60,132 nucleotides of DNA from Aerococcus sp. (GTDB lineage Bacteria > Bacillota > Bacilli > Lactobacillales > Aerococcaceae). Below are positions 1 through 60,132 of the stretch, in pieces. The number at the start of each line of letters is the position of its first letter. The first letter of the stretch is position 1. Under the pieces are notes generated by a model. The model saw only the letters and a list, made by a program, of their open reading frames with translations, ran no database searches and was not told the origin of the DNA. Location of the stretch: NCBI GenBank assembly GCA_030528155.1, contig JAUMZL010000013.1:1-60132 (forward strand), read 5' to 3'. The position numbers and the translations under genes are program-made.

Positions 1-302
1 GTTTAGGCTTTGAAGGGGGACAAACACCTCTCTACCGTCGTATTCCAAAACGTGGGTTTACGAACATTAACCGTAAAGAATACACCATCTTGAACATTGA
101 AGACTTGAATGTCTTTGCTGATGGTAGTGTGGTTACACCAAAAGAATTTGCTGAACAAGGTTTGATTAAGAAAGCCACTGAAGATGTTAAGATCTTAGGC
201 TATGGTGCACTTGAACGTAAATTAACCGTTAAAGCAGCAAAATTCTCAGCATCAGCTCAATCCGCTATTGAAGCTGCTGGGGGAAGTTACGAGGTGATCT
301 AA
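1..302 (+). CDS. rplO: 50S ribosomal protein L15, 3' part only
   Basis: This is the C-terminal part of ribosomal protein L15, a component of the large subunit, cut by the window edge. The open frame runs from base 3 without a start and reads the L15 signature of a Gly-rich segment followed by a [11 protein letters not shown] stretch, then the conserved C-terminal half. About 99 residues of a usual ~146 are present. A TTG at 90 is only an internal codon. The stop (300-302) overlaps the ATG of secY by one base, so the two are translationally coupled, as expected in the spc operon. Confidence 0.95.
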
Positions 303-1618
303 TGTTCCAAACGATTTCCGGAGCTTTTCGGGACAAGGACATTAGAGGTCGGCTTGGGTTTACCCTATTAATGTTGATCGTTTTCAGGATCGGGAGTCAC
401 GTCACCGTGCCTTCCGTGAATGCTGAAGCGGTTAACACATTAGCAAACTCGGGCCTATTTGGTTTGTTGAACACATTTGGTGGGGGCGCGTTGTCGAACT
501 ACTCCATTCTTTCGCTTGGAGTGTCGCCATACATTACCGCTTCCATTGTTGTTCAGCTGTTGCAGATGGATATTATCCCAACGTTCACCGAATGGTCGAA
601 ACAAGGGGAAGTTGGTCGTCGTAAGTTGAGTACATGGACTCGCTACATTGCGGTAGTTGTTGCCTTTGCTCAAGCGATTGCCATCTCACTCGGATTCAAC
701 TCATTAGCTCAGTTCGGGTTAATCAATAATCCAGGCTTACAAACTTATCTGATGATTGGTTTGGTTATGACAGCTGGTTCCATGTTTACTGTTTGGCTGG
801 GTGATCAGATCACTGCCAACGGTGTCGGTAATGGAACATCCATGATCATTTTTGCCGGGATTGTTTCACGTATTCCGACCGAAATTTACCAGTTCGTTCA
901 AAACCGCTTCATTGGTAAAGGCGGGAGCGAATTAGGGCAAAACATTGGACTGGCAGCACTTTTCTTGATCGGAATGTTGTTTGTAATTACGTTCGTTGTG
1001 TACGTGAACCAAGCAGAACGACGCATTCCAGTGCTGTATTCAAGACGAGCTAGCGTAACGACGCAACGCTCACATTTACCATTGAGTATTAACTCAGCTG
1101 GGGTTATCCCAGTGATCTTCGCCAGTTCATTGATCATGGTGCCACAAACGATCCTCGGATTGTTACGTGATGCTCATGGCGATGCCCAATGGTTTAATGT
1201 TTTATCGAATGTCTTTAGCTTGCAAAAACCAGCTGGGATTGCGGTGTATGCAGTGACCATTATTCTGTTCACATTCTTCTATGCACACATCCAAATCAAT
1301 CCAGAACGTGTCGCAGAAAACTTCCAGAAATCAGGAGCGTACATTCCAAGTGTGCGGCCAGGTCTGGCAACTGAGCGCTATGTTTCAAGCTTGTTAAACC
1401 GTTTAAGTACATTCGGATCGATCTTCTTAATGCTAATTGCTACCGCGCCATTAGCTATCGGGTATGCGTTCAACTTACCACAGCGAATCGCCCTGAGTGG
1501 AACGAGTTTGCTGATTGTAGTTGGGGTCGCATTAGATACCTACAAACAGATCGAAGGGCGTTTGATTAAACATCGTTACGTCGGATTTATTCATGAGGAA
1601 AATTTGGAGAGTGAATAG
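302..1618 (+). CDS. secY: Preprotein translocase subunit SecY
   Basis: SecY is the pore-forming subunit of the Sec translocon in the cytoplasmic membrane and works with SecE, SecG and SecA. The 438-aa product has the family length and about ten hydrophobic segments. It shows the conserved GNGTS motif and the cytoplasmic [11 protein letters not shown] loop that contacts SecA and ribosome. The start codon overlaps the rplO stop. It sits in the standard place between rplO and adk. Confidence 0.98.
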
Positions 1619-1622
1619 TATC

Positions 1623-2279
1623 ATGAAACGCAATATCATCCTAATGGGGTTACCCGGTGCAGGAAAAGGAACGCAAGCTGAAAAAATTGAAGCTGAATTT
1701 CAAATTCCTCAAGTGTCAACGGGTGACATGTTCCGTGAAGCCATGTCTCAAGGCACAGCGCTCGGAATGAAGGCCAAGGAATACATGGACGCAGGAAATT
1801 TAGTTCCTGATGAAATCACTAACGGCATCGTCAAAGAACGTTTAGCTAAAGGTGATGAAGCTGAGGGCTTCATGCTCGATGGATTCCCACGCACGATTAA
1901 CCAAGCAGAAGCATTAACCACTATTCTCAGTGAGCTTAATCGCAAGCTTGACGCTGTGATTTATATTGATGTTCCTGATGATGAATTGAAAAAACGTCTC
2001 TCCGGCCGCATTATCTGTGATAACTGTGGGGCAACCTACAATGTTCACTCAAACCCACCGAAAGTGGAAAATACATGTGACCGTTGTGGAGGACATGATT
2101 TCCATCAACGTGATGACGATAAACCAGAAGTTGTGGCAAACCGTCTCGCTGTTAATAAGGAACAGACAGCGCCAATGTTGGACTTCTATGAGAAACAAGG
2201 GGTGCTCTACAAGGTAGACGGCACCATTGGCATCGAAAACGTCTTTAATGCCATTGCTGATATTCTCAACGAAGACTAG
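1623..2279 (+). CDS. adk: Adenylate kinase
   Basis: Adenylate kinase interconverts ATP + AMP and 2 ADP in the cytoplasm. The P-loop GLPGAGKGT lies at residues 9-17. The LID domain carries two Cys pairs (C132/C135 and C152/C155), the structural zinc site of Gram-positive long-form enzymes. The start chosen is ATG 1623, 4 bases after secY ends and ~10 bases after a GGAGAG ribosome site; a longer frame from 1593 would overlap secY and adds non-homologous residues. Length is 218 aa, normal for the family. The map gene that follows adk in many Firmicutes is absent here. Confidence 0.97.
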
Positions 2280-2400
2280 ATAGTTGCGTTACAACGCTTG
2301 ATGTGGTATCCTTTGTGGGTTAGTCGAGTCTGTAACCAATACTTTTTAATGTCCGTTGTTGTAGTGTTCCTGGGTTCATTTAATTTAGGAGGTAACCTTT

Positions 2401-2619
2401 TTGTCTAAAGAAGATATGATTGAAGTTGAAGGTACCGTTACAGAAACGTTACCAAACGCGATGTTTAAAGTAGAATTGGAAAACGGATTTGAAATCCTAG
2501 CTCATGTCTCTGGCAAAATTCGCGTCAATTACATTCGGATCTTACCAGGAGATCGTGTAAAAGTAGAAATGTCTCCCTATGATTTAACCAAGGGACGGAT
2601 TACATACCGTTTCAAATAG
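2401..2619 (+). CDS. infA: Translation initiation factor IF-1 (TTG start)
   Basis: IF-1 is a single OB-fold protein that binds the 30S A site during initiation. The 72-aa protein matches the family length, opens with the usual [10 protein letters not shown] motif, and ends in KGRITYRFK. The start is a TTG, fixed by a strong AGGAGGT at 2388-2394 and by the family N-terminus; no ATG is available. The 121-base gap to adk is longer than elsewhere in this operon and holds no obvious gene. Confidence 0.96.
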
Positions 2620-2647
2620 GGAAGAGCGAAGAGGAGGAAATCAATCA

Positions 2648-2761
2648 ATGAAGGTTAGAGCTTCAGTTAAACCTATGTGCGAAAACTGCAAAGTCATTCG
2701 TCGCAATGGGAAAGTTATGGTAATTTGTAGTAACCCTAAACATAAACAACGTCAAGGTTAG
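2648..2761 (+). CDS. rpmJ: 50S ribosomal protein L36 (zinc-ribbon form)
   Basis: L36 is the smallest protein of the large ribosomal subunit. This 37-aa frame starts [15 protein letters not shown] and has the complete zinc site C11, C14, C27, H32, so it is the zinc-binding (C+) form. It has a GGAGG site just upstream and ends 13 bases before rpsM. It is short enough to be missed by ORF callers using a length cutoff. Confidence 0.97.
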
Positions 2762-2774
2762 GAGGAAAGCATAG

Positions 2775-3140
2775 ATGGCTCGTATTGCAGGAGTAGATAT
2801 TCCTCGTGACAAACGCGTAGTGATCTCTTTGACTTACATTTACGGTATCGGCACCACAACTGCTAAAAAGATCTTAGCAGAAGCGGATGTTAACGAAGAT
2901 ACACGCGTGCGTGATTTAACGAACGATGAGTTAGACCGCATCCGTAGCGTCGTAGATACGATCAAAGTCGAAGGTGACTTGCGTCGCGAGGTCAACATGA
3001 ACATTCGTCGCTTGCAAGATATCGGTTCTTACCGTGGAATGCGTCACCGTCGTGGATTGCCTGTTCGTGGTCAACATACCAAGAACAACGCACGTACACG
3101 TAAAGGTAAACGTGGGCAAGCAATTGCTAATAAGAAATAA
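2775..3140 (+). CDS. rpsM: 30S ribosomal protein S13
   Basis: S13 lies in the head of the small subunit and contacts the P-site tRNA and the B1 bridges. The 121-aa product opens with [10 protein letters not shown] and ends in the basic tail [12 protein letters not shown], both typical. The AGGAGG site overlaps the rpmJ stop region at 2760-2766. Confidence 0.98.
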
Positions 3141-3169
3141 TTTATAAATAGTGAGGAGGGAAATAATAC

Positions 3170-3565
3170 ATGGCAAAAGCAAAAAATAACAAGTCTCGGA
3201 AACGTCGTAACAGAGCGACCGTTGAGAGTGGTGTTGCACATATCCATTCAACCTTCAACAACACGATCGTTATGATCACTGACCAGCAAGGAAATGCTGT
3301 TTCTTGGTCTTCAGCTGGTTCTTTGGGCTTCAAAGGTTCACGTAAATCTACCCCATATGCAGCGCAATTATCCTCTGAAGCAGCGGCTAAGACAGCGATG
3401 GACCGTGGTATGAAGACTGTTGAAGTGTCCGTTAAAGGCCCTGGTTCTGGTCGTGAATCTGCTATTCGTGCGCTTCAAGCTGCTGGGTTAGAAGTTACCT
3501 CTATTCGTGATGTAACGCCTATTCCGCACAATGGATGTCGTCCTCCAAAACGTCGTCGTGTCTAA
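3170..3565 (+). CDS. rpsK: 30S ribosomal protein S11
   Basis: S11 forms part of the 30S platform near the mRNA exit. The 131-aa protein has the family core ([18 protein letters not shown]) and the C-terminal [23 protein letters not shown] ribosome site precedes ATG 3170. It is in the standard place between rpsM and rpoA. Confidence 0.98.
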
Positions 3566-3646
3566 TTTTCAAAACGCGATTCAGACATTGGGTGTCTAGC
3601 ATAAGGTGCATTGTTTATCACGTTTTGAAAGGAGCTAACTCTTAGA

Positions 3647-4591
3647 ATGATCGAGATTGAAAAGCCAAATATTGAAACCGTTGAACTCCAAGAAGATAAC
3701 AAATTTGGTAAATTCGTCATTGAACCATTGGAACGTGGTTACGGAACGACACTAGGCAATTCATTGCGTCGGGTCTTGTTGTCATCATTACCTGGGACTG
3801 CTATCACATCGATCCAGATTGATGATGTTCTTCATGAATTCTCTACTATCGAAGGTGTTCGTGAAGATGTTACGCAGATCGTTTTAAACGTTAAACAGCT
3901 CTCCTTGAAACTCTATGATGTTGAAGAAAAGGATATTGAAATTGATATCGTAGGGCCGAAGGAAGTCACAGCTGCGGATATTACAGCAGACGCTGATTTT
4001 GATGTCATGAATCCTGATTTGCACATTTGTTCAGTTTCTGATGATACACATTTCCATATGACGATGCATGTCTCAAATGGACGTGGGTTTGTTCGGAGTG
4101 AGCACAATAAATCAGAAAGTATGCCAATTGGTGTTATCCCAGTTGACTCCATCTACACACCAATCGAAAAGGTCAATTACCAAGTTGAAAATACTCGTAT
4201 CGGGGAAATCAACGAATACGATAAGTTAACGATGGATATCTGGACTGATGGCACGATTGGACCAAAAGAATCGCTCAGTTTAGCAGCTAAAATTTTAACC
4301 GAACACCTTGCCATTTTCATTGATTTAACTAATGAAGTGCGTGATGCTGAAATTATGGTTGAAAAAGAAGAAGACCAGAAAGAGAAGAATCTCGAAATGA
4401 CGATTGAAGAGTTGGATCTCTCTGTTCGTTCTTACAACTGCTTGAAACGTGCGGGCATCAATACGGTCGAAGAATTGATCAACAAGACCGAACCAGAAAT
4501 GATGAAGGTTCGTAATCTTGGTCGTAAATCACTCGACGAAGTGAAGAATAAATTAGCCGCATTAGGCTTATCTCTTAAAGAGGAAGAATAA
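3647..4591 (+). CDS. rpoA: RNA polymerase alpha subunit
   Basis: The alpha subunit dimerises to nucleate RNA polymerase assembly; its C-terminal domain contacts UP elements and activators. The 314-aa product has the N-terminal dimerisation domain (about residues 1-228, with [14 protein letters not shown]), an acidic linker rich in Glu/Lys, and the helix-hairpin-helix CTD (residues ~245-314, with [15 protein letters not shown]). The preceding 81-base gap contains an AAAGGAG ribosome site. Confidence 0.98.
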
Positions 4592-4615
4592 CTACGAAGA
4601 TAGGAGGATGAATCG

Positions 4616-4996
4616 ATGAGTTATCGCAAATTAGGTCGTACTAGTTCTCAACGTAAAGCGATGTTACGCAACTTAACGACCGACTTATTAGTAAACGAAC
4701 GCATTACGACTACGGAAACTCGTGCTAAAGAAGTACGTAAAACCGCTGAAAAGATGATTACGTTAGGTAAGAAAGGCGACTTGGCTTCCCGCCGTCGTGC
4801 TATTGCTTACATGCGTGATGAAATCGCTGATGTTCGCGCAGAAGATGAAAAAATCATCGTTGAAAATGCTGTTCAAAAATTGTTTGGCGAATTAGCTGAA
4901 CGCTACGAAGGTCGTCAAGGTGGCTACACTCGCATCTTGAAAACAGAAGCTCGCCGTGGTGATGGTGCACCAATGGCTATTATTGAATTAGTCTAA
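4616..4996 (+). CDS. rplQ: 50S ribosomal protein L17
   Basis: L17 is a large-subunit protein near the polypeptide exit. The 126-aa frame has the conserved [20 protein letters not shown] start and the [18 protein letters not shown] end. It is the last gene of the operon and is followed by a strong terminator. In many Lactobacillales ecfA1 follows directly; here about 10 kb of other genes lie between. Confidence 0.97.
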
Positions 4997-5059
4997 GCGA
5001 GCACAAACTTGAGTGTCATGATGATGGGGTAGTCTAAGGATTACTTCAAGTCTAGCTCT

Positions 5060-5107
5060 TTCATTCCCGGGGAGATTTTATCTCTCTGGGAGTGAAAATT
5101 TTTTTGT
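5060..5107 (+). terminator. Intrinsic terminator of the spc/alpha operon
   Basis: A 17-bp stem (5060-5076 with 5080-5096, a few G-U pairs, loop TTT) is followed by a run of T from 5099. It closes the rplO-to-rplQ transcription unit. Confidence 0.9.
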
Positions 5108-5785
5108 TTTTAGGCATGTATGCTTTGTCGTATGTGCTTTTTTATTTGGTACTTATAAATAAGATGATTAAGAGGAAAATGATTCATAGCAATCACACAG
5201 CCATTCTCCGGCATTTTATTTTTGAGTACCGACTTTTATTGGTAAAGACAGGAGCTATCGGCTTAATGCCACTGTCTATGAAACTCGATACCTTATGCTA
5301 GTAAGCTAATGCTTTAAATACTTTTCTTAAATTCAGTTGACGATTGTCGACTGGATTTTTTTATTTTTCCAAGAAATAATGAGAGGGTAGGAGGACTCTC
5401 ACTGTTAGTGGAGGGGTTAACGGGCATTTAGATGGATAACGGAAGTAGTAAGGAGACGTATATAAACAAGCTTAAATGCACTCCACGACAGTCACTGTTA
5501 CCAGAAGGAAGCATTGAAACTACTGTTAGTAGGGGACACATAGAAATGAATCGGATCAAGCGGAGGAATGTACATGCAAGCGCCCCACCTTAGCGCTAGA
5601 ATACGTAAGTTTAATGTTAATAAGGGGTTTATATATAATATCAGGCATCCAAATTAAAGGATAAAATAGCGACTGTGTGCCCAATTGGAGGGGACGACCT
5701 AAAGAATGAACAGCTAATTTGGAGAGAAAGATACGAAGACGATGCGTCGATTAAGAGAGGCGATACCTTCTTTTTCTCTTAGTGA
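5108..5785. other. Intergenic stretch with no convincing gene
   Basis: About 680 bases between the ribosomal operon and the alpha-galactosidase gene. One short frame (5092-5301) would start inside the rplQ terminator with no ribosome site and matches nothing I recognise. The later part has scattered GGAGG-like words but every frame is broken. It looks like decayed sequence at an insertion junction; the second terminator at 5331-5369 may be left from a lost gene. Confidence 0.6.
5331..5369 (+). terminator. Second terminator-like hairpin, no obvious gene upstream
   Basis: An 11-bp stem (5331-5341 with 5346-5356, two G-U pairs, loop GATT) is followed by a T-rich tail. No gene is visible between it and the rplQ terminator, so it may be a relic. 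Confidence 0.6.
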
Positions 5786-5789
5786 ACAA

Positions 5790-5823
5790 CCCCCCCTGTA
5801 AGCGATAATGCTTACAGGGGGGG
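5790..5823 (-). terminator. Strong GC-rich hairpin after aga
   Basis: A perfect 14-bp stem (5790-5803 with 5810-5823, loop GATAAT) containing runs of seven C and G lies 35 bases past the stop of the minus-strand alpha-galactosidase gene. The T-run on the minus-strand side is poor, so it could act as a transcript-stabilising 3' hairpin as well as a terminator. Confidence 0.6.
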
Positions 5824-5857
5824 GAAATTAGTAACCTAACTCCAAACGATTTAAACT

Positions 5858-8038
5858 TTACTCTACTTCGAATGACCATGTTTTAGAGTAAAAGTCTTGT
5901 TTTACTCTAGAAATAGATAGTCCTGAATACATTAATTCATCACCACCATATAGAAGCCCTGTGTCTTGATCTTTATAGGTAAACGATGGATTCAATCCAT
6001 TTAATCTGAGACTTCTAATTGGTGCACTAGGAATTGATAACGTTCTAACGTATGTAACTAAAACTTTAGTTTTATCTGAATTGATAAAAAGCCATGCTTT
6101 TTCATTTTGACTTAGAGTATCAATGCGATATAGATCTCCAAATTGGATAAGTTTCCTGTTTTCTTTATAAAAGGTGATCTGTTTCTTTATACTTTCTAGC
6201 TCAGTATCCTTTAACTTATTTAAATCTAGTTCATAGCCTAAGTTGCCTCCCATAGCAACGGCACCCCTTGTTTCCAGTGGACTAATACGACCTACTTGTT
6301 GATTTGGAGACTCTGTAACATGAGAGGTCATGCTAATAGCAGGATAAGTAATGCTTGTACCATGTTGGATTTCTAATCTGCAAATAGGGTCTGTATTATC
6401 ACTGGTCCACGATTGAGGCATGTAATACAGCATTCCAGGGTCAAAACGACCGCCACCACTAGAGCAGTTTTCAAATAATATGTGTGGATATGAAGAAGTA
6501 ATCGTATTTAAGATATAGTATAGTCCTAATATATAACGATGACCAAATTCCATTTGCTTTGCTGAAGGTAATTGTAAGGAATAAGGTTCAGTAATATTTC
6601 TATTCATATCCCATTTTACATAATCAATAGCTGCATGATCCAGTATATTAGTTATGGATTGAATAATATACTCTTGGACATCAGATCTTGAGAGATCTAG
6701 AACATACTGCTGTCTTCCAAATGATTTTTCTCTGCCAGGAATCCCAATACACCATTCTGGATGAGCACGATATAAATCGCTATCAGGGGATACCATTTCA
6801 GGTTCAAACCATATTCCAAACTTTAATCCTAAATTATGTATTTTTTGTACAAAATTATCAAGCCCATTTGGAAATTTTGTATTATCTGGTATCCAGTCAC
6901 CTAACCCCTTTGACAAGGCGGTTCGATTTTTAAACCATCCATCATCTACTACGAAAAGTTCCATTCCTAGATTTTTAGCATTTTTTGCTAGTTTAAGAAG
7001 TTTTTCCTCACTCATGTCAAAATGTATCGCTTCCCAACTATTAAAAACTATTGGACGTTCTTTTTTACTGTAGGAAGTGGATATTAGATTGTTATTATAA
7101 AAATGATGAAAGTTTCTAGACATTTTTCCAATTCCTTCGTAAGAAAATGTCATGATAACTTCAGGAGTTTGAAAACTATCATTAGGGGCTAATGTCCAAC
7201 AGAAATCAAATGGATTAATTCCAATAGATAATCTAGTTGTTTCAAATGAATCTAGCTGAACTTGTGCTAAAAAATTCCCACTATAGACCAAATTGAATCC
7301 ATAAATTTCGCCTGTAGTTTCTGTTGTTCCTTTCTCTGCGAGAGCAACAAATGGAGCTTGGTGAGCGCTACTAGATATTCTTGTGCTTTCTACGGATTGG
7401 ACGCCAGGAACAACCTTTCGCCAAACTAAATTTCGCTCATTACTATGTCGACCATACAGGGTGAGCATATTAAAATTAGGATTTCGAAAATCAATGTTCA
7501 TACTCATAGCGCGAAGTAGTTTAATAGAAGAACTACCTTGATTAGTGAAAAGACAACTTCGAGTAATGACATCTGTTTTTTCAAATATAGAATAGAAAAG
7601 GGATAATTCTAAATTATTGTGAGAATCTCTTGCATGAATAATTAATGTTTCCACATCATTATTATTTGAAAAAGAATGAGGTAAACCCTCTAATGAGGGC
7701 TTACCATCCACTACTTCATAATCTATGTATTCAAATTGCGTTACCCTAGCACCATTGTTTTCTAAAGTTTGATAAGCTGGTATGCGATAGTCTCCGTTAC
7801 CGTTTGTAGGGTATTCTTGTGGAAGCGTATCATATGAAAATGTAGAATCATCCAGAGTCGGATTGGGTGAAAAGCCACGGTCTGTATACAATAATGCTTT
7901 ACTACTGTGATAGTTCCTTACTTTCCTTCCATAATACATATGAGCGATGAGATTATGCTTAAGAATCTGAATAACATAGCTCGAATTGTTAGTACTGAGA
8001 TGAAATATCTTCTCTTCTTCGTTAATTTTTATTGTCAT
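5858..8038 (-). CDS. aga: Alpha-galactosidase, GH36
   Basis: This enzyme hydrolyses terminal alpha-1,6-galactose from raffinose or melibiose in the cytoplasm. The 726-aa length and domain order fit GH36: an N-terminal beta-sandwich (~1-320), a catalytic TIM barrel (~320-640, with FVVDDGWF) and a C-terminal beta domain. The nucleophile is D477 in YVKWDMNR and the acid/base D547 in WTSDNTD; the CSSGGGRFD motif is present. No signal peptide is seen. It follows scrA by 21 bases, so the two are probably co-transcribed. Base composition is visibly more AT-rich than scrB. A second, diverged copy lies at 42608-44899. Confidence 0.93.
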   Translation of the reverse strand: MTIKINEEEKIFHLSTNNSSYVIQILKHNLIAHMYYGRKVRNYHSSKALLYTDRGFSPNPTLDDSTFSYDTLPQEYPTNGNGDYRIPAYQTLENNGARVTQFEYIDYEVVDGKPSLEGLPHSFSNNNDVETLIIHARDSHNNLELSLFYSIFEKTDVITRSCLFTNQGSSSIKLLRAMSMNIDFRNPNFNMLTLYGRHSNERNLVWRKVVPGVQSVESTRISSSAHQAPFVALAEKGTTETTGEIYGFNLVYSGNFLAQVQLDSFETTRLSIGINPFDFCWTLAPNDSFQTPEVIMTFSYEGIGKMSRNFHHFYNNNLISTSYSKKERPIVFNSWEAIHFDMSEEKLLKLAKNAKNLGMELFVVDDGWFKNRTALSKGLGDWIPDNTKFPNGLDNFVQKIHNLGLKFGIWFEPEMVSPDSDLYRAHPEWCIGIPGREKSFGRQQYVLDLSRSDVQEYIIQSITNILDHAAIDYVKWDMNRNITEPYSLQLPSAKQMEFGHRYILGLYYILNTITSSYPHILFENCSSGGGRFDPGMLYYMPQSWTSDNTDPICRLEIQHGTSITYPAISMTSHVTESPNQQVGRISPLETRGAVAMGGNLGYELDLNKLKDTELESIKKQITFYKENRKLIQFGDLYRIDTLSQNEKAWLFINSDKTKVLVTYVRTLSIPSAPIRSLRLNGLNPSFTYKDQDTGLLYGGDELMYSGLSISRVKQDFYSKTWSFEVE

Positions 8039-8059
8039 ACCGCCTAGGTTCCTTTCATA

Positions 8060-10024
8060 TTAAGTATGAGCGGTTATTACCACATCTTTAGAGGTAACTG
8101 TTTTATTTTCTTGTAGCGAAATTGTTGAGTAATCATTTGAGTTTGTGATGATCATCATGATGGTTGGATCATAGCCCTGTGATTGTATTTCTTTATAATT
8201 ATAGGTGCCTAAAGGGGTTCCTTTTGATACAATCTGTCCTTGTTCTACCAGACTAGTAAAGCCTTTTCCTCCCATTTCTACTGTATCAATTCCTATATGA
8301 ATTAATACGTCACAACCTTCAGTTGTAGATATTCCGTAAGCATGTTTAGTCTCATAAGCAACACTGATGATTCCATCAGCTGGGGCGTAAATAGTGTTGC
8401 CTGTCGGTATAATGGCAACACCCTTGCCAAGCAATAGAGATGAGAAAACATCATCTTTTACAGTAGTAAGAGGATAGGTTTTCCCTTCAGTTACAGCACT
8501 TAATTCTACAGATGATACTATGTTATTTGCTTTGTGGCTTTTTGCTTGGCTATTATCTTCATAAATAATTTTCAAAGCCTGTTTATCTGCCAATGCTTCT
8601 TCAGTTTCTGTTTTTCTGAGCTTGTACTTTCCGAATAAATATGTTCCTATAAAGGCTAATGCAATAGCAACCAGTTCTGCTAATAAATAAAATTTAATAG
8701 ATCCAGCCATGATGGAAATAAATCCGATAATTCCTGCTGGGCCAGGACTCACACTTTTGACATTAAATACGCCAAGAAGAAAACAAGAAATACCAGAAGC
8801 CCCCATGGCAATGTAGAAAGGATAACGATGTTTTAAGTTAACCCCAAACATGGCTGGCTCTGTGATTCCTAGTAGGGCAGAAAGGCCTGCTGATGAGGAC
8901 AGGCTTTTTTCTTTCGCATTGTTTGTCAAAAAGAAATAAGCGAAAGTTGCACCACCTTGGGCCACATTAGCAACCGATGCAATAGGAAACATGAAATCCC
9001 CACCAGTTTTTGAGATATCAGCAAGTAATTGTGTAGTAATGGCAGGAAATGACTGATGAAGACCTGTTAAAACAATGGCTGAATAGAAGAATCCAAAAAT
9101 TCCATATCCAAATGGCCCCATATAATTAATTAAAAAGATTACGCCATTTAGGAAAATATCAGACACAGATCGAAGTAAGGGACCTACAAAAGAAAAAGTA
9201 ATCATCCCTGTAAGTAAAATTGCAAATAATGGAGTAAATGTAAAATCTAAGGCATCATTTAGGTGCTTATGGAAAAATTTTTCTATCTGCGATAGTATCC
9301 AAGCAACACCAACCACAGGAAGAACTTGTCCTTGGTAACCTGCTTGAGCGACATGAAAACCAAAGAGATTCCATGTAGGCATCTCACCAGTAGCGACAAC
9401 ATTTGCTACATCATACCCAGAAACTAGACTAGGAAGAACCATAATTATACCCATAATAGCTCCTAGATAGGCGTTCCCGCCAAATCTTTTTGTTGCTGAG
9501 TATCCAATTAACACAGGTAGAAAGGTAAAAGCTGCACCAGCGAAAGTATTGATCATTGCTGCTAGATCAGTAAGACTTGGATACATTTCAACAAGAGATT
9601 GTGAGCCAAATAGCCCTTCTGACACAAATACGTTATTAAGTGCTAATAACAGCCCTCCTGCTGTTAAGGCAGGAATCAGTGGGACAAAAATATCAGATAA
9701 TACTTTAACCAAACGAATTAAGATATTTCTATTATTCGATGTTGCTTCTTCTTTTGCTTCCGATGTAGACACCTCATGCGCACCGGTAAGTTTGGTTAAA
9801 TATTTATAAACATCAGCTACATCTCCAGGCCCAACAATAATTTGGTATTGTCCGTTGGCGCGGAATGTCCCCTTCAAATCCGGATCGGCATCTAAAGCCT
9901 CTTGATCCACTTTTTGATCATCTTTTAGTACTAACCGCAAACGTGTCGCGCAATGCGCTGCGGACGTAATATTATCCTTACCGATAGCATCAGCTATTCG
10001 CTTAGCAACTGCTTCGTGGTTCAT
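8060..10024 (-). CDS. scrA: Sucrose-family PTS permease EIIBCA
   Basis: This membrane permease takes up and phosphorylates sucrose (giving sucrose-6-phosphate) with phosphate from HPr. Domains in order are EIIB (~1-90, phospho-cysteine C25 in HCATRLRL), EIIC (~105-460, about ten hydrophobic segments), and EIIA (~500-654, phospho-histidine H576 in [14 protein letters not shown]). It starts at ATG 10024 with an AGGAGGAAA site. Sucrose specificity is inferred from the divergent scrB-scrR; the downstream aga leaves open a role in alpha-galactoside uptake. Codons of about the first 75 residues look GC-richer than the rest, suggesting a mosaic gene. Confidence 0.88.
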
Positions 10025-10045
10025 GGATATTTCCTCCTTTTTGTT

Positions 10046-10059
10046 ATAAAACGTTTTCA
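10046..10059 (-). promoter_or_regulatory. CcpA cre-like box upstream of scrA
   Basis: On the minus strand the box reads TGAAAACGTTTTAT, matching the cre consensus TGWAANCGNTNWCA at 12 of 14 places. It lies near the expected transcription start of scrA, a position suited to catabolite repression. Confidence 0.5.
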
Positions 10060-10065
10060 GTAGAT

Positions 10066-10104
10066 AGCTTACTCGTAAAAAGAAAACATGTCAAACGTTT
10101 GACA
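10066..10104 (-). promoter_or_regulatory. scrA promoter overlapping a perfect ScrR-type operator
   Basis: The sequence TGTCAAACGTTTGACA (10089-10104) is a perfect 16-bp palindrome, typical of LacI-family operators. On the minus strand its TTGACA (10089-10094) serves as a -35 box with a weak -10 (TAAGCT) 17 bases on. ScrR encoded at 11742 is the likely ligand. A half-site repeat, AGCGTTTGACA, recurs at 10171-10181 in the scrB promoter. Confidence 0.75.
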
Positions 10105-10175
10105 GAAAGTAACTTAATTATTTTAATTAAATGTAAATATAGTTATACATACGCTGATTATAGTTATGGTAGCGT

Positions 10176-10205
10176 TTGACATTTTTATCATGGATTCGCT
10201 ACAAT
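10176..10205 (+). promoter_or_regulatory. scrB promoter
   Basis: TTGACA (10176-10181), an 18-base spacer and TACAAT (10200-10205) form a near-consensus promoter. The -35 lies in a half operator. The ATG at 10204 falls inside the -10 box, so it cannot be the start of scrB. Confidence 0.8.
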
Positions 10206-10236
10206 GAACACGAGTTTTTACGAAGGAGAGAAGATT

Positions 10237-11685
10237 ATGGCCTTTGACTTAATCCAGTTTACCGATCAATTGCGCTATCTGCCTTATCGCGATTGGTCAA
10301 AGGAGTACCAACAAAAATTAGTAGAAAAGGTAGCCACGTCCCCCTGGCGAGCGATGTATCATACGGAAACCCCCACCGGATTGTTGAATGATCCCAATGG
10401 TTTTAGCTATTTCAATGGAGAATGGCAATTATTCTATCAATATTATCCGTTTGGACCGGTACATGGACTCAAATCATGGTTTAGACTTACGAGCGAGGAT
10501 TTATTTCACTGGGAGCGCCAAGGAATTGCGTTAGAGGCAGATACAGCCTTTGATTCGCATGGGGCCTATTCGGGATCAGCAATCGCTACGGATAAGGGGC
10601 TATTTGCTTTCTATACGGGGAATGTGCGTGACAAGGATTGGGAGCGCACGCCTTATCAAAATGGGGCGTGGATGGATACCAATGGACGCATAGAAAAGCT
10701 TGAAAAGCCATTAATTACCCCACCGGATTTTGTGACAGATCATTTTCGTGACCCTAATATTTTTTACTATGAAGGGGTTTATTATGCCTTATTTGGGGCG
10801 CAGCTCAAAGAAACGTTAAAAGGGGCTATCTTGTTGTACCGCTGTGAAGTAGATACATTGGATGATTGGCGTTATATTGGCAAGTTAGACATTGGAGAGA
10901 CAGAATTAGGCTACATGGTCGAGTGTCCAGCGATCACCTTTGTGGATAACCATCCGGTATTGCTGTTTTGTCCGCAGGGGTTACCCAAAGCAATTGATGA
11001 TTACCAGAATATCTATCCTAATAAATATATTGTGGGAGACGCGTTTGATCCAGACAATGTGCGCATTGTGAATCCGTCTGCCATGAGAAATATCGATGAA
11101 GGATTTGACTATTATGCCGCGACAACGGCGAATGGGGCACATGACGAGGCACTGACAGTGGCTTGGATTGGGCTGCCGGAAATTGCCTATCCGACCGATG
11201 ATTATGGCTATCAAGGCGCGCTAACGATGGTGCGAGAACTATCACTAAAGGAGGGGCAGTTGTATCAAACCCCGATTATTCCTAAAACAACCTTAGGCGA
11301 AGAAATAGTGATCAAAGATAAAGGCGATTTAGGACACAACCATTATCATTTATCCTCAAGCATCTCTTTTGGAGAAAAGACAACGCTACGTTTCTTTACA
11401 GGAGCAGAGGATAATCAGGCTCTCACCTTGACGATTGAAGAAAATGGAGCAGTGACCTTGGATCGTTCAAAAACGCCTGACTCGGTGGGAGAAGACTATG
11501 GGGTGTCGCGGACAACTCGCTTAAGAGAGCAGGAATATATCCAGATAGATGCTTATATCGATGAAAGTATTATTGAAATTTTCTTCAACCAGGGAGAAAA
11601 AGTCATGACCGCTCGCTACTTCCCGAAAAAAGGCCATACTGGAGTGGAAGTTGCGAATGCTAAAATTCGTGAAATTAAGCGGTAA
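10237..11685 (+). CDS. scrB: Sucrose-6-phosphate hydrolase, GH32
   Basis: The enzyme splits sucrose-6-phosphate from the PTS into glucose-6-phosphate and fructose. GH32 motifs are complete: NDPNG with nucleophile D52, FRDPN with D172 (transition-state stabiliser), and MVECPA with acid/base E229. The five-bladed propeller is followed by a C-terminal beta-sandwich. The start is ATG 10237, preceded by AAGGAGAG at 10223-10230; an upstream in-frame ATG lies within the promoter. The 482-aa length is normal. Fructose made here fits the fructokinase at 53842. Confidence 0.94.
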   Translation: MAFDLIQFTDQLRYLPYRDWSKEYQQKLVEKVATSPWRAMYHTETPTGLLNDPNGFSYFNGEWQLFYQYYPFGPVHGLKSWFRLTSEDLFHWERQGIALEADTAFDSHGAYSGSAIATDKGLFAFYTGNVRDKDWERTPYQNGAWMDTNGRIEKLEKPLITPPDFVTDHFRDPNIFYYEGVYYALFGAQLKETLKGAILLYRCEVDTLDDWRYIGKLDIGETELGYMVECPAITFVDNHPVLLFCPQGLPKAIDDYQNIYPNKYIVGDAFDPDNVRIVNPSAMRNIDEGFDYYAATTANGAHDEALTVAWIGLPEIAYPTDDYGYQGALTMVRELSLKEGQLYQTPIIPKTTLGEEIVIKDKGDLGHNHYHLSSSISFGEKTTLRFFTGAEDNQALTLTIEENGAVTLDRSKTPDSVGEDYGVSRTTRLREQEYIQIDAYIDESIIEIFFNQGEKVMTARYFPKKGHTGVEVANAKIREIKR

Positions 11686-11741
11686 ATCTCCTGGGCACGT
11701 GGTAGGATAGAAGGAAGAACAGGAGAAGGAAGTCGAAGACA

Positions 11742-12725
11742 GTGGGGAAACGAGCAAAATTAAGTGATGTGGCAGAACGGGCAGGGGTGAGTCCGACAAC
11801 GGTTAGTCGGGTTATCAATCATAAAGGCTATCTATCAGAAAAAACCATTGCCCGTGTAGAAGCGGCAATGGCGGAATTGCATTATCAGCCGAATCATTTG
11901 GCCCGCTCATTGCAGGGCAAGGCCACAAAGCTGATTGGGTTGGTATTTCCATCGTTGGAGAATGTCTTTTACGCCGAATTGATCAATCAGCTGGAACAAT
12001 CACTCGCCAAACGCGGGTACCATTCCTTTCTCACCATCAGTGAGTACAATGGGGACAAGGAACGGGACTCGATTGGCATGCTTTTGGCCAACCAAGTGGA
12101 TGGTATGATCGTTGGGGCGCACCAACTCACCGAAAAAGACTATGGAGCGATTCATGCGCCCATCGTGAGTTTTGACCGCTACCTGGGGGAAAATATTCCC
12201 ATTGTCTCGAGCGATAATTATGCGGGCGGCAGGTTAGCGACACGCCAACTACTGCAACATCATCCTAAAAAAATAGTGATGATTACCGGAAACAACGATC
12301 CGCAATCCCCAACCTATCAACGCTTCCAAGGCTATCGAGATGAAATGGCGGCTGCTAATCGGGACGCGGTGTGGTTTTCCATGGCGGATGCGAAGACACC
12401 ACTGCAGAAGCAATTAAAGCTGAAACACTTATTGACGACACAAGAAATTGACGGCTTATTCTGTTCTGATGATATGACAGCGCTGCTCGTTTTCAATGTA
12501 TGTGAAGAATTGGGTTGGCAAATTCCTACTGATTTGAAATTAGTTGGGTATGATGGCACCCACTTTATCAAGCACTATATGCCGAAACTTACCACCATCA
12601 AACAACCACTTGAAGATATGGCAGAATTAATGGTAGAGCTGTTGCTTGCGCGTATCAATGATGAGCCGTTAACCGATAAACGCTATGTGCTTCCTATTTC
12701 ATTACTAGATGGGAAGTCGTGCTAA
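11742..12725 (+). CDS. scrR: LacI-family sucrose operon repressor (GTG start)
   Basis: A 327-aa LacI/GalR regulator: the N-terminal helix-turn-helix (KLSDVAERAGVSPTTVSRVIN, about residues 6-26) and hinge (~50-60) are followed by a periplasmic-binding-protein-like effector domain. It starts at GTG 11742 with AGGAGAAGG upstream, 56 bases after scrB, so it is probably co-transcribed. Its likely sites are the TGTCAAACGTTTGACA palindrome and the half-site between scrA and scrB. Effector identity is inferred. Confidence 0.88.
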   Translation: MGKRAKLSDVAERAGVSPTTVSRVINHKGYLSEKTIARVEAAMAELHYQPNHLARSLQGKATKLIGLVFPSLENVFYAELINQLEQSLAKRGYHSFLTISEYNGDKERDSIGMLLANQVDGMIVGAHQLTEKDYGAIHAPIVSFDRYLGENIPIVSSDNYAGGRLATRQLLQHHPKKIVMITGNNDPQSPTYQRFQGYRDEMAAANRDAVWFSMADAKTPLQKQLKLKHLLTTQEIDGLFCSDDMTALLVFNVCEELGWQIPTDLKLVGYDGTHFIKHYMPKLTTIKQPLEDMAELMVELLLARINDEPLTDKRYVLPISLLDGKSC

Positions 12726-12748
12726 GAAAAATGAAATAAAAGTGGTAA

Positions 12749-12828
12749 AGCAGCATAGGTAGTTTCTTGCTCTCAATCTTTTAAAGAAATGAGAGAATCT
12801 AGGAATTATCTATGCTGTCTTTATTTTC
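12749..12828 (+). terminator. Long hairpin terminator after scrR
   Basis: CAGCATAGGTAG (from 12751) pairs with the sequence before 12818 (CTATGCTG), enclosing an inner CTCTCA/TGAGAG stem, followed by a T-rich tail (TCTTTATTTTCCC). Confidence 0.7.
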
Positions 12829-12892
12829 CCTCCCCACATCGTTCAGTTTTTATAAAAATTTAATAGCAGGAACCGTATTCATATCGGGGATT

Positions 12893-12901
12893 TGGTATAA
12901 T
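12893..12901 (+). promoter_or_regulatory. Extended -10 promoter for the acyltransferase gene
   Basis: TGGTATAAT is an extended -10 element 36 bases before the start codon. The matching -35 region is weak, normal for extended -10 promoters. Confidence 0.65.
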
Positions 12902-12936
12902 AGAGCGCATAATCTAGTGAAGGAGTCGCGCTAAGA

Positions 12937-14958
12937 ATGAAGCGAAAATATTATGGGCAATTGGATGCTATTCGTCTGATTGCGATGTTAGCCATTATCT
13001 GTTATCACTATTTTAAACACACGATCACCGGAGGCTTTCTTGGCGTTGATTTATTCTTGTTAATGTCAGGGATATTATTAACCAGTCATTTAGAGCAGGA
13101 TTACCTCTCGGGTCGAAAAGTCAATTGGCTGATTCGCTTTTTTAAACGGATCAGTAAATTATTCTGGCCAATGTTAGCGGTGATTTTAATTTGTTTGAGT
13201 GTACTTGTGTTATTTAAATTGGATTTACTGACAAATTTACGCAGCGGGGTTTGGAGTAGTCTGCTATTTGTTGCAAACTGGCAACAGATTCTCAGTGGGG
13301 GATCGTATTTTGCCAATTTCCTGCATCCCTCGATTGTCACCCATCTGTGGTATTTGGCGGTGTACGCTCAGTTAATGTTACTGGTCGAACTGTTCTATGC
13401 TTATTGCCGTCGCTTTTTCAAGAATTCTCGGCAAACGGGGCTGTTCTTTTTGGGACTGAGTATTGTCAGTGCCATTATCATGGCGTTGTTGTTCTCGCCG
13501 GGACAGGACCCAACGCGCGTCTACTACGGCACGGACACGCGATTCTTTAGTTTCGGATTAGGTGCGGCAGCTGTGCTGTTGTTGCATCCTATTCCGCGCT
13601 TGATTCGCAAACGCAAACGTCATCTTGGCAGTGCCCTGCGCGAAGAGAAAACACCAGAAATGCCAATGGAACGAGGAAAAATGCAACGCGTAACGGGGGC
13701 TTTTCAATTCCTCAATCATTGGGTGATTGACTTGTTAGGGGTGGTCACCCTTGGTATCAGTGGCGTTTTGATGTTTGTACTGACAGACAGCAGTCCTCTC
13801 ACTTACTATGGCGGGATATTCCTATTCAATACTTTGTCCGCCATTGGACTCGTGGCCATTATGCAGAAAAAGAGCTGGTTAGGGCGTCTGTTAAACTTTA
13901 AGCCACTGGTTTGGTTAGGCCAGCGCACCTATCCGATGTTTCTTTGGTACTACCCTATTTACGTCTTGTTATACGCCAGTCTGGACAGCAAATCGTGGAT
14001 TGCGACACATGCGCCATTACAAATCGGATTGATTTTCATTTTAGGCATTCTCACGCATGAACTGCTGATCGAACGGCGCTTGCAGATTCCGCTTTTCATT
14101 CGCCCAAAAGGAGAACCATTGCGTTTATTTGAAGGAGTCCGCCAGTTGAAAGATAAGGCCACCCCAACAGCTGGTAAAATAGGCTTTTGGATATGTATGG
14201 CGATCACCTTCATGGGAATGGTTGCTTTTGCGATTGCACCGGTGGATTCTCAAGCTAAAGCTGAAGAATCAGCAGCAAAAGAGCAACAAGCACAAAACCA
14301 GGAGGCCAATGCGAAACGAGCAAGCGAAAATGCCGCTTTGGAGAAGACGCAGGCATCTGCTGAGAAGAAAGATGAAAAGCCAACCCTATCCGATGAAGGC
14401 AAAGCCTATTATCAGGGACTAGATGAAGCCAGTGCGCAGTATGTGCAAGGATTCAAAGATGAAGAATTAGCCGTTGCCTACCAGTTACCCATCACTTTTG
14501 TAGGAGATTCAATTCTAGTAGGGACGTCAGATGCCGTCTATTCCTTGTTCCCACACGCTATCGTGAGCGCACATGTCGGCATGCAGATGTATGAGGCTAC
14601 GGGAGTTGTTCAATCGCTTGCATCGCAAAATCAGCTGTACAGTAATGTGGTATTGGAGTTGGGCGCAAATGGTCCATTTACTGATGCTCAGTTTAATCAA
14701 TTGCTTGATGCGATTGGGTCTGATAAGCATGTCTATGTGATTAATACCCACGTCGATCGGCAATGGCATGATCAGGTGAACCAAGCGCTTCTAGCAAAGG
14801 CAAAGAATAACGACAAGTTAACGTTGATCGATTGGGACACATTCTATAAGGAGAATGATCATACGACTTGGATGGAACCGGACGGTCTTCACCTGAACAA
14901 AGAAGGGGCGAAGCACTGGATGGCTTTCATCGGGCAACAGATTATTGCGAATTCATAG
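12937..14958 (+). CDS. oatA: OatA-like peptidoglycan O-acetyltransferase
   Basis: The 673-aa protein couples an N-terminal acyltransferase-3 membrane domain (~1-400, about ten to eleven hydrophobic segments, beginning LDAIRLIAMLAIICYHYF) to an extracellular SGNH esterase-like domain (~515-673). A charged, Ala/Glu/Lys-rich linker of ~60 residues joins them. The SGNH residues are visible: GDS with S525, an LGANG block, and D649/H652 in DGLH. Family members O-acetylate MurNAc and give lysozyme resistance. Substrate is inferred from architecture. It is transcribed alone from its own promoter. Confidence 0.85.
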   Translation: MKRKYYGQLDAIRLIAMLAIICYHYFKHTITGGFLGVDLFLLMSGILLTSHLEQDYLSGRKVNWLIRFFKRISKLFWPMLAVILICLSVLVLFKLDLLTNLRSGVWSSLLFVANWQQILSGGSYFANFLHPSIVTHLWYLAVYAQLMLLVELFYAYCRRFFKNSRQTGLFFLGLSIVSAIIMALLFSPGQDPTRVYYGTDTRFFSFGLGAAAVLLLHPIPRLIRKRKRHLGSALREEKTPEMPMERGKMQRVTGAFQFLNHWVIDLLGVVTLGISGVLMFVLTDSSPLTYYGGIFLFNTLSAIGLVAIMQKKSWLGRLLNFKPLVWLGQRTYPMFLWYYPIYVLLYASLDSKSWIATHAPLQIGLIFILGILTHELLIERRLQIPLFIRPKGEPLRLFEGVRQLKDKATPTAGKIGFWICMAITFMGMVAFAIAPVDSQAKAEESAAKEQQAQNQEANAKRASENAALEKTQASAEKKDEKPTLSDEGKAYYQGLDEASAQYVQGFKDEELAVAYQLPITFVGDSILVGTSDAVYSLFPHAIVSAHVGMQMYEATGVVQSLASQNQLYSNVVLELGANGPFTDAQFNQLLDAIGSDKHVYVINTHVDRQWHDQVNQALLAKAKNNDKLTLIDWDTFYKENDHTTWMEPDGLHLNKEGAKHWMAFIGQQIIANS

Positions 14959-14974
14959 CGAACAGCTTTTTTCA

Positions 14975-15003
14975 TTGCATTTAGTAAGCGGATTGGATAC
15001 ACT
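14975..15003 (+). promoter_or_regulatory. Promoter of the FMN riboswitch transcript
   Basis: TTGCAT (14975-14980), a 17-base spacer and TACACT (14998-15003) lie about 15 bases upstream of the riboswitch. Confidence 0.75.
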
Positions 15004-15017
15004 AAAGGCAGTTTAAT

Positions 15018-15131
15018 AGGTCTTCGAGGCAGGGTGAAATTCCCGATCGGCGGTGATAGTCCGCAATTGCGAAAATGCAGGTGAACGGTGGAATTCCGTT
15101 ACCGACTGTATAGTCAGGATGGGAGAAGATG
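15018..15131 (+). promoter_or_regulatory. FMN riboswitch (RFN element)
   Basis: All conserved RFN blocks are present in order: GGCAGGGTGAAATTCCCGA, the CGGCGGT block, a variable arm, GTGGAATTCCGTTACCGAC, and the closing TATAGTCAGGATGGGAGAAGA. The aptamer binds FMN. It is followed by a switching hairpin and a terminator, so FMN should end transcription. RFN elements normally precede rib biosynthesis genes or ribU; here the first downstream gene is ecfA1. Confidence 0.95.
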
Positions 15132-15160
15132 TTTTTGATTGATAATGACAGCAAAAGGTA

Positions 15161-15251
15161 GATTTCTTAGCTTGGCAAAAAGTCCGTTCATAAGAAATCG
15201 AAGAAGTGAAACTTCAAGAGCACTCCACCCATCGCTTGGGTGGAGTTTTTT
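15161..15251 (+). terminator. Expression platform and terminator of the FMN riboswitch
   Basis: A 9-bp hairpin (GATTTCTTA at 15161-15169 with its complement at 15191-15199) precedes a perfect 10-bp terminator stem (15222-15231 with 15237-15246, loop TCGCT) and six T. Transcripts that pass it enter ecfA1 94 bases on. Confidence 0.88.
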
Positions 15252-15344
15252 GTGCGATACGGGGCCTTTAGTCGTGAACATCTATTTTTGGATTTTATTC
15301 CAAAATCGCCACTGCGGCAGCGAATGAGAGAAAGAGGGACAGTA

Positions 15345-16187
15345 ATGGCGAGTCCGATCTTAACGGTCGATCACTTGAATTTTAAATATGACAAAGACGC
15401 CACCAACGAAACACTGAAAGATATTAATTTTTCAATCCAAGCAGAGGAATGGATTGCCGTTATCGGCCACAATGGTTCCGGGAAATCAACGTTAGCAAAG
15501 TTGATTGACGGCCTGTTGGTGGCAGAATCGGGGACGGTAATTGTGGACGGCATAGAGCTGAATGAAGAAACCGTCTGGGACATCCGTCAAAAGATTGGTT
15601 TAGTCTTCCAGAATCCAGATAATCAGTTTGTTGGTGCAACGGTCGAGGACGATGTGGCATTTGGACTGGAGAATGCCGGTATTCCTCACGATGTTATGGT
15701 GGAGCGCGTACAATGGGCGTTGGAGCAGGTTGGTATGAGTGAATACCGCGATAAGGAGCCGGGTAATCTCTCTGGTGGTCAAAAACAACGGGTGGCACTC
15801 GCTGGAGTATTGGCGTTGCAACCGAAGATCATCATTCTCGATGAAGCCATGAGTATGCTGGATCCAGAAGGGCGCAGCGAAGTGATGGCAGTAATCAAAG
15901 AGGTGAAAGAACGCCAACATTTAACTATTATTTCGATTACACACGATATCGATGAGGCGGCATTGGCCGACCGCATTCTCGTGGTGAAGGGCGGTCATCT
16001 GATGGGCAGTGGTACCCCAGCAGACATTTTTAGCTACGGGACGGAATTAATCGACATGGGGTTAGATGTGCCTTTCCCTGAAAAGGTGAAACATGCGCTC
16101 AAAGCGCGAGGATTTGCGGTACCGAAAGAATATCTATCAACAGAAGGGATGGTGGACTGGCTGTGCAAATTGAATTCCACAATGTAG
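15345..16187 (+). CDS. ecfA1: ECF transporter ATPase A1
   Basis: One of two ATP-binding subunits of the energy-coupling factor module that powers vitamin uptake with exchangeable S-components. Walker A (GHNGSGKST) spans residues 41-49; the ABC signature LSGGQKQR and Walker B (IIILDEAMSMLDP, D166/E167) are intact. Start ATG 15345 follows an AAAGAGGG site; a longer frame from 15240 starts in the riboswitch terminator. The 280-aa length is typical. The gene overlaps ecfA2 by 25 bases. Confidence 0.96.
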   Translation: MASPILTVDHLNFKYDKDATNETLKDINFSIQAEEWIAVIGHNGSGKSTLAKLIDGLLVAESGTVIVDGIELNEETVWDIRQKIGLVFQNPDNQFVGATVEDDVAFGLENAGIPHDVMVERVQWALEQVGMSEYRDKEPGNLSGGQKQRVALAGVLALQPKIIILDEAMSMLDPEGRSEVMAVIKEVKERQHLTIISITHDIDEAALADRILVVKGGHLMGSGTPADIFSYGTELIDMGLDVPFPEKVKHALKARGFAVPKEYLSTEGMVDWLCKLNSTM

Positions 16188-17035
16188 GGTTTAAATATGG
16201 CGCGGGTTCAGCGTTTGAACAGGAAGCCCTCCACGCCGTTAATTTTACGATTCCTGATAAGAAATTTACGGCTTTGATTGGTCAAACGGGAAGTGGGAAA
16301 TCAACGGCTGTAAAACACCTCGTCGCCTTACTCAAGCCAACGGTGGGTGAGGTGAAAATTGATCAGTGGACGCTCACCAATACAACCAGCGGACAGACCT
16401 TGCGCGATATTCGTCGTCATGTGGGGATAGTTTTTCAATTTCCTGAATCGCAATTGTTTGAGGAAACGGTCATCAAAGACGTGATGTTTGGCCCGAAAAA
16501 TTACGGGGCGAGTGATGAGGAAGCGTTGGAGATGGCTAAACAAGCACTCAGACAGGTGGGCGTCTCAGAAGAGCTGTGGGAACGAGCACCCTTTGATCTC
16601 TCTGGTGGTCAGATGCGGCGAGTCGCGATCGCTGGGGTGATTGCGATGAAGCCGGAATTATTGATTCTTGATGAACCTACTGCAGGCTTGGATCCCAAAG
16701 GCCGCCAAGAGATGATGGAAATGTTTTACCGCTTGTATCAAGAACAGGCACTAACCGTTGTCTTGGTAACGCATCAGATGAATGATGTGGCGGAGTATGC
16801 CGATCATGTGGTTGTTATGGAACACCACACAGCGATCAAAGAAGGCACTCCTGCTGAAATTTTTGCAGATGAGGAGTGGCTTTCCAATCATCATTTGGGG
16901 TTGCCCGATACAGTGATGTTTGCCAAAGCTTTGGATAGTACGGGCCAAATTCATATGGAAAATAAACCATGGCGCTTTGAAGAGTTTATCGACGCTTTAG
17001 CACAGGCACTAGAAAGCGAGGAAGCGCATGGCTAA
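16163..17035 (+). CDS. ecfA2: ECF transporter ATPase A2
   Basis: The second ATPase of the ECF module, which pairs with EcfA1. Walker A is GQTGSGKST, the signature LSGGQMRR and Walker B LILDEPTAGLDP; 290 aa. It starts at GTG 16163 inside the end of ecfA1, giving the family N-terminus QIEFHNVGFKY. It overlaps ecfT by 8 bases, so the three subunits are translationally coupled. Confidence 0.96.
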   Translation: MQIEFHNVGFKYGAGSAFEQEALHAVNFTIPDKKFTALIGQTGSGKSTAVKHLVALLKPTVGEVKIDQWTLTNTTSGQTLRDIRRHVGIVFQFPESQLFEETVIKDVMFGPKNYGASDEEALEMAKQALRQVGVSEELWERAPFDLSGGQMRRVAIAGVIAMKPELLILDEPTAGLDPKGRQEMMEMFYRLYQEQALTVVLVTHQMNDVAEYADHVVVMEHHTAIKEGTPAEIFADEEWLSNHHLGLPDTVMFAKALDSTGQIHMENKPWRFEEFIDALAQALESEEAHG

Positions 17036-17825
17036 TCAATTAATTTTAGGACGTTATTTACCAGGAAATTCATTGGTACACCGCTTGGATCCACGAATGA
17101 AAATTTTAGCAATGATTTTCATGTTGGCGATCATTTTCTTTGCGAATAATTGGTTGACCAATGTGGTGCTTATTGCTTTTACCTTAGCAATGGTGCTCGC
17201 TACCGGCATTTCATTAAAAGTATTTATTCGTGGGTTAAAACCGATGCTTTTCTTGATCGTATTGACTGTATTGTTACAGGTGTTTTTCACGACAAAAGGT
17301 GCAGTGCTGTTTCGGCTGGGCCCCATTGTTTTAACCACGGGTGGTTTGGAGAATGCGTTCTTCATTTTGATTCGTTTCGTGTTGATTATTTTTATTTCAA
17401 CGGTGTTGACGCTCACTACGTCGCCACTCGATATCACGAATGCGATTGAAAGTTTGTTGGCACCCATCAAAAATATTTTTCCGGTTCATGAGATGGCCTT
17501 GATGTTATCGATCGCGTTGCGCTTTGTTCCGACGTTATTAGATGAGACAGACACTATCATGGACGCCCAGCGCGCGCGGGGAGTGGATTTCTCAGAGGGG
17601 AATATTATGCAACGGGCGAAGTCATTTTTGCCAATCTTGATTCCGCTCTTTATCAGTGCATTTGACCGAGCGTATGATCTCTCAACAGCGATGGAAGCGC
17701 GTGGATATCGTGGCAGCGAAGGGCGGACGAAATACCGTTTGCTCTACTGGCAAAACCTAGATACGGTGATGCTGTTAGGCGTGGTCGTTGTCGGTGCATT
17801 GGTGGTGGGGTTACGCCAATGGTAA
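17028..17825 (+). CDS. ecfT: ECF transporter transmembrane subunit T
   Basis: EcfT is the membrane scaffold linking the ATPases to the substrate-binding S-component. The 265-aa protein has four to five hydrophobic segments and the two coupling-helix motifs with Ala-Arg-Gly (AQRARG and AMEARG) that dock onto the ATPases. It overlaps both neighbours (ecfA2 and truA). Confidence 0.95.
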   Translation: MANQLILGRYLPGNSLVHRLDPRMKILAMIFMLAIIFFANNWLTNVVLIAFTLAMVLATGISLKVFIRGLKPMLFLIVLTVLLQVFFTTKGAVLFRLGPIVLTTGGLENAFFILIRFVLIIFISTVLTLTTSPLDITNAIESLLAPIKNIFPVHEMALMLSIALRFVPTLLDETDTIMDAQRARGVDFSEGNIMQRAKSFLPILIPLFISAFDRAYDLSTAMEARGYRGSEGRTKYRLLYWQNLDTVMLLGVVVVGALVVGLRQW

Positions 17826-18637
17826 TGTCAAGTCAACGTTATCGCGTGACGATCGCTTATGATGGCACACCCTACGCAGGATTTCAGATTCAGCCGAATG
17901 AACCCACCGTTCAAGGCGAAATTGAGCGGGCATTGTTGTTGATGACTAAGGGCACGCCCATTTCGATTGTCGGTTCAGGTCGAACGGATTCTGGAGTACA
18001 TGCGAGTGGTCAGGTGATTCATTTTGATTACCCAAAACCGATGCCAGCTTCGGCGATGGTGCGCGCGCTCAATAGTATCCTTAAACCGAGCGTTCGTGCT
18101 TTAACCGCAGATATTGTCTCTCCGGATTTTCATGCCCGCTACGATACCAAATCCAAGCGTTACCGTTATCGGGTAAATTTAGGCGCGGTGAATCCGCCAT
18201 TTGAGCGCCACTATATGCTGCATCATCCGTACCGTACAGATGTTGAACGGATGGAAGCGGCGTTGCCGGTGTTGTTAGGGACGCATGACTTTGCCAGTTT
18301 TTGCTCAACCAAAACGGACAAGACCGATTTCACGCGGACACTGACAACCGCACGCATTGAGCGGGTACCTAACAGTGACGAGATCCAATTTGTGTTTGAG
18401 GGAAATGGTTTTCTCTACAATATGGTGCGCATTCTAGTGGGGACGAGTCTCCAAATTGGCGATCGATTACGACCGGTAGACGAGTTCGAACGCCTGCTCC
18501 AGGTGAAGGATAGAAATCAAGCAGGGCCAACTGCTGCTGCGCACGGCCTGTATTTGGAACACGTGAGCTACCTGAGTGATAGCGAACGTATCGCCAAACG
18601 GGCGGCCTGGCAAGAACAGTTTGAACAAGAGGAATAA
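17819..18637 (+). CDS. truA: tRNA pseudouridine synthase A
   Basis: TruA converts U38-U40 of tRNA anticodon arms to pseudouridine. The catalytic aspartate is D57 in GRTDSGVHA. I take ATG 17819, about 9 bases after a GGTGGGG site; ATG 17825, which forms a TAATG overlap with the ecfT stop, is equally possible and gives 270 rather than 272 aa. The gene is normal in length and is followed by a terminator, ending the ECF operon. Confidence 0.95.
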   Translation: MVMSSQRYRVTIAYDGTPYAGFQIQPNEPTVQGEIERALLLMTKGTPISIVGSGRTDSGVHASGQVIHFDYPKPMPASAMVRALNSILKPSVRALTADIVSPDFHARYDTKSKRYRYRVNLGAVNPPFERHYMLHHPYRTDVERMEAALPVLLGTHDFASFCSTKTDKTDFTRTLTTARIERVPNSDEIQFVFEGNGFLYNMVRILVGTSLQIGDRLRPVDEFERLLQVKDRNQAGPTAAAHGLYLEHVSYLSDSERIAKRAAWQEQFEQEE

Positions 18638-18642
18638 ACGCG

Positions 18643-18673
18643 AGCTCACCATTGAACTGGTGGGCTTTTTTTA
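18643..18673 (+). terminator. Terminator of the ecf-truA operon
   Basis: GCTCACCA (18644-18651) pairs with TGGTGGGC (18658-18665), followed by seven T. Confidence 0.85.
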
Positions 18674-18770
18674 TTGAAAGGGCGCCGTTAAGCAACAGCT
18701 CTTTAAAGGATTGGGGAATGTAAAGTACGGGTTATTATTTGAAATAGTATGAAAATAACTAACCTGGTAG

Positions 18771-18799
18771 TTGCATTCCCTATCAAATATTGAAATAAT
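18771..18799 (+). promoter_or_regulatory. Promoter for pepF
   Basis: TTGCAT, a 17-base spacer and AATAAT, with a predicted start near 18806, just ahead of the GAGGAG site at 18818. It also argues against the upstream in-frame ATG at 18771. Confidence 0.55.
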
Positions 18800-18830
18800 A
18801 GGACGCAAATACGAGACGAGGAGTGATCAT

Positions 18831-20735
18831 ATGGCAATAATTCCATCTTTTCCTAAACGCAGTGAAGTAGCCGTCGAATCTACATGGGACCTTACTCCAT
18901 TGTTTAAGAGTGTGGCAGATTTCGAAGCAGCACTTACTGATGTTTTAAAACAGGCACAGGCCTTCAAAAATCATTATGAGGGTCAGTTGGAGACAACCGA
19001 AACGATTCAGTCGGCCATTCATGCGCTTGCAGATATTTATAAATTAGTCTCGCGTATTTCCCACTATGCCTTCTTACCGGTGGAGGCTAACCGTAATGAT
19101 CAAGCAGCGATTTTACGCTTACAGGAAGCGAAAAATACGATTCAGCAGGTCAATAAATTGACGGCTTTCTTGCGTAATACACTCTTAGAAGCTGACGACC
19201 ATATCTTGGATGAGCTGGTAGCAGCCGATGATCGCTTGGCAGATTATGTACGTCAGCTCAAACGTGATAAGAAGATCTACCTAGGTAAAGACGTTGAAGG
19301 GGCTTTGCAGGAGTTTGCTCCGGTCTTTGGGCAACCATTGGAGATCTACAGTCAGGCCAAATTGGCGGATATGACTTTTCCTAATTTCACCGTGGATGGG
19401 GTGGAATATCCACTGAGTTTTGTACTCTATGAAGATTTCTACATGTATCATCCCGACACAGCGGTGCGTAGGGCAGCCTTTGACCAATTTTCAAAGACGT
19501 TGGCACAGTATCAAAATGCAGTTGCACAGGCGTACTATGCCCACGTAATGCGGGAAAAAGCCGAAGCGACGTTGCGCGGATTTGATAGCGTGTTTGACTA
19601 TTTATTATTTGACCAAGAAGTGACACGTGAGATGTATGACCGCCAGATCGATGTCATTATGAGTGACTTAGCACCGGTCATGCAAAAATATATTACGCAC
19701 CTCAAAGAAGAAAATAACCTTGATGAAATGACTTATGCGGATTTGAAGATTGATCTTGACCCAGAATACAGCCAGCCGCTCAGTTGGCAAGATGCTGAAA
19801 ATTATGTGCGTGAAGCAGCGAGCGCCCTCGGGGAAGACTATGTCAATACCATTGGCCCGGCCTTTAAGGAACGCTGGATTGACTATGCTAAGAATGAAGG
19901 AAAATCTACAGGTGGTTTTGCGACCATGGCTGGTGGGGTTCACCCATATATTTTGATGAATTTCAATGGTCAATTATCCGATGTTTATACGCTCATCCAT
20001 GAATTGGGGCATGCGGGGCAGATGATCAATGCAGAACAGCACAATCTTTATCTGACGGATGAACCGAGCCTGTATTTGGTGGAATCCCAGTCGACATTCA
20101 ATGAGTTGTTGATGGCAGGGTACCTTAAACAAACGCAGGAGGATGACCGGACGCAGCGGTTTGCACGGGCGCAGATGTTGACGAATACGTACTTCCACAA
20201 TTTCATTACGCATTTACTGGAAGCAGCTTACCAGCGTGAGGTTTACCGGCTGGTGGATGCGGGCAAGGGCTTCACGGCTGCTACGCTCTCAGAATTGACA
20301 CTCAAGGTGTTCCGCGATTTTTGGGGGGATGCGGTGGTTCTCAATCCAGGGAGCGAACTCACCTGGATGCGTCAGCCACACTACTACATGGGCTTGTATT
20401 CCTATACGTACAGCGCGGGACTGACCATTGCCACGCAATCTTACCTCAATGTAGCCAACCACAAACCAGGCGCAGTGGACGATTGGCTGAACTACCTGAA
20501 ACTGGGATCATGCCCTGTCGTAGATGCAGCCAAAGTCGCCGGCGTTGACGTCACAACCGCTGAGCCACTGGCGAACACCATTGCCTATCTGGACCAAACT
20601 GTGGATGAAATTATTGCGTATTCCAAAACCCTTGCTAAGACCCATAGTAAAGTGAATGCCTACGTCCATGCCCAGACGAAGGCAAAAGAAACCGTGAAGA
20701 TCAATCAGCAGCAGACAAATCGTGAGGAACACTAA
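18831..20735 (+). CDS. pepF: Oligoendopeptidase F (M3B metallopeptidase)
   Basis: A cytoplasmic zinc peptidase that trims oligopeptides of roughly 7-17 residues. The HELGH motif gives H390, E391 and H394, with E418 in VESQSTFNE as third zinc ligand. Start ATG 18831 follows GAGGAG; the frame upstream to 18771 overlaps the promoter. At 634 aa it is slightly longer than the ~600 usual, mostly at the Lys/Gln-rich C-terminus. It stands where truA and rplM are often adjacent. Confidence 0.94.
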   Translation: MAIIPSFPKRSEVAVESTWDLTPLFKSVADFEAALTDVLKQAQAFKNHYEGQLETTETIQSAIHALADIYKLVSRISHYAFLPVEANRNDQAAILRLQEAKNTIQQVNKLTAFLRNTLLEADDHILDELVAADDRLADYVRQLKRDKKIYLGKDVEGALQEFAPVFGQPLEIYSQAKLADMTFPNFTVDGVEYPLSFVLYEDFYMYHPDTAVRRAAFDQFSKTLAQYQNAVAQAYYAHVMREKAEATLRGFDSVFDYLLFDQEVTREMYDRQIDVIMSDLAPVMQKYITHLKEENNLDEMTYADLKIDLDPEYSQPLSWQDAENYVREAASALGEDYVNTIGPAFKERWIDYAKNEGKSTGGFATMAGGVHPYILMNFNGQLSDVYTLIHELGHAGQMINAEQHNLYLTDEPSLYLVESQSTFNELLMAGYLKQTQEDDRTQRFARAQMLTNTYFHNFITHLLEAAYQREVYRLVDAGKGFTAATLSELTLKVFRDFWGDAVVLNPGSELTWMRQPHYYMGLYSYTYSAGLTIATQSYLNVANHKPGAVDDWLNYLKLGSCPVVDAAKVAGVDVTTAEPLANTIAYLDQTVDEIIAYSKTLAKTHSKVNAYVHAQTKAKETVKINQQQTNREEH

Positions 20736-20738
20736 GCG

Positions 20739-20912
20739 ATGTGGGTTAATTGGTTGTTTGGTTTGGTGATTACGGCAAATTTACTGCTATTAGGATCGGG
20801 TTATTACTTGTATCGAAAATCTGCTCAGAGTCGCTATCTTATTGCTATCTTCTTGGGGTTGTTATTGTTAGTTTTGCTTGGCGTACTGTTGGCGTTGCAC
20901 GTCTTACTTTAA
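20739..20912 (+). CDS. Small two-helix membrane protein, unknown function
   Basis: A 57-aa frame starts 3 bases after the pepF stop with a TGAGGA site 10 bases upstream, so it is probably co-translated with pepF. It has two hydrophobic helices (about residues 3-24 and 33-57) joined by a short basic loop (YRKSAQSR). I do not recognise a family. The close spacing, ribosome site and clean membrane pattern support a real gene that a 60-aa cutoff would miss. Confidence 0.6.
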   Translation: MWVNWLFGLVITANLLLLGSGYYLYRKSAQSRYLIAIFLGLLLLVLLGVLLALHVLL

Positions 20913-21261
20913 ACGGAAGTCCGCTTGTGGCAAGGCGCTCTCGATTGTAAGGTACAAAAGGTGCTGCCATTGAGAAAGTAGCGAAAAGCACACAGAGTGG
21001 TATTCTGAGATGCAGCTGTATGGACACGGCGCTTGAGAAAACGGGATCTTCATCGCAAAGACGACAGTAAGAGGCGCTAATAGCTTCAATGGGGTCTTTT
21101 GAAACTTTTACAACGAATCCGGGTGTTTCTGAGTGATTTTGGGTTGACTTTATACCGTTAAAACCTTATCATATTAAGCGGTATTGTTTGCCCCACGATT
21201 AGCCCCGGAATCTAATTGTGAATCGAACAATCGTTTATAAGTAAGACACGGAGGAATACAC
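20913..21261. other. Intergenic region and 5' leader of rplM-rpsI
   Basis: No gene is seen in the first 230 bases. The last ~85 bases are the transcribed leader of rplM; Firmicute rplM leaders often carry an L13-binding autoregulatory structure, but I could not fold this one convincingly. Confidence 0.5.
21144..21172 (+). promoter_or_regulatory. Promoter of rplM-rpsI
   Basis: TTGACT (21144-21149), 17-base spacer, TATCAT (21167-21172). It lies 90 bases before the rplM start. Confidence 0.85.
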
Positions 21262-21705
21262 ATGCGTCAAACATACATGGCTAAGCCAAATGAAACTGAA
21301 CGTAAATGGGTGTTGCTCGATGCGACAGATGTCCCACTTGGCCGTTTGTCAACTGTAGCAGCAAGCATGTTACGTGGTAAAAATAAACCAACTTTTACCC
21401 CAAACGTCGACACGGGTGACTCTGTCATCATCATCAACGCTGAAAAAGTGAAATTGACAGGTAAGAAAGCTACCGACAAGAAATACTACCGTCACTCTGG
21501 TTACACAGGTGGCATCAAGGAAGTTACTGCTGGTACCTTACGTGAACAAAAGCCTGAACGTTTAGTGGAAAACTCCATTCGTGGAATGTTACCACATAAC
21601 AGCTTAGGACGTTTGCAATTCAAACACTTACACGTTTATGCAGGTCCTGAACACAAACATGCAGCACAACAACCTGTTGCATTGAACATCGAAGACTTAA
21701 TTTAA
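21262..21705 (+). CDS. rplM: 50S ribosomal protein L13
   Basis: L13 is an early assembly protein of the large subunit. The 147-aa frame starts MRQTYMAKP and contains the family block [27 protein letters not shown] lies at 21251. It is co-transcribed with rpsI, 14 bases downstream. Confidence 0.97.
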
Positions 21706-21719
21706 GGAGGGAACAGCAA

Positions 21720-22112
21720 GTGGCACAAGCACAATACACAGGAACTGGACGCCGTAAAGATTCTACTGCCCGCGTACGCTTAGTACCTGGTAGTGGTAAA
21801 GTGATCTTCAACGGAAAATCCATGGAAGAATACCTACCTTACGCTTCATTATTCGTTATTGTTCAACAACCGTTCGCAATCACCGAAACGGAAGGACAAT
21901 ACGATGCTTACATCAACGTTAACGGTGGTGGATTCACTGGCCAATCTGGTGCAGCACGTCACGGTATTGCCCGCGCATTGCTCCAAGTTGACCCAGACTT
22001 CCGCAAACCATTGAAAGAAGCTGGCCTGTTGACACGTGACCCTCGTATGAAGGAACGTCGTAAACCAGGTCTGAAGAAAGCGCGTAAAGCACCACAATTC
22101 TCAAAACGTTAA
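21720..22112 (+). CDS. rpsI: 30S ribosomal protein S9 (GTG start); integration target
   Basis: S9 reaches the P-site tRNA with its C-terminal tail. The 130-aa protein starts at GTG 21720 after AAGGAGGG and ends in the invariant Lys-Arg (QFSKR). The last codons and stop form the attachment core of the mobile element that follows: insertion leaves the reading frame intact because the core TCTCAAAACGTTAAT restores the codons for Ser-Lys-Arg-stop. Confidence 0.97.
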
Positions 22113-22113
22113 T
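22099..22113 (+). repeat. attL core
   Basis: TCTCAAAACGTTAAT, overlapping the last codons of rpsI, is repeated exactly at 29842-29856. Confidence 0.88.
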
Positions 22114-22150
22114 CAATTCCTTATTGTATCAACGTTTACAAGAATTTTTT

Positions 22151-22170
22151 GGTTCAAGTTGGTTCAAATT
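22151..22170 (+). repeat. Left arm-type integrase sites
   Basis: Two tandem copies of GGTTCAARTT lie 38 bases inside the left core. The same pair in the same orientation occurs at 29711-29730 inside the right end. The integrase has an N-terminal arm-binding domain, so these are its probable arm sites. Confidence 0.75.
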
Positions 22171-23218
22171 ATAAATTTGACAAAGAATTTAAGAGGTTTA
22201 AAGCATCAGCATCTTGCTGGTGCTTTTTTTCTGGCATCAATTCAAGATAATAGTTCTGCGTTGTTTGAATATTGATATGACCTAAGCGTTTTGATACATA
22301 GGCAATATCAATATCTTGTGAAAATAGAAAAGAAGCATGAGTATCTCTTAGGCCGTGGAAGGTAGTTTTTGGAATATCTAGTTTTTTCAGTAATCTGGCG
22401 AGCTTAGCAGATTGTTGAAAGCCGTCAGGATCAAAAAAATATCCATTATCTTTAATCGGGACAGATTTTAGAATATCGTAGACTTCTTGATTAATGGAAA
22501 TATCTCGTCTTGAATTTTTTGTTTTTAACGAGGTATCTTCAGAAGTTGGACTAAGGGAACGTCTGACATGGATACCATATTCAAAGAGGTCTTCGGGACG
22601 TATACCTAAAAGCTCTCCGCGTCTCATGCCAGTTTCTAAGGCAAGGAGTACAAGAATGTTAAACTCATTTTCTCGATGATTAATGACATAAGTACGCAGT
22701 TTCTTTAATTCGGTAATAGAAAGTGCACGGTTTCTCTTATCTAAAACTTTCCCTCGTGTTTTGACTAAATTTGCAAAATCGGTAGCAAGATAGCCACGAG
22801 CATAAGCATCACGTAATGCCGTTTTGATTTTCAATAGTACTTCATGAGTGGTTTTACGAGAATGAGTTTCTGCATACTTATCTATTTTTCGTTGTACTAC
22901 AATATCGTTCAAATCCTTTAACTGTATATCGCCAAATAATTTCTTCACCACTTGAGAAGTCCTTTGATAATTTTGAAAAGTCGTTTCTTTTACATCGTTT
23001 TTCTTTATGATATGAATCCAGTTTTCAAAGAAGTCAGCAAATGTTGTTGTACGCTCTGCTAATTGTTTTCCATTTCCTTTCTCCAATTCATTTTCCAAAG
23101 CCCAACGAGTTGCTTCCTTTTTAGAGCTAAATGATTTTGTCAATTTCTTATGTTGACCATGATTGTAAAGTGAGATCTGAGCTCTATATGAGTTACCACG
23201 TTTAATTATACTAGGCAT
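22169..23218 (-). CDS. int: Tyrosine recombinase (integrase) of the element
   Basis: A 349-aa phage/Tn916-type integrase that catalyses integration and excision at the rpsI core. Domains: N-terminal AP2-like arm-binding domain (~1-50), core-binding SAM-like domain (~60-150), catalytic domain (~165-349). Catalytic residues visible are R199 (TGMRRGELLG), H288 and R291 (FHGLRDTH), H314 (LGHINIQTT) and the tyrosine Y323/Y324. It ends 56 bases from rpsI, convergent with it; its last codons contain a plus-strand terminator. RBS GAAAGG lies just upstream. Confidence 0.93.
   Translation of the reverse strand: MPSIIKRGNSYRAQISLYNHGQHKKLTKSFSSKKEATRWALENELEKGNGKQLAERTTTFADFFENWIHIIKKNDVKETTFQNYQRTSQVVKKLFGDIQLKDLNDIVVQRKIDKYAETHSRKTTHEVLLKIKTALRDAYARGYLATDFANLVKTRGKVLDKRNRALSITELKKLRTYVINHRENEFNILVLLALETGMRRGELLGIRPEDLFEYGIHVRRSLSPTSEDTSLKTKNSRRDISINQEVYDILKSVPIKDNGYFFDPDGFQQSAKLARLLKKLDIPKTTFHGLRDTHASFLFSQDIDIAYVSKRLGHINIQTTQNYYLELMPEKKHQQDADALNLLNSLSNL
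22202..22230 (+). terminator. Plus-strand terminator inside the int coding region
   Basis: AGCATCAGCA (22202-22211), loop TCT, TGCTGGTGCT (22215-22224), then seven T. The stem lies within int codons for KKHQQDADAL near the C-terminus. Its orientation would stop transcripts coming from rplM-rpsI. Confidence 0.8.
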
Positions 23219-23242
23219 TTATAACAAATCCTTTCACTGAAA

Positions 23243-23309
23243 GATGGTTGATAAATGCTAGTTGAATACACCGTCATTCTACATGGCGAAAAGCATCTAA
23301 TCAACCATC
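23243..23309. repeat. Inverted repeat between xis and int
   Basis: GATGGTTGAT (23243-23252) with ATCAACCATC (23300-23309), plus inner ATGCT/AGCAT, forms a long hairpin in the ~100-base int leader. It may attenuate int or bind Int/Xis. Confidence 0.6.
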
Positions 23310-23323
23310 CTACGATATTTTAG

Positions 23324-23521
23324 CTAGATAGAGTGCGTCTTAATAAAATTAATGAGGGAAGTGACAGTGTATCGTTCTTGTCTTCCTATCATAAAACGCT
23401 CTAACTCATCGTTTGCGCGAACGAATTTATCAAAAGATTTTGGATCGATCCCTAAAAAATGAGAAGCTTGTTCTCTAGTAAGTAGATAGGGCAATTCATA
23501 AGTAGTTATTGTATTTTTCAT
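23324..23521 (-). CDS. xis: Small excisionase-like winged-helix protein
   Basis: A 65-aa protein with a MerR/excisionase-like helix-turn-helix (LTREQASHFLGIDPKSFDKFV, about residues 15-35) and a wing-like GRQERYTV stretch. Size and position just upstream of int on the same strand match Tn916-type Xis proteins, which direct excision. The function is inferred from context. RBS GGAAAGGAAA lies before ATG 23521. Confidence 0.7.
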   Translation of the reverse strand: MKNTITTYELPYLLTREQASHFLGIDPKSFDKFVRANDELERFMIGRQERYTVTSLINFIKTHSI

Positions 23522-23610
23522 AGTTTATTTCCTTTCCAAAAATGTTTTTTGGCTGACACAAGGAAATGTGCTATACTCAACTTGTCTAGGGCGGAGTACG
23601 TTTATACATT

Positions 23611-24867
23611 TTAATGTGTAAGCTGTGCTTTGCTTTTTTTGTGTATTTTTTCTGCCTTCATATTTTGAAGACACTGGATATAAAATTCTACTTCTTCCTG
23701 ATAATAATCAGGCTCAGCAATCAAATTTTCTAATATTTTTTGCTGCCTTGAACTAAGTTCCCCACAGCTAATAATCTCGTTAATCAAATTTGAATCAAAA
23801 TGATTATCTACCTCTTGAATAAATGCGAGGGTGGGAGAAACGCTGTGAATTAACCAATTCATACTTTTCTCAAAGCTTTGAGGAATTGTTTCTAAAGAAA
23901 TGGTGGTTGCGCCATGATTGCCAATAAAGGCTGCCCATTTGGCATCGACTTTTGCACCTGGATCATTTGGAGCACGGTCATAAAAACAAATTGCCCCATT
24001 AAGTAACTCAAAGAATAGTTTGGTTAAATCATGGGTTTTTGAAATAATCTTTGCCAAGCTTTGCGCTTTCTCTTTTCGATACCGTAGTTCAAAGCGATTT
24101 TTTACTTCTGCTTCTTCTAAAGAAATTCCTCGTCGCTTTCGTTGTTCATAATCCTTCTGATAAAAGCAAAAGCGACACTGACTCTTCTTTGAGCCTAAAT
24201 ACAAGGTCTCACCATTTGATTCATTGTTTATGATATTCGTACCGCCATGAGATTCACTCACTTGAAAAGTGGTCCACACATGGCCTAGTGTTACCTTACG
24301 CTTCAGTTCTGGAATGCTGAGACTCCCCACAAAATCATCTAAAGTAAAATCAATCCGTGTAAAGTTTCCCTGATAATCTAATACCTTACGGAAGAACTCT
24401 TGCCAGTTTGATTTTGCGGTCTTCAAACGCATGGCAAGATGTTTACAGCCTTGACCTGAAAACTCCATTACGGTTCCTTTTACCGTATCGTCAATGGAAT
24501 ACCGAATCGTGATTACTTGATTCCAAACATATTGCCCAATATAGCCCTTTGGCGCATAATCCAGTTCCTCAAAGCGTTCAATAGGCATGCCAATAATCTC
24601 TTCAATCAACTTTAAATGTTGATTCGAGAAAAAGTGAATGGTTAGATAATCAATCAAAACACGATTAACTGGAACAATCTCTTCTTGCAAACTATCCAAT
24701 ACAAGATTCAGTTTTTCTGCACTTAATCGTCTCGTTCCTTTTTCTACCTTTGATAGTAACGACCTCGAAATCCCCACTTTTTCTGCTAAATATCGCTGGG
24801 TCCACCCCCTTTCTTCTCGAGAAACTCGAATGGCTTCCCCGAGATCATGTTGATTGACTTGGTTCAT
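23611..24867 (-). CDS. mobT: MobT-type relaxase / replication initiation factor
   Basis: A 418-aa protein with an N-terminal XRE helix-turn-helix (~9-62, GWTQRYLAEKVGISRSLLSKVEKG) and a Rep_trans domain (~80-400) with the family stretch YLGSKKSQCRFCFYQKDYEQ. This architecture is that of MobT relaxases (Tn916 Orf20, ICEBs1 NicK), which nick oriT and can start rolling-circle replication. GAAGGAGG precedes ATG 24867. A matching oriT is at 25929-25952. It would let the element be moved by a co-resident ICE. Confidence 0.88.
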   Translation of the reverse strand: MNQVNQHDLGEAIRVSREERGWTQRYLAEKVGISRSLLSKVEKGTRRLSAEKLNLVLDSLQEEIVPVNRVLIDYLTIHFFSNQHLKLIEEIIGMPIERFEELDYAPKGYIGQYVWNQVITIRYSIDDTVKGTVMEFSGQGCKHLAMRLKTAKSNWQEFFRKVLDYQGNFTRIDFTLDDFVGSLSIPELKRKVTLGHVWTTFQVSESHGGTNIINNESNGETLYLGSKKSQCRFCFYQKDYEQRKRRGISLEEAEVKNRFELRYRKEKAQSLAKIISKTHDLTKLFFELLNGAICFYDRAPNDPGAKVDAKWAAFIGNHGATTISLETIPQSFEKSMNWLIHSVSPTLAFIQEVDNHFDSNLINEIISCGELSSRQQKILENLIAEPDYYQEEVEFYIQCLQNMKAEKIHKKSKAQLTH

Positions 24868-24913
24868 AGAAAAACCTCCTTCTGCTATTAAATTGTCAAA
24901 GAACCATCAGACT

Positions 24914-24995
24914 TATTTTAAGTACAAATCGATTGTACGCCTGTATTTATTTTAAGTCAATACATTTTGACTTTTTTTAAGTACAAGCGTATACT
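24914..24995. promoter_or_regulatory. Divergent mobT/regulator promoters with repeated operators
   Basis: Minus strand: TTGACT (24955-24960), 17 bases, TACAAT (24932-24937) for mobT. Plus strand: TTGACT (24967-24972), 17 bases, TATACT (24990-24995) for the regulator. TTTTAAGTACAA-like words occur at 24916-24927, 24950-24960 and 24975-24986, and GTACAA/TTGTAC form an inverted repeat at 24922-24938. These are probable operators for the XRE regulator at 25029. Confidence 0.75.
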
Positions 24996-25028
24996 GAATT
25001 TAAGAACTTATCATGAGGAGGAGTTTTC

Positions 25029-25841
25029 ATGGAGATAGACAAGCAAGCAGTGGGCAATCGAATTCGCCAGATTCGCCAAGAGTTAAAGTTGAGTATGGAG
25101 AAATTTGGCAAACTAATTGGTGATTTACCACGAAGCACTGTCAATAATTGGGAACGCGGGATTAATCTTCCAAAAACCGAAACTCTTCACCAGATTGCGA
25201 AGGTAGGTCATGTCACCAATGAATATCTTCTGTATGGTGATCAAGAGAATCAATACATTTTAGAAATGCTTCAAAAGAAGGCAGGTAAGCTTGATCCTAA
25301 GATTGAAGGACTGATAGTAGACGAACTGAAACAAGCAGGTCATGTCAGTGAAAAAGAAATGGATCGTATGATTGAATTTTTTATTACAAACCTCATTCCA
25401 CCAACCGAACAAGACCAGTTTACTTTCCAATGTATCGATGAGAAAAAGCAACTTTACCTTGGTTCAACCAATTTTGGTAAAGAAGCGCAACTCTATTTAC
25501 ACCATGATAATCAAAATCATATTCTGCACATTCTGCCCTTTACCTTCTCCAACTTTAGTGTGGATCGCTTACTCGTCTATTTAGCAAATCAAGAATCCTA
25601 TTCCTATTTTGGGAAACATTTGCCCAAGGAACTAGGTGAAAAAGTCATTCTTCTATACTCGATCAATCAATTGACCGGCGATGTTCGAATCGCCCCATTA
25701 GTCTATTCAAAAGAAACAGCCTCCTATCAATACACAGAAGATAATCTATACCTATTAGAACAACAATACCTCTATCTTCCATTCGCAATGGAAATCGAGA
25801 AAGAACGCCTGTTAAATGCAGCGTATACGCAATCAAAATAA
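25029..25841 (+). CDS. XRE-family regulator of the mobile element
   Basis: A 270-aa protein with an N-terminal helix-turn-helix (~8-62, SMEKFGKLIGDLPRSTVNNWERG) and a ~200-aa C-terminal region I do not recognise. It is transcribed divergently from mobT, with operators shared between the promoters, so it likely controls mobT and itself. GAGGAGGAG precedes ATG 25029. It has no peptidase (ImmA/HExxH) motif. Confidence 0.8.
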   Translation: MEIDKQAVGNRIRQIRQELKLSMEKFGKLIGDLPRSTVNNWERGINLPKTETLHQIAKVGHVTNEYLLYGDQENQYILEMLQKKAGKLDPKIEGLIVDELKQAGHVSEKEMDRMIEFFITNLIPPTEQDQFTFQCIDEKKQLYLGSTNFGKEAQLYLHHDNQNHILHILPFTFSNFSVDRLLVYLANQESYSYFGKHLPKELGEKVILLYSINQLTGDVRIAPLVYSKETASYQYTEDNLYLLEQQYLYLPFAMEIEKERLLNAAYTQSK

Positions 25842-25928
25842 GGTGACAAGATTGATAAGCATGTGACAAAGAAAACACTGCTAGGACACTCCCAAATGGG
25901 TAGTTGTCACAGTTTCCTGTTCTTTGTT

Positions 25929-25952
25929 AGCCCCCTGTTAGAAAGAGGGGCT
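25929..25952 (-). other. oriT: Candidate oriT of ICEBs1/Tn916 type
   Basis: On the minus strand a 24-base GC-rich imperfect inverted repeat has arms AGCCCC and GGGGGCT around CTAACAGGGGG. It has the same length and layout as the ICEBs1 oriT as I remember it, sharing the CTAACAGGGGG half where NicK cuts. It lies about 1.1 kb upstream of mobT. Further inverted repeats (CCCAAATGGG near 25891 and a GTGACAA/TTGTCAC pair) flank it. Confidence 0.75.
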
Positions 25953-25990
25953 TGCCCATGCAGTCCGGCTACGCCGTCCTGCAACAGCAT

Positions 25991-26048
25991 TAAAAAGAGG
26001 AAAGACTAGCTTATACGGCGCTGCCGTCGCTAGTCTTTCCTCTTTTTA
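25991..26048. terminator. Bidirectional terminator between oriT and cadA
   Basis: A perfect 20-bp stem (25991-26010 with 26029-26048) ending in A/T runs on both sides, with a small ACGGC/GCCGT inner stem. It can end the leftward cad transcript and rightward transcripts from the regulator. Confidence 0.85.
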
Positions 26049-26061
26049 TGCTACTACTTGT

Positions 26062-28180
26062 CTATTTAGATTTAACTTTCATCAGTCGTAAGCCGTTCAA
26101 GGTAACTAATATAGTTGCTCCCATATCAGCTAAGATAGCAATCCATAACGTTAACCAGCCTGGAACTACAAGTAATAATGCTAATAGTTTGATTCCCAAT
26201 GAGAAGGTAATATTTTGCTTAATGATTCTCAATGTTTGTCGACTTAATTTAACTATAAAGGGAAGTTTCTGTAAGTCATCACCCATTAAAGCTACATCAG
26301 CTGTTTCTAAAGCTGTATCTGTTCCAGCGCCCCCCCATTGCGATACCGACTGTTGAGGCAGCTAATGCTGGTGCGTCATTAATACCATCACCAACCATGG
26401 CGACTTTTCCATAGGTTTCCTTAAGTGATTTAATATAATCTAATTTATCTTGAGGCATCAAATCGCCTTTTATTTCAGTTACACCTGTTTGTTTTCCGAT
26501 TGACTGAGCAGTTGTAGCATTATCACCAGTCAGCATTATCGTATGCTCGATTCCTAAATCATGTAATTTTTCAATGACTGCTTTACTTGATTCTCTTAAC
26601 TCATCAGCTACTGCAATGACTGCTAAAATTTGTTTATCTGTTCCTAAGAGCATTGCTGTTTTTCCTTGTTGCTGAAGTCTTTGGTAATTTTCAATAATCT
26701 TTGAGTTATCTGTTAAGATAGATTCAAAAAGCTTTGGACTCCCTACAAGATAGGTAATCCCCTCAATGTTTCCTTGTATTCCTTTTCCAGTAATTGAAGT
26801 AAACTCGTCAACAACTACTGATTTATAAGAAATCGCTCTATTATCAGCTTCTTTTAAGATTGCTGACGCGAGAGGGTGTTGAGAATATGATTCTAATGCT
26901 GTAATAATTGAGAAATATTTCTCTTCGTCTTTTGAATCAACTGTAGTGAAATCTGTTACCGTTGGTGTTCCTTTAGTCAATGTTCCTGTTTTGTCAAAGG
27001 CAATCGCCTTGAGGCCACCAATTTCTTCAAGATAAATACCGCCTTTTACCAAAACACCATTTTTAGCAGAGTTTCCAATTGCTGAAACGATAGACACAGG
27101 TGTTGAGATTACTAAAGAACAAGGACAGCCAACAACTAATAAAGAGAGCCCTTGATACAACCAAGTATTCCAATCTCCGTTAAAAAATAATGGGGGAACG
27201 ATGACGATTAATGCGGCAATCACCATAATGGTGGGTGTATAATATTTCGCAAATTTATCGACAAATGCTTGAGCAGGTGCTCGTTCACCTTGTGCTTCTT
27301 CAACTAGGTGAATAATTTTGGCAATTGTCGTGTCGTTCACATGCTTTGTAACTTTGACTTCAAGTGCACCTTCTTCATTAATCGTTCCTGCAAAGATATC
27401 ATCATTAATATTTTTTTCAATAGGGACAGATTCACCGGTAATCGCAGCCTGATTTACTGAGGAATGGCCTTTAATGACTTGACCATCCATAGCAATTTTT
27501 TGTCCAGGCTTAATGATCATAATATCGCCTACTTCGATTTTTGAAACATTAATCATTTGTTCAACATTATTTCTTCTAATTAATGCTTCTTTCGGAGCAA
27601 TATCCATTAGGGAACGTATTGATTGTCTTGCTTTATCCATTGAAAACCGTTCTAAAGCTTCGCTAATTGCAAATAAGATAACAACGATTGAGCCCTCAGT
27701 CCACTCGCCAATAATTGCAGCACCAATGATTGCAATTGTCATAAGAGATTCCATTGAGAAATTCAATTTTAATAGGTCTGAAAATCCTTCTTTAAACAAA
27801 CTAAATCCGCCGATAATAATCGCTAGTATAAATAATCCTTCTGTTAATAGCGCATCTTCACCGTTAACTACTTGAGATCCTAATGCCAAAATAATTAAAA
27901 ACAGTGAAACCAATAGGTTCCAGTTTCTTTTCACAAAAGGCTCTTTTGTTTCAATGCGAGGTTCTGTATCATGTTCGGACTGAACTTTAAGATTCTCAAA
28001 AGCTCCTGCAGCTTCAATTTCCGCAATAGTCGCTTCGCCTTCGATAGAGATTTTTCCGGCACCGAAATTTACTTTTGCATCGGTAACTTTTGGTATTTGA
28101 GAAACATTTTTTTCGAATTTTGCCGCACAATTCGTACAGCTCAATCCTTCAACCCGATAGACTTGTTTTTTTTCACTCAT
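26062..28180 (-). pseudogene. cadA: Cadmium/zinc-exporting P1B ATPase, broken by a +1 frameshift in a G7 run
   Basis: CadA pumps Cd2+, Zn2+ and Pb2+ out of the cell. Visible motifs are an N-terminal HMA domain (GLSCTNC), GESVP, the CPC metal motif (VGCPCS), DKTGTLT with the phosphorylated Asp, SQHPLA, and GDGINDAPA. The first frame runs 28180 to 26297 (627 aa) and ends wrongly after GIAMGG; the correct C-terminus with the last membrane helices continues in another frame (26286-26062). One extra G at 26330-26336 (plus strand C7) explains it; with six G the product would be ~705 aa, the family length. The cause could be a true mutation, slippage or a sequencing error. Confidence 0.88.
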
Positions 28181-28536
28181 ACTAGCACCTCATCTTCTAA
28201 ATACAGTTTGGAATTTAGTAGTTGGACAAATTTATCATTCTTGATAGAGTAATAAACCAATTTCCCTACTTTCCGACTCACAACAATTCCATTTTTTTTC
28301 AATGATAATAAATGGTGTGAGGTTGTTGCCACGGTTGCCTCGATAGTTGCTGCGATATCACATACACATAATTCATCCTCATAACTTAGGGCGTAGATAA
28401 TTTTTAAGCGATTCTCATCAGCTAAAATTTTGAAGACACTTTTTAAGCTCGAAATATCCTCAGTTTGTAACTTTTCTTTTCCTAGTAAAACTTTATCTTC
28501 ATGAACACATGAGATTTCACAAATTTCGTTTTTCAT
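28177..28536 (-). CDS. cadC: ArsR/SmtB-family metal-responsive repressor
   Basis: A 119-aa winged-helix repressor that releases DNA on binding Cd/Pb/Zn. The metal site cysteines of CadC are present: C6 and C10 in the N-terminal arm, and C57 and C59 in ELCVCD. Its stop overlaps the cadA start (ATGA), giving coupling. GGAGGAG precedes the ATG. It should bind the palindrome overlapping its own promoter. Confidence 0.92.
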
Positions 28537-28572
28537 ACAGCTCCTCCTTTATTCTAATGGATATTTGAATGT

Positions 28573-28613
28573 AGTGTATCATAGATTAATAGAATAATCA
28601 AATTTTAATTTGA
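28573..28613 (-). promoter_or_regulatory. cadCA promoter and operator
   Basis: On the minus strand TTGATT (28596-28601), 17 bases, TACACT (28573-28578). The palindrome TCAAATTTTAATTTGA (28598-28613) overlaps the -35, a good position for CadC repression. Confidence 0.8.
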
Positions 28614-28730
28614 ATATGTGAGGAGTTATATAGATTGTATGGATGCATCTATATAAGTAGTGATTTTCAAATTAGATTGAATCGAATGCAAATAATAAAC
28701 TAATTAATTTGAACTGAAAGACAGAAGCAT

Positions 28731-28759
28731 TTGACAAAACATAGATGATTATCTATATT
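28731..28759 (+). promoter_or_regulatory. arsC promoter with an operator between -35 and -10
   Basis: TTGACA (28731-28736), 17 bases, TATATT (28754-28759). The inverted repeat ATAGATGATTATCTAT (28741-28756) sits in the spacer, suited to an ArsR-type repressor. The ~130-base leader that follows carries a TGGCA/TGCCA hairpin near 28790. Confidence 0.75.
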
Positions 28760-28893
28760 TTTACATAAGCGCCGGCAGTTGGCATCTTAGTTGAAGTGCC
28801 AGTCATGTTACTGTTAGTTAAAATATCTAATCGCACAAAAAAATTGGTTCATTCAAAATCCATCAGAATTGTCTGATATCGGAGGAAATAATA

Positions 28894-29301
28894 ATGAGAA
28901 AAATTTATTTTTTATGTACAGGCAATTCTTGTCGTAGTCAAATTGCAGAAGGCTATGGGAAAGCGATTTTGCCAACAGATGAATTTGAAATTAAAAGCGC
29001 CGGCATTGAACAACATGGGTTAAATCCTAGAGCCGTTCAAGTAATGGCTGAGGAAGGGATAGATATCTCTACGCAAACATCTGATTTGATCGATATGGAT
29101 TATTTTAATCAAGCAGACCTAATTATTACGCTATGTGGCGATGCCAAAGATAAATGTCCAGTAATTCCAAAAGGGATTAAGCATGTTCATTGGGATTTGG
29201 AAGATCCAGCCAAAGCAACTGGAACAGAAGAAGAAATCATTAATAAATTCAGAGAAATTAGAGATGATATAAAAAGTCGTGTAGCGAATTTGCTAGATTA
29301 A
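28894..29301 (+). CDS. arsC: Arsenate reductase, thioredoxin-coupled type
   Basis: A 135-aa low-molecular-weight-phosphatase-fold arsenate reductase that converts arsenate to arsenite. The P-loop CTGNSCRSQ gives C8 and C13, and the redox pair C81 and C88 (LCGDAKDKC) is present, as in the pI258 enzyme. GGAGG lies 9 bases upstream. No arsB, acr3 or arsR is next to it, so the arsenite exporter must be elsewhere or the protein has another partner. Confidence 0.92.
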
Positions 29302-29841
29302 GTAGCAACTGTCATCCATCTCGGTAAAAGATAAAAAGACGTAAAATGTCCTTTTGATAAATTGGAAAATTAAAGTAAAAGCCGTGCGAAGTGAAACATA
29401 AATCTTCGATGGCTCTTACTATTTTAAGAGAAAAGGATCTGCTTTTGGCGTAAAATTGGATTTATCTATCTGACATACTGACGAGTATTTTTTGACCCTA
29501 TATTTGACCTTCTCAATCACATTTAAGTAGGTGTGACCGGCTTATACAATTATTCGAGAATCTAGTAGCTTAGCTAATTCTGGCCTTGAAACCCCTATTA
29601 GACAGCTATCCAGCCATCAATACGGTCTCAAATAAATAAGAGGGGAGGAATAACTCTAGAAAAGATTGATAAACTAGTAAGAAAATTGTATTCAACTACC
29701 ATTCATCTTTGGTTCAAATTGGTTCAAGTAATATCAATATTAATCCTATTTTATCCATATCAAACTGTTTTTTAGATGTTTGTAATGTTGATATAATTGG
29801 ATTTCTATTGATAGAAGTACTTGTAATAAGTACGAGTCACA
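29302..29841. other. Right end of the element without a gene
   Basis: About 540 bases with no credible frame. A hairpin after arsC (AGCC...GCGAAG with CTTCGATGGCT near 29376-29415) may stabilise or end the arsC transcript. The region ends with arm sites at 29711-29730. Confidence 0.55.
29711..29730 (+). repeat. Right arm-type integrase sites
   Basis: GGTTCAAATT GGTTCAAGTA in tandem, same orientation as the pair near the left end, about 110 bases from the right core. Confidence 0.75.
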
Positions 29842-29856
29842 TCTCAAAACGTTAAT
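29842..29856 (+). repeat. attR core
   Basis: TCTCAAAACGTTAAT, identical to the rpsI end at 22099-22113. Confidence 0.88.
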
Positions 29857-29875
29857 ATTTACGATTCAACGTTCA

Positions 29876-29907
29876 AAGCACTCTTCATTTTCGGAGAGTG
29901 CTTTTTT
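29876..29907 (+). terminator. Original rplM-rpsI terminator, displaced by the element
   Basis: AAGCACTCT (29876-29884) pairs with AGAGTGCTT (29895-29903), followed by six T. It lies 20 bases after attR with no gene just upstream, exactly where the rpsI terminator would be if the element were removed. Confidence 0.85.
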
Positions 29908-29966
29908 GTTGAATAGCGCATAATTTTGATCAATACTTTGACAGAGCTATCAGAGGGGGTTATGTC

Positions 29967-30932
29967 TTGAAAGCAGCATATATTAAAACAACAACGGGTT
30001 ATGACAGCATTAGATATGGAGAATTTCCTGAACCGAATGTTGGTGCGCATGAGGTGTTGATTCAAGTCGAAGCATGCAGTGTGAACGTGGTAGATACGTT
30101 GATTTGTCAGGGGATTTATCAAACACCCATGACCTTTCCAGCTGTATTGGGGCGCGATGCGATCGGTGTTATTCTAGCGGTAGGATCGGCTGTAACGAAG
30201 TTCAAAGTGGGAGAGCGTGTTTGGACGAATAGTATGGGGTACGCTAATCGACAAGGAGTTACGGCAGAGCGGATTGCTGTCCCAGAAAATCGCCTGTTTT
30301 TGGCACCTGAAAACGTTGATCCGCGTGCCTTAATTGCTTCAGTTCATCCGGCAGCGACAGCGGAGATTGTCCTGGATTCCGTCATGAATCTCCAACCGGG
30401 AGAGACATTGCTCGTAGAAGGAGCGGCAGGGCATGTAGGGAAACGTTTGGTCGAGCTTGCTAACGAGCGAGGGGCAACTGCCCTAACCACATCCGCGCCA
30501 CATGATTTTGAGAAACTGCAGCAACTTGGCGCCACACACTGCTTTGATTACCATGATGAAAACCTCAAAGCACATATTCAACAGGTTGTACCTACGAAAA
30601 TGGATCACATCATCGATACTTCTGGAAAAGTCGCTCTGCAGGCTAATCTGGATCTGCTGGCTGTTGGAGGACAGATCACCATGATCACTGCCCCGAGTGA
30701 AACAACATTCGCAGGATTGGATTTTTATACGTCAGACCAAGTGATTCAAGGCTTTGTCATCAGTCGAGCTTCGCTAGAACAAATTATGGCTGCTGGAGAA
30801 AAGATAAATGCCTATTTTGCACAAGGCAAGCTCTTGGAAACAGAGATAACCGTTAGACCACTTTCTGAGATTCAGCAAGCCTATCAACAGGTCAAAACAA
30901 CGAAGGAACGTATGGTATTAGTGCCTGAATAG
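29967..30932 (+). CDS. MDR-family NAD(P)H:quinone reductase-like oxidoreductase (TTG start)
   Basis: A 321-aa protein of the medium-chain dehydrogenase/reductase superfamily, quinone-reductase branch. The N-terminal GroES-like domain (~1-120, with GRDAIGVILAVG) is followed by a Rossmann domain with VEGAAGHVGKRLVELA (~147-162). The catalytic zinc cysteine/histidine set of alcohol dehydrogenases is absent, so it is the zinc-free type. TTG 29967 is the start, after an AGAGGGGG site; the nearby ATG runs straight into a stop. Substrate unknown. Confidence 0.82.
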   Translation: MKAAYIKTTTGYDSIRYGEFPEPNVGAHEVLIQVEACSVNVVDTLICQGIYQTPMTFPAVLGRDAIGVILAVGSAVTKFKVGERVWTNSMGYANRQGVTAERIAVPENRLFLAPENVDPRALIASVHPAATAEIVLDSVMNLQPGETLLVEGAAGHVGKRLVELANERGATALTTSAPHDFEKLQQLGATHCFDYHDENLKAHIQQVVPTKMDHIIDTSGKVALQANLDLLAVGGQITMITAPSETTFAGLDFYTSDQVIQGFVISRASLEQIMAAGEKINAYFAQGKLLETEITVRPLSEIQQAYQQVKTTKERMVLVPE

Positions 30933-31248
30933 GGAGCATCGTTTGGAACAAAAAGCAGTGAACATGGTGATGAACAATCATCCTTTCATGTGAAAGCAGC
31001 ATACTGTGAAATGAGAATAGCCTCTACTGCGAAAAACCGCGAAACACTGGCGGACGACATGTTATAATAAAAGAGTGTAACCGCTATATCAGCGCTAGTG
31101 CTGCTTAGAAGAGAGCAATCAGGAACTCACTAATGCCAACTGGGCTGAGTAGCTGGTGGAGAGACCATGCTATAAAACGAGAATGGATTGCTACGCAGAC
31201 TGATTGAGGGATGTAGGCCGCGTTGAGCGATGAGAGAGGATGATCAGC
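30933..31248. other. Intergenic region with a promoter and long leader
   Basis: An extended -10, TGTTATAAT at 31060-31068, is the only clear promoter-like element. It would give a ~170-base leader before the FGE-like gene. The leader holds small inverted repeats (AGCTGGT with GACCATGCT near 31151) but no assigned motif. Confidence 0.5.
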
Positions 31249-32100
31249 ATGAAGATGATAGAAATACCTAAGCAAACATTTATGATGGGCACTAATGACC
31301 ACTTAGGTTTTGTCAAAGACATGGAAGGGCCAGCCACACCTGTAACGGTGGAGCGTTTTTCGATCGCAGATACGCCAGTGACGAATCGTGATTTTGCAGC
31401 GTTTGTACAATCCACTGGTTACCAGACAACGGCTGAAAAGGTCGGGCAATCGCAAGTTTTTGCTTTGTTTGTCCCTGAAGAGCGACGTGAGCAGTACCAA
31501 CATCCGATCGATAAGCCGTGGTTACTAACGGTGTCCGGTGCCGATTGGGCGCATCCATTTGGGCCGACGTCTAATCTTAATTATGCTTACATGGATCATC
31601 CGGTGGTGCACGTTTCCTTAGCAGATGCGTTAGCTTATTGTGAGTGGGCAGGAATGACGTTGCCAAACGAAGCAGAGTGGGAATGTGCAACGCGAGCAGG
31701 GACCCAAACGACTTATCCATGGGGAGATGAACTCGTGGATATGGGCGGGTATCATGCGAATACCTGGCAGGGCGAATTTCCATGGCATAATAGTGCAAAG
31801 GATGGTTATGTGGGGACAGCGGATGTTCACACCTATGAGCCGAATGGGTATGGGCTCTATCAAATGCTTGGCAATGTGTGGGAGTGGTGCGCCAACCCAC
31901 GCTACACGCCATTGGGACGTTTCAATGAGGAAACGTTCGCATTGAAAGAAGCACCAACTGAGGGCGAATATGCCATTCGTGGGGGATCTTTTTTGAGCCA
32001 TTCTTCCTACTGCAATCGCTATCGCAGTGCCGCGCGCTTTGGTGTCGCCTATGATATGACAAATGGCCAACTGGGATTTCGCTGCATTAAACGTTATTAA
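31249..32100 (+). CDS. Formylglycine-generating-enzyme-like protein lacking one catalytic Cys
   Basis: A 283-aa SUMF1/FGE-fold protein. Typical blocks are MGT near the start, PNEAEWECATRAG, YPWG, NVWEWC and LGFRC at the end. In true FGE two cysteines bind copper in a CxxxxC block; here the block is GGSFLSHSSYC, so the first is S250 while the second is C255. No sulfatase gene is in the window. A role in another modification or as an EgtB-like iron enzyme is possible. ATG 31249 is chosen for its 9-base distance from GAGAGAGG; ATG 31240 is too close. Confidence 0.8.
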   Translation: MKMIEIPKQTFMMGTNDHLGFVKDMEGPATPVTVERFSIADTPVTNRDFAAFVQSTGYQTTAEKVGQSQVFALFVPEERREQYQHPIDKPWLLTVSGADWAHPFGPTSNLNYAYMDHPVVHVSLADALAYCEWAGMTLPNEAEWECATRAGTQTTYPWGDELVDMGGYHANTWQGEFPWHNSAKDGYVGTADVHTYEPNGYGLYQMLGNVWEWCANPRYTPLGRFNEETFALKEAPTEGEYAIRGGSFLSHSSYCNRYRSAARFGVAYDMTNGQLGFRCIKRY

Positions 32101-32129
32101 ACCGCTATAAGAAACAAGGAGGGAAAATA

Positions 32130-32699
32130 ATGGCTGAGCTTTATTTAATGCGTCACGGACAAACCTTATTCAATGTCCGTCACAAAATTCAAGGATGGTG
32201 TGACGCCCCTCTGACACCACTCGGTATCAAACAAGCTAAGGCGGCTGGTGCGTATTTTAAAGAGCAAGGGATTACCTTTGATCATGCGTATAGTTCCACA
32301 TCTGAGCGGGCGAGTGATACTTTGGAGTTGATCACTGATATGCCGTATACCCGCTTGAAAGGCCTCAAGGAGTGGAACTTTGGAACAATCGAAGGTGAGA
32401 GCGAAGACCTCAATTCCTCGTTGCCATATGGGGATTTTTTCAAGACTTACTATGGTGGCGAGGGGGAGATGGAAGTACGAGAGCGTCTAGCCAAAACCTT
32501 GGCAGGAATCATGCAACAACCAGACCATCATCGTGTGCTGGCTGTCTCTCATGGCGCGGCTTGTCGTGGCTTTATGCGTTACTGGGAAAAAACACAGCTT
32601 GTTGATCAAAAGTCGGGTTTGCGTAACGGAGGTATCTTGAAATTTTCATATGAAAACGATATCTTCACACTTGTCGCAATTATCAATCCTACAGAATAG
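32130..32699 (+). CDS. Histidine phosphatase family protein
   Basis: A 189-aa phosphoglycerate-mutase-like phosphatase. LMRHGQTLFN (residues ~6-15) contains the phospho-acceptor His, and VSHGAACR the second. It is shorter than true phosphoglycerate mutases (~230-250), so it is more likely a phosphatase of small phosphoesters than a glycolytic enzyme. GGAGGG lies 8 bases upstream; the FGE-like gene ends 29 bases before. Confidence 0.87.
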   Translation: MAELYLMRHGQTLFNVRHKIQGWCDAPLTPLGIKQAKAAGAYFKEQGITFDHAYSSTSERASDTLELITDMPYTRLKGLKEWNFGTIEGESEDLNSSLPYGDFFKTYYGGEGEMEVRERLAKTLAGIMQQPDHHRVLAVSHGAACRGFMRYWEKTQLVDQKSGLRNGGILKFSYENDIFTLVAIINPTE

Positions 32700-32745
32700 C
32701 TGTTAATAAACAATATTGTTCACTGAAATCGCGAGATAGGGATTG

Positions 32746-32800
32746 AAAGACGTCTTATTTGTCCTTTTATTTTGGGGAAGGCAACTAAGACGTCTTTTTA
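32746..32800 (+). terminator. Terminator after the phosphatase gene
   Basis: AAAGACGTCTTA (32746-32757) pairs perfectly with TAAGACGTCTTT (32786-32797), followed by T residues. Confidence 0.85.
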
Positions 32801-33175
32801 TTGGTTAGGTTAAAAAGCGAGAACAATAAGAAATATGCACATAAAAAGACGAAAAGCGACACTGATAATGTTTAAGAGATAATGATTGCTAGGGACGGAC
32901 ACAATTCTTGTTCGTTTTTTTTTTTTTAATAAGTCCATTTCGAAAACTTTGTGCATTTAAGCCCGTTACAACAACAAAAAGGATTAATATCTTTATAGAA
33001 TGATATAACGCGTTATGTTTATTTATGCTTTGTAAAAACTCAAAGTGCATGCATCTTTCTTTATTATTTCATATGATGGGGGTAATGAATGTACCTCATT
33101 CAGGACGTTGATAGGTAGCTATAGGAGTTACTGGTCAATGGTAATGACATTTGGATATCAAGAAGGAGGAACTAA
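32801..33175. other. AT-rich upstream region of the adhesin gene
   Basis: About 375 bases without a gene. It contains a run of 13 T (32915-32927) and AT-rich stretches but no promoter I can call firmly. GAAGGAGGA just before ATG 33176 is the ribosome site. The T-run could vary in length. Confidence 0.5.
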
Positions 33176-36100
33176 ATGGTCGGTAAAAATAATAAAGACT
33201 TACTCAACCAAAAAATGAGTAAGCGAGTGACGCGTTGGGGAATTCGTCGCTTAAATGTCGGCGTGGCTTCTATCGCCATTGCCACAGGATTTTTACTAGC
33301 AGGTGGCATTAGTGAGATGGCACAAGCATCGGAACTGTTGCAACCAACCAGCGAATCCGTAGAAGTAATGAGTGAAGAGGAAACAACGACTGACGTTGAA
33401 GCTGAATCACAACAGAGTGACGTTGAATCTAAGGAAGAATCTTCGGCGCTTGATCACTCGGAAGCGGATAGTGTTGTTTCAGAAAGTAATGCTTCTAAGG
33501 AATCTGCTGAATCATCTTCAATGGATGACAAGATTGCAGATCAGGAAGACACAGACCAAGTCGAAGATGAACAAGTCAGTGAATCACAAACTAGCGAGTC
33601 TTCTCAAAAAGAACATGCTGAAGAAAGTGATGCAGAGCATGTAGAGAAACAGGAAGCGCCTGAAAGCTCTCATGATGCAGGGGATACCACTGTTGATGTG
33701 AAGCCAGACGCAGTCGTAGATGACACCACACCAACCGAAAAGCAAGAAGAGGTTGAACAACCAGAAATTACCTTCGATGGTGAGAAGGTTTTCGTTGATG
33801 GGAAAGAAATCAATCTTAGCGATAAGATGGCAATGAATCTCATTGGGCTGGACAACTTGGAACGTTTGGCAGAGGAAATGGATGCAGCGGGAGCGCTCGA
33901 TCAACGGACGACTGCCACCATTACGGATCCTAAGAACTATCCAAATAATCCATTGGTCTCCAAGGATGAGTACATCTTTGCTTACTACGATGTTTACCGC
34001 AATGGACAAGCGCAGGGAATCCGTATCACGATGAGTGTTGATCGGAAGAATCCAAGCAGTGTGTACTTCTATGAAACCAACATGAATTACACCACGCTCT
34101 ACAACCGCTACACGGTTGCTGTGGGTAAGAGCACCACTTCACAGAAAAATGATTATCGCTTGGAATACTACAACGACGGCACTTCTATGGCGATCCGCAT
34201 CCTAGGCAATGGGTATCAGCTAAAAGGAACCTACAGCTATGGTGAGATTGATGACCAATCACCACTGTATGAAAACTGGACGACCTCTGTACCAGAACTG
34301 ATCGATCAGACGATTAAATATGTGGATGAGTCAGGCAATGAAATCGCAACAATTGTGCCCCAAACTGGGTTAACCGGCCAAGTTTATACGACCGATGACG
34401 AAAAAGTGGTTGATGGGTACTACTTGGATGAAAGACCGGCACACAGCAGTGGCACCATGTCTCAATACGGGATAATCGGTAAGGACTACACTAACGCCTT
34501 CCACGATGAATACGATACAACAATTCAGTTCACACAAGTTGATGATTCGGGAAGAATGCACTATAAAGTGTCGATGCCGAAGATCAATAAAACATACGAA
34601 GGTTATTTGGCTGTCGGTGAGAGTGTAGATATAAAAGGGACATATAATGGCCGTAATTACAGTTATACGGTAACGAATCCTTACATCGATCAGACCCGTA
34701 ATATTGTTTACAAATACAAGAAAATGGGGAGCTTGATTCCGACAGGTCCGGACAACAAACCGATTCCAGGTGTTGATCCAGTGCCATATCCAAATGATCC
34801 AAAAGATCCATCGAAGCCAGGACAACCAGTCATTCCCGATGTCCCAGGCTTCACTCCTGTTGGCCCAGATGGACAGCCATTAAAACCAGGGGATAAATAC
34901 CCAATTGATCCATCGAAACCAGGGGAAGATACTGAGGTTCATTACGTGGCTAACGATCAAAAGGCAACGGTCAGCTTCATCGATGATGTCACCGGAAAAA
35001 CCATCCATCTTGAAAACTTGACTGGTAAAAGTGGGACAGCCAGCGCCTACACCACCGCTGAAATGATCGCTCAGTTGGAAAAACAAGGGTACAAACTGGT
35101 CAGCGATAACTTCCCAGCTAATGGGTTAGTCTTTGATACTAATGACGCAGTAGATCAAGCTTTTGAAGTCCATTTGACACACCAAACGATTCCGGTTACT
35201 CCAGATAAACCAAGTGATGTGGATATCGATGAACTCGTTCATAAGGTCACCCAAACCGTTAATTACGTGGATGAAAAGGGTAATACGGTAGCTAAAGAAG
35301 TTGTTGATGAAGTCACCTTCGAACGTACCGGTGTGAAAGACCTCGTGACAGGTGATGTGACATTTGGTGAATGGCAAGCTAAAGATGGCGACGCTACCTT
35401 CGACGCGAAGACCTCACCAGTCGTTAACGGCTACTACACAGAAAAAGTACAGGTGGATGCCTCAACTGTAAACGCCACCGATCAAAATCAAGTGATCGAT
35501 GTGGTTTACCATAAATTAGGGAACTTGATTCCGGTTGATAAAGATGGACAACCAATGCCAGGTGTGGATCCCGTACCGTATCCAAATGACCCACAAGACC
35601 CAACCCGACCAGGACAACCGGTTATTCCGAATATTCCAGGTTTCACCCCAGTTGGCCCAGATGGACAGCCATTAAAACCAGGTGATAAATACCCAATCGA
35701 TCCAGCTAAACCAGGGGAAGATACCGAAGTTCAATATATTGCGAACGAACAACAGGCGACTGTCACCTTCATTGACGATGAAACGGGTAAAACCATCCAT
35801 CTTGAAAACTTGACTGGTGGTAGTGGCTCTCGAAGCGACTATACCACTGCAGCCAAGATCAAAGAGTTAGAGGCCTTAGGGTACGAACTGGTGAGTGACA
35901 ACTTCCCAGCTAATGGTTTAGTCTTCGATACCGATGACACCAAAGACCAAGCGTTTGAAGTTCACTTCAAACACAAGAAACAACCGGTAACACCAGATCA
36001 ACCTGGGGATACAGATATTGATCAACTCGTTCATAAGGTCACCCAAACCGTTCATTACGTGGATGAACAAGGACAAACCGTTGCGAAAGATGTGACAGAC

Positions 36101-39100
36101 GAAGTCACCTTTGAACGCACCGGTGTGAAAGACCTCGTCACGGGTGATGTGACATTCGGTGAATGGCAAGCTAAAGATGGCGACGCTACCTTCGATGTGA
36201 AGGTATCACCAACGATCAATGGCTACACCGCTAAAACACCAGAAATTGCGGAAACTACCGTTACTTCTGATGCCCAGTCTAAAGATCATGAACACACCGT
36301 GGTGTACACGAAGAATGATCAAAAAGCGACCGTTACCTTCATCGATGATGTCACTGGTCAACCGATTCATGTCGAAAACTTGACGGGTAAAGGTGGCGAA
36401 GAAAGTTCCTACACCACCGCTGAAAAGATTGCAGAATTGGAAAAACAAGGGTACAAACTGGTGAGTGATAACTTCCCAGCTGATGGTTTAACCTTTGATA
36501 TGGATGACACCAAGGATCAAGCCTTCGAAGTTCACTTCGTTCATCAGACGATTCCGGTTACTCCAGACAAACCGGGTGAACCAAATCAACCGGTAGATCC
36601 AAACAATCCAGACGGCCCACACTTCCCAGAGGGCACGGATAAGGATAGCTTGTCTAAGGATGTTACCCAAACCATCCATTACGTAGATGACAAAGGGCAA
36701 CCAATCAAAGATGATGTAGTGGATAAAGTCACCTTTGAACGCGAAGGTGTGGTTGACTTAGTCACCGGCACAGTTACCTACACAGAATGGCAAGCAAAAG
36801 ACGGTGATGACACCTTTGATGCGAAAGAATCGCCAGTTGTCAATGGCTACTATGCGGATAGAGTACAAGTGGATGCGTCAACCGTTACAGAAGCCGATAA
36901 GGATCAAGAAATTACAGTGGTTTATAATCCATTAGGGAACTTGATTCCGGTTGATGAAAATGGCCAACCAATGCCAGATGTCAATCCAGTACCATATCCA
37001 AACGATCCGAAAGACCCAACCAAACCAGGTCTTCCAGTAATTCCAGATATTCCTGGCTACACACCTGTAGATGGGAATGGCACACCGCTTAAACCAGGGG
37101 ACACCTACCCAATCGATACCAACAAACCGGGGGAAGACACCCCAGTTAAGTATGTTGCGAACGAACAAAAAGCAACAGTCAGCTTTATCGATGATGTGAC
37201 GGGGCAAACCATCCATGTAGAAGCTCTAGCTGGCAAAGGCGGGACAACAAGTCCTTATGCCACCGTAGAGATGATTGCCGAGTTAGAAAAACAAGGGTAC
37301 AAACTGGTCAGCGATAACTTCCCAGCTGATGGCTTAGTGTTTGATATGGATGACACCAAGGATCAAGCCTTCGAAGTTCATTTGACACACCAAACGATTC
37401 CAGTTACTCCAGATAAGCCAAGCGATGTGGATATCGATGAACTCGTTCATAAGGTGACCCAAACCGTTCATTACGTGGATGAAAAGGGTAATACGGTAGC
37501 TAAAGAAGTCGTTGATGAAGTCACCTTCGAACGCTCCGGTGTGAAGGATCTTGTAACGGGTGATGTGACATTTGGTGAATGGCAAGCGAAAGACAACGAC
37601 AACACCTTCGATGCCAAGACATCACCGGTCGTTAACGGCTACTACACGGATAAAGCACAGGTGGATGCCTCAACTGTAAACGCCACCGATCAAAATCAAG
37701 TGATCGATGTGGTTTACCATAAATTAGGGAACTTGATTCCGGTTGATGAAAATGGCCAACCAATGCCAGATGTCAACCCAGTGCCATATCCAAACGATCC
37801 AAAAGACCCAACCAAACCAGGTCTGCCTGTGATTCCAGATATCCCAGGTTACACGCCAGTAGATGGGAATGGCACGCCACTTAAACCAGGTGACACCTAC
37901 CCAATCGACACCAACAAGCCGGGCGAAGATACGCCAGTGAAATACGTTGCGAATGAACAAAAGGCAACCGTAAGCTTCATCGATGATGTGACGGGACAAA
38001 CCATTCATGTGGAAGCTCTAGCTGGTAAAGGTGGAACGAAGAGCGACTACACGACTGCCGAGATGATCGCTCAGTTGGAGAAACAAGGGTACAAGCTGGT
38101 CAGCGATAACTTCCCAGCTGATGGTTTAACCTTTGATATGGATGACACCAAGGATCAAGCCTTCGAAGTTCACTTCGTTCATCAGACGATTCCGGTTACT
38201 CCAGACAAACCGGGTGAACCAAATCAACCGGTAGATCCAAACAATCCAGACGGCCCACACTTCCCAGAGGGCACGGATAAGGATAGCTTGTCTAAGGATG
38301 TTACCCAAACCATCCATTACGTAGATGACAAAGGGCAACCAATCAAAGATGATGTAGTGGATAAAGTCACCTTTGAACGCGAAGGTGTGGTTGACTTAGT
38401 CACCGGCACAGTTACCTACACAGAATGGCAAGCAAAAGACGGTGATGACACCTTTGATGCGAAAGAATCGCCAGTTGTCAATGGCTACTATGCGGATAGA
38501 GTACAAGTGGATGCGTCAACCGTTACAGAAGCCGATAAGGATCAAGAAATTACGGTGGTTTATAATCCATTAGGAAACTTGATTCCGGTTGATGAAAACG
38601 GCCAACCAATGCCAGATGTCAACCCAGTGCCTTATCCAAATGATCCGAAAGACCCAACCAAACCAGGTCAACCGATCATTCCAGATATTCCAGGCTACAC
38701 CCCAGTGGATGGGAATGGCACACCGCTCAAACCAGGGGACACCTATCCAATCGACACCAACAAACCGGGTGAAGATACGCCAGTGAAATACGTCGCTGAC
38801 GATCAAAATGTGATTATTCGTTACGTGGACAAGACCACGGGTGAAGAAATTACATCAGTTATTAAGACGGGTAAGACGGGTGAAAAAGTGGACTATAGTA
38901 CCACCCCATTCATCCAACAATTGATCAATCAAGGTTATCAATTAGTTAGTGATGGGTACCCACAAGATGGTGTCATTTACGATAACGATAAGACCGTTGA
39001 CCAAATCTTCACGGTTGAATTAGAACATCGTGTGATCCCAATCACCCCGGACAAACCAGGTGAACCAAACAAACCGGTGGATCCAGATAACCCAGATGGC

Positions 39101-41464
39101 CCACACTTCCCAGAAGGCACGGATAAAGACAGTTTAGTCAATGAAGTCAACCAGACCATCCATTATGTGGATGAGAATGGTCAACCAATCGCCCCAGATG
39201 TGACAGATAAAGTCATCTTCGAACGTGAAGGAACTGTTGACTTAGTTACCGGTCAGATTATCTACACTGATTGGAAAGCTAAAGATGGGGACGATACCTT
39301 CGATGCGAAGACCTCCCCAGTCATTGACGGATACTATGCCGATAGAGGCCAAGTTGATGCGTCAACTGTTACAGAAGCCGATAAAGATCAAGAAATCACC
39401 GTGACCTACAACAAGCTGGGAAGCTTAGTGCCAGATGTTCCAGGGTCTGACAAGGTACCGTATCCAAATGATCCAAAAGACCCAACGAAACCAGGTCAAC
39501 CGATCATTCCAGATATTCCAGGCTACACCCCAGTGGATCCAGACGGTAAACCGCTCAAACCAGGTGATCCTTACCCAATCGATCCAAATAAACCAGGTGA
39601 AGATACACCAATTCATTATGAAGCAAACGACCAAAAAGCAACCGTGACCTTCATTGATGATGAAACCGGGAAAACTATTCATCTGGAATCTCTGACGGGC
39701 AAGACTGGCGCGCTGAGCGATTACTCAACGGCTGACAAGATCAAAGAATTAGAAGCTTTAGGGTATGAACTGGTGAGTGACAACTTCCCAGCTGATGGCT
39801 TGGTATTTGACGCAGATGATGCGAAGGATCAAAACTTTGAGGTTCACTTCAAACACAAGAAACAGCCGGTGACCCCAGATCAACCAGGTGACACGGATAT
39901 TAAAGATCTTGTACATAAAGTGACCCAAACGGTGCACTATGTCGACAAAGATGGCAATCCAATTGCTGAAGATGTGGTTGATGAAGTCACCTTTGAGCGT
40001 ACGGGTGTGAAAGACCTGGTTACAGGAGAAGTAACCTTTGGCGACTGGCAAGCGGTTGATGGGGATGAGACTTTCGATGCGAAGACGTCTCCAGTGATCG
40101 AAGGATTCTATGCCGATAAAGCCCAAGTCGATGCTTCAACAGTGACAGTTGATTCTGAAAATCAAGAAATCACCGTGACCTACAACAAGCTGGGAAGCTT
40201 AGTCCCAGACGTTCCAGGAACTGACAAGGTGCCATATCCAAATGATCCAAAAGACCCAACCAAACCAGGGCAACCGATCATTCCAGATATTCCAGGCTAC
40301 ACACCGGTGGATCCAGATGGTAAACCGCTCAAACCAGGCGATCCTTACCCAATCGATCCAAATAAACCAGGTGAAGATACCCCAATTCACTATGAAGCGA
40401 ACGACCAAAAAGCAACTGTCACCTTCATTGATGATGTGACCGGGAAACCAATTCATGTGGAAACCTTGACTGGTAAGGGTGGAAGCACCAGTCCTTACAC
40501 TACTGCTGAACAAATCAAAGCATTAGAAGCAATGGGTTACAAACTCGTCAGTGACAACTATCCAGAAAATGGGGTAGTCTTCGATAAAGACGACACGAAG
40601 GATCAAAACTTCGAAGTTCACTTTGTTCATCAAACGGTACCGGTAACCCCTGACAAACCAGGGCAACCGGGTGAACCAGTAGATCCTGAAAACCCAGAAG
40701 GACCTAAATACCCAGACGGTACGGATGTAGATAGTCTCACTCATAAGGTGAGTCAAACTGTTCATTATGTGGACAAGGATGGTAACCCATTGGCGACGGA
40801 TGTCGTTGATGAAGTCATCTTTGAACGGACAGGAACCATCGATCTTGTGACGGGTGAAGTCATCTACACCGACTGGAAAGCTAAAGATGATGACAACATC
40901 TTTGACGCTAAGACCTCCCCAGTGATCAATGGTTACTACACCGATCAAAAACAAGTTGATCAAGTAACGGTTAATGTGGAGACAGATAACCAAGAAATTA
41001 CCATTGTTTACAACAAATTAGGTCACTTGGTGCCAGATGTCCCTGGCGTAGATCCAGTACCATATCCAAATGATCCAACTGACCCATCCAAACCAGGTCA
41101 GCCAATCATTCCGGATGTCCCAGGCTATACTCCAGTGGATCCAGACGGTAACCCACTCAAACCGGGTGATCCATATCCAGTAGATCCTGAACACCCAGGA
41201 GAAGATACCCCAATTCATTACGAACCAAACAAATTACCAGATAAACCGGAAATTCCTGGTGATAATGGGGACAATGATGAGGTGACACCAACTCCTGATC
41301 AACCAACTGACCAACAAACGGATAACTCTACGCCTCAAGCAAACTTGCCACAGACGGGAGCATCCACTGACAATAGCTCGCTCTTCGGCGGTGCTTTGTT
41401 AGCAATTGTTGGTGCACTACAATTTGGCGCTTCCTCCAAGAAACACAAAAAAGAAGATGAATAA
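33176..41464 (+). CDS. Giant LPXTG-anchored MucBP/B2-repeat adhesin
   Basis: A 2762-aa wall protein likely to bind mucin or glycans. It has a YSIRK-like signal peptide (WGIRRLNVGVASIAIATGF, ~21-50), an acidic Ser/Glu-rich region (~55-180), a unique N-terminal domain (~190-360), then eight copies of a module: a Pro-rich spacer (NDPKDPTKPGQP type; missing in copy 3), a MucBP-like domain (ATVSFIDDVTG type) and a B2-like domain (TQTVHYVDEKG ... VTFERTGVKDLVTG type). The sixth MucBP-like unit (NVIIRYVDKTTGEEI) is diverged. The end is LPQTG at ~2724, a hydrophobic helix and a KKHKKEDE tail, for sortase A. Its own terminator follows. Confidence 0.93.
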   Translation: MVGKNNKDLLNQKMSKRVTRWGIRRLNVGVASIAIATGFLLAGGISEMAQASELLQPTSESVEVMSEEETTTDVEAESQQSDVESKEESSALDHSEADSVVSESNASKESAESSSMDDKIADQEDTDQVEDEQVSESQTSESSQKEHAEESDAEHVEKQEAPESSHDAGDTTVDVKPDAVVDDTTPTEKQEEVEQPEITFDGEKVFVDGKEINLSDKMAMNLIGLDNLERLAEEMDAAGALDQRTTATITDPKNYPNNPLVSKDEYIFAYYDVYRNGQAQGIRITMSVDRKNPSSVYFYETNMNYTTLYNRYTVAVGKSTTSQKNDYRLEYYNDGTSMAIRILGNGYQLKGTYSYGEIDDQSPLYENWTTSVPELIDQTIKYVDESGNEIATIVPQTGLTGQVYTTDDEKVVDGYYLDERPAHSSGTMSQYGIIGKDYTNAFHDEYDTTIQFTQVDDSGRMHYKVSMPKINKTYEGYLAVGESVDIKGTYNGRNYSYTVTNPYIDQTRNIVYKYKKMGSLIPTGPDNKPIPGVDPVPYPNDPKDPSKPGQPVIPDVPGFTPVGPDGQPLKPGDKYPIDPSKPGEDTEVHYVANDQKATVSFIDDVTGKTIHLENLTGKSGTASAYTTAEMIAQLEKQGYKLVSDNFPANGLVFDTNDAVDQAFEVHLTHQTIPVTPDKPSDVDIDELVHKVTQTVNYVDEKGNTVAKEVVDEVTFERTGVKDLVTGDVTFGEWQAKDGDATFDAKTSPVVNGYYTEKVQVDASTVNATDQNQVIDVVYHKLGNLIPVDKDGQPMPGVDPVPYPNDPQDPTRPGQPVIPNIPGFTPVGPDGQPLKPGDKYPIDPAKPGEDTEVQYIANEQQATVTFIDDETGKTIHLENLTGGSGSRSDYTTAAKIKELEALGYELVSDNFPANGLVFDTDDTKDQAFEVHFKHKKQPVTPDQPGDTDIDQLVHKVTQTVHYVDEQGQTVAKDVTDEVTFERTGVKDLVTGDVTFGEWQAKDGDATFDVKVSPTINGYTAKTPEIAETTVTSDAQSKDHEHTVVYTKNDQKATVTFIDDVTGQPIHVENLTGKGGEESSYTTAEKIAELEKQGYKLVSDNFPADGLTFDMDDTKDQAFEVHFVHQTIPVTPDKPGEPNQPVDPNNPDGPHFPEGTDKDSLSKDVTQTIHYVDDKGQPIKDDVVDKVTFEREGVVDLVTGTVTYTEWQAKDGDDTFDAKESPVVNGYYADRVQVDASTVTEADKDQEITVVYNPLGNLIPVDENGQPMPDVNPVPYPNDPKDPTKPGLPVIPDIPGYTPVDGNGTPLKPGDTYPIDTNKPGEDTPVKYVANEQKATVSFIDDVTGQTIHVEALAGKGGTTSPYATVEMIAELEKQGYKLVSDNFPADGLVFDMDDTKDQAFEVHLTHQTIPVTPDKPSDVDIDELVHKVTQTVHYVDEKGNTVAKEVVDEVTFERSGVKDLVTGDVTFGEWQAKDNDNTFDAKTSPVVNGYYTDKAQVDASTVNATDQNQVIDVVYHKLGNLIPVDENGQPMPDVNPVPYPNDPKDPTKPGLPVIPDIPGYTPVDGNGTPLKPGDTYPIDTNKPGEDTPVKYVANEQKATVSFIDDVTGQTIHVEALAGKGGTKSDYTTAEMIAQLEKQGYKLVSDNFPADGLTFDMDDTKDQAFEVHFVHQTIPVTPDKPGEPNQPVDPNNPDGPHFPEGTDKDSLSKDVTQTIHYVDDKGQPIKDDVVDKVTFEREGVVDLVTGTVTYTEWQAKDGDDTFDAKESPVVNGYYADRVQVDASTVTEADKDQEITVVYNPLGNLIPVDENGQPMPDVNPVPYPNDPKDPTKPGQPIIPDIPGYTPVDGNGTPLKPGDTYPIDTNKPGEDTPVKYVADDQNVIIRYVDKTTGEEITSVIKTGKTGEKVDYSTTPFIQQLINQGYQLVSDGYPQDGVIYDNDKTVDQIFTVELEHRVIPITPDKPGEPNKPVDPDNPDGPHFPEGTDKDSLVNEVNQTIHYVDENGQPIAPDVTDKVIFEREGTVDLVTGQIIYTDWKAKDGDDTFDAKTSPVIDGYYADRGQVDASTVTEADKDQEITVTYNKLGSLVPDVPGSDKVPYPNDPKDPTKPGQPIIPDIPGYTPVDPDGKPLKPGDPYPIDPNKPGEDTPIHYEANDQKATVTFIDDETGKTIHLESLTGKTGALSDYSTADKIKELEALGYELVSDNFPADGLVFDADDAKDQNFEVHFKHKKQPVTPDQPGDTDIKDLVHKVTQTVHYVDKDGNPIAEDVVDEVTFERTGVKDLVTGEVTFGDWQAVDGDETFDAKTSPVIEGFYADKAQVDASTVTVDSENQEITVTYNKLGSLVPDVPGTDKVPYPNDPKDPTKPGQPIIPDIPGYTPVDPDGKPLKPGDPYPIDPNKPGEDTPIHYEANDQKATVTFIDDVTGKPIHVETLTGKGGSTSPYTTAEQIKALEAMGYKLVSDNYPENGVVFDKDDTKDQNFEVHFVHQTVPVTPDKPGQPGEPVDPENPEGPKYPDGTDVDSLTHKVSQTVHYVDKDGNPLATDVVDEVIFERTGTIDLVTGEVIYTDWKAKDDDNIFDAKTSPVINGYYTDQKQVDQVTVNVETDNQEITIVYNKLGHLVPDVPGVDPVPYPNDPTDPSKPGQPIIPDVPGYTPVDPDGNPLKPGDPYPVDPEHPGEDTPIHYEPNKLPDKPEIPGDNGDNDEVTPTPDQPTDQQTDNSTPQANLPQTGASTDNSSLFGGALLAIVGALQFGASSKKHKKEDE
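36467..36915 (+). repeat. Copy 1 of a 449-bp identical repeat in the adhesin gene
   Basis: Reading both stretches side by side I find no difference from 36467 to 36915 against 38105 to 38553 (offset 1638 bp). The flanks diverge (for example A versus G at 36916/38554). Confidence 0.88.
38105..38553 (+). repeat. Copy 2 of the 449-bp identical repeat
   Basis: Identical to 36467-36915. Silent sites are also identical, unlike the other modules, which differ at many third positions; this implies recent duplication or gene conversion. Confidence 0.88.
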
Positions 41465-41496
41465 TCATTCTTAAACCTCTTCATTAAGTGGCCATA

Positions 41497-41528
41497 AGAG
41501 CGTCCTCCCAGCGAGGGCGCTCTTTTTG
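41497..41528 (+). terminator. Terminator after the adhesin gene
   Basis: AGAGCGTCCTC (41497-41507) pairs with GAGGGCGCTCT (41513-41523), one G-U, then T residues. Confidence 0.88.
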
Positions 41529-41540
41529 TCTTGGTAGAAT

Positions 41541-41568
41541 TTGACAGATAGCATGAGCAGGCTATATT
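41541..41568 (+). promoter_or_regulatory. Promoter of the AraC-family regulator
   Basis: TTGACA (41541-41546), 16-base spacer, TATATT (41563-41568). Confidence 0.75.
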
Positions 41569-41609
41569 AAATAATGAAGGTAGCTATTAGTACATAAGGA
41601 GGGGATAGG

Positions 41610-42509
41610 ATGGAAAAATCTGCTTATTTTATTAAAACGGAAATAGCTAATGAAGAAAAAACGCTATCGTTTTCTTTTTGCGGAGCAGCACAAACAATGC
41701 CGTTGCATAGTTTTGGACCAGCTGTCAGAGATACATATATCGTCCATATTGTGCTCAGTGGTAAAGGATATTATATGGTGGATAATCGCAAATTCCAACT
41801 TAAGGCATACGAAGGTTTTTGTATTTCTCCAAATGAATCTACATTTTATCAGGCGGATGAAACAGATCCCTGGACATACATATGGTTAGGCTTTAGTGGT
41901 ACGCAAGCAAAGGCTATCCTTGAACGAATAGGAATATCAGCGACTAATCAAGCCTTTTCAGTGACGCAAATTGCTCCATTTTTGAAAATTATTACATCGT
42001 GCTTCAAGAAAAATGAAATTAATTTCAGTAATGAATTGTATTTAGACAGCTATACATATGCTTTTTTAGCCGAATTAATGACCTGTGGAACGATGATTGA
42101 AGGGACAAAATATCAATATGTGAAACCTTTTATTTGTGAAAGTTTAGATTTCCTCTACCAGCATTTCACTGAGCCTATCAATGTGAATACTGTAGCCAAA
42201 GCCATCGCCATTAATCAGAATTACCTTTCCCGCATCTTTCATGAGCAAGTGGGGATGACAATCAAGGATTATCTGATGACACTACGGATCAATCATGCTG
42301 CCGATTTATTAGCGCGTAGTGATTTAAGTATCCATGATGTAGCGGAAACGAGCGGATTTTCTGACCAGCAAGGGTTTGCAAAATATTTTAAACAGAAAAA
42401 AGGATGTACACCCAGCGATTATCGGCAGGTGCGACACGAAATTTCTGGAGAAATTGAAGCGACAACGTTATTCCAGGAACTGTTGGCTGAGTATTCAACT
42501 ACGCAGTAA
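41610..42509 (+). CDS. AraC-family regulator of alpha-galactoside use
   Basis: A 299-aa regulator with an N-terminal cupin-like sugar-binding domain (~20-150) and a C-terminal double helix-turn-helix (~195-290, with DVAETSGFSDQQGFAKYFKQKKGCTPSDYR). The layout matches MsmR/RafR activators of raffinose or melibiose genes. It lies 98 bases upstream of the alpha-galactosidase on the same strand. GGAGGGGATAGG precedes ATG. Activation of the next genes is inferred. Confidence 0.87.
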   Translation: MEKSAYFIKTEIANEEKTLSFSFCGAAQTMPLHSFGPAVRDTYIVHIVLSGKGYYMVDNRKFQLKAYEGFCISPNESTFYQADETDPWTYIWLGFSGTQAKAILERIGISATNQAFSVTQIAPFLKIITSCFKKNEINFSNELYLDSYTYAFLAELMTCGTMIEGTKYQYVKPFICESLDFLYQHFTEPINVNTVAKAIAINQNYLSRIFHEQVGMTIKDYLMTLRINHAADLLARSDLSIHDVAETSGFSDQQGFAKYFKQKKGCTPSDYRQVRHEISGEIEATTLFQELLAEYSTTQ

Positions 42510-42545
42510 GTAACAAAATGACAAAATTCAGTAAATGATAGCGCT

Positions 42546-42573
42546 ACCTTCACTAAAGAAAGCGCTTTACAAT
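42546..42573 (+). promoter_or_regulatory. Activator-type promoter of aga2 with cre-like box
   Basis: TACAAT (42568-42573) has no good -35, as expected if AraC-type activation is needed. Two AGCGCT words occur at 42540-42545 and 42561-42566. AGAAAGCGCTTTAC partly matches a cre box. Confidence 0.5.
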
Positions 42574-42607
42574 TTAGGTGACGAAAAGTGAAGGGAGCTA
42601 TTAAAAC

Positions 42608-44899
42608 ATGGAAAAGTTAGTATCGCTGAAAATGAAACAACAGTCACTTGCTATTTCGGTAAATGAAGAAGCGAAAACTTTTCATCTGTATAATGCCTAT
42701 ATTTCTTACATTATTAAAGTAGATGAGAACGGAAAACTGTTGAACTTATATTATGGAAAAGCTATTCGAAATCGCGATAATTTTGATCATTTGTTAGAAT
42801 TTCGTGCCCACCCAACATCCGCTTGCAGTATTGCAGGTAACGCCATTTATTCGTTGGAATATTTACGGCAAGAGTTCCCGGAATATGGACGAGGAGATTT
42901 CCGTACACCTGCGATTCAGTTAAAACAACCCAATGGATCGACGCTGACGGATTATCAGTATCAGGGTTATCAAATTATTGAGGGAAAGCCACAATTAGAG
43001 GGATTGCCTGCTAGTTATGTTGAATCAGAAGATGAGGCAAAAACTATTCAAATTAAGCTGTGGGATGAAGTCACAAAAACACAAGTGACATTGAGCTATA
43101 CTATTTTCCGTGATTTTCCGGTCATTGCACGTAATGCTAAGATCGATAACAGAGCAGATGAAAGTTATCAGCTTGAAAAATTGGCTAGTTTAAGTCTAGA
43201 TTTCCCTGATGCCAATTATGAAATGCTGCAGCTCTCAGGCGCTTGGTCACGGGAACGCCATGTCTATCGCCGCCCACTTGAACCAGGAATTCAATCGATT
43301 GGTTCTACAAAAGGGTCAAGCAGTCATACGCATAATCCATTCTTAGCATTACTTCGCAAAGAAACGACAGAAGCACAAGGTGAAGCGATTGGAACGACCT
43401 TTGTGTATTCTGGGAATTTCTTGATTCAAGCAGAAGTAGACACCTTTGATGTTGCCCGCTTACAGGTTGGCATTCATCCCCAGGGTTTTTCCTGGAAGCT
43501 AAATCCGGGAGAGTCCTTCCAAAGTCCCGAGGCACTATTGACCTATTCTAATAGTGGATTAAATGGAATGAGTCAGACTTTCCATGAGATTTTGCGGACA
43601 CATTTATGCCGCGGCTATTGGCGCGACCGTGAACGTCCGATCTTAATTAATAACTGGGAAGCTACCTATTATGATTTTGATGAAGACAAATTATTGAAAA
43701 TTGCCCAACAAGCGAAAGCTCTAGGTGTAGAACTCTTCGTGTTGGATGATGGGTGGTTTGGTCAACGCGATAATGACACCATGGGACTCGGTGATTGGAT
43801 CCCGCGTAAGGATCGATTACCACATGGTGTAGATGGTTTAGCTTCACGGATGAATGAATTAGGGCTGGCATTTGGATTATGGATTGAACCGGAAATGGTC
43901 AATGAAAAGTCTGACTTGTATCAGGCGCATCCTGATTGGATCATTCATACCCCAGACCGTAAAGTTTCGCAAGGGCGAAATCAGTACGTTTTGAACTTTG
44001 CTCGACCAGATGTCGTTGATTATATTTTTGATCAAATTGATCAACTCCTTCAAAGCAAGCGGGTGAGTTATATCAAGTGGGATATGAACCGCTTAATTAC
44101 AGAGGCTTATGATGCGACTCTAGCCCCAGATCAACAAGGAGAAGTTTTCCATCGATATATTCTTGGGGTCTATCATTTAATGGATCGTTTAGTGAATAAG
44201 TATCCTACTTTACTTATTGAGTCGTGTGCCTCGGGTGGCGGGCGTTTTGACTGTGGGATGTTATACTATTCTCCTCAAATTTGGACGAGTGATGATAGTG
44301 ATGCCATTGAACGATTGAAGATTCAATATGGGACAAGCATAGTTTATCCCTTGTCTGCCATGGGAGCACACGTTTCTGCTGTTCCTAATCATCAAGTCAA
44401 TCGCTTAACGCCACTTGAGACGCGCGGGAATGTCGCCTATTTTGGAACGTTTGGCTATGAATTAGATCTAAATGCCTTAGATGAAAAAGAATTAGCTACT
44501 ATTAAAAAGCAAATTCAATTTGATAAAAAGTATCGGGCGCTCCTGCATCGTGGTGATTTTTATCGTCTGGTCTCACCGTTTGACCATAATCATGCCAGCT
44601 GGATGGTGGTTTCAAAAGATAAAGAGACAGCGGTCATCGGTGATTATAAGGTACTCAATGAAGCCAATGCCCCTTACCAGCGGTTGCAGCTCCAAGGACT
44701 TGATCCTACGTATGAATACCAAGTAAGTGGATTTGAAGGGACTTATTATGGTGATGAACTAATGTCAGTGGGACTGGTGACGACCGATTCAGCAAGTGGA
44801 GAGAATCATCCCCAAGCGATGCTACCCAAAGTTGGGGATTTTGCCTCAAATGTATGGGTAGTTGAAGCTATTAAGGATGATCAGAACAAGGAGGTGTAG
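42608..44899 (+). CDS. aga2: Alpha-galactosidase, GH36 (second copy)
   Basis: A 763-aa cytoplasmic GH36 enzyme acting on raffinose-family sugars. Same domain order as the copy at 5858-8038, with nucleophile D492 in YIKWDMNR and acid/base D562 in WTSDDSD, the same 70-residue spacing as in the other copy. The proteins are clearly diverged and have different C-terminal lengths, so this is not a recent duplication. It is followed 3 bases later by an MFS transporter. ATG 42608 is used; ATG 42632 is an alternative. Confidence 0.93.
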   Translation: MEKLVSLKMKQQSLAISVNEEAKTFHLYNAYISYIIKVDENGKLLNLYYGKAIRNRDNFDHLLEFRAHPTSACSIAGNAIYSLEYLRQEFPEYGRGDFRTPAIQLKQPNGSTLTDYQYQGYQIIEGKPQLEGLPASYVESEDEAKTIQIKLWDEVTKTQVTLSYTIFRDFPVIARNAKIDNRADESYQLEKLASLSLDFPDANYEMLQLSGAWSRERHVYRRPLEPGIQSIGSTKGSSSHTHNPFLALLRKETTEAQGEAIGTTFVYSGNFLIQAEVDTFDVARLQVGIHPQGFSWKLNPGESFQSPEALLTYSNSGLNGMSQTFHEILRTHLCRGYWRDRERPILINNWEATYYDFDEDKLLKIAQQAKALGVELFVLDDGWFGQRDNDTMGLGDWIPRKDRLPHGVDGLASRMNELGLAFGLWIEPEMVNEKSDLYQAHPDWIIHTPDRKVSQGRNQYVLNFARPDVVDYIFDQIDQLLQSKRVSYIKWDMNRLITEAYDATLAPDQQGEVFHRYILGVYHLMDRLVNKYPTLLIESCASGGGRFDCGMLYYSPQIWTSDDSDAIERLKIQYGTSIVYPLSAMGAHVSAVPNHQVNRLTPLETRGNVAYFGTFGYELDLNALDEKELATIKKQIQFDKKYRALLHRGDFYRLVSPFDHNHASWMVVSKDKETAVIGDYKVLNEANAPYQRLQLQGLDPTYEYQVSGFEGTYYGDELMSVGLVTTDSASGENHPQAMLPKVGDFASNVWVVEAIKDDQNKEV

Positions 44900-44902
44900 G
44901 GA

Positions 44903-46084
44903 ATGACAGAACAAATGACATCCTCAACGACTTGTTCAAAACGGGCATCTGAAAGTATCGTGATGAAACTGGCAGTGCTTTCTATCTCATTGATCCTTAC
45001 TTCGGGGCAAGCGATTAATGGCGCTTTACCACAAATAAGAGCAGCACTCGGACTTTCGCAAACAACGGTAGAATTGTTGAGCACGTTACCTTCGATTACT
45101 GTGATTCTATTTATTCTCTTGTCTAGTTATGTGGCTCGTAAGATTGGATTAAAGCGAACCATTACATTAGGAATCCTGTTAGCAGGGATTGGTGGGAGTA
45201 TTCCTGTAGTGCTTAATAGTGTGATTGCTCTTTTTGTCGGACGCATTATCCTAGGAGCTGGGTTGGGTCTATTTAATTCACTGGCAGTAACAATCATTAA
45301 TCGGCTGTATCATGGCAGTGACGCGGAAGCAACATTGTTGGGAATCAGAAATTCAATGGAAGGCATTGGGCAGTCATTATTAACGGTGATTGCTGGGTTG
45401 CTATTAAACGTATCTTGGAATTTCTCTTTTGCTATTTACTTTTTAGCATTTCCTATTGCATTGTTCTTTTATTGGGTTGTGCCGAATATTGAGGACGAAG
45501 CGGAGGAAGGGCACGCCCAAACTAGTATGCCTATTATGGTATATGTGCTAACAGCATTTGCTATTCTGTTGGTCTGCAATGGGATATCGGTTGGAGTACG
45601 CTTTCCTTCTTTAGCCGCTGAGATTTATGGTGATCAATTTAATGCTAGCAATTACTTGGCAATGATGCCTATCATTGGTATCATCGCCGGCTTCCTATTT
45701 GGAAAGATATATCGACGCCTAGGGATAGCCACTTTATATGTTGGGTTAATTATTTTTGCCATTTCTAATTTCCTTATTGGTTTCGCCAGTGGTAATTTTT
45801 ATGTATTACTGAGTGGGGTATTGTTGTCTAGTATACCAGGTACTTGGTGTTTCCCGTTCATCTTCATGACATTAGGGCAGATTACAACAAAAAACAACCT
45901 TGCAATGGCCAATTCATTAATTTTTATTGGTTGCAATATTGGAGGATTTATCGTGCCTTTTGTAATGAATGGATTACAATTTTTGAGTCCGTCTAGTCAG
46001 CTATCCGCACCATTTCCAATGTACGGCGCATTACTATTGCTGATTGCTATTGGCTTAGTCATTGCTCGCAAACGCATAAAATAA
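44903..46084 (+). CDS. MFS transporter, probably for alpha-galactosides
   Basis: A 393-aa, ~12-helix major facilitator protein. The A-motif-like block between helices 2 and 3 (RKIGLKR) and the ALPQIRAALGLSQTTVELLSTLPS segment resemble drug/sugar MFS proteins. AAGGAGGTG precedes ATG 44903 within the end of aga2. Operon context suggests uptake of an alpha-galactoside without phosphorylation; export or drug resistance cannot be excluded. Confidence 0.8.
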   Translation: MTEQMTSSTTCSKRASESIVMKLAVLSISLILTSGQAINGALPQIRAALGLSQTTVELLSTLPSITVILFILLSSYVARKIGLKRTITLGILLAGIGGSIPVVLNSVIALFVGRIILGAGLGLFNSLAVTIINRLYHGSDAEATLLGIRNSMEGIGQSLLTVIAGLLLNVSWNFSFAIYFLAFPIALFFYWVVPNIEDEAEEGHAQTSMPIMVYVLTAFAILLVCNGISVGVRFPSLAAEIYGDQFNASNYLAMMPIIGIIAGFLFGKIYRRLGIATLYVGLIIFAISNFLIGFASGNFYVLLSGVLLSSIPGTWCFPFIFMTLGQITTKNNLAMANSLIFIGCNIGGFIVPFVMNGLQFLSPSSQLSAPFPMYGALLLLIAIGLVIARKRIK

Positions 46085-46107
46085 TAGAAGCATGGGTAAA
46101 AAATAAA

Positions 46108-46145
46108 AGAGTCTCCTATTCTTTTAGGTAAGAATGGGAGGCTCT
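46108..46145. terminator. Bidirectional terminator between the MFS and DeoR genes
   Basis: A 16-bp stem (46108-46123 with 46130-46145, two G-U). The minus-strand side ends in a T-rich tail, so it fits the leftward lac operon as well as the MFS operon. Confidence 0.85.
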
Positions 46146-46168
46146 TTCAATTGGACGATGCTATCTTT

Positions 46169-46927
46169 CTATTTCGCTATCATAATATTCACATCGGCAG
46201 TGATACTCTGAATAGCTTCAGGATGATTATTGATAATCAGTGTGTCGATATCATTGAGATCGTAGTAGGTGTAGAAGTCTTTCTTTCCAATCTTTGAATA
46301 ATCAACAACAAGGAATTTGAGAGCGGAGTTATTCAAGGCAATTTTCTGCGAGGTGCCTTCCTCAACGGCAGAGGTCATGACATCGTCGTTAAAAATCGCA
46401 TTGCAGCTGAAAAATGCCTTGTCAAAATACATGCTAGACAATGTTTGGGTAGTGATTTCACCGTGGAAAGATTGTGTAATGCGGCGGATCTCGCCCCCAA
46501 TCAAGTAGAGGGAGACATCGAGATCACTGTTATTCAGTGTTTGAAAGACAGGGAGGCAGTTGGTAATGATGCGCAGATTCTCCTGATCAATCAACCCCGC
46601 TAGAATTTCGATGGTGGTTCCTGGCCCCAAAAAGAGCGTATCACCAGGAACGATGAGATCGTGAGCTTTGTGGGCAATTTTATATTTTTCTTCAATATGG
46701 ATGATGCGCTTATCGGAGTGCGAAAGTTCATGGGAGATGATGTTACCATTAATTGAAACGGCACCGCCGCGCACGCGTTTGAGCTTACCATCTACCTCCA
46801 ATTCATCGAGATCACGCCGGACAGTCATGTCGGAGACGTTAAGGTCGGTGACAATATCGGTGACGCTGAGTGAGCCAAGGGCATCGAGCTTTTTGATGAT
46901 GTAGTATTTGCGTTCTTCTTTTAACAT
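46169..46927 (-). CDS. lacR: DeoR-family repressor, LacR-like
   Basis: A 252-aa DeoR regulator. The N-terminal winged helix (~6-55, VTDLNVSDMTVRRDLDEL) and sugar-phosphate-binding domain (~75-230) are complete. It is the last gene of the lacABC run on minus, 81 bases after lacC. By family it should respond to tagatose-6-phosphate and bind the palindrome at 49020-49041. AGGAGG lies upstream of ATG 46927. Confidence 0.85.
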   Translation of the reverse strand: MLKEERKYYIIKKLDALGSLSVTDIVTDLNVSDMTVRRDLDELEVDGKLKRVRGGAVSINGNIISHELSHSDKRIIHIEEKYKIAHKAHDLIVPGDTLFLGPGTTIEILAGLIDQENLRIITNCLPVFQTLNNSDLDVSLYLIGGEIRRITQSFHGEITTQTLSSMYFDKAFFSCNAIFNDDVMTSAVEEGTSQKIALNNSALKFLVVDYSKIGKKDFYTYYDLNDIDTLIINNHPEAIQSITADVNIMIAK

Positions 46928-47008
46928 TCATTTCCTCCTTTCTATTTATAAAATAAAAGCAGATGGCGCTATGGCTCACCTGCTTGAGTGGTTACTGGCC
47001 ACTAGTTA

Positions 47009-47944
47009 CTAAACTTCTTGAATATCAATTTGGTCGTATAGAGCTTTGAAGTTATCGACATTAATGTGGCCGGTTTTTTCTTCTAAGGCGTTGAGCATTC
47101 CGCAAGTCATCCCATATTTCATGATGTCTTCAGGGCCGAGTCCTTTTTGAATCGCTACCGCAAAACCAGCGATAGTGGAGTCACCTGAGCCGACTGGGTT
47201 AACCACATTATCCAAGGTAGGGATATTCGCTTTGAAATAGCGATTACCAAATTTACCAAGTGCGCCACCTTTTCCAAGTGAAACGACCACGCATTCGATA
47301 GTACTGAGCAAGTCACTCTCTAAGCATTGTTTGAGCTCATCGCCATTCGTGATACTTTTACCGAGGAGCGCTTCCAATTCTGACTCATTTGGTTTGATGA
47401 GGTACGGTTTATCCTTGGCATGGATCGAAGCTTCCAGGCTAGCATTAGAGGTATCGAGGAGTGCCTTCACACCTTTTTCGTGGCAAAGCGCGATCAATTC
47501 GGCGTAGAAACTCGGTTTGAGTCCTTGAGGGAGGCTTCCGGACATGGCCACTACATCTGCTTTTTCAATAAGGCGGGTGAAGTTTTTCATGAAGGCCGCT
47601 TGTTCTTCAGCAGTAATAGTTGGGCCAGCTTCCAAAATTTCCGTTTGATTGCCGCCATCGTGCAAAATAGCAATACATTCACGCGTATCACCAGCGATGG
47701 CAGTAAAGTCATGGCTGATCTGGTTGCCGTCTAATAAGTGTTTGAGTTCTTCACCATAATGGCCACCAACGAACCCAGTAGCGAGAACGTCTTCGCCGAG
47801 TTCATTAACGACGCGGGAAACATTGAGTCCTTTTCCACCAGCAGTACGTCCGACATTCTTAATGCGGTTAACATCATCCACTTGAAGATGTTCGAGCGGG
47901 TATGAAATGTCGATTGATGGATTCAATGTAACTGTTAAAATCAT
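47009..47944 (-). CDS. lacC: Tagatose-6-phosphate kinase (PfkB family)
   Basis: The kinase makes tagatose-1,6-bisphosphate from tagatose-6-phosphate and ATP. The 311-aa protein has the PfkB signatures TAGGKGLNVSRVV and NPVGSGDSTIAGF (catalytic Asp). 1-Phosphofructokinase is close in sequence; the neighbours lacA and lacB support LacC. I choose ATG 47944, 6 bases from AGGAGG; ATG 47950 abuts the site. Confidence 0.87.
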   Translation of the reverse strand: MILTVTLNPSIDISYPLEHLQVDDVNRIKNVGRTAGGKGLNVSRVVNELGEDVLATGFVGGHYGEELKHLLDGNQISHDFTAIAGDTRECIAILHDGGNQTEILEAGPTITAEEQAAFMKNFTRLIEKADVVAMSGSLPQGLKPSFYAELIALCHEKGVKALLDTSNASLEASIHAKDKPYLIKPNESELEALLGKSITNGDELKQCLESDLLSTIECVVVSLGKGGALGKFGNRYFKANIPTLDNVVNPVGSGDSTIAGFAVAIQKGLGPEDIMKYGMTCGMLNALEEKTGHINVDNFKALYDQIDIQEV

Positions 47945-48008
47945 GTGCATCCTCCTAAACAGATATTTGTACTATTATGATACCCCTATCATACTCTATT
48001 TTACGGGA

Positions 48009-48524
48009 TTAGTCGTGATAATATCCCTCAGCCCATTTTTCTTCTTCTTTGGCGAAGAGGTTAGGGTCATGTTTGTTAGGGTCGTGGCTGTCTAGCGCAC
48101 TGATTTTTTCGATGAGTTGTTTATTTTCTTCAGTTGGTTGGTAAGGCTCATTGATAAAGGCTTCGATAATGTCTTCCATTAAGAATTCACCGGAAATGGT
48201 GCCACCAAACGCAATCACATTAGCATTTAATTCACGCCGTGCATAGAGGGCAGAGGTCATGTCGCGGACAAGGGCCGTACGTACCCCTTCAACCTTGTTG
48301 GCAGCGTTACTGATCCCAACTCCTGTACCGCACATAACAACACCGAAGTCCACATCGCCGTTATATACCAATTCCCCAACTTTTTTACCGTAGATAGGGT
48401 AGTGCGTCCGTACAAAGCCGTGAGTTCCCACGTCAATAACGTCGTGCCCCATTTCGCGCAATTTATCTGCGACTTTAATCTTCATGTCTGTCACAATATG
48501 GTCGTTACCGATCGCAATTTTCAT
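48009..48524 (-). CDS. lacB: Galactose-6-phosphate isomerase subunit LacB
   Basis: LacAB isomerises galactose-6-phosphate to tagatose-6-phosphate. The 171-aa RpiB/LacAB-fold protein starts [13 protein letters not shown] and has the catalytic [16 protein letters not shown] block. It is longer at the C-terminus than LacA, typical of LacB. It lies 33 bases after lacA. Confidence 0.93.
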
Positions 48525-48557
48525 TGTAGATTCCTCCTAGTCCGTTTATTACATGGA

Positions 48558-48986
48558 TTACAACATTTCGTTGAGCATATCGACACGGACTTGGTGACGA
48601 CCGCCATCGTAATCCGTAGAGGTGAACTCACGAACGATATTCTTCGCTAATTCTACACCCACGATATCTTGGCCCATGGTGATGAGACGCGCATTGTTGT
48701 GGCGACGCGTCATGTATGCCGTACGTTCGTCGGAAAGTTCCGCTGCCACCATGTTTTTATGTTTGGATCCAGCCATGAAACTCCCCACACCAAAACGGTC
48801 AATGGCAACCCCAACCGCATCGAGATTTTCTTCGAGCGCTTGGATGATCGCGTTGGTTGATTCAACAAAATCTTCAGCCGGTTGTTCGCTTACGTCGATA
48901 ACCTCATGACCTTCTTCAGTTAAAAATGTTTTGAGCGTATCTTTTAAAGTCATTCCGTCTTTATCCGCACCAATTACGACTTTCAT
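48558..48986 (-). CDS. lacA: Galactose-6-phosphate isomerase subunit LacA
   Basis: The partner of LacB. The 142-aa protein starts [15 protein letters not shown]. In LacA the catalytic Cys block of RpiB/LacB is changed (here [15 protein letters not shown]), consistent with the family. ATG 48986 follows an AAGGAG site; the longer frame to 49028 has no site and overlaps the operator. It is the first gene of the operon. Confidence 0.92.
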
Positions 48987-49019
48987 TTTGTGACACTCCT
49001 TCGTCTTAAATCTTTCAAA

Positions 49020-49083
49020 TTCAAACAAATAATTGTTTGAAACTGTTCATTTAAAGCATAATACTTTGTGCTAAAACTGTCAA
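49020..49083 (-). promoter_or_regulatory. lacABC promoter and LacR-type operator
   Basis: On minus, TTGACA (49078-49083), 17 bases, TATGCT (49055-49060). Just downstream TTCAAACAA (49020-49028) and TTGTTTGAA (49033-49041) form a perfect 9-bp inverted repeat with 4-base spacing, placed to block the start of transcription. Confidence 0.82.
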
Positions 49084-49457
49084 TGAAATGGTAGGGACAA
49101 GTTTGATAACGTTGTTGTTATAGTGTTGTTGCTGATATGCGGTTGCGAGCTACACCTGTTCGAACCATTGCAGTAGATGATCGATAATGTTTGAATTTGT
49201 TGGAAGTGATTGTAAAACTGTTTGCTACTAGGGTGAGGCAACACTAAAACGGGAAATAATCTAAAAGTTACCGTGTAAGCCTGACAAGCGCACATAGATT
49301 GACGAAATGAGGAGAATCTGAATAAAAATAAGTCGATAAAAAGAAAAATTATGATGCAACCGATTGCTGTTACAGATGCGATGGAGGCCCGATTTTGTTG
49401 GCAGATGGGTGCGTATGAATCATCAAAGTTTTGATATTTTCTAAATGCGCCTTTTAA
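49084..49457. other. Intergenic region between lacA and ptsG
   Basis: About 370 bases with no credible gene; a 166-aa minus-strand frame across it lacks a ribosome site and overlaps both promoters. Confidence 0.5.
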
Positions 49458-49504
49458 TGAAACCGGTTTCGTGGTATGATAATGATACAATGAAAACGAT
49501 GTCA
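49458..49504 (+). promoter_or_regulatory. ptsG promoter flanked by two cre boxes
   Basis: An extended -10, TGGTATGAT (49472-49480), is preceded by TGAAACCGGTTTCG (49458-49471; 13 of 14 to cre) and followed by TGAAAACGATGTCA (49491-49504; full match to TGWAANCGNTNWCA). CcpA control is likely. Confidence 0.7.
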
Positions 49505-49562
49505 TTGTTAGGGTGTTAATTTTAAAGACGATAAGGATGAACAAGAGAAGGGAGCAAGACTT

Positions 49563-51773
49563 GTGTCTGGATTGAAGCAATTATTAACATTTGAATTTTG
49601 GCAGAAATTTGGGAAGGCATTGATGGTTGTGATTGCCGTTATGCCAGCAGCCGGATTAATGCTGAGCATAGGCAATGCTTTGCCATTGATTAATCCTGAT
49701 CTCACTTGGTTGGTGACCTTAGGTAGTACCTTAGCAGAAATTGGCTGGGCGATCATTGGTAACCTCCATATTCTGTTTGCAGTAGCGATCGGAGGAAGTT
49801 GGGCAAAGGATCGTGCAGGCGGCGCTTTTGCGGCGGTCATTTCGTTCCTTTTGATTAACCGTTTGACTGGGGCTATCTTTGGTGTAACAGCAGAGATGCT
49901 AGCCGATCCTAATGCGGTCACTCATACTTTGTTTGGGCAAACGATTCCAGTCAATGGCTACTTCATTTCGGTATTAGAAGCACCAGCTTTGAATATGGGC
50001 GTATTCGTTGGGATTATTGCGGGATTCCTTGGAGCGACAGCGTACAACAAATACTATAATTACCGCAAATTACCGGATGTGTTGTCCTTCTTCAATGGGA
50101 AGCGTTTTGTACCGTTTGTGGTGATTCTCTGGTCGGCCATTGCGACAATTATTCTGTCCTTTGTGTGGCCAGTGGTTCAAGGAGGCATTAATAGTTTCGG
50201 AATTTGGCTCGGGCAATCTCAGTCTAATGCGCCATTCTTTGCGCCTTTCCTCTATGGGACATTGGAACGACTCTTATTGCCATTTGGGCTACATCATATG
50301 TTAACCATTCCAATTAACTATACTTCGGTTGGTGGGGTGTATGAGATTGCAACTGGCGCACAGATGGGACAAATTGTTCAGGGGCAGGATCCACTTTGGT
50401 TTGCGTGGATTCAGGACCTCGCGAACTTGCGCAGTAGCGGCGACATGTCGGCTTACCAACATTTACTCACGACGGTCACACCAGCCCGTTTCAAGGTTGG
50501 CCAGATGATTGGTTCGAGCGGGATTTTGATGGGATTAGCATTTGCCATGTACCGCAATGTTGACTTAAACAAACGTGCGAAATACAAAGGGATGTTTCTC
50601 TCAACCGCTGTTTCTGTTTTCCTGACTGGAGTAACGGAACCACTAGAATTTATGTTCATGTTTATTGCGATGCCACTGTACGTGATTTATGCGATTATCC
50701 AAGGGGTAGCCTTTGGAATTTCTGATTTAATCCACCTGCGTGTACACTCATTCGGTATGATTGAATTTGGAGCACGGACGCCACTGATGTTGAGTGCCGG
50801 TATTGGAGGCGACATTATCAATTACTTGCTGGCCTGCGTGGTGTTCGGGGTGTTCACTTACTTCATCGCGAATTTCATGATCAAACGCTTCAACTACGCC
50901 ACCCCGGGACGTAACGGGAATTATGATGGTGTCGCTGTTGAAGAGACAAAATCAGCCGAAGCAAAGGCGAATGCAACGACTGAGGTGAATGAGAATCAAC
51001 AATTGGTCTACAATATCATCAATCTACTCGGTGGGCGCGATAACATTGAGGATGTCGAAGCCTGCATGACGCGTCTACGTGTGAGTGTCAAAGACCCAGC
51101 CAAAGTGGGGGAAGAAGAACTATGGAAGAAAAACGGAGCCATGGGTATGATGATCAAAAATAGTGGGGTTCAAGCGGTTTATGGCCCTAAGGCGGATGTT
51201 CTGCATTACGATGTCTTAGAGACACTAGAATCCGGCGTAGCAATTCCAGCATTTAAGGAAGAAGCAATAATGCCGGATACCTCTAAAGCGGTAGAAAACA
51301 CGCATCCAGTGGCCGTGCCTGAACCACTCGCCCTACCAGCTGAGGGAACCTTTATCCCACTGAGTGAGGTGAAAGATGACACCTTCTCTAGCAAAATGAT
51401 GGGGGATGGGTTCGCCGTTGAACCGAATGATGGGGCTATTGTTTCACCAATTAAGGGGAAAGTGACTGCGGTCTTTCCAACGAAACATGCGATTGGGTTG
51501 GAAACAGATACAGGCGTAGAGGTGCTCCTCCATATGGGATTGGATACGGTGGAATTAGGTGGGCAACCGTTCGAGCTATCGGTTGAGGTAGGCGATTTGG
51601 TTGATCTCGCTGATCCGATAGCGACCATGGATATTGATGCCATTCACCAAGCGGGCAAAGAAGCCACGATTGTCGTGATTATTACCAATATGACAGCTGT
51701 TTCTTCCTTACAGGTGATTGATCCCGATCATCTGCACAAAGGAAGTGCGATAGGGACCTTCATGGTGAAATAG
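49563..51773 (+). CDS. ptsG: Glucose-type PTS permease EIICBA (GTG start)
   Basis: A 736-aa PTS permease. Domains: EIIC (~1-440, about ten hydrophobic segments, LPFGLHHMLTIPINYT), EIIB (~475-560, phospho-Cys C501 in EACMTRLRV), EIIA (~595-736, phospho-His H657 in VLLHMGLDTVELGG). The sequence places it in the glucose/glucosamine/maltose branch; glucose is the likeliest substrate. GTG 49563 follows AAGGGAG. A terminator follows the gene. Confidence 0.9.
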   Translation: MSGLKQLLTFEFWQKFGKALMVVIAVMPAAGLMLSIGNALPLINPDLTWLVTLGSTLAEIGWAIIGNLHILFAVAIGGSWAKDRAGGAFAAVISFLLINRLTGAIFGVTAEMLADPNAVTHTLFGQTIPVNGYFISVLEAPALNMGVFVGIIAGFLGATAYNKYYNYRKLPDVLSFFNGKRFVPFVVILWSAIATIILSFVWPVVQGGINSFGIWLGQSQSNAPFFAPFLYGTLERLLLPFGLHHMLTIPINYTSVGGVYEIATGAQMGQIVQGQDPLWFAWIQDLANLRSSGDMSAYQHLLTTVTPARFKVGQMIGSSGILMGLAFAMYRNVDLNKRAKYKGMFLSTAVSVFLTGVTEPLEFMFMFIAMPLYVIYAIIQGVAFGISDLIHLRVHSFGMIEFGARTPLMLSAGIGGDIINYLLACVVFGVFTYFIANFMIKRFNYATPGRNGNYDGVAVEETKSAEAKANATTEVNENQQLVYNIINLLGGRDNIEDVEACMTRLRVSVKDPAKVGEEELWKKNGAMGMMIKNSGVQAVYGPKADVLHYDVLETLESGVAIPAFKEEAIMPDTSKAVENTHPVAVPEPLALPAEGTFIPLSEVKDDTFSSKMMGDGFAVEPNDGAIVSPIKGKVTAVFPTKHAIGLETDTGVEVLLHMGLDTVELGGQPFELSVEVGDLVDLADPIATMDIDAIHQAGKEATIVVIITNMTAVSSLQVIDPDHLHKGSAIGTFMVK

Positions 51774-51779
51774 TTAATG

Positions 51780-51809
51780 ATCAGGTTGGGAGGGCCCAAC
51801 CTGATTTTT
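51780..51809 (+). terminator. Terminator after ptsG
   Basis: ATCAGGTTGGG (51780-51790) pairs perfectly with CCCAACCTGAT (51795-51805), then T residues. Confidence 0.9.
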
Positions 51810-51856
51810 GTTAGAATGAGTGCACACAGATAGTGAGACAATAGTTGGAGGGACGT

Positions 51857-52777
51857 ATGAAAGTTTTAACATTGAATACCCATGCTTGGAATGAAGCAGA
51901 CCCTAAAGAAAAATTTCAAGCAGTTGTTAACCTGATCTTGGAAGAAACGGTGGATGTGATCTGCTTGCAGGAGGTCAATCAATTCCGCATGGGGAAAGTG
52001 GGGGCGGATAAAGGAACTTTGACGGACATTCAAGCGGGAGCACGAGCGTTTGCTGAAGAGTTGAAGCATGAACTCAAGTCCCAGCAATCATCAACACAAC
52101 AGCGCTATCGATCCGTACAGCAGGAGATTTCAGTTGCTGATGACAATTATGCCAAATTATTAGTTTCAGCGCTTGCTGACGCTGGGCAAACCTACTACTG
52201 GTCGTGGGCACCTGCTCATATCGGCTATGATTGCTTTGATGAAGGGGTAGCGATCCTCAGTCGCTACGATTTTTGGGTCAAGCAGATTATTCTTGATAAA
52301 GCTACCTGGCCGTATGCGGATTATCATCGGCGTGTTGCCGTAAAGGCGAGTATAGATGTGCCAGGGATCGAGGAGAAGGTATCGGTTTACTCTAGTCACT
52401 TCAGTTGGTGGGAAGCGGACGGTAGCGGCTTTCAAGCAGAATGGGATACCCTCAATCGAGAACGACAGCGTGTGAATGGCTCGCAAATTTTCTGCGGGGA
52501 CTTCAACCAGATTGCGGAACAACCTGGTGCAGGCTATGATTATATTAAACAAACCGCACCGGATCTCAAAGATAGCTATCAGGTGGCCATGCAAGTGTCA
52601 GGAGACGCCACGATTCCTGGAGAGATTGACGGTTGGCGCCACGAAAGCACCCCGAAACGGATTGACTATGCGTGGGTGAGTGATGCTTTAGCTGTTACTG
52701 ATTATCAAACCGTCTTCACTGGTAAAAATTACCCAGTAGCGAGTGATCATTTTGGTATTATGATTACTATTCAGTGA
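51857..52777 (+). CDS. Endonuclease/exonuclease/phosphatase-family hydrolase
   Basis: A 306-aa EEP-fold metal-dependent hydrolase. Motifs: LTLNTHAWNE, CLQEVNQ with the metal-binding Glu, GDFNQ, and SDHFG at the end. No signal peptide is seen. The natural substrate (nucleic acid, sphingomyelin-like lipid or phosphoester) cannot be told. ATG 51857 is 5-6 bases past GGAGGG; the frame's TTG at 51845 lies inside that site. Confidence 0.82.
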   Translation: MKVLTLNTHAWNEADPKEKFQAVVNLILEETVDVICLQEVNQFRMGKVGADKGTLTDIQAGARAFAEELKHELKSQQSSTQQRYRSVQQEISVADDNYAKLLVSALADAGQTYYWSWAPAHIGYDCFDEGVAILSRYDFWVKQIILDKATWPYADYHRRVAVKASIDVPGIEEKVSVYSSHFSWWEADGSGFQAEWDTLNRERQRVNGSQIFCGDFNQIAEQPGAGYDYIKQTAPDLKDSYQVAMQVSGDATIPGEIDGWRHESTPKRIDYAWVSDALAVTDYQTVFTGKNYPVASDHFGIMITIQ

Positions 52778-52792
52778 CCTTTAATAGCAAAC

Positions 52793-52834
52793 AAAAATCC
52801 GTCATGAGCGCGCAGCGACTCGTGACGGATTTTT
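52793..52834 (+). terminator. Terminator after the EEP gene
   Basis: A 16-bp stem (52793-52808 with 52819-52834, one G-U) with A/T runs on both sides. Confidence 0.9.
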
Positions 52835-52868
52835 GGGATATATGAATTTAAACTTGGAGGAACAATTC

Positions 52869-53096
52869 ATTGGTTAGCGCTGTTCTTGATAAGGAATTAT
52901 CAAGTAACCGCTTCCAATTACAAATATAATATACACGCTTGGCGATGTCAATACTTATTTGGATATTTTAGGATATAAGCAACTTGAATATTCTATCATT
53001 GTGCGACTATTTATTACTTATTCAGAATCAACAGGAATTGTGACAGCGGATACAATTCAACCCTCACGCTATCTATAAAATATGTTAAACTATACT
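52869..53096 (+). promoter_or_regulatory. Regulatory region of nagB-scrK with two inverted repeats
   Basis: CTTGATAAGGAATTATCAAG (52885-52904) is a perfect palindrome around GGAA, set in a wider imperfect ATTGG/CCAAT repeat. GAATTGT (53035-53041) and ACAATTC (53052-53058) form a second repeat that looks like a LacI-type operator. TATACT at 53091-53096 is the probable -10; the -35 is weak. Confidence 0.55.
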
Positions 53097-53120
53097 CGAC
53101 GAAATTTTGGAGGGACGACC

Positions 53121-53825
53121 ATGGAAATTAAAACATTTAAAACAAAAGAAGAAGCCTCACAAGCGGCGTTCCAAGAGTTCCAAGCGCTGGTGGATGAGGG
53201 TGGCGGTGTATTTGGTTTAGCTACCGGATCAACACCGATTTTGTTGTATGATCTGTTGACCCAAGCGGATTCTATTGATTTTTCCAACTCCGAATCCATC
53301 AATTTGGATGAATATCGCGGGTTGGCTGCTGATCATCCGCAGAGTTACAGTTATTTTATGCATCAACATCTTTTCAATAAGAAACCATTCCGTCATTCTT
53401 ACCTATTGGATGGTACTAATTCCAATGCAGAAGAAGAAACCAGCCATTTTGAGGAAATCATTCAAGCACATCCGATTGATTTACAATTACTCGGGTTGGG
53501 GATGAATGGTCACATTGGGTTCAATGAACCAGGCAGTTCGTTCGATTCACGTACGCGGGTTGTCGATCTGACAGCATCGACCATCGATGCGAATAAACGT
53601 TTCTTTGCTTCTGAAGAGGATGTCCCTCGCCAAGCTTACAGCATGGGCATCGGTTCAATCCTCAGTGCAAAGAAAATTGTTTTGATGGCATTTGGAGAAA
53701 ATAAGGCAGATGCTGTCTATAAGATGGTTCATGGACCTAAGACGGAAGAGGTACCGGCGAGTGCTTTGCAGTCGCATGATGATGTGGTTGTGCTCTTAGA
53801 CGAGGGCGCCGCCTCATTACTATAA
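53121..53825 (+). CDS. nagB: Glucosamine-6-phosphate deaminase
   Basis: NagB turns glucosamine-6-phosphate into fructose-6-phosphate and ammonia. The 234-aa product has the short Gram-positive form, with GLATGSTP, NLDEYRGL and LGLGMNGHIGFNEPG motifs. ATG 53121 follows GGAGGG; an upstream ATG at 53082 lies before the promoter -10 and is excluded. scrK follows 16 bases later. Confidence 0.94.
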   Translation: MEIKTFKTKEEASQAAFQEFQALVDEGGGVFGLATGSTPILLYDLLTQADSIDFSNSESINLDEYRGLAADHPQSYSYFMHQHLFNKKPFRHSYLLDGTNSNAEEETSHFEEIIQAHPIDLQLLGLGMNGHIGFNEPGSSFDSRTRVVDLTASTIDANKRFFASEEDVPRQAYSMGIGSILSAKKIVLMAFGENKADAVYKMVHGPKTEEVPASALQSHDDVVVLLDEGAASLL

Positions 53826-53841
53826 GGAGGAACATTCATTT

Positions 53842-54714
53842 ATGTATGGAGCAATTGAAGCAGGTGGCACGAAGTTTGTCTGCGCGGTGAGCGATGACAA
53901 CTTTAATATTGTTGATCGTGTAAGTTTCCCCACAACGAAGCCGGCAGAAACGATGATGCAGACGATCCAATTTTTCCAAAAGTACGATGTCAAGGCGATT
54001 GGGGTCGGATCATTTGGACCGATTGATGTCAACCCAGCATCGGAGACATACGGTTATATCACATCAACGCCTAAAGATGGTTGGCGGGATTATGACTTCC
54101 TCGGAGTATTGAAGGAAGATATTGACGTTCCGATGTACTGGACGACTGATGTGAATGCCGCGGCCTATGGGGAATATCAAGTGGGTGCTGCTAAGGCATG
54201 TCAAAGCTGTTTGTATCTGACAGTCGGAACAGGTGTTGGTGGTGGCTACGTCAACGACGGCACTATTTTGGAAGGATTCACTCATCCAGAAATGGGACAT
54301 ATTCTTCTCACCAAAGCGCCTGATGACCCCACACCAGGGTGCTGTCCATTTCATAACGATCGCTGTCTCGAAGGATTAGCGAGTGGGACGGCGATAACCG
54401 CCCGTACCGGTAAAAAAGGTGTGGAATTGGATAGTGACGATCAAAATTGGGATCATGTGGCTGACTATTTGGCACAAGCTTGCATGACGTTCACCCTAAC
54501 GCTGTCGCCAGAAAAAATTATTCTCGGTGGTGGCGTGATGAAACAACCTCAGTTGTTGCCAAAGATCAAAGAGAAATTGATGGCGTACATGAACGGGTAT
54601 TCCACCATGCCAGCCATTGAATCCTACATTGAAACGCCAGGATTGGGCGATAATGCAGGGGTCACTGGTGCACTCTACTTAGCGAAAGTCGCTTTGGACG
54701 AGAGCGAACACTAA
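53842..54714 (+). CDS. scrK: ROK-family fructokinase
   Basis: The kinase makes fructose-6-phosphate from fructose, such as that set free by ScrB. The 290-aa ROK protein starts with the phosphate-binding IEAGGTKF, has LTVGTGVGGGYV, and the zinc motif H-x-C-C-P-F-H...C (HPEMGH ... CCPFHNDRC). GGAGGAAC lies upstream. It is probably in one transcript with nagB and ends at a terminator. Confidence 0.92.
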   Translation: MYGAIEAGGTKFVCAVSDDNFNIVDRVSFPTTKPAETMMQTIQFFQKYDVKAIGVGSFGPIDVNPASETYGYITSTPKDGWRDYDFLGVLKEDIDVPMYWTTDVNAAAYGEYQVGAAKACQSCLYLTVGTGVGGGYVNDGTILEGFTHPEMGHILLTKAPDDPTPGCCPFHNDRCLEGLASGTAITARTGKKGVELDSDDQNWDHVADYLAQACMTFTLTLSPEKIILGGGVMKQPQLLPKIKEKLMAYMNGYSTMPAIESYIETPGLGDNAGVTGALYLAKVALDESEH

Positions 54715-54735
54715 TTATTATTTTGTTCATCCATT

Positions 54736-54785
54736 AAGAGCGACAGCGTGCACTTTTTTATGTAATGCATACAGTCGCTCTTTTC
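54736..54785 (+). terminator. Terminator after scrK
   Basis: AAGAGCGAC (54736-54744) pairs with GTCGCTCTT (54774-54782), extended by an inner TGCA stem, then T residues. Confidence 0.85.
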
Positions 54786-54806
54786 ATTGCAGAGGAGGGA
54801 ATTTCG

Positions 54807-55781
54807 TTGACAACGACACAACAACCACTCTTTCTTTCGGCAGCGTTCCGCGAGAAGGTCTGGGGCGGAAATTATATCAAAGAACACTTCAAGCTAGAGA
54901 CACCGAGCGCTAAAACCGGAGAGGCTTGGATCATCAGTGCGTATCCCAATGATGAGAGCCAAATTTTAGCACCGGAAATCTTTCAAGGCATGGGGCTCAG
55001 TGAATTCTATGCGACCCATCCGGAATACTTTGGGACGCCACATCCTGAACGCTTTCCGTTATTGGTAAAAATCCTCGATGCGAAGCAGGATCTCTCTGTT
55101 CAGGTGCACCCTGGCGATGAGTACGCACTCAAACACGAGGATGACCTCGGCAAGACGGAATCTTGGTATATTCTGGATGCCAAACCCGATGCCACACTGG
55201 TTTATGGCCACAATGCCGAGACAAAAGCGGAATTTGAAGAAATGATCGATCGTGGCGATTGGGATAAACTGCTGCGCCATGTGCCTATCAAAAAAGGTGA
55301 ATTCTACTATGTACCGAGTGGAACGATCCATGCCCTGGAAGCAGGGACAGTGGTGCTAGAGACTCAGCAGAGTTCGGATGTGACTTACCGTGTTTATGAC
55401 TATGATCGCCCGGATCAAAATGGACAATTGCGCGATTTGCACCTGGAACAATCGAAAGCAGTAACTACCGTGCCGAATGAAGTGCCAGCGTTTGAACCCA
55501 CAACACAAGACTATGGAAACAGCCAAGTGGAAACACTGGTAGAAGCCAATTACTTCAGTGTGATGAAGGTCGTTGTGAAAGAAGCGATGATGTTACCATT
55601 GCCAGCTAACTATTATCTTGGAACCGTGATCGAAGGGAAAGGGACCATGTATGTCGAAGAGGCACAGTATGAGCTGTCTTTGGCGCAATCATTCATCCTA
55701 CCTAATGCCTTGGAGCGGGTGACCTTTGACGGTGAGATGACGTTAATCCTTTCACATCCTAATTTTACAAAATCAGAGTAA
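54807..55781 (+). CDS. manA: Mannose-6-phosphate isomerase, class I (TTG start)
   Basis: A zinc enzyme that interconverts mannose-6-phosphate and fructose-6-phosphate, matching the mannose PTS nearby. The 324-aa short Firmicute form has the zinc ligands in QVHPGDEYA, KTESWY and IHALEAGT. TTG 54807 follows GAGGAGGG at 54792-54799; the frame's earlier ATG (54765) lies inside the scrK terminator. Confidence 0.93.
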   Translation: MTTTQQPLFLSAAFREKVWGGNYIKEHFKLETPSAKTGEAWIISAYPNDESQILAPEIFQGMGLSEFYATHPEYFGTPHPERFPLLVKILDAKQDLSVQVHPGDEYALKHEDDLGKTESWYILDAKPDATLVYGHNAETKAEFEEMIDRGDWDKLLRHVPIKKGEFYYVPSGTIHALEAGTVVLETQQSSDVTYRVYDYDRPDQNGQLRDLHLEQSKAVTTVPNEVPAFEPTTQDYGNSQVETLVEANYFSVMKVVVKEAMMLPLPANYYLGTVIEGKGTMYVEEAQYELSLAQSFILPNALERVTFDGEMTLILSHPNFTKSE

Positions 55782-55793
55782 GGTGAATGTAAA

Positions 55794-56273
55794 ATGAAGC
55801 AATTAACCAGACTATCACTATTAATCGCTGTGAATGTGGTGATTGCCCTGTTTGTGTTGATTCCAATCCCCGCCACGCATGGGAATATCAATCTCTGTGA
55901 CGCTGGGATTGTGCTCGCCAGCTGCCTCTATGGGAGACGTTCTGGGGCATTGGTCGGTGCCCTGAGCGGATTATTGCTAGATTTAATTTCAGGTTACGCT
56001 GCTTACATGCTATTTTCATTGGTGATTCACGGTCTGGAGGGGGTTGTTGTCGGCTATTGGCGCACGCATGCCCATTCTAAACGCGATCGCCTATTATTAT
56101 TTGTATTAGGAGGCATCATCGTCGTTGGCGGATACTTCTTGGCTGACAGTTTCCTTTATGGATTAGCTGCCGGAACAGTCGGCGTAGCGACTAACATGGT
56201 GCAGTATGGCGTGGGCGGAACGCTCGGAGTGCTGTTATATCATCGCTTGCAACGCTATCCTCAAGTGCAATAA
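55794..56273 (+). CDS. ECF transporter S-component, substrate unknown
   Basis: A 159-aa, five- to six-helix membrane protein with the S-component pattern: RLSLLIAVNVVIAL at the N-terminus (docking helix with small residues) and NINLCDAGIVLASCLYG in the loop after helix 1. It would work with EcfA1-A2-T at 15345-17825. It is 12 bases after manA; a sugar-linked substrate is not implied by this alone. Riboflavin (RibU), HMP and other vitamins are all possible. Confidence 0.8.
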   Translation: MKQLTRLSLLIAVNVVIALFVLIPIPATHGNINLCDAGIVLASCLYGRRSGALVGALSGLLLDLISGYAAYMLFSLVIHGLEGVVVGYWRTHAHSKRDRLLLFVLGGIIVVGGYFLADSFLYGLAAGTVGVATNMVQYGVGGTLGVLLYHRLQRYPQVQ

Positions 56274-56280
56274 GATAATA

Positions 56281-56321
56281 AAATCGGTTGCTCATCGGCC
56301 ATGATGAGTGACCGATTTTTT
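56281..56321 (+). terminator. Terminator after the S-component gene
   Basis: A 16-bp stem (56281-56296 with 56303-56318, two G-U), then six T. Confidence 0.88.
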
Positions 56322-56557
56322 CTGCGAATGGATAATAGTTAAAAAATATCTGATAGGTGAATGGAATGGCGGTGAATGCCTTTTTACGATTGGTTTGAGA
56401 GGGAGATCAGACAGGACTCCCGTTGTTTTTAGGCACAGTATGACGAAGGGAAAAATGCATTTATTTCAAATTTTTAATGGTGAAATCAGGAGTAATAATG
56501 AGACTGAATGTCAGTACACGTGATTAGCTCTGAAAAGTTAGTAGGATCATCCATATA

Positions 56558-56599
56558 AAAAGCGCCAGCTGTAACGAATGCCGTTACGGCTGGCGCTTT
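56558..56599 (-). terminator. Terminator of the mannose PTS operon
   Basis: AAAGCGCCAGC...GTAACG pairs with CGTTAC...GCTGGCGCTTT around AATGC, 10 bases past the manO stop; the leftward side ends in T residues. Confidence 0.88.
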
Positions 56600-56608
56600 A
56601 TTGTAGGA

Positions 56609-56989
56609 TTAATCCTTCTTTTTCTTAAAGAGTTGACCAAAATTGGATCGCTGTCGCACAAAAAGTGGACGATCGAGGTGACGACGCATCACTTTCAATG
56701 CGGATTTGGCATCTTTGACGATAAACTCAAACTCATGCAGACCAGTCTCATCATCCTTCGTCTGAATGGTGAAGCCACGCACGTAGCGGTCCCAGAATAG
56801 TAGCTGCACGCGGACTTCCGTGACAAACTGCCAAGGAATCTGAATGTAGCCTGGGCTCTTCTCGCCTTGAAATTCCACGCCACCATCACCGATCAATAAT
56901 AAACCGGAATGGGGATTTAATGGATTCAAGAGAGAATTCGCTCGCGTTGTAAATTCAATGGTTTGGTTAATCGGCGTGTAGTGATCCAT
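56609..56989 (-). CDS. manO: ManO, DUF956 family protein
   Basis: A 126-aa cytoplasmic protein of the DUF956 family, found at the end of mannose PTS operons. It has a PH-like beta-rich pattern (GLLLIGDGGVEF, IQIPWQFVTEVRV) and a basic C-terminus (RSNFGQLFKKKKD). Its start follows the manZ stop with almost no gap. Function in regulation or transport is not settled. Confidence 0.85.
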   Translation of the reverse strand: MDHYTPINQTIEFTTRANSLLNPLNPHSGLLLIGDGGVEFQGEKSPGYIQIPWQFVTEVRVQLLFWDRYVRGFTIQTKDDETGLHEFEFIVKDAKSALKVMRRHLDRPLFVRQRSNFGQLFKKKKD

Positions 56990-56990
56990 A

Positions 56991-57941
56991 TTAGCTCATG
57001 ATACCTAAAGCGTTCATCAAGATCCCGATAACAAAGATGATCAAGATCAGTTTGATTGGGCTGACGTTTTTACGCAAGAGGTAGATACAACCGAAAGTCA
57101 GCAAGAGTGGCATTACGCCTGGCAAGATTTGGGTAAAGACATCGCCCAATGTTTGAACGGTAGTCTCGTTAATCAATTTGCCGTCATTGATTTGGTTAAT
57201 CAGATCACGTAATCCATCAACGCTTAAGACATTGTTGTTGGCTTGTTGAACCACATCTTGGAAGTTAACCATCGCATCGGTGGAGTTCTTTACTTCGGAA
57301 ATTGGCACACTGAAGTTCATGGTTGTCCAACGTGGTACCAAAACCCCCATCACGAACATCCCGAGAATGGAAGAACCTAACGTAATCTTTTGCAATAAGC
57401 CACCGCTCAAGTCATCAGTGATACTTTCACCGGAGCGGTAACCAAATTCTTGTGTTCCCCAAAGGAAAGCGACACGAATCACATTCCATAAGAGGAAGAA
57501 CAATAGTGGACCAAGCATACTTTGTGAGAGTGCCAAGGATGCAGCGAAGGCTCCGAGCACGGGACGCATGGTTCCCCAGAAGATTGGGTCACCGACCCCA
57601 GCGAGAGGGCCCATCATCCCGACTTTCACACTGTTGATGGTGGCATCGTCGATTTGCGTGCCGTTTGCTTTTTCTTCTTCAAAGGCAAGGACAACCCCAA
57701 TAATTGGTGCTTCCAAGTAAGGGTGGCAGTTGAAGAATTCCAAATGGCGGTTTAACGCTTGAGTGTAGTCTTCTTTTTTAGGGTAGAGTTTCTTCAATAC
57801 CGGCATAATGGTGTACGCCATACCGACATTGTGCATACGTTCGTAGTTCCAGCAGGCTTGAATAAAAGTCAAGCGCCAGTTAACGGCTAAGCGGTCACGT
57901 TTAGAAATGGTTACGCGATTTGTTGTTGTATTTTCACTCAT
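56991..57941 (-). CDS. manZ: PTS mannose-family EIID
   Basis: One of the two membrane subunits of the mannose permease. The 316-aa product is slightly longer than the usual ~303. It has the EIID blocks MHNVGMAYTIMPVL and VGMMGPLAGVGDPIFWGT and a C-terminal pair of hydrophobic helices. It forms the channel with EIIC and is a known bacteriocin receptor in relatives. Confidence 0.95.
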   Translation of the reverse strand: MSENTTTNRVTISKRDRLAVNWRLTFIQACWNYERMHNVGMAYTIMPVLKKLYPKKEDYTQALNRHLEFFNCHPYLEAPIIGVVLAFEEEKANGTQIDDATINSVKVGMMGPLAGVGDPIFWGTMRPVLGAFAASLALSQSMLGPLLFFLLWNVIRVAFLWGTQEFGYRSGESITDDLSGGLLQKITLGSSILGMFVMGVLVPRWTTMNFSVPISEVKNSTDAMVNFQDVVQQANNNVLSVDGLRDLINQINDGKLINETTVQTLGDVFTQILPGVMPLLLTFGCIYLLRKNVSPIKLILIIFVIGILMNALGIMS

Positions 57942-57958
57942 TGCTCGTTCCTCCTTGA

Positions 57959-58768
57959 TTAGTAGTCTTCGAGAATAGCATCGAGGGCATCATCAACAGA
58001 TCCGCCGTTTCCACCATTGGAGCCATTGCCCCCATTGTTGTTGAACTGTGGAGAGAGCTCAATGTAGATAAGGGCAAGAGCCACACCGATGATCCCCATT
58101 GCCACTAAGTTCAATGATGATACAGCGGAGAGAGCAAATCCGATGAAGAAGAATGGCCAGTTTTGACGGGTAGCCATCATGTTAATAACCATGGCATATC
58201 CAACAGCCACAATCATTCCACCGCCGACGTTCAATCCACCGGTTAACCATGATGGAATCGCATTTAATGCGCTCATCACAGCTTCAGTAGGTACAGCGAG
58301 TACGGCGAGAGCTGGGAGGGTTACACGCAATCCTTGGAGGAGCAAGCTTCCCCAAGTAGCCACAACGATCCCTTGGCCACTACCTTGTGCGGCTTTTTGG
58401 TCAGCATAATGCCCCAAACCAACAGCCAAGGTACGAACGAAAATCGTTAACAATTGGCCGGCGATAGCGAGCGGAATCGCCAAAGCAATCCCTTCTGTCA
58501 CACTGGCACCTTTTGAGCAAACTAAGAGGGCTGCGATAACCCCTGCCAAAGCTGTGTCCGGTGATTGTGCCGCACCGACGTTCATCCAACCAAGAACGAT
58601 CAATTGCATTTGACCACCGAGGAGGAGACCTTCAACAGGATGGCCTGTGATAATCCCAATCAGGGCACATACAATAATCGGTTGATGGAGCTGGAATTCA
58701 TCGAGCACACTTTCGAAACCGGCAAGCATAGCAACAATGATAATCAATAATACTTGAATAAAGTTCAT
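57959..58768 (-). CDS. manY: PTS mannose-family EIIC
   Basis: The second membrane subunit, 269 aa, with about eight hydrophobic segments and the family block LGGQMQLIVLGWMNVGAAQSP. The C-terminus has a Gly/Asn-rich stretch before an acidic tail, as in Lactobacillales. It starts 18 bases after manX. Confidence 0.95.
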   Translation of the reverse strand: MNFIQVLLIIIVAMLAGFESVLDEFQLHQPIIVCALIGIITGHPVEGLLLGGQMQLIVLGWMNVGAAQSPDTALAGVIAALLVCSKGASVTEGIALAIPLAIAGQLLTIFVRTLAVGLGHYADQKAAQGSGQGIVVATWGSLLLQGLRVTLPALAVLAVPTEAVMSALNAIPSWLTGGLNVGGGMIVAVGYAMVINMMATRQNWPFFFIGFALSAVSSLNLVAMGIIGVALALIYIELSPQFNNNGGNGSNGGNGGSVDDALDAILEDY

Positions 58769-58786
58769 TTGTTTCTTCCTCTCTTT

Positions 58787-59794
58787 CTATGCCTTTGCCT
58801 CTTCGTCGAGTAACTTCTTGAGATCTTGAGACTTATCTGCAGGAACTTTTTGTACGTAGAAGTCCATGTCGTAGTCGTCCATCATCGTGTGGAAGTCTTT
58901 CACGTCTTGGTCGTCAATCGACACCGCATTCGTGAGCATGGTCTTTCCTTGAGAGTGAGCCATGGATCCAACGTTGATCGCTGGCAACTTCACGCCTGCT
59001 TCCAGTGCTTCCAATACATCCTGTGGCGTTTCGAACAGGAGCAAGGCCTTGGTGGAACCGAAACGTGGGTCTTTGTCGATCTCAGCTAACTTCTTCACTG
59101 GAATCACGTTTGCATGCATCCCAGCAGGAGCGGCTTGTTGAATCAACGTTTTACGCATTTTATCTTTGGAGACGCTATCCGAAACAACAATGATCCGGTT
59201 TGGGTTCACATATTTAGCCCAGTTAGTAGACACCTGACCGTGCAAAAGACGGGTATCGATCCGGGCTAAGGCATATTTGATCTTACCATCGCCGAGTACC
59301 GTTCCTTCTGGCAAGCGCCCATCTTTAGCGACTTTCTGTTGTGCTGCGTCGTCATGGGCACCACTGTCAGAGGCTGCTTCTTCTTTTGGTTCGAGGTCTT
59401 CCGGACGTACCTTCACTCCATCACGTCCTTGAGTTAGGATGGCTTTTGCCACGTCATGAGCGGTTTCAGCCATCATGCGTTGACCGAGCGCTTCCAGTAA
59501 CATTGGCAAGTTCAAGCCGGCAACGATCGCGAAGTTCTCTGGATGCTCTTCAAACAAGATATTCGCTTGGTTGAATGGAGAGCCTCCCCATAAGTCAACG
59601 AGGAAGAGAATTTCGCTATCTGGGCCACCAACTATATCGATGGCTTCTTCGAGATGTTTACGCAAATCTTCTGGGCCTTCGCTTGGTTGGAAGGTAACCG
59701 CAGTAAATTGCTTTTGGTCCCCGAAAATCATCTCGCCAGATTGCTTAATCCCACTGGCAAAATTGCCGTGGCTTGCGAGTATAATTCCTACCAT
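58787..59794 (-). CDS. manX: PTS mannose-family EIIAB
   Basis: The cytoplasmic phosphotransfer subunit. The 335-aa protein has EIIA (~1-125, phospho-His H9 in LASHGNFASG), a charged Ala/Asp linker (~140-165) and EIIB (~170-335, phospho-His H185 in DTRLLHGQV). It phosphorylates mannose, and often glucose or glucosamine, taken in by ManYZ. AAGGAGG precedes ATG 59794. First gene of the operon. Confidence 0.95.
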   Translation of the reverse strand: MVGIILASHGNFASGIKQSGEMIFGDQKQFTAVTFQPSEGPEDLRKHLEEAIDIVGGPDSEILFLVDLWGGSPFNQANILFEEHPENFAIVAGLNLPMLLEALGQRMMAETAHDVAKAILTQGRDGVKVRPEDLEPKEEAASDSGAHDDAAQQKVAKDGRLPEGTVLGDGKIKYALARIDTRLLHGQVSTNWAKYVNPNRIIVVSDSVSKDKMRKTLIQQAAPAGMHANVIPVKKLAEIDKDPRFGSTKALLLFETPQDVLEALEAGVKLPAINVGSMAHSQGKTMLTNAVSIDDQDVKDFHTMMDDYDMDFYVQKVPADKSQDLKKLLDEEAKA

Positions 59795-59887
59795 ATTAAT
59801 CCTCCTTATAAAAAATAAATAAATACTTGGCCAGTGATTTCCAGACAGGCACCAGTAATGACTGACGTTTGACCAAATTCTTTATGA

Positions 59888-59976
59888 TTGGTTATTCAGC
59901 ACCATAACCAACCAAAGAGAAAGAGGTTGCCTAAAAATCCTACCTGGTGCTAATTATAGACTTTTTCACGCTTTCA
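59888..59976 (-). promoter_or_regulatory. manX promoter, cre box and leader hairpin
   Basis: On minus, TATAAT (59958-59953) is the -10. A cre-like TGAAAGCGTGAAAA (59963-59976, 12 of 14) lies in the spacer. The ~150-base leader contains TTGGTTAT/ATAACCAA (59888-59895 with 59904-59911). I see no clear sigma-54 -24/-12 pair, unlike some mannose operons controlled by ManR. Confidence 0.6.
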
Positions 59977-60132
59977 TGCTACTTTTGTTATCAAATTTCA
60001 ACTGTTAGTGGATATTTACTATACTAAAATACGTTATCAAGGAAAATAGATACCGATAATCCCTTAAAATAATAAAGAGCTTCATTGTAAAATGAAATGC
60101 AAAAAATAAAGTAAAAGAGCATAAAAAAAGGC
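59977..60132. other. AT-rich window end with no gene seen
   Basis: No frame of note in the last ~155 bases. It belongs to the upstream region of the mannose PTS operon or of a gene beyond the window. Confidence 0.5.

Follow-up and report, generated by a model that had tools for sequence, protein, structure and literature searches.

The mobile element integrated behind rpsI in the Aerococcus sp. window (the whole stretch of 60,132 nucleotides that was analysed) most probably supplies a replacement for the host terminator: a predicted intrinsic terminator encoded in the codons of the integrase gene int and sometimes domesticated by the host. We put the probability of this reading at nearly 0.9. 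What the sequences show is the layout, conservation at the codon level, covariation on the plus strand, relocation and retention; from these observations we infer that the hairpin terminates transcription in cells, to the benefit of host and element. They also suggest that selection maintains the signal and that some bacteria retained the hairpin after the element was lost.

The element and its int-borne hairpin

The element (7.7 kb) sits between the rplM-rpsI operon and the native terminator. On the plus strand, rplM (ribosomal protein L13; 21262-21705; Pfam PF00572, E 5.7e-45) is the first gene of the host operon and is followed by the target gene rpsI (ribosomal protein S9; 21720-22112; PF00380, E 6.6e-47), which has a GTG start and a TAA stop ending at 22112. 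Two features of an rpsI IME with a tyrosine integrase are present, namely a 15-bp flanking repeat at the rpsI 3' end and a PF00589 integrase at one end of the element. The attL core (TCTCAAAACGTTAAT, 22099-22113) contains the last rpsI codons and the stop, and the second copy forms the attR core (29842-29856). The native rpsI terminator (AAAGCACTCTTCATTTTCGGAGAGTGCTTT, plus strand, 29875-29904) lies 19 nt past the rpsI stop once both flanks are joined and folds at -17.2 kcal/mol with its flanks. The sequence-only reading had this terminator pushed 7.7 kb away (29876-29907), which is confirmed with slightly shifted borders.

The int gene (minus strand, 22169-23218; 349 aa; PF00589 7.2e-15, PF14659 6.6e-8) is convergent with rpsI. 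Its stop is overlapped by a few bases by the left copy of an arm-type repeat (22148-22173, 88% like the right copy at 29708-29733); this pair probably represents the integrase arm sites. Behind int follow, also on the minus strand, a 65-aa ORF from the ORF list (23324-23521; no Pfam or NCBIfam match), which at a guess might be an excisionase, and a Rep_trans / MobT-like protein that carries an HTH at its N terminus (23611-24867; PF02486 8.6e-49), a putative relaxase that scores 233 bits against NCBIfam MobT, where the model cut-off is 600. The remaining genes encode an HTH regulator (plus, 25029-25841; PF01381 2.4e-11), a heavy-metal P-type ATPase (minus, 26062-28180; split between the ORFs 26297-28180 and 26062-26286, whose frames differ, with the family assigned from a search of the larger one alone), an ArsR-family regulator (minus, 28177-28536; PF01022 1.4e-12) and an arsenate reductase (ArsC, pI258 family; plus, 28894-29301; TIGR02691 218 bits, above cut-off), whose transcription heads for the right end of the element (attR).

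The predicted replacement terminator (plus strand, 22200-22230) consists of a 12-bp stem with a 3-nt loop and T7, lies entirely within int codons and starts 87 nt past the rpsI stop. The hairpin itself is AAAGCATCAGCATCTTGCTGGTGCTTT (22200-22226) and the T-run spans 22224-22230; on the minus strand the region corresponds to int codons 328-341 (MPEKKHQQDADALN, 22196-22237), of which codons 330-340 hold the hairpin and T-run on their opposite strand. A plus-strand stem-loop with seven T in int codons had been proposed for 22202-22230 and is indeed present, with the stem beginning at 22200. As in an intrinsic terminator, the transcribed (plus) strand has a stable stem with a U-run immediately behind it. 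A terminator for int on the minus strand was considered and rejected: there is no T-run behind the stem on that strand and the pairing is no better.

With its flanks the hairpin folds at -16.1 kcal/mol, against a mean of -7.3 for dinucleotide shuffles (z -4.1, none of 200 as low). A consensus scan over 11 kb yields 11 terminator-like sites (shuffle mean 7.0), and the only 12-bp stems among them are the int-borne hairpin and the native terminator. Nonetheless, when the same amino acids are randomly encoded with the codon use of these genes, 324 of 20,000 synonymous versions fold equally well. In one copy alone the hairpin is therefore an event of about 1.6%, and the weight rests on the comparative tests.

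We envisage the following course of events. Integration at the rpsI 3' end would restore the rpsI coding sequence and shift the native terminator 7.7 kb off. RNA polymerase moving past rpsI would cross attL and the arm site and transcribe the complement of int codons 330-340 into a 12-bp stem and U7, with release about 118 nt beyond the rpsI stop; the operon would retain a defined 3' end and no antisense transcript would run through int. Selection on the RNA would fix int codons, in some lineages with altered amino acids in the integrase tail, and when the element decays the host may retain the fragment as its rpsI terminator.

Codon conservation and pairing across the integrase family

From 83 loci we obtained a motif set of 79, after dropping four without the exact motif (L041, L043, L046 and L081); the set includes the window (L001), and L082 and L083 repeat L049 and L051. 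Two locus surveys were made; contigs of equal length recur between them, which shows that they have genomes in common, so that their counts are not additive. The sequence-only reading had proposed to look for the same hairpin in other rpsI elements, and in the first survey the motif indeed occurs in 76 of 79 loci, while the remaining three (L041, L043, L046) have 11 of the 12 pairs and a D to E change.

For the codon test, 54 full-length int sequences were reduced to 35 (below 97% identity) and to 33 after leaving out L033 and L034. Relative to expectation, synonymous diversity is 0.17 at the 12 hairpin codons against 0.91 at 133 other columns with conserved residues (rank test p 5e-8, which ignores the tree although related sequences are not independent), and the hairpin codons are the stretch of lowest synonymous diversity in int. 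All 33 sequences use AAG for Lys-332 and CAG for Gln-334, codons that make up 26% and 31% of use, respectively. Across the 79 loci Lys-332 is AAG in 74; AAA is found in L033, L034, L035 and L074, where int lies away from rpsI, and in the degenerate L057. Pro-329, which lies outside stem and T-run, is likewise fixed at the codon level (CCA in 33 of 33), a point against the terminator reading.

All 12 plus-strand pairs are kept across the 79 loci (11 in L035) without a single A.C mismatch. Pairing is maintained through G.U pairs and compensatory changes, some of which involve amino-acid replacements, and the plus strand folds lower than the minus strand in 78 of 79 loci. All 79 motif loci have the T-run, as have the members behind rpsD (see below). 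In a set of 17 different hairpins, 96.6% of the cells are paired, with a covariation score of 0.330 against 0.149 when shuffled (none of 500 shuffles as high, tree ignored). Double changes occur at four pairs of the hairpin, a number equalled in 2 of 500 shuffles; the control for further pair types is reached by 10 of 500. In L207, L208 and L209 the double changes come with Q to L, or with Q to S plus D to N (L172 and L208 are the same place, as are L173 and L211). Compensatory change, a criterion for an intrinsic terminator, is thus found here.

How common such an arrangement is was assessed in the last 150 nt of ORFs, where we required a stem of 10 or more with no more than one mismatch, five or more T among 8 and an energy of -12 or lower. 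An opposite-strand terminator of this kind is seen in 44 of 46 int-family ORFs versus 9 of 821 other ORFs (at least 200 aa), and two of these nine belong to another integrase beside an rpsI 3'-end copy.

Relocation, retention and other target sites

In L033, L034 and L035 genes separate int from rpsI. Here a free-standing near-copy of the hairpin stands after rpsI and the copy within int is weaker. Weak hairpins are not restricted to this arrangement, as they are also seen next to rpsI (-13.7 in L057; -12.3 in L066, beside an rpsI 3'-end copy).

Retention goes further in a Trichococcus-like genus, where the hairpin lies behind rpsI in 11 of the 12 genomes with an rpsI match and is displaced in the twelfth; a search of these genomes at E 1e-40 found no family integrase. 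Their rpsI tails vary less in stem and T-run than in neighbouring bases, with the hairpin located by a pattern in which most stem positions are fixed and which all 12 tails fitted. In 395 genomes we counted 56 hairpin places, 35 of them directly behind a full rpsI. Of these 35, 19 are without an intact int frame, and in 16 of the 19 an int remnant of at most 32 residues is left. Given that this survey found remnants via the hairpin itself, its count cannot show how frequently the hairpin is lost; the rpsI-based samples, including the Trichococcus-like one, are free of such selection. A pattern of att core plus arm matches in at least 126 of the 395 genomes and is too permissive to define a sample independent of the hairpin. 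Among 30 loci retrieved with it, the family hairpin is present in 11; of the remaining 19, another terminator lies at 30-66 nt from the core in 14, and 5 lack one. A point against the reading is L102, in the same genome as the window, which resembles the decayed tail of another rpsI element in which the T-run is gone.

The sequence-only reading further expected the hairpin to be absent at other target sites, which is true in part. Among 33 distant integrases (L174-L206, 27-33% identity), an opposite-strand terminator occurs at some point of the scanned stretch in 18, and in two (L188, L206) it overlaps with the final 60 nt of int. The expectation fails for the sister integrase behind rpsD (L210, L211), which has a hairpin in the same int codons; compared with the rpsI-family stem, six of the 12 pairs are the same, four central pairs are replaced and two outer pairs are lost. 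The rpsD target presumably also loses its terminator on integration. Against the adaptation to the site, six family loci (L030, L049, L060, L075, L058, L079) have the hairpin but no adjoining rpsI coding match; the att core is found at five of them, with only a poor likeness at L079, and we read all six as secondary-site insertions. On viral contigs a pattern matched six stretches, none of which was confirmed; phage records gave one match (OR846602.1, an unverified, unannotated contig) and the plasmid search 10 partial matches.

The proposal that the hairpin is a replacement terminator adapted to its site accordingly gains support from codon conservation, compensatory changes, free-standing copies and retention without int. 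The same terminator might chiefly serve the element by blocking antisense transcripts of int that would come from rpsI in the integrated state or from right-end cargo, here arsC, in the circle, with the host 3' end as a side effect. This is rather unlikely as the main role, even though it is compatible with a replacement terminator: arsC (28894-29301) points at attR and in the circle would read into int, and the end terminator of Tn916 is described, in the available text of PMC11658703, as an insulator of element genes important for host fitness. On the other hand, rpsI is still followed by the hairpin in places that have lost int, and in L033, L034 and L035 the hairpin is found at rpsI and at a distance from int, whose own copy has weakened. 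It is possible that the hairpin spares int from antisense RNA, but because of this persistence such protection is not needed as an explanation.

Stems at 3' ends generally protect mRNAs, and the hairpin might likewise be a barrier for RNA processing or stability, with termination farther on or via Rho. We consider this improbable, since a barrier alone would not need the T-run that all motif loci and the rpsD members keep. Still less probable is a DNA-level role of the dyad, as a site bound by Int, Xis or a host protein or as a single-stranded recombination hairpin. Its nearness to an arm-type repeat at the element end and the conservation of the Pro-329 codon past the T-run would fit such a site, but the variation obeys RNA rules on a single strand (G.U kept, A.C never), the rpsD members swap four central pairs with pairing and T-run maintained, and remnants without int keep the hairpin; a DNA-only site was rejected on these grounds. 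That the palindrome is a chance by-product of the conserved integrase tail (KKHQQDADAL) can practically be dismissed, the 324 of 20,000 synonymous encodings notwithstanding, given the codon conservation, the covariation with compensatory amino-acid changes, the free-standing copies outside int and the retention without it.

Relation to known elements

Terminators near element ends are already known. In the available text of PMC11658703, Tn916 T1 is an intrinsic terminator near the element end, upstream of orf24, that blocks transcription into downstream element genes. The int-borne hairpin is alike in that an element-borne terminator near one end would halt transcription from a host promoter. 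Unlike T1, it is encoded opposite to int codons and tied to a single target gene, which it follows, and it may outlive the element; where a T1-type insulator is followed by element genes of its own orientation, the gene at and behind the hairpin is int, in the reverse orientation. Tests in cells exist for T1, whereas the int-borne terminator is predicted from sequence. ICEKp1 at tRNA-asn, as far as PMC13023037 could be consulted, likewise integrates at a gene's 3' end, so that the host terminator ends up at its distal side; its int is codirectional and exploits the host promoter, whereas int is convergent here and a replacement terminator is supplied.

Streptococcal rpsI IMEs and ICEs, IMESag-rpsI and the Macrococcus mecD islands use the same target gene end and tyrosine integrases according to the accessible parts of PMC5357655, PMC4701971, PMC7563491, PMC5090054 and PMC5341023, and IMESag-rpsI also has a named Rep_trans protein. 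The word "terminator" does not occur in the accessible main text of PMC4701971, PMC5357655 and PMC5341023; in that of PMC5090054 it appears once, in a reference, and in that of PMC7563491 twice, about other elements. For fis-targeting PICIs, the available text of PMC10111431 describes an att block at the end of a gene after which a terminator typically comes. Here too an att identity block lies at the end of the target gene; the PICI block can extend into the terminator, whereas the 15-bp block ends before it. An opposite-strand terminator in int codons was not found in the literature on rpsI elements, Tn916, ICEKp1 and PICIs, as far as its text was available. A literature search for Term-seq with rpsI elements gave nothing useful, and the available text of PMC6431027 (a streptococcal transcriptome) does not name rpsI.

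The predicted terminator points to a way for an element to reside behind a strongly transcribed, essential operon without making it open-ended, namely by bringing its own stop signal. With its compensatory amino-acid changes as evidence, it is a clear case in which an RNA signal on the opposite strand has shaped a protein. It would provide a route from mobile element to fixed host regulatory part, at rpsI the hairpin may help in practice to mark attL ends and scars of old insertions, and other elements that target 3' ends are predicted to carry, copy or encode replacement terminators. We regard as likely, at about three chances in four, the joint reading of an rpsI/rpsD-targeting integrase clade with a dual code, host retention and an independent terminator in L002/L011. 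If so, an opposite-strand terminator would partly dictate the C-terminal residues of int, including stem-restoring replacements. A piece of int would have become the regular terminator of an essential operon nearly throughout one Trichococcus-like genus, and the dissimilar integrase beside rpsI 3'-end copies in L002/L011 would have reached an int-overlapping terminator independently. A last likeness is to phage lambda, where sib and tI lie near attP and the int 3' end: in both cases there is RNA structure in this position, with sib a processing site acting on the int strand and the T-run described here on the opposite strand.

Layout of the insertion and its family

In the window a 7.7-kb insertion lies behind the host operon rplM-rpsI (21262-22112, plus strand). 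It is bounded by two copies of the 15-bp repeat TCTCAAAACGTTAAT (22099-22113 and 29842-29856), and this repeat, the att core, contains the rpsI stop codon. When the flanks are joined in silico, a terminator comes to lie 19 nt past the rpsI stop; in the window it is found at 29875-29904. The element encodes int (a tyrosine integrase, PF00589; 22169-23218, minus strand), a 65-aa ORF, a Rep_trans / MobT-like protein, an HTH regulator, a split heavy-metal ATPase, an ArsR regulator and arsC. The split P-type ATPase (26062-28180, minus strand) consists of two ORFs in different frames, reflecting either a real break or a sequencing error.

A consensus scan of 11 kb gave 11 terminator-like sites (shuffle mean 7.0), and two of these have 12-bp stems: 29875-29904 and a plus-strand hairpin at 22200-22226, which lies entirely within int codons and ends in T7. 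With its flanks this hairpin reaches -16.1 kcal/mol, a value that none of 200 shuffles matched, and it would terminate transcription arriving from rpsI.

Scanning the named genome contigs once with the Int protein yielded 79 loci, spanning Enterococcus, Streptococcus, Lactococcus, Listeria, staphylococci, Bacillaceae and others. The gene lies directly behind a full or contig-cut rpsI at 47 of them and behind a match to the rpsI 3' end only at 22, the latter being presumably tandem insertions. The att core alone is present at four, and six showed neither by the first pattern: L058 has the core on later check, L079 has it only as a poor likeness, and L033, L034, L035 and L074 carry other genes after int. 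We examined the region behind int at 83 loci (the 79 plus four more), and the hairpin motif with its T-run is found at 79 of these. As a base rate, we applied one criterion to the last 150 nt of all ORFs of at least 200 aa in the window and comparison loci L002-L080: an opposite-strand terminator is present in 44/46 int-family ORFs against 9/821 others.

In the literature searched (preprints and most subscription papers fell outside its scope) no integrase gene is described as harbouring a replacement terminator. Closest to this arrangement come the T1 insulator of Tn916 (PMC11658703), ICEKp1, where a tRNA terminator is displaced and the promoter of the host is used (PMC13023037), and the rpsI elements covered by surveys (PMC5357655, PMC4701971, PMC7563491, PMC5090054, PMC5341023).

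Constraint on codons and base pairs

For 33 non-redundant integrases we set synonymous diversity against the level predicted by their own codon use, taking only columns in which a single residue reaches at least 90%. The ratio of observed to expected is 0.17 at the 12 hairpin codons as against 0.91 at the 133 other columns; no window of the gene scores lower than the hairpin. Lys-332 AAG and Gln-334 CAG are invariant in this set although they are minority codons; their third bases form G-C pairs of the stem. For alanine the stem uses GCT or GCC, placing A or G opposite U, and GCA occurs at one of the 79 loci (L035), where int does not adjoin rpsI. Read on the plus strand, all pairs in the 79 loci are Watson-Crick or G.U, bar one in L035, with zero A.C mismatches; the minus-strand reading of the same hairpins gives 9-12 pairs. 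The constraint thus acts on the plus-strand RNA. Pro-329 (22232-22234) is CCA in 33/33 of the non-redundant integrases, though it lies outside stem and T-run.

More distant integrases, obtained through whole-genome searches, add changes of amino acid. At rpsI, L207 (67% identity) reads HLQDADAL with A-U replaced by U-A, and L208 and L209 (54-55%) read HSQDANAL, with U-A in place of C-G and C-G in place of A-U. L210 and L211 (45%, tail HAQNGRAM) lie behind an rpsD-type gene, assigned for L210 from ORF likeness and identified for L211 (also L173) as 30S ribosomal protein S4 (NCBIfam; PF00163 and PF01479). Both keep a hairpin in the same int codons with T7 or T8; compared with the window stem, 6/12 pairs are the same, four central ones are replaced and two outer ones lost. 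Over 17 distinct hairpins, including the free-standing L033 copy described below, the covariation score is 0.330, higher than in any of 500 shuffles or any slid register. Double changes occur at 4 pairs (equalled by 2/500 shuffles) and further pair types number 13 (equalled by 10/500); the rows are related, hence these figures are not formal probabilities. This is strong evidence for covariation.

Hairpins separated from int

At three loci, L033 (Listeria grayi), L034 (Mammaliicoccus fleurettii) and L035 (Staphylococcus caeli), int lies 1.0-4.4 kb away from rpsI, with other genes in between. All three have a free-standing hairpin with T-run 82-83 nt past the rpsI stop, nearly int in sequence; that of L034 is AAAGCATCAGCATAATTGCTGGTGCTTTTTTT, and that of L033 shows a compensatory change from C-G to U-A. 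The copies still inside int at these loci and L074 have Lys-332 AAA, a G.U replacing G-C, and are weaker (-11.3 to -13.7; the 79 loci average -15.6). Weak hairpins also occur beside rpsI or its 3'-end copy (L057, degenerate, -13.7; L066, -12.3).

L212 (44%, at rpsI) has no hairpin in the corresponding int codons; its terminator stands apart, in the interval from att to int. A set of 33 distant integrases (L174-L206, 27-33% identity) shows no rpsI match within the stretch fetched; an opposite-strand terminator is present in the scanned stretch of 18, and in two of these it overlaps the final 60 nt of the int gene. Three integrases at 34-35% (L213-L215) have no such terminator. Across these comparisons the hairpin signal appears to go with the target gene, not with the integrase.

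A degenerate hairpin pattern, run on 395 genomes of the host's order, matched 56 places in 55 genomes (reversed control: zero). We read all 56: 35 lie directly behind a full rpsI, of which 16 have an open int frame of at least 300 aa and 19 lack one; a further 17 lie behind an rpsI 3'-end match (int intact in 12, not in 5), and 4 have neither. Int remnants at the 19 are at most 32 residues in 16; L154 retains 65 residues, and L120 and L122 the whole length in broken frames. Since this sample was found via the hairpin itself, sampling by rpsI is the fairer test. In the Trichococcus-like genus g19 (the tail of its locus L145 matches that of Trichococcus palustris, L077), 12/13 genomes have an rpsI match and 11 of these 12 the hairpin directly behind it; the window's integrase is found in 0/13 at E 1e-40. 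Four of the 11 have a loop change outside the degenerate pattern. Variable columns in 12 g19 tails amount to 21/45 before the hairpin, 6/34 in hairpin and T-run and 34/82 after; two fall in the stem, both still paired, but the pattern used to locate the hairpins, which 12/12 fitted, itself prescribes most stem positions. An rpsI-based search of 15 genomes from the window's own genus likewise gave one scar, G010 (L095), in which int is cut short just beyond the T-run.

The twelfth g19 genome, G062, has another tyrosine integrase (PF00589) behind rpsI, after its own terminator; 22 kb off, behind an rpsI 3'-end copy, stands the older hairpin. Apparently L108 and L134 (G062 contig C41) record a later rpsI insertion that brought an integrase and terminator of its own and pushed the older, int-derived one 22 kb away, which would repeat the window's event at a further stage.

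The sequences themselves show the layout, the conservation, the covariation, the relocation and the retention; transcription termination by the hairpin, and who would gain from it, are inferred. The relocated and int-less hairpins fit better with one serving mainly the rpsI 3' end than with one protecting int alone. Composite islands of S. salivarius contain 130-220-bp microCIMEs (PMC7563491), and our guess is that some could be such int-less hairpin scars.

Three g19 loci, L137, L144 and L108, have a repeat (GACGGAGATTTCGAAAGAAATCGAGTACCA and neighbours) lodged between rpsI and the hairpin they retained; L093, L096 and L248 carry similar repeats behind rpsI or behind its 3'-end copy.

Other terminators at the rpsI site

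The tyrosine integrase of L002 and L011 (PF00589) is a dissimilar one, without a tblastn match to the window's int at 1e-4. It adjoins an rpsI 3'-end copy, and the final codons and stop of the integrase gene are overlapped, on the other strand, by a AGGCGTTTCGCAA-type hairpin with a T-run. The same type lies behind rpsI in G018 (L098). In the window's own genome, L102 (C24:15382-15432) is a second rpsI 3'-end copy followed by a decayed hairpin of this kind (GCGTTTCGC type) whose T-run is gone, probably the scar of another rpsI element. L248 (G003) offers another solution: its two copies of the core are 7.3 kb from each other, and behind each stands a terminator of its own that lies outside int. 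Replacement terminators therefore look common at the rpsI site, and the special feature is their placement inside int.

Extra rpsI 3'-end copies with differing terminator-like tails are seen in same-genus genomes (L101 and L103 in G013, L099 in G018) and suggest stacked insertions at rpsI. L123 (G228) has a GCATCAGCCTCGTGCTGGTGC-type hairpin with T7 away from any rpsI or int match. An unverified and unannotated Enterococcus phage record (L250; OR846602.1, 35724-35864) contains the attL-hairpin stretch at 100% identity, probably as bacterial DNA in a phage assembly.
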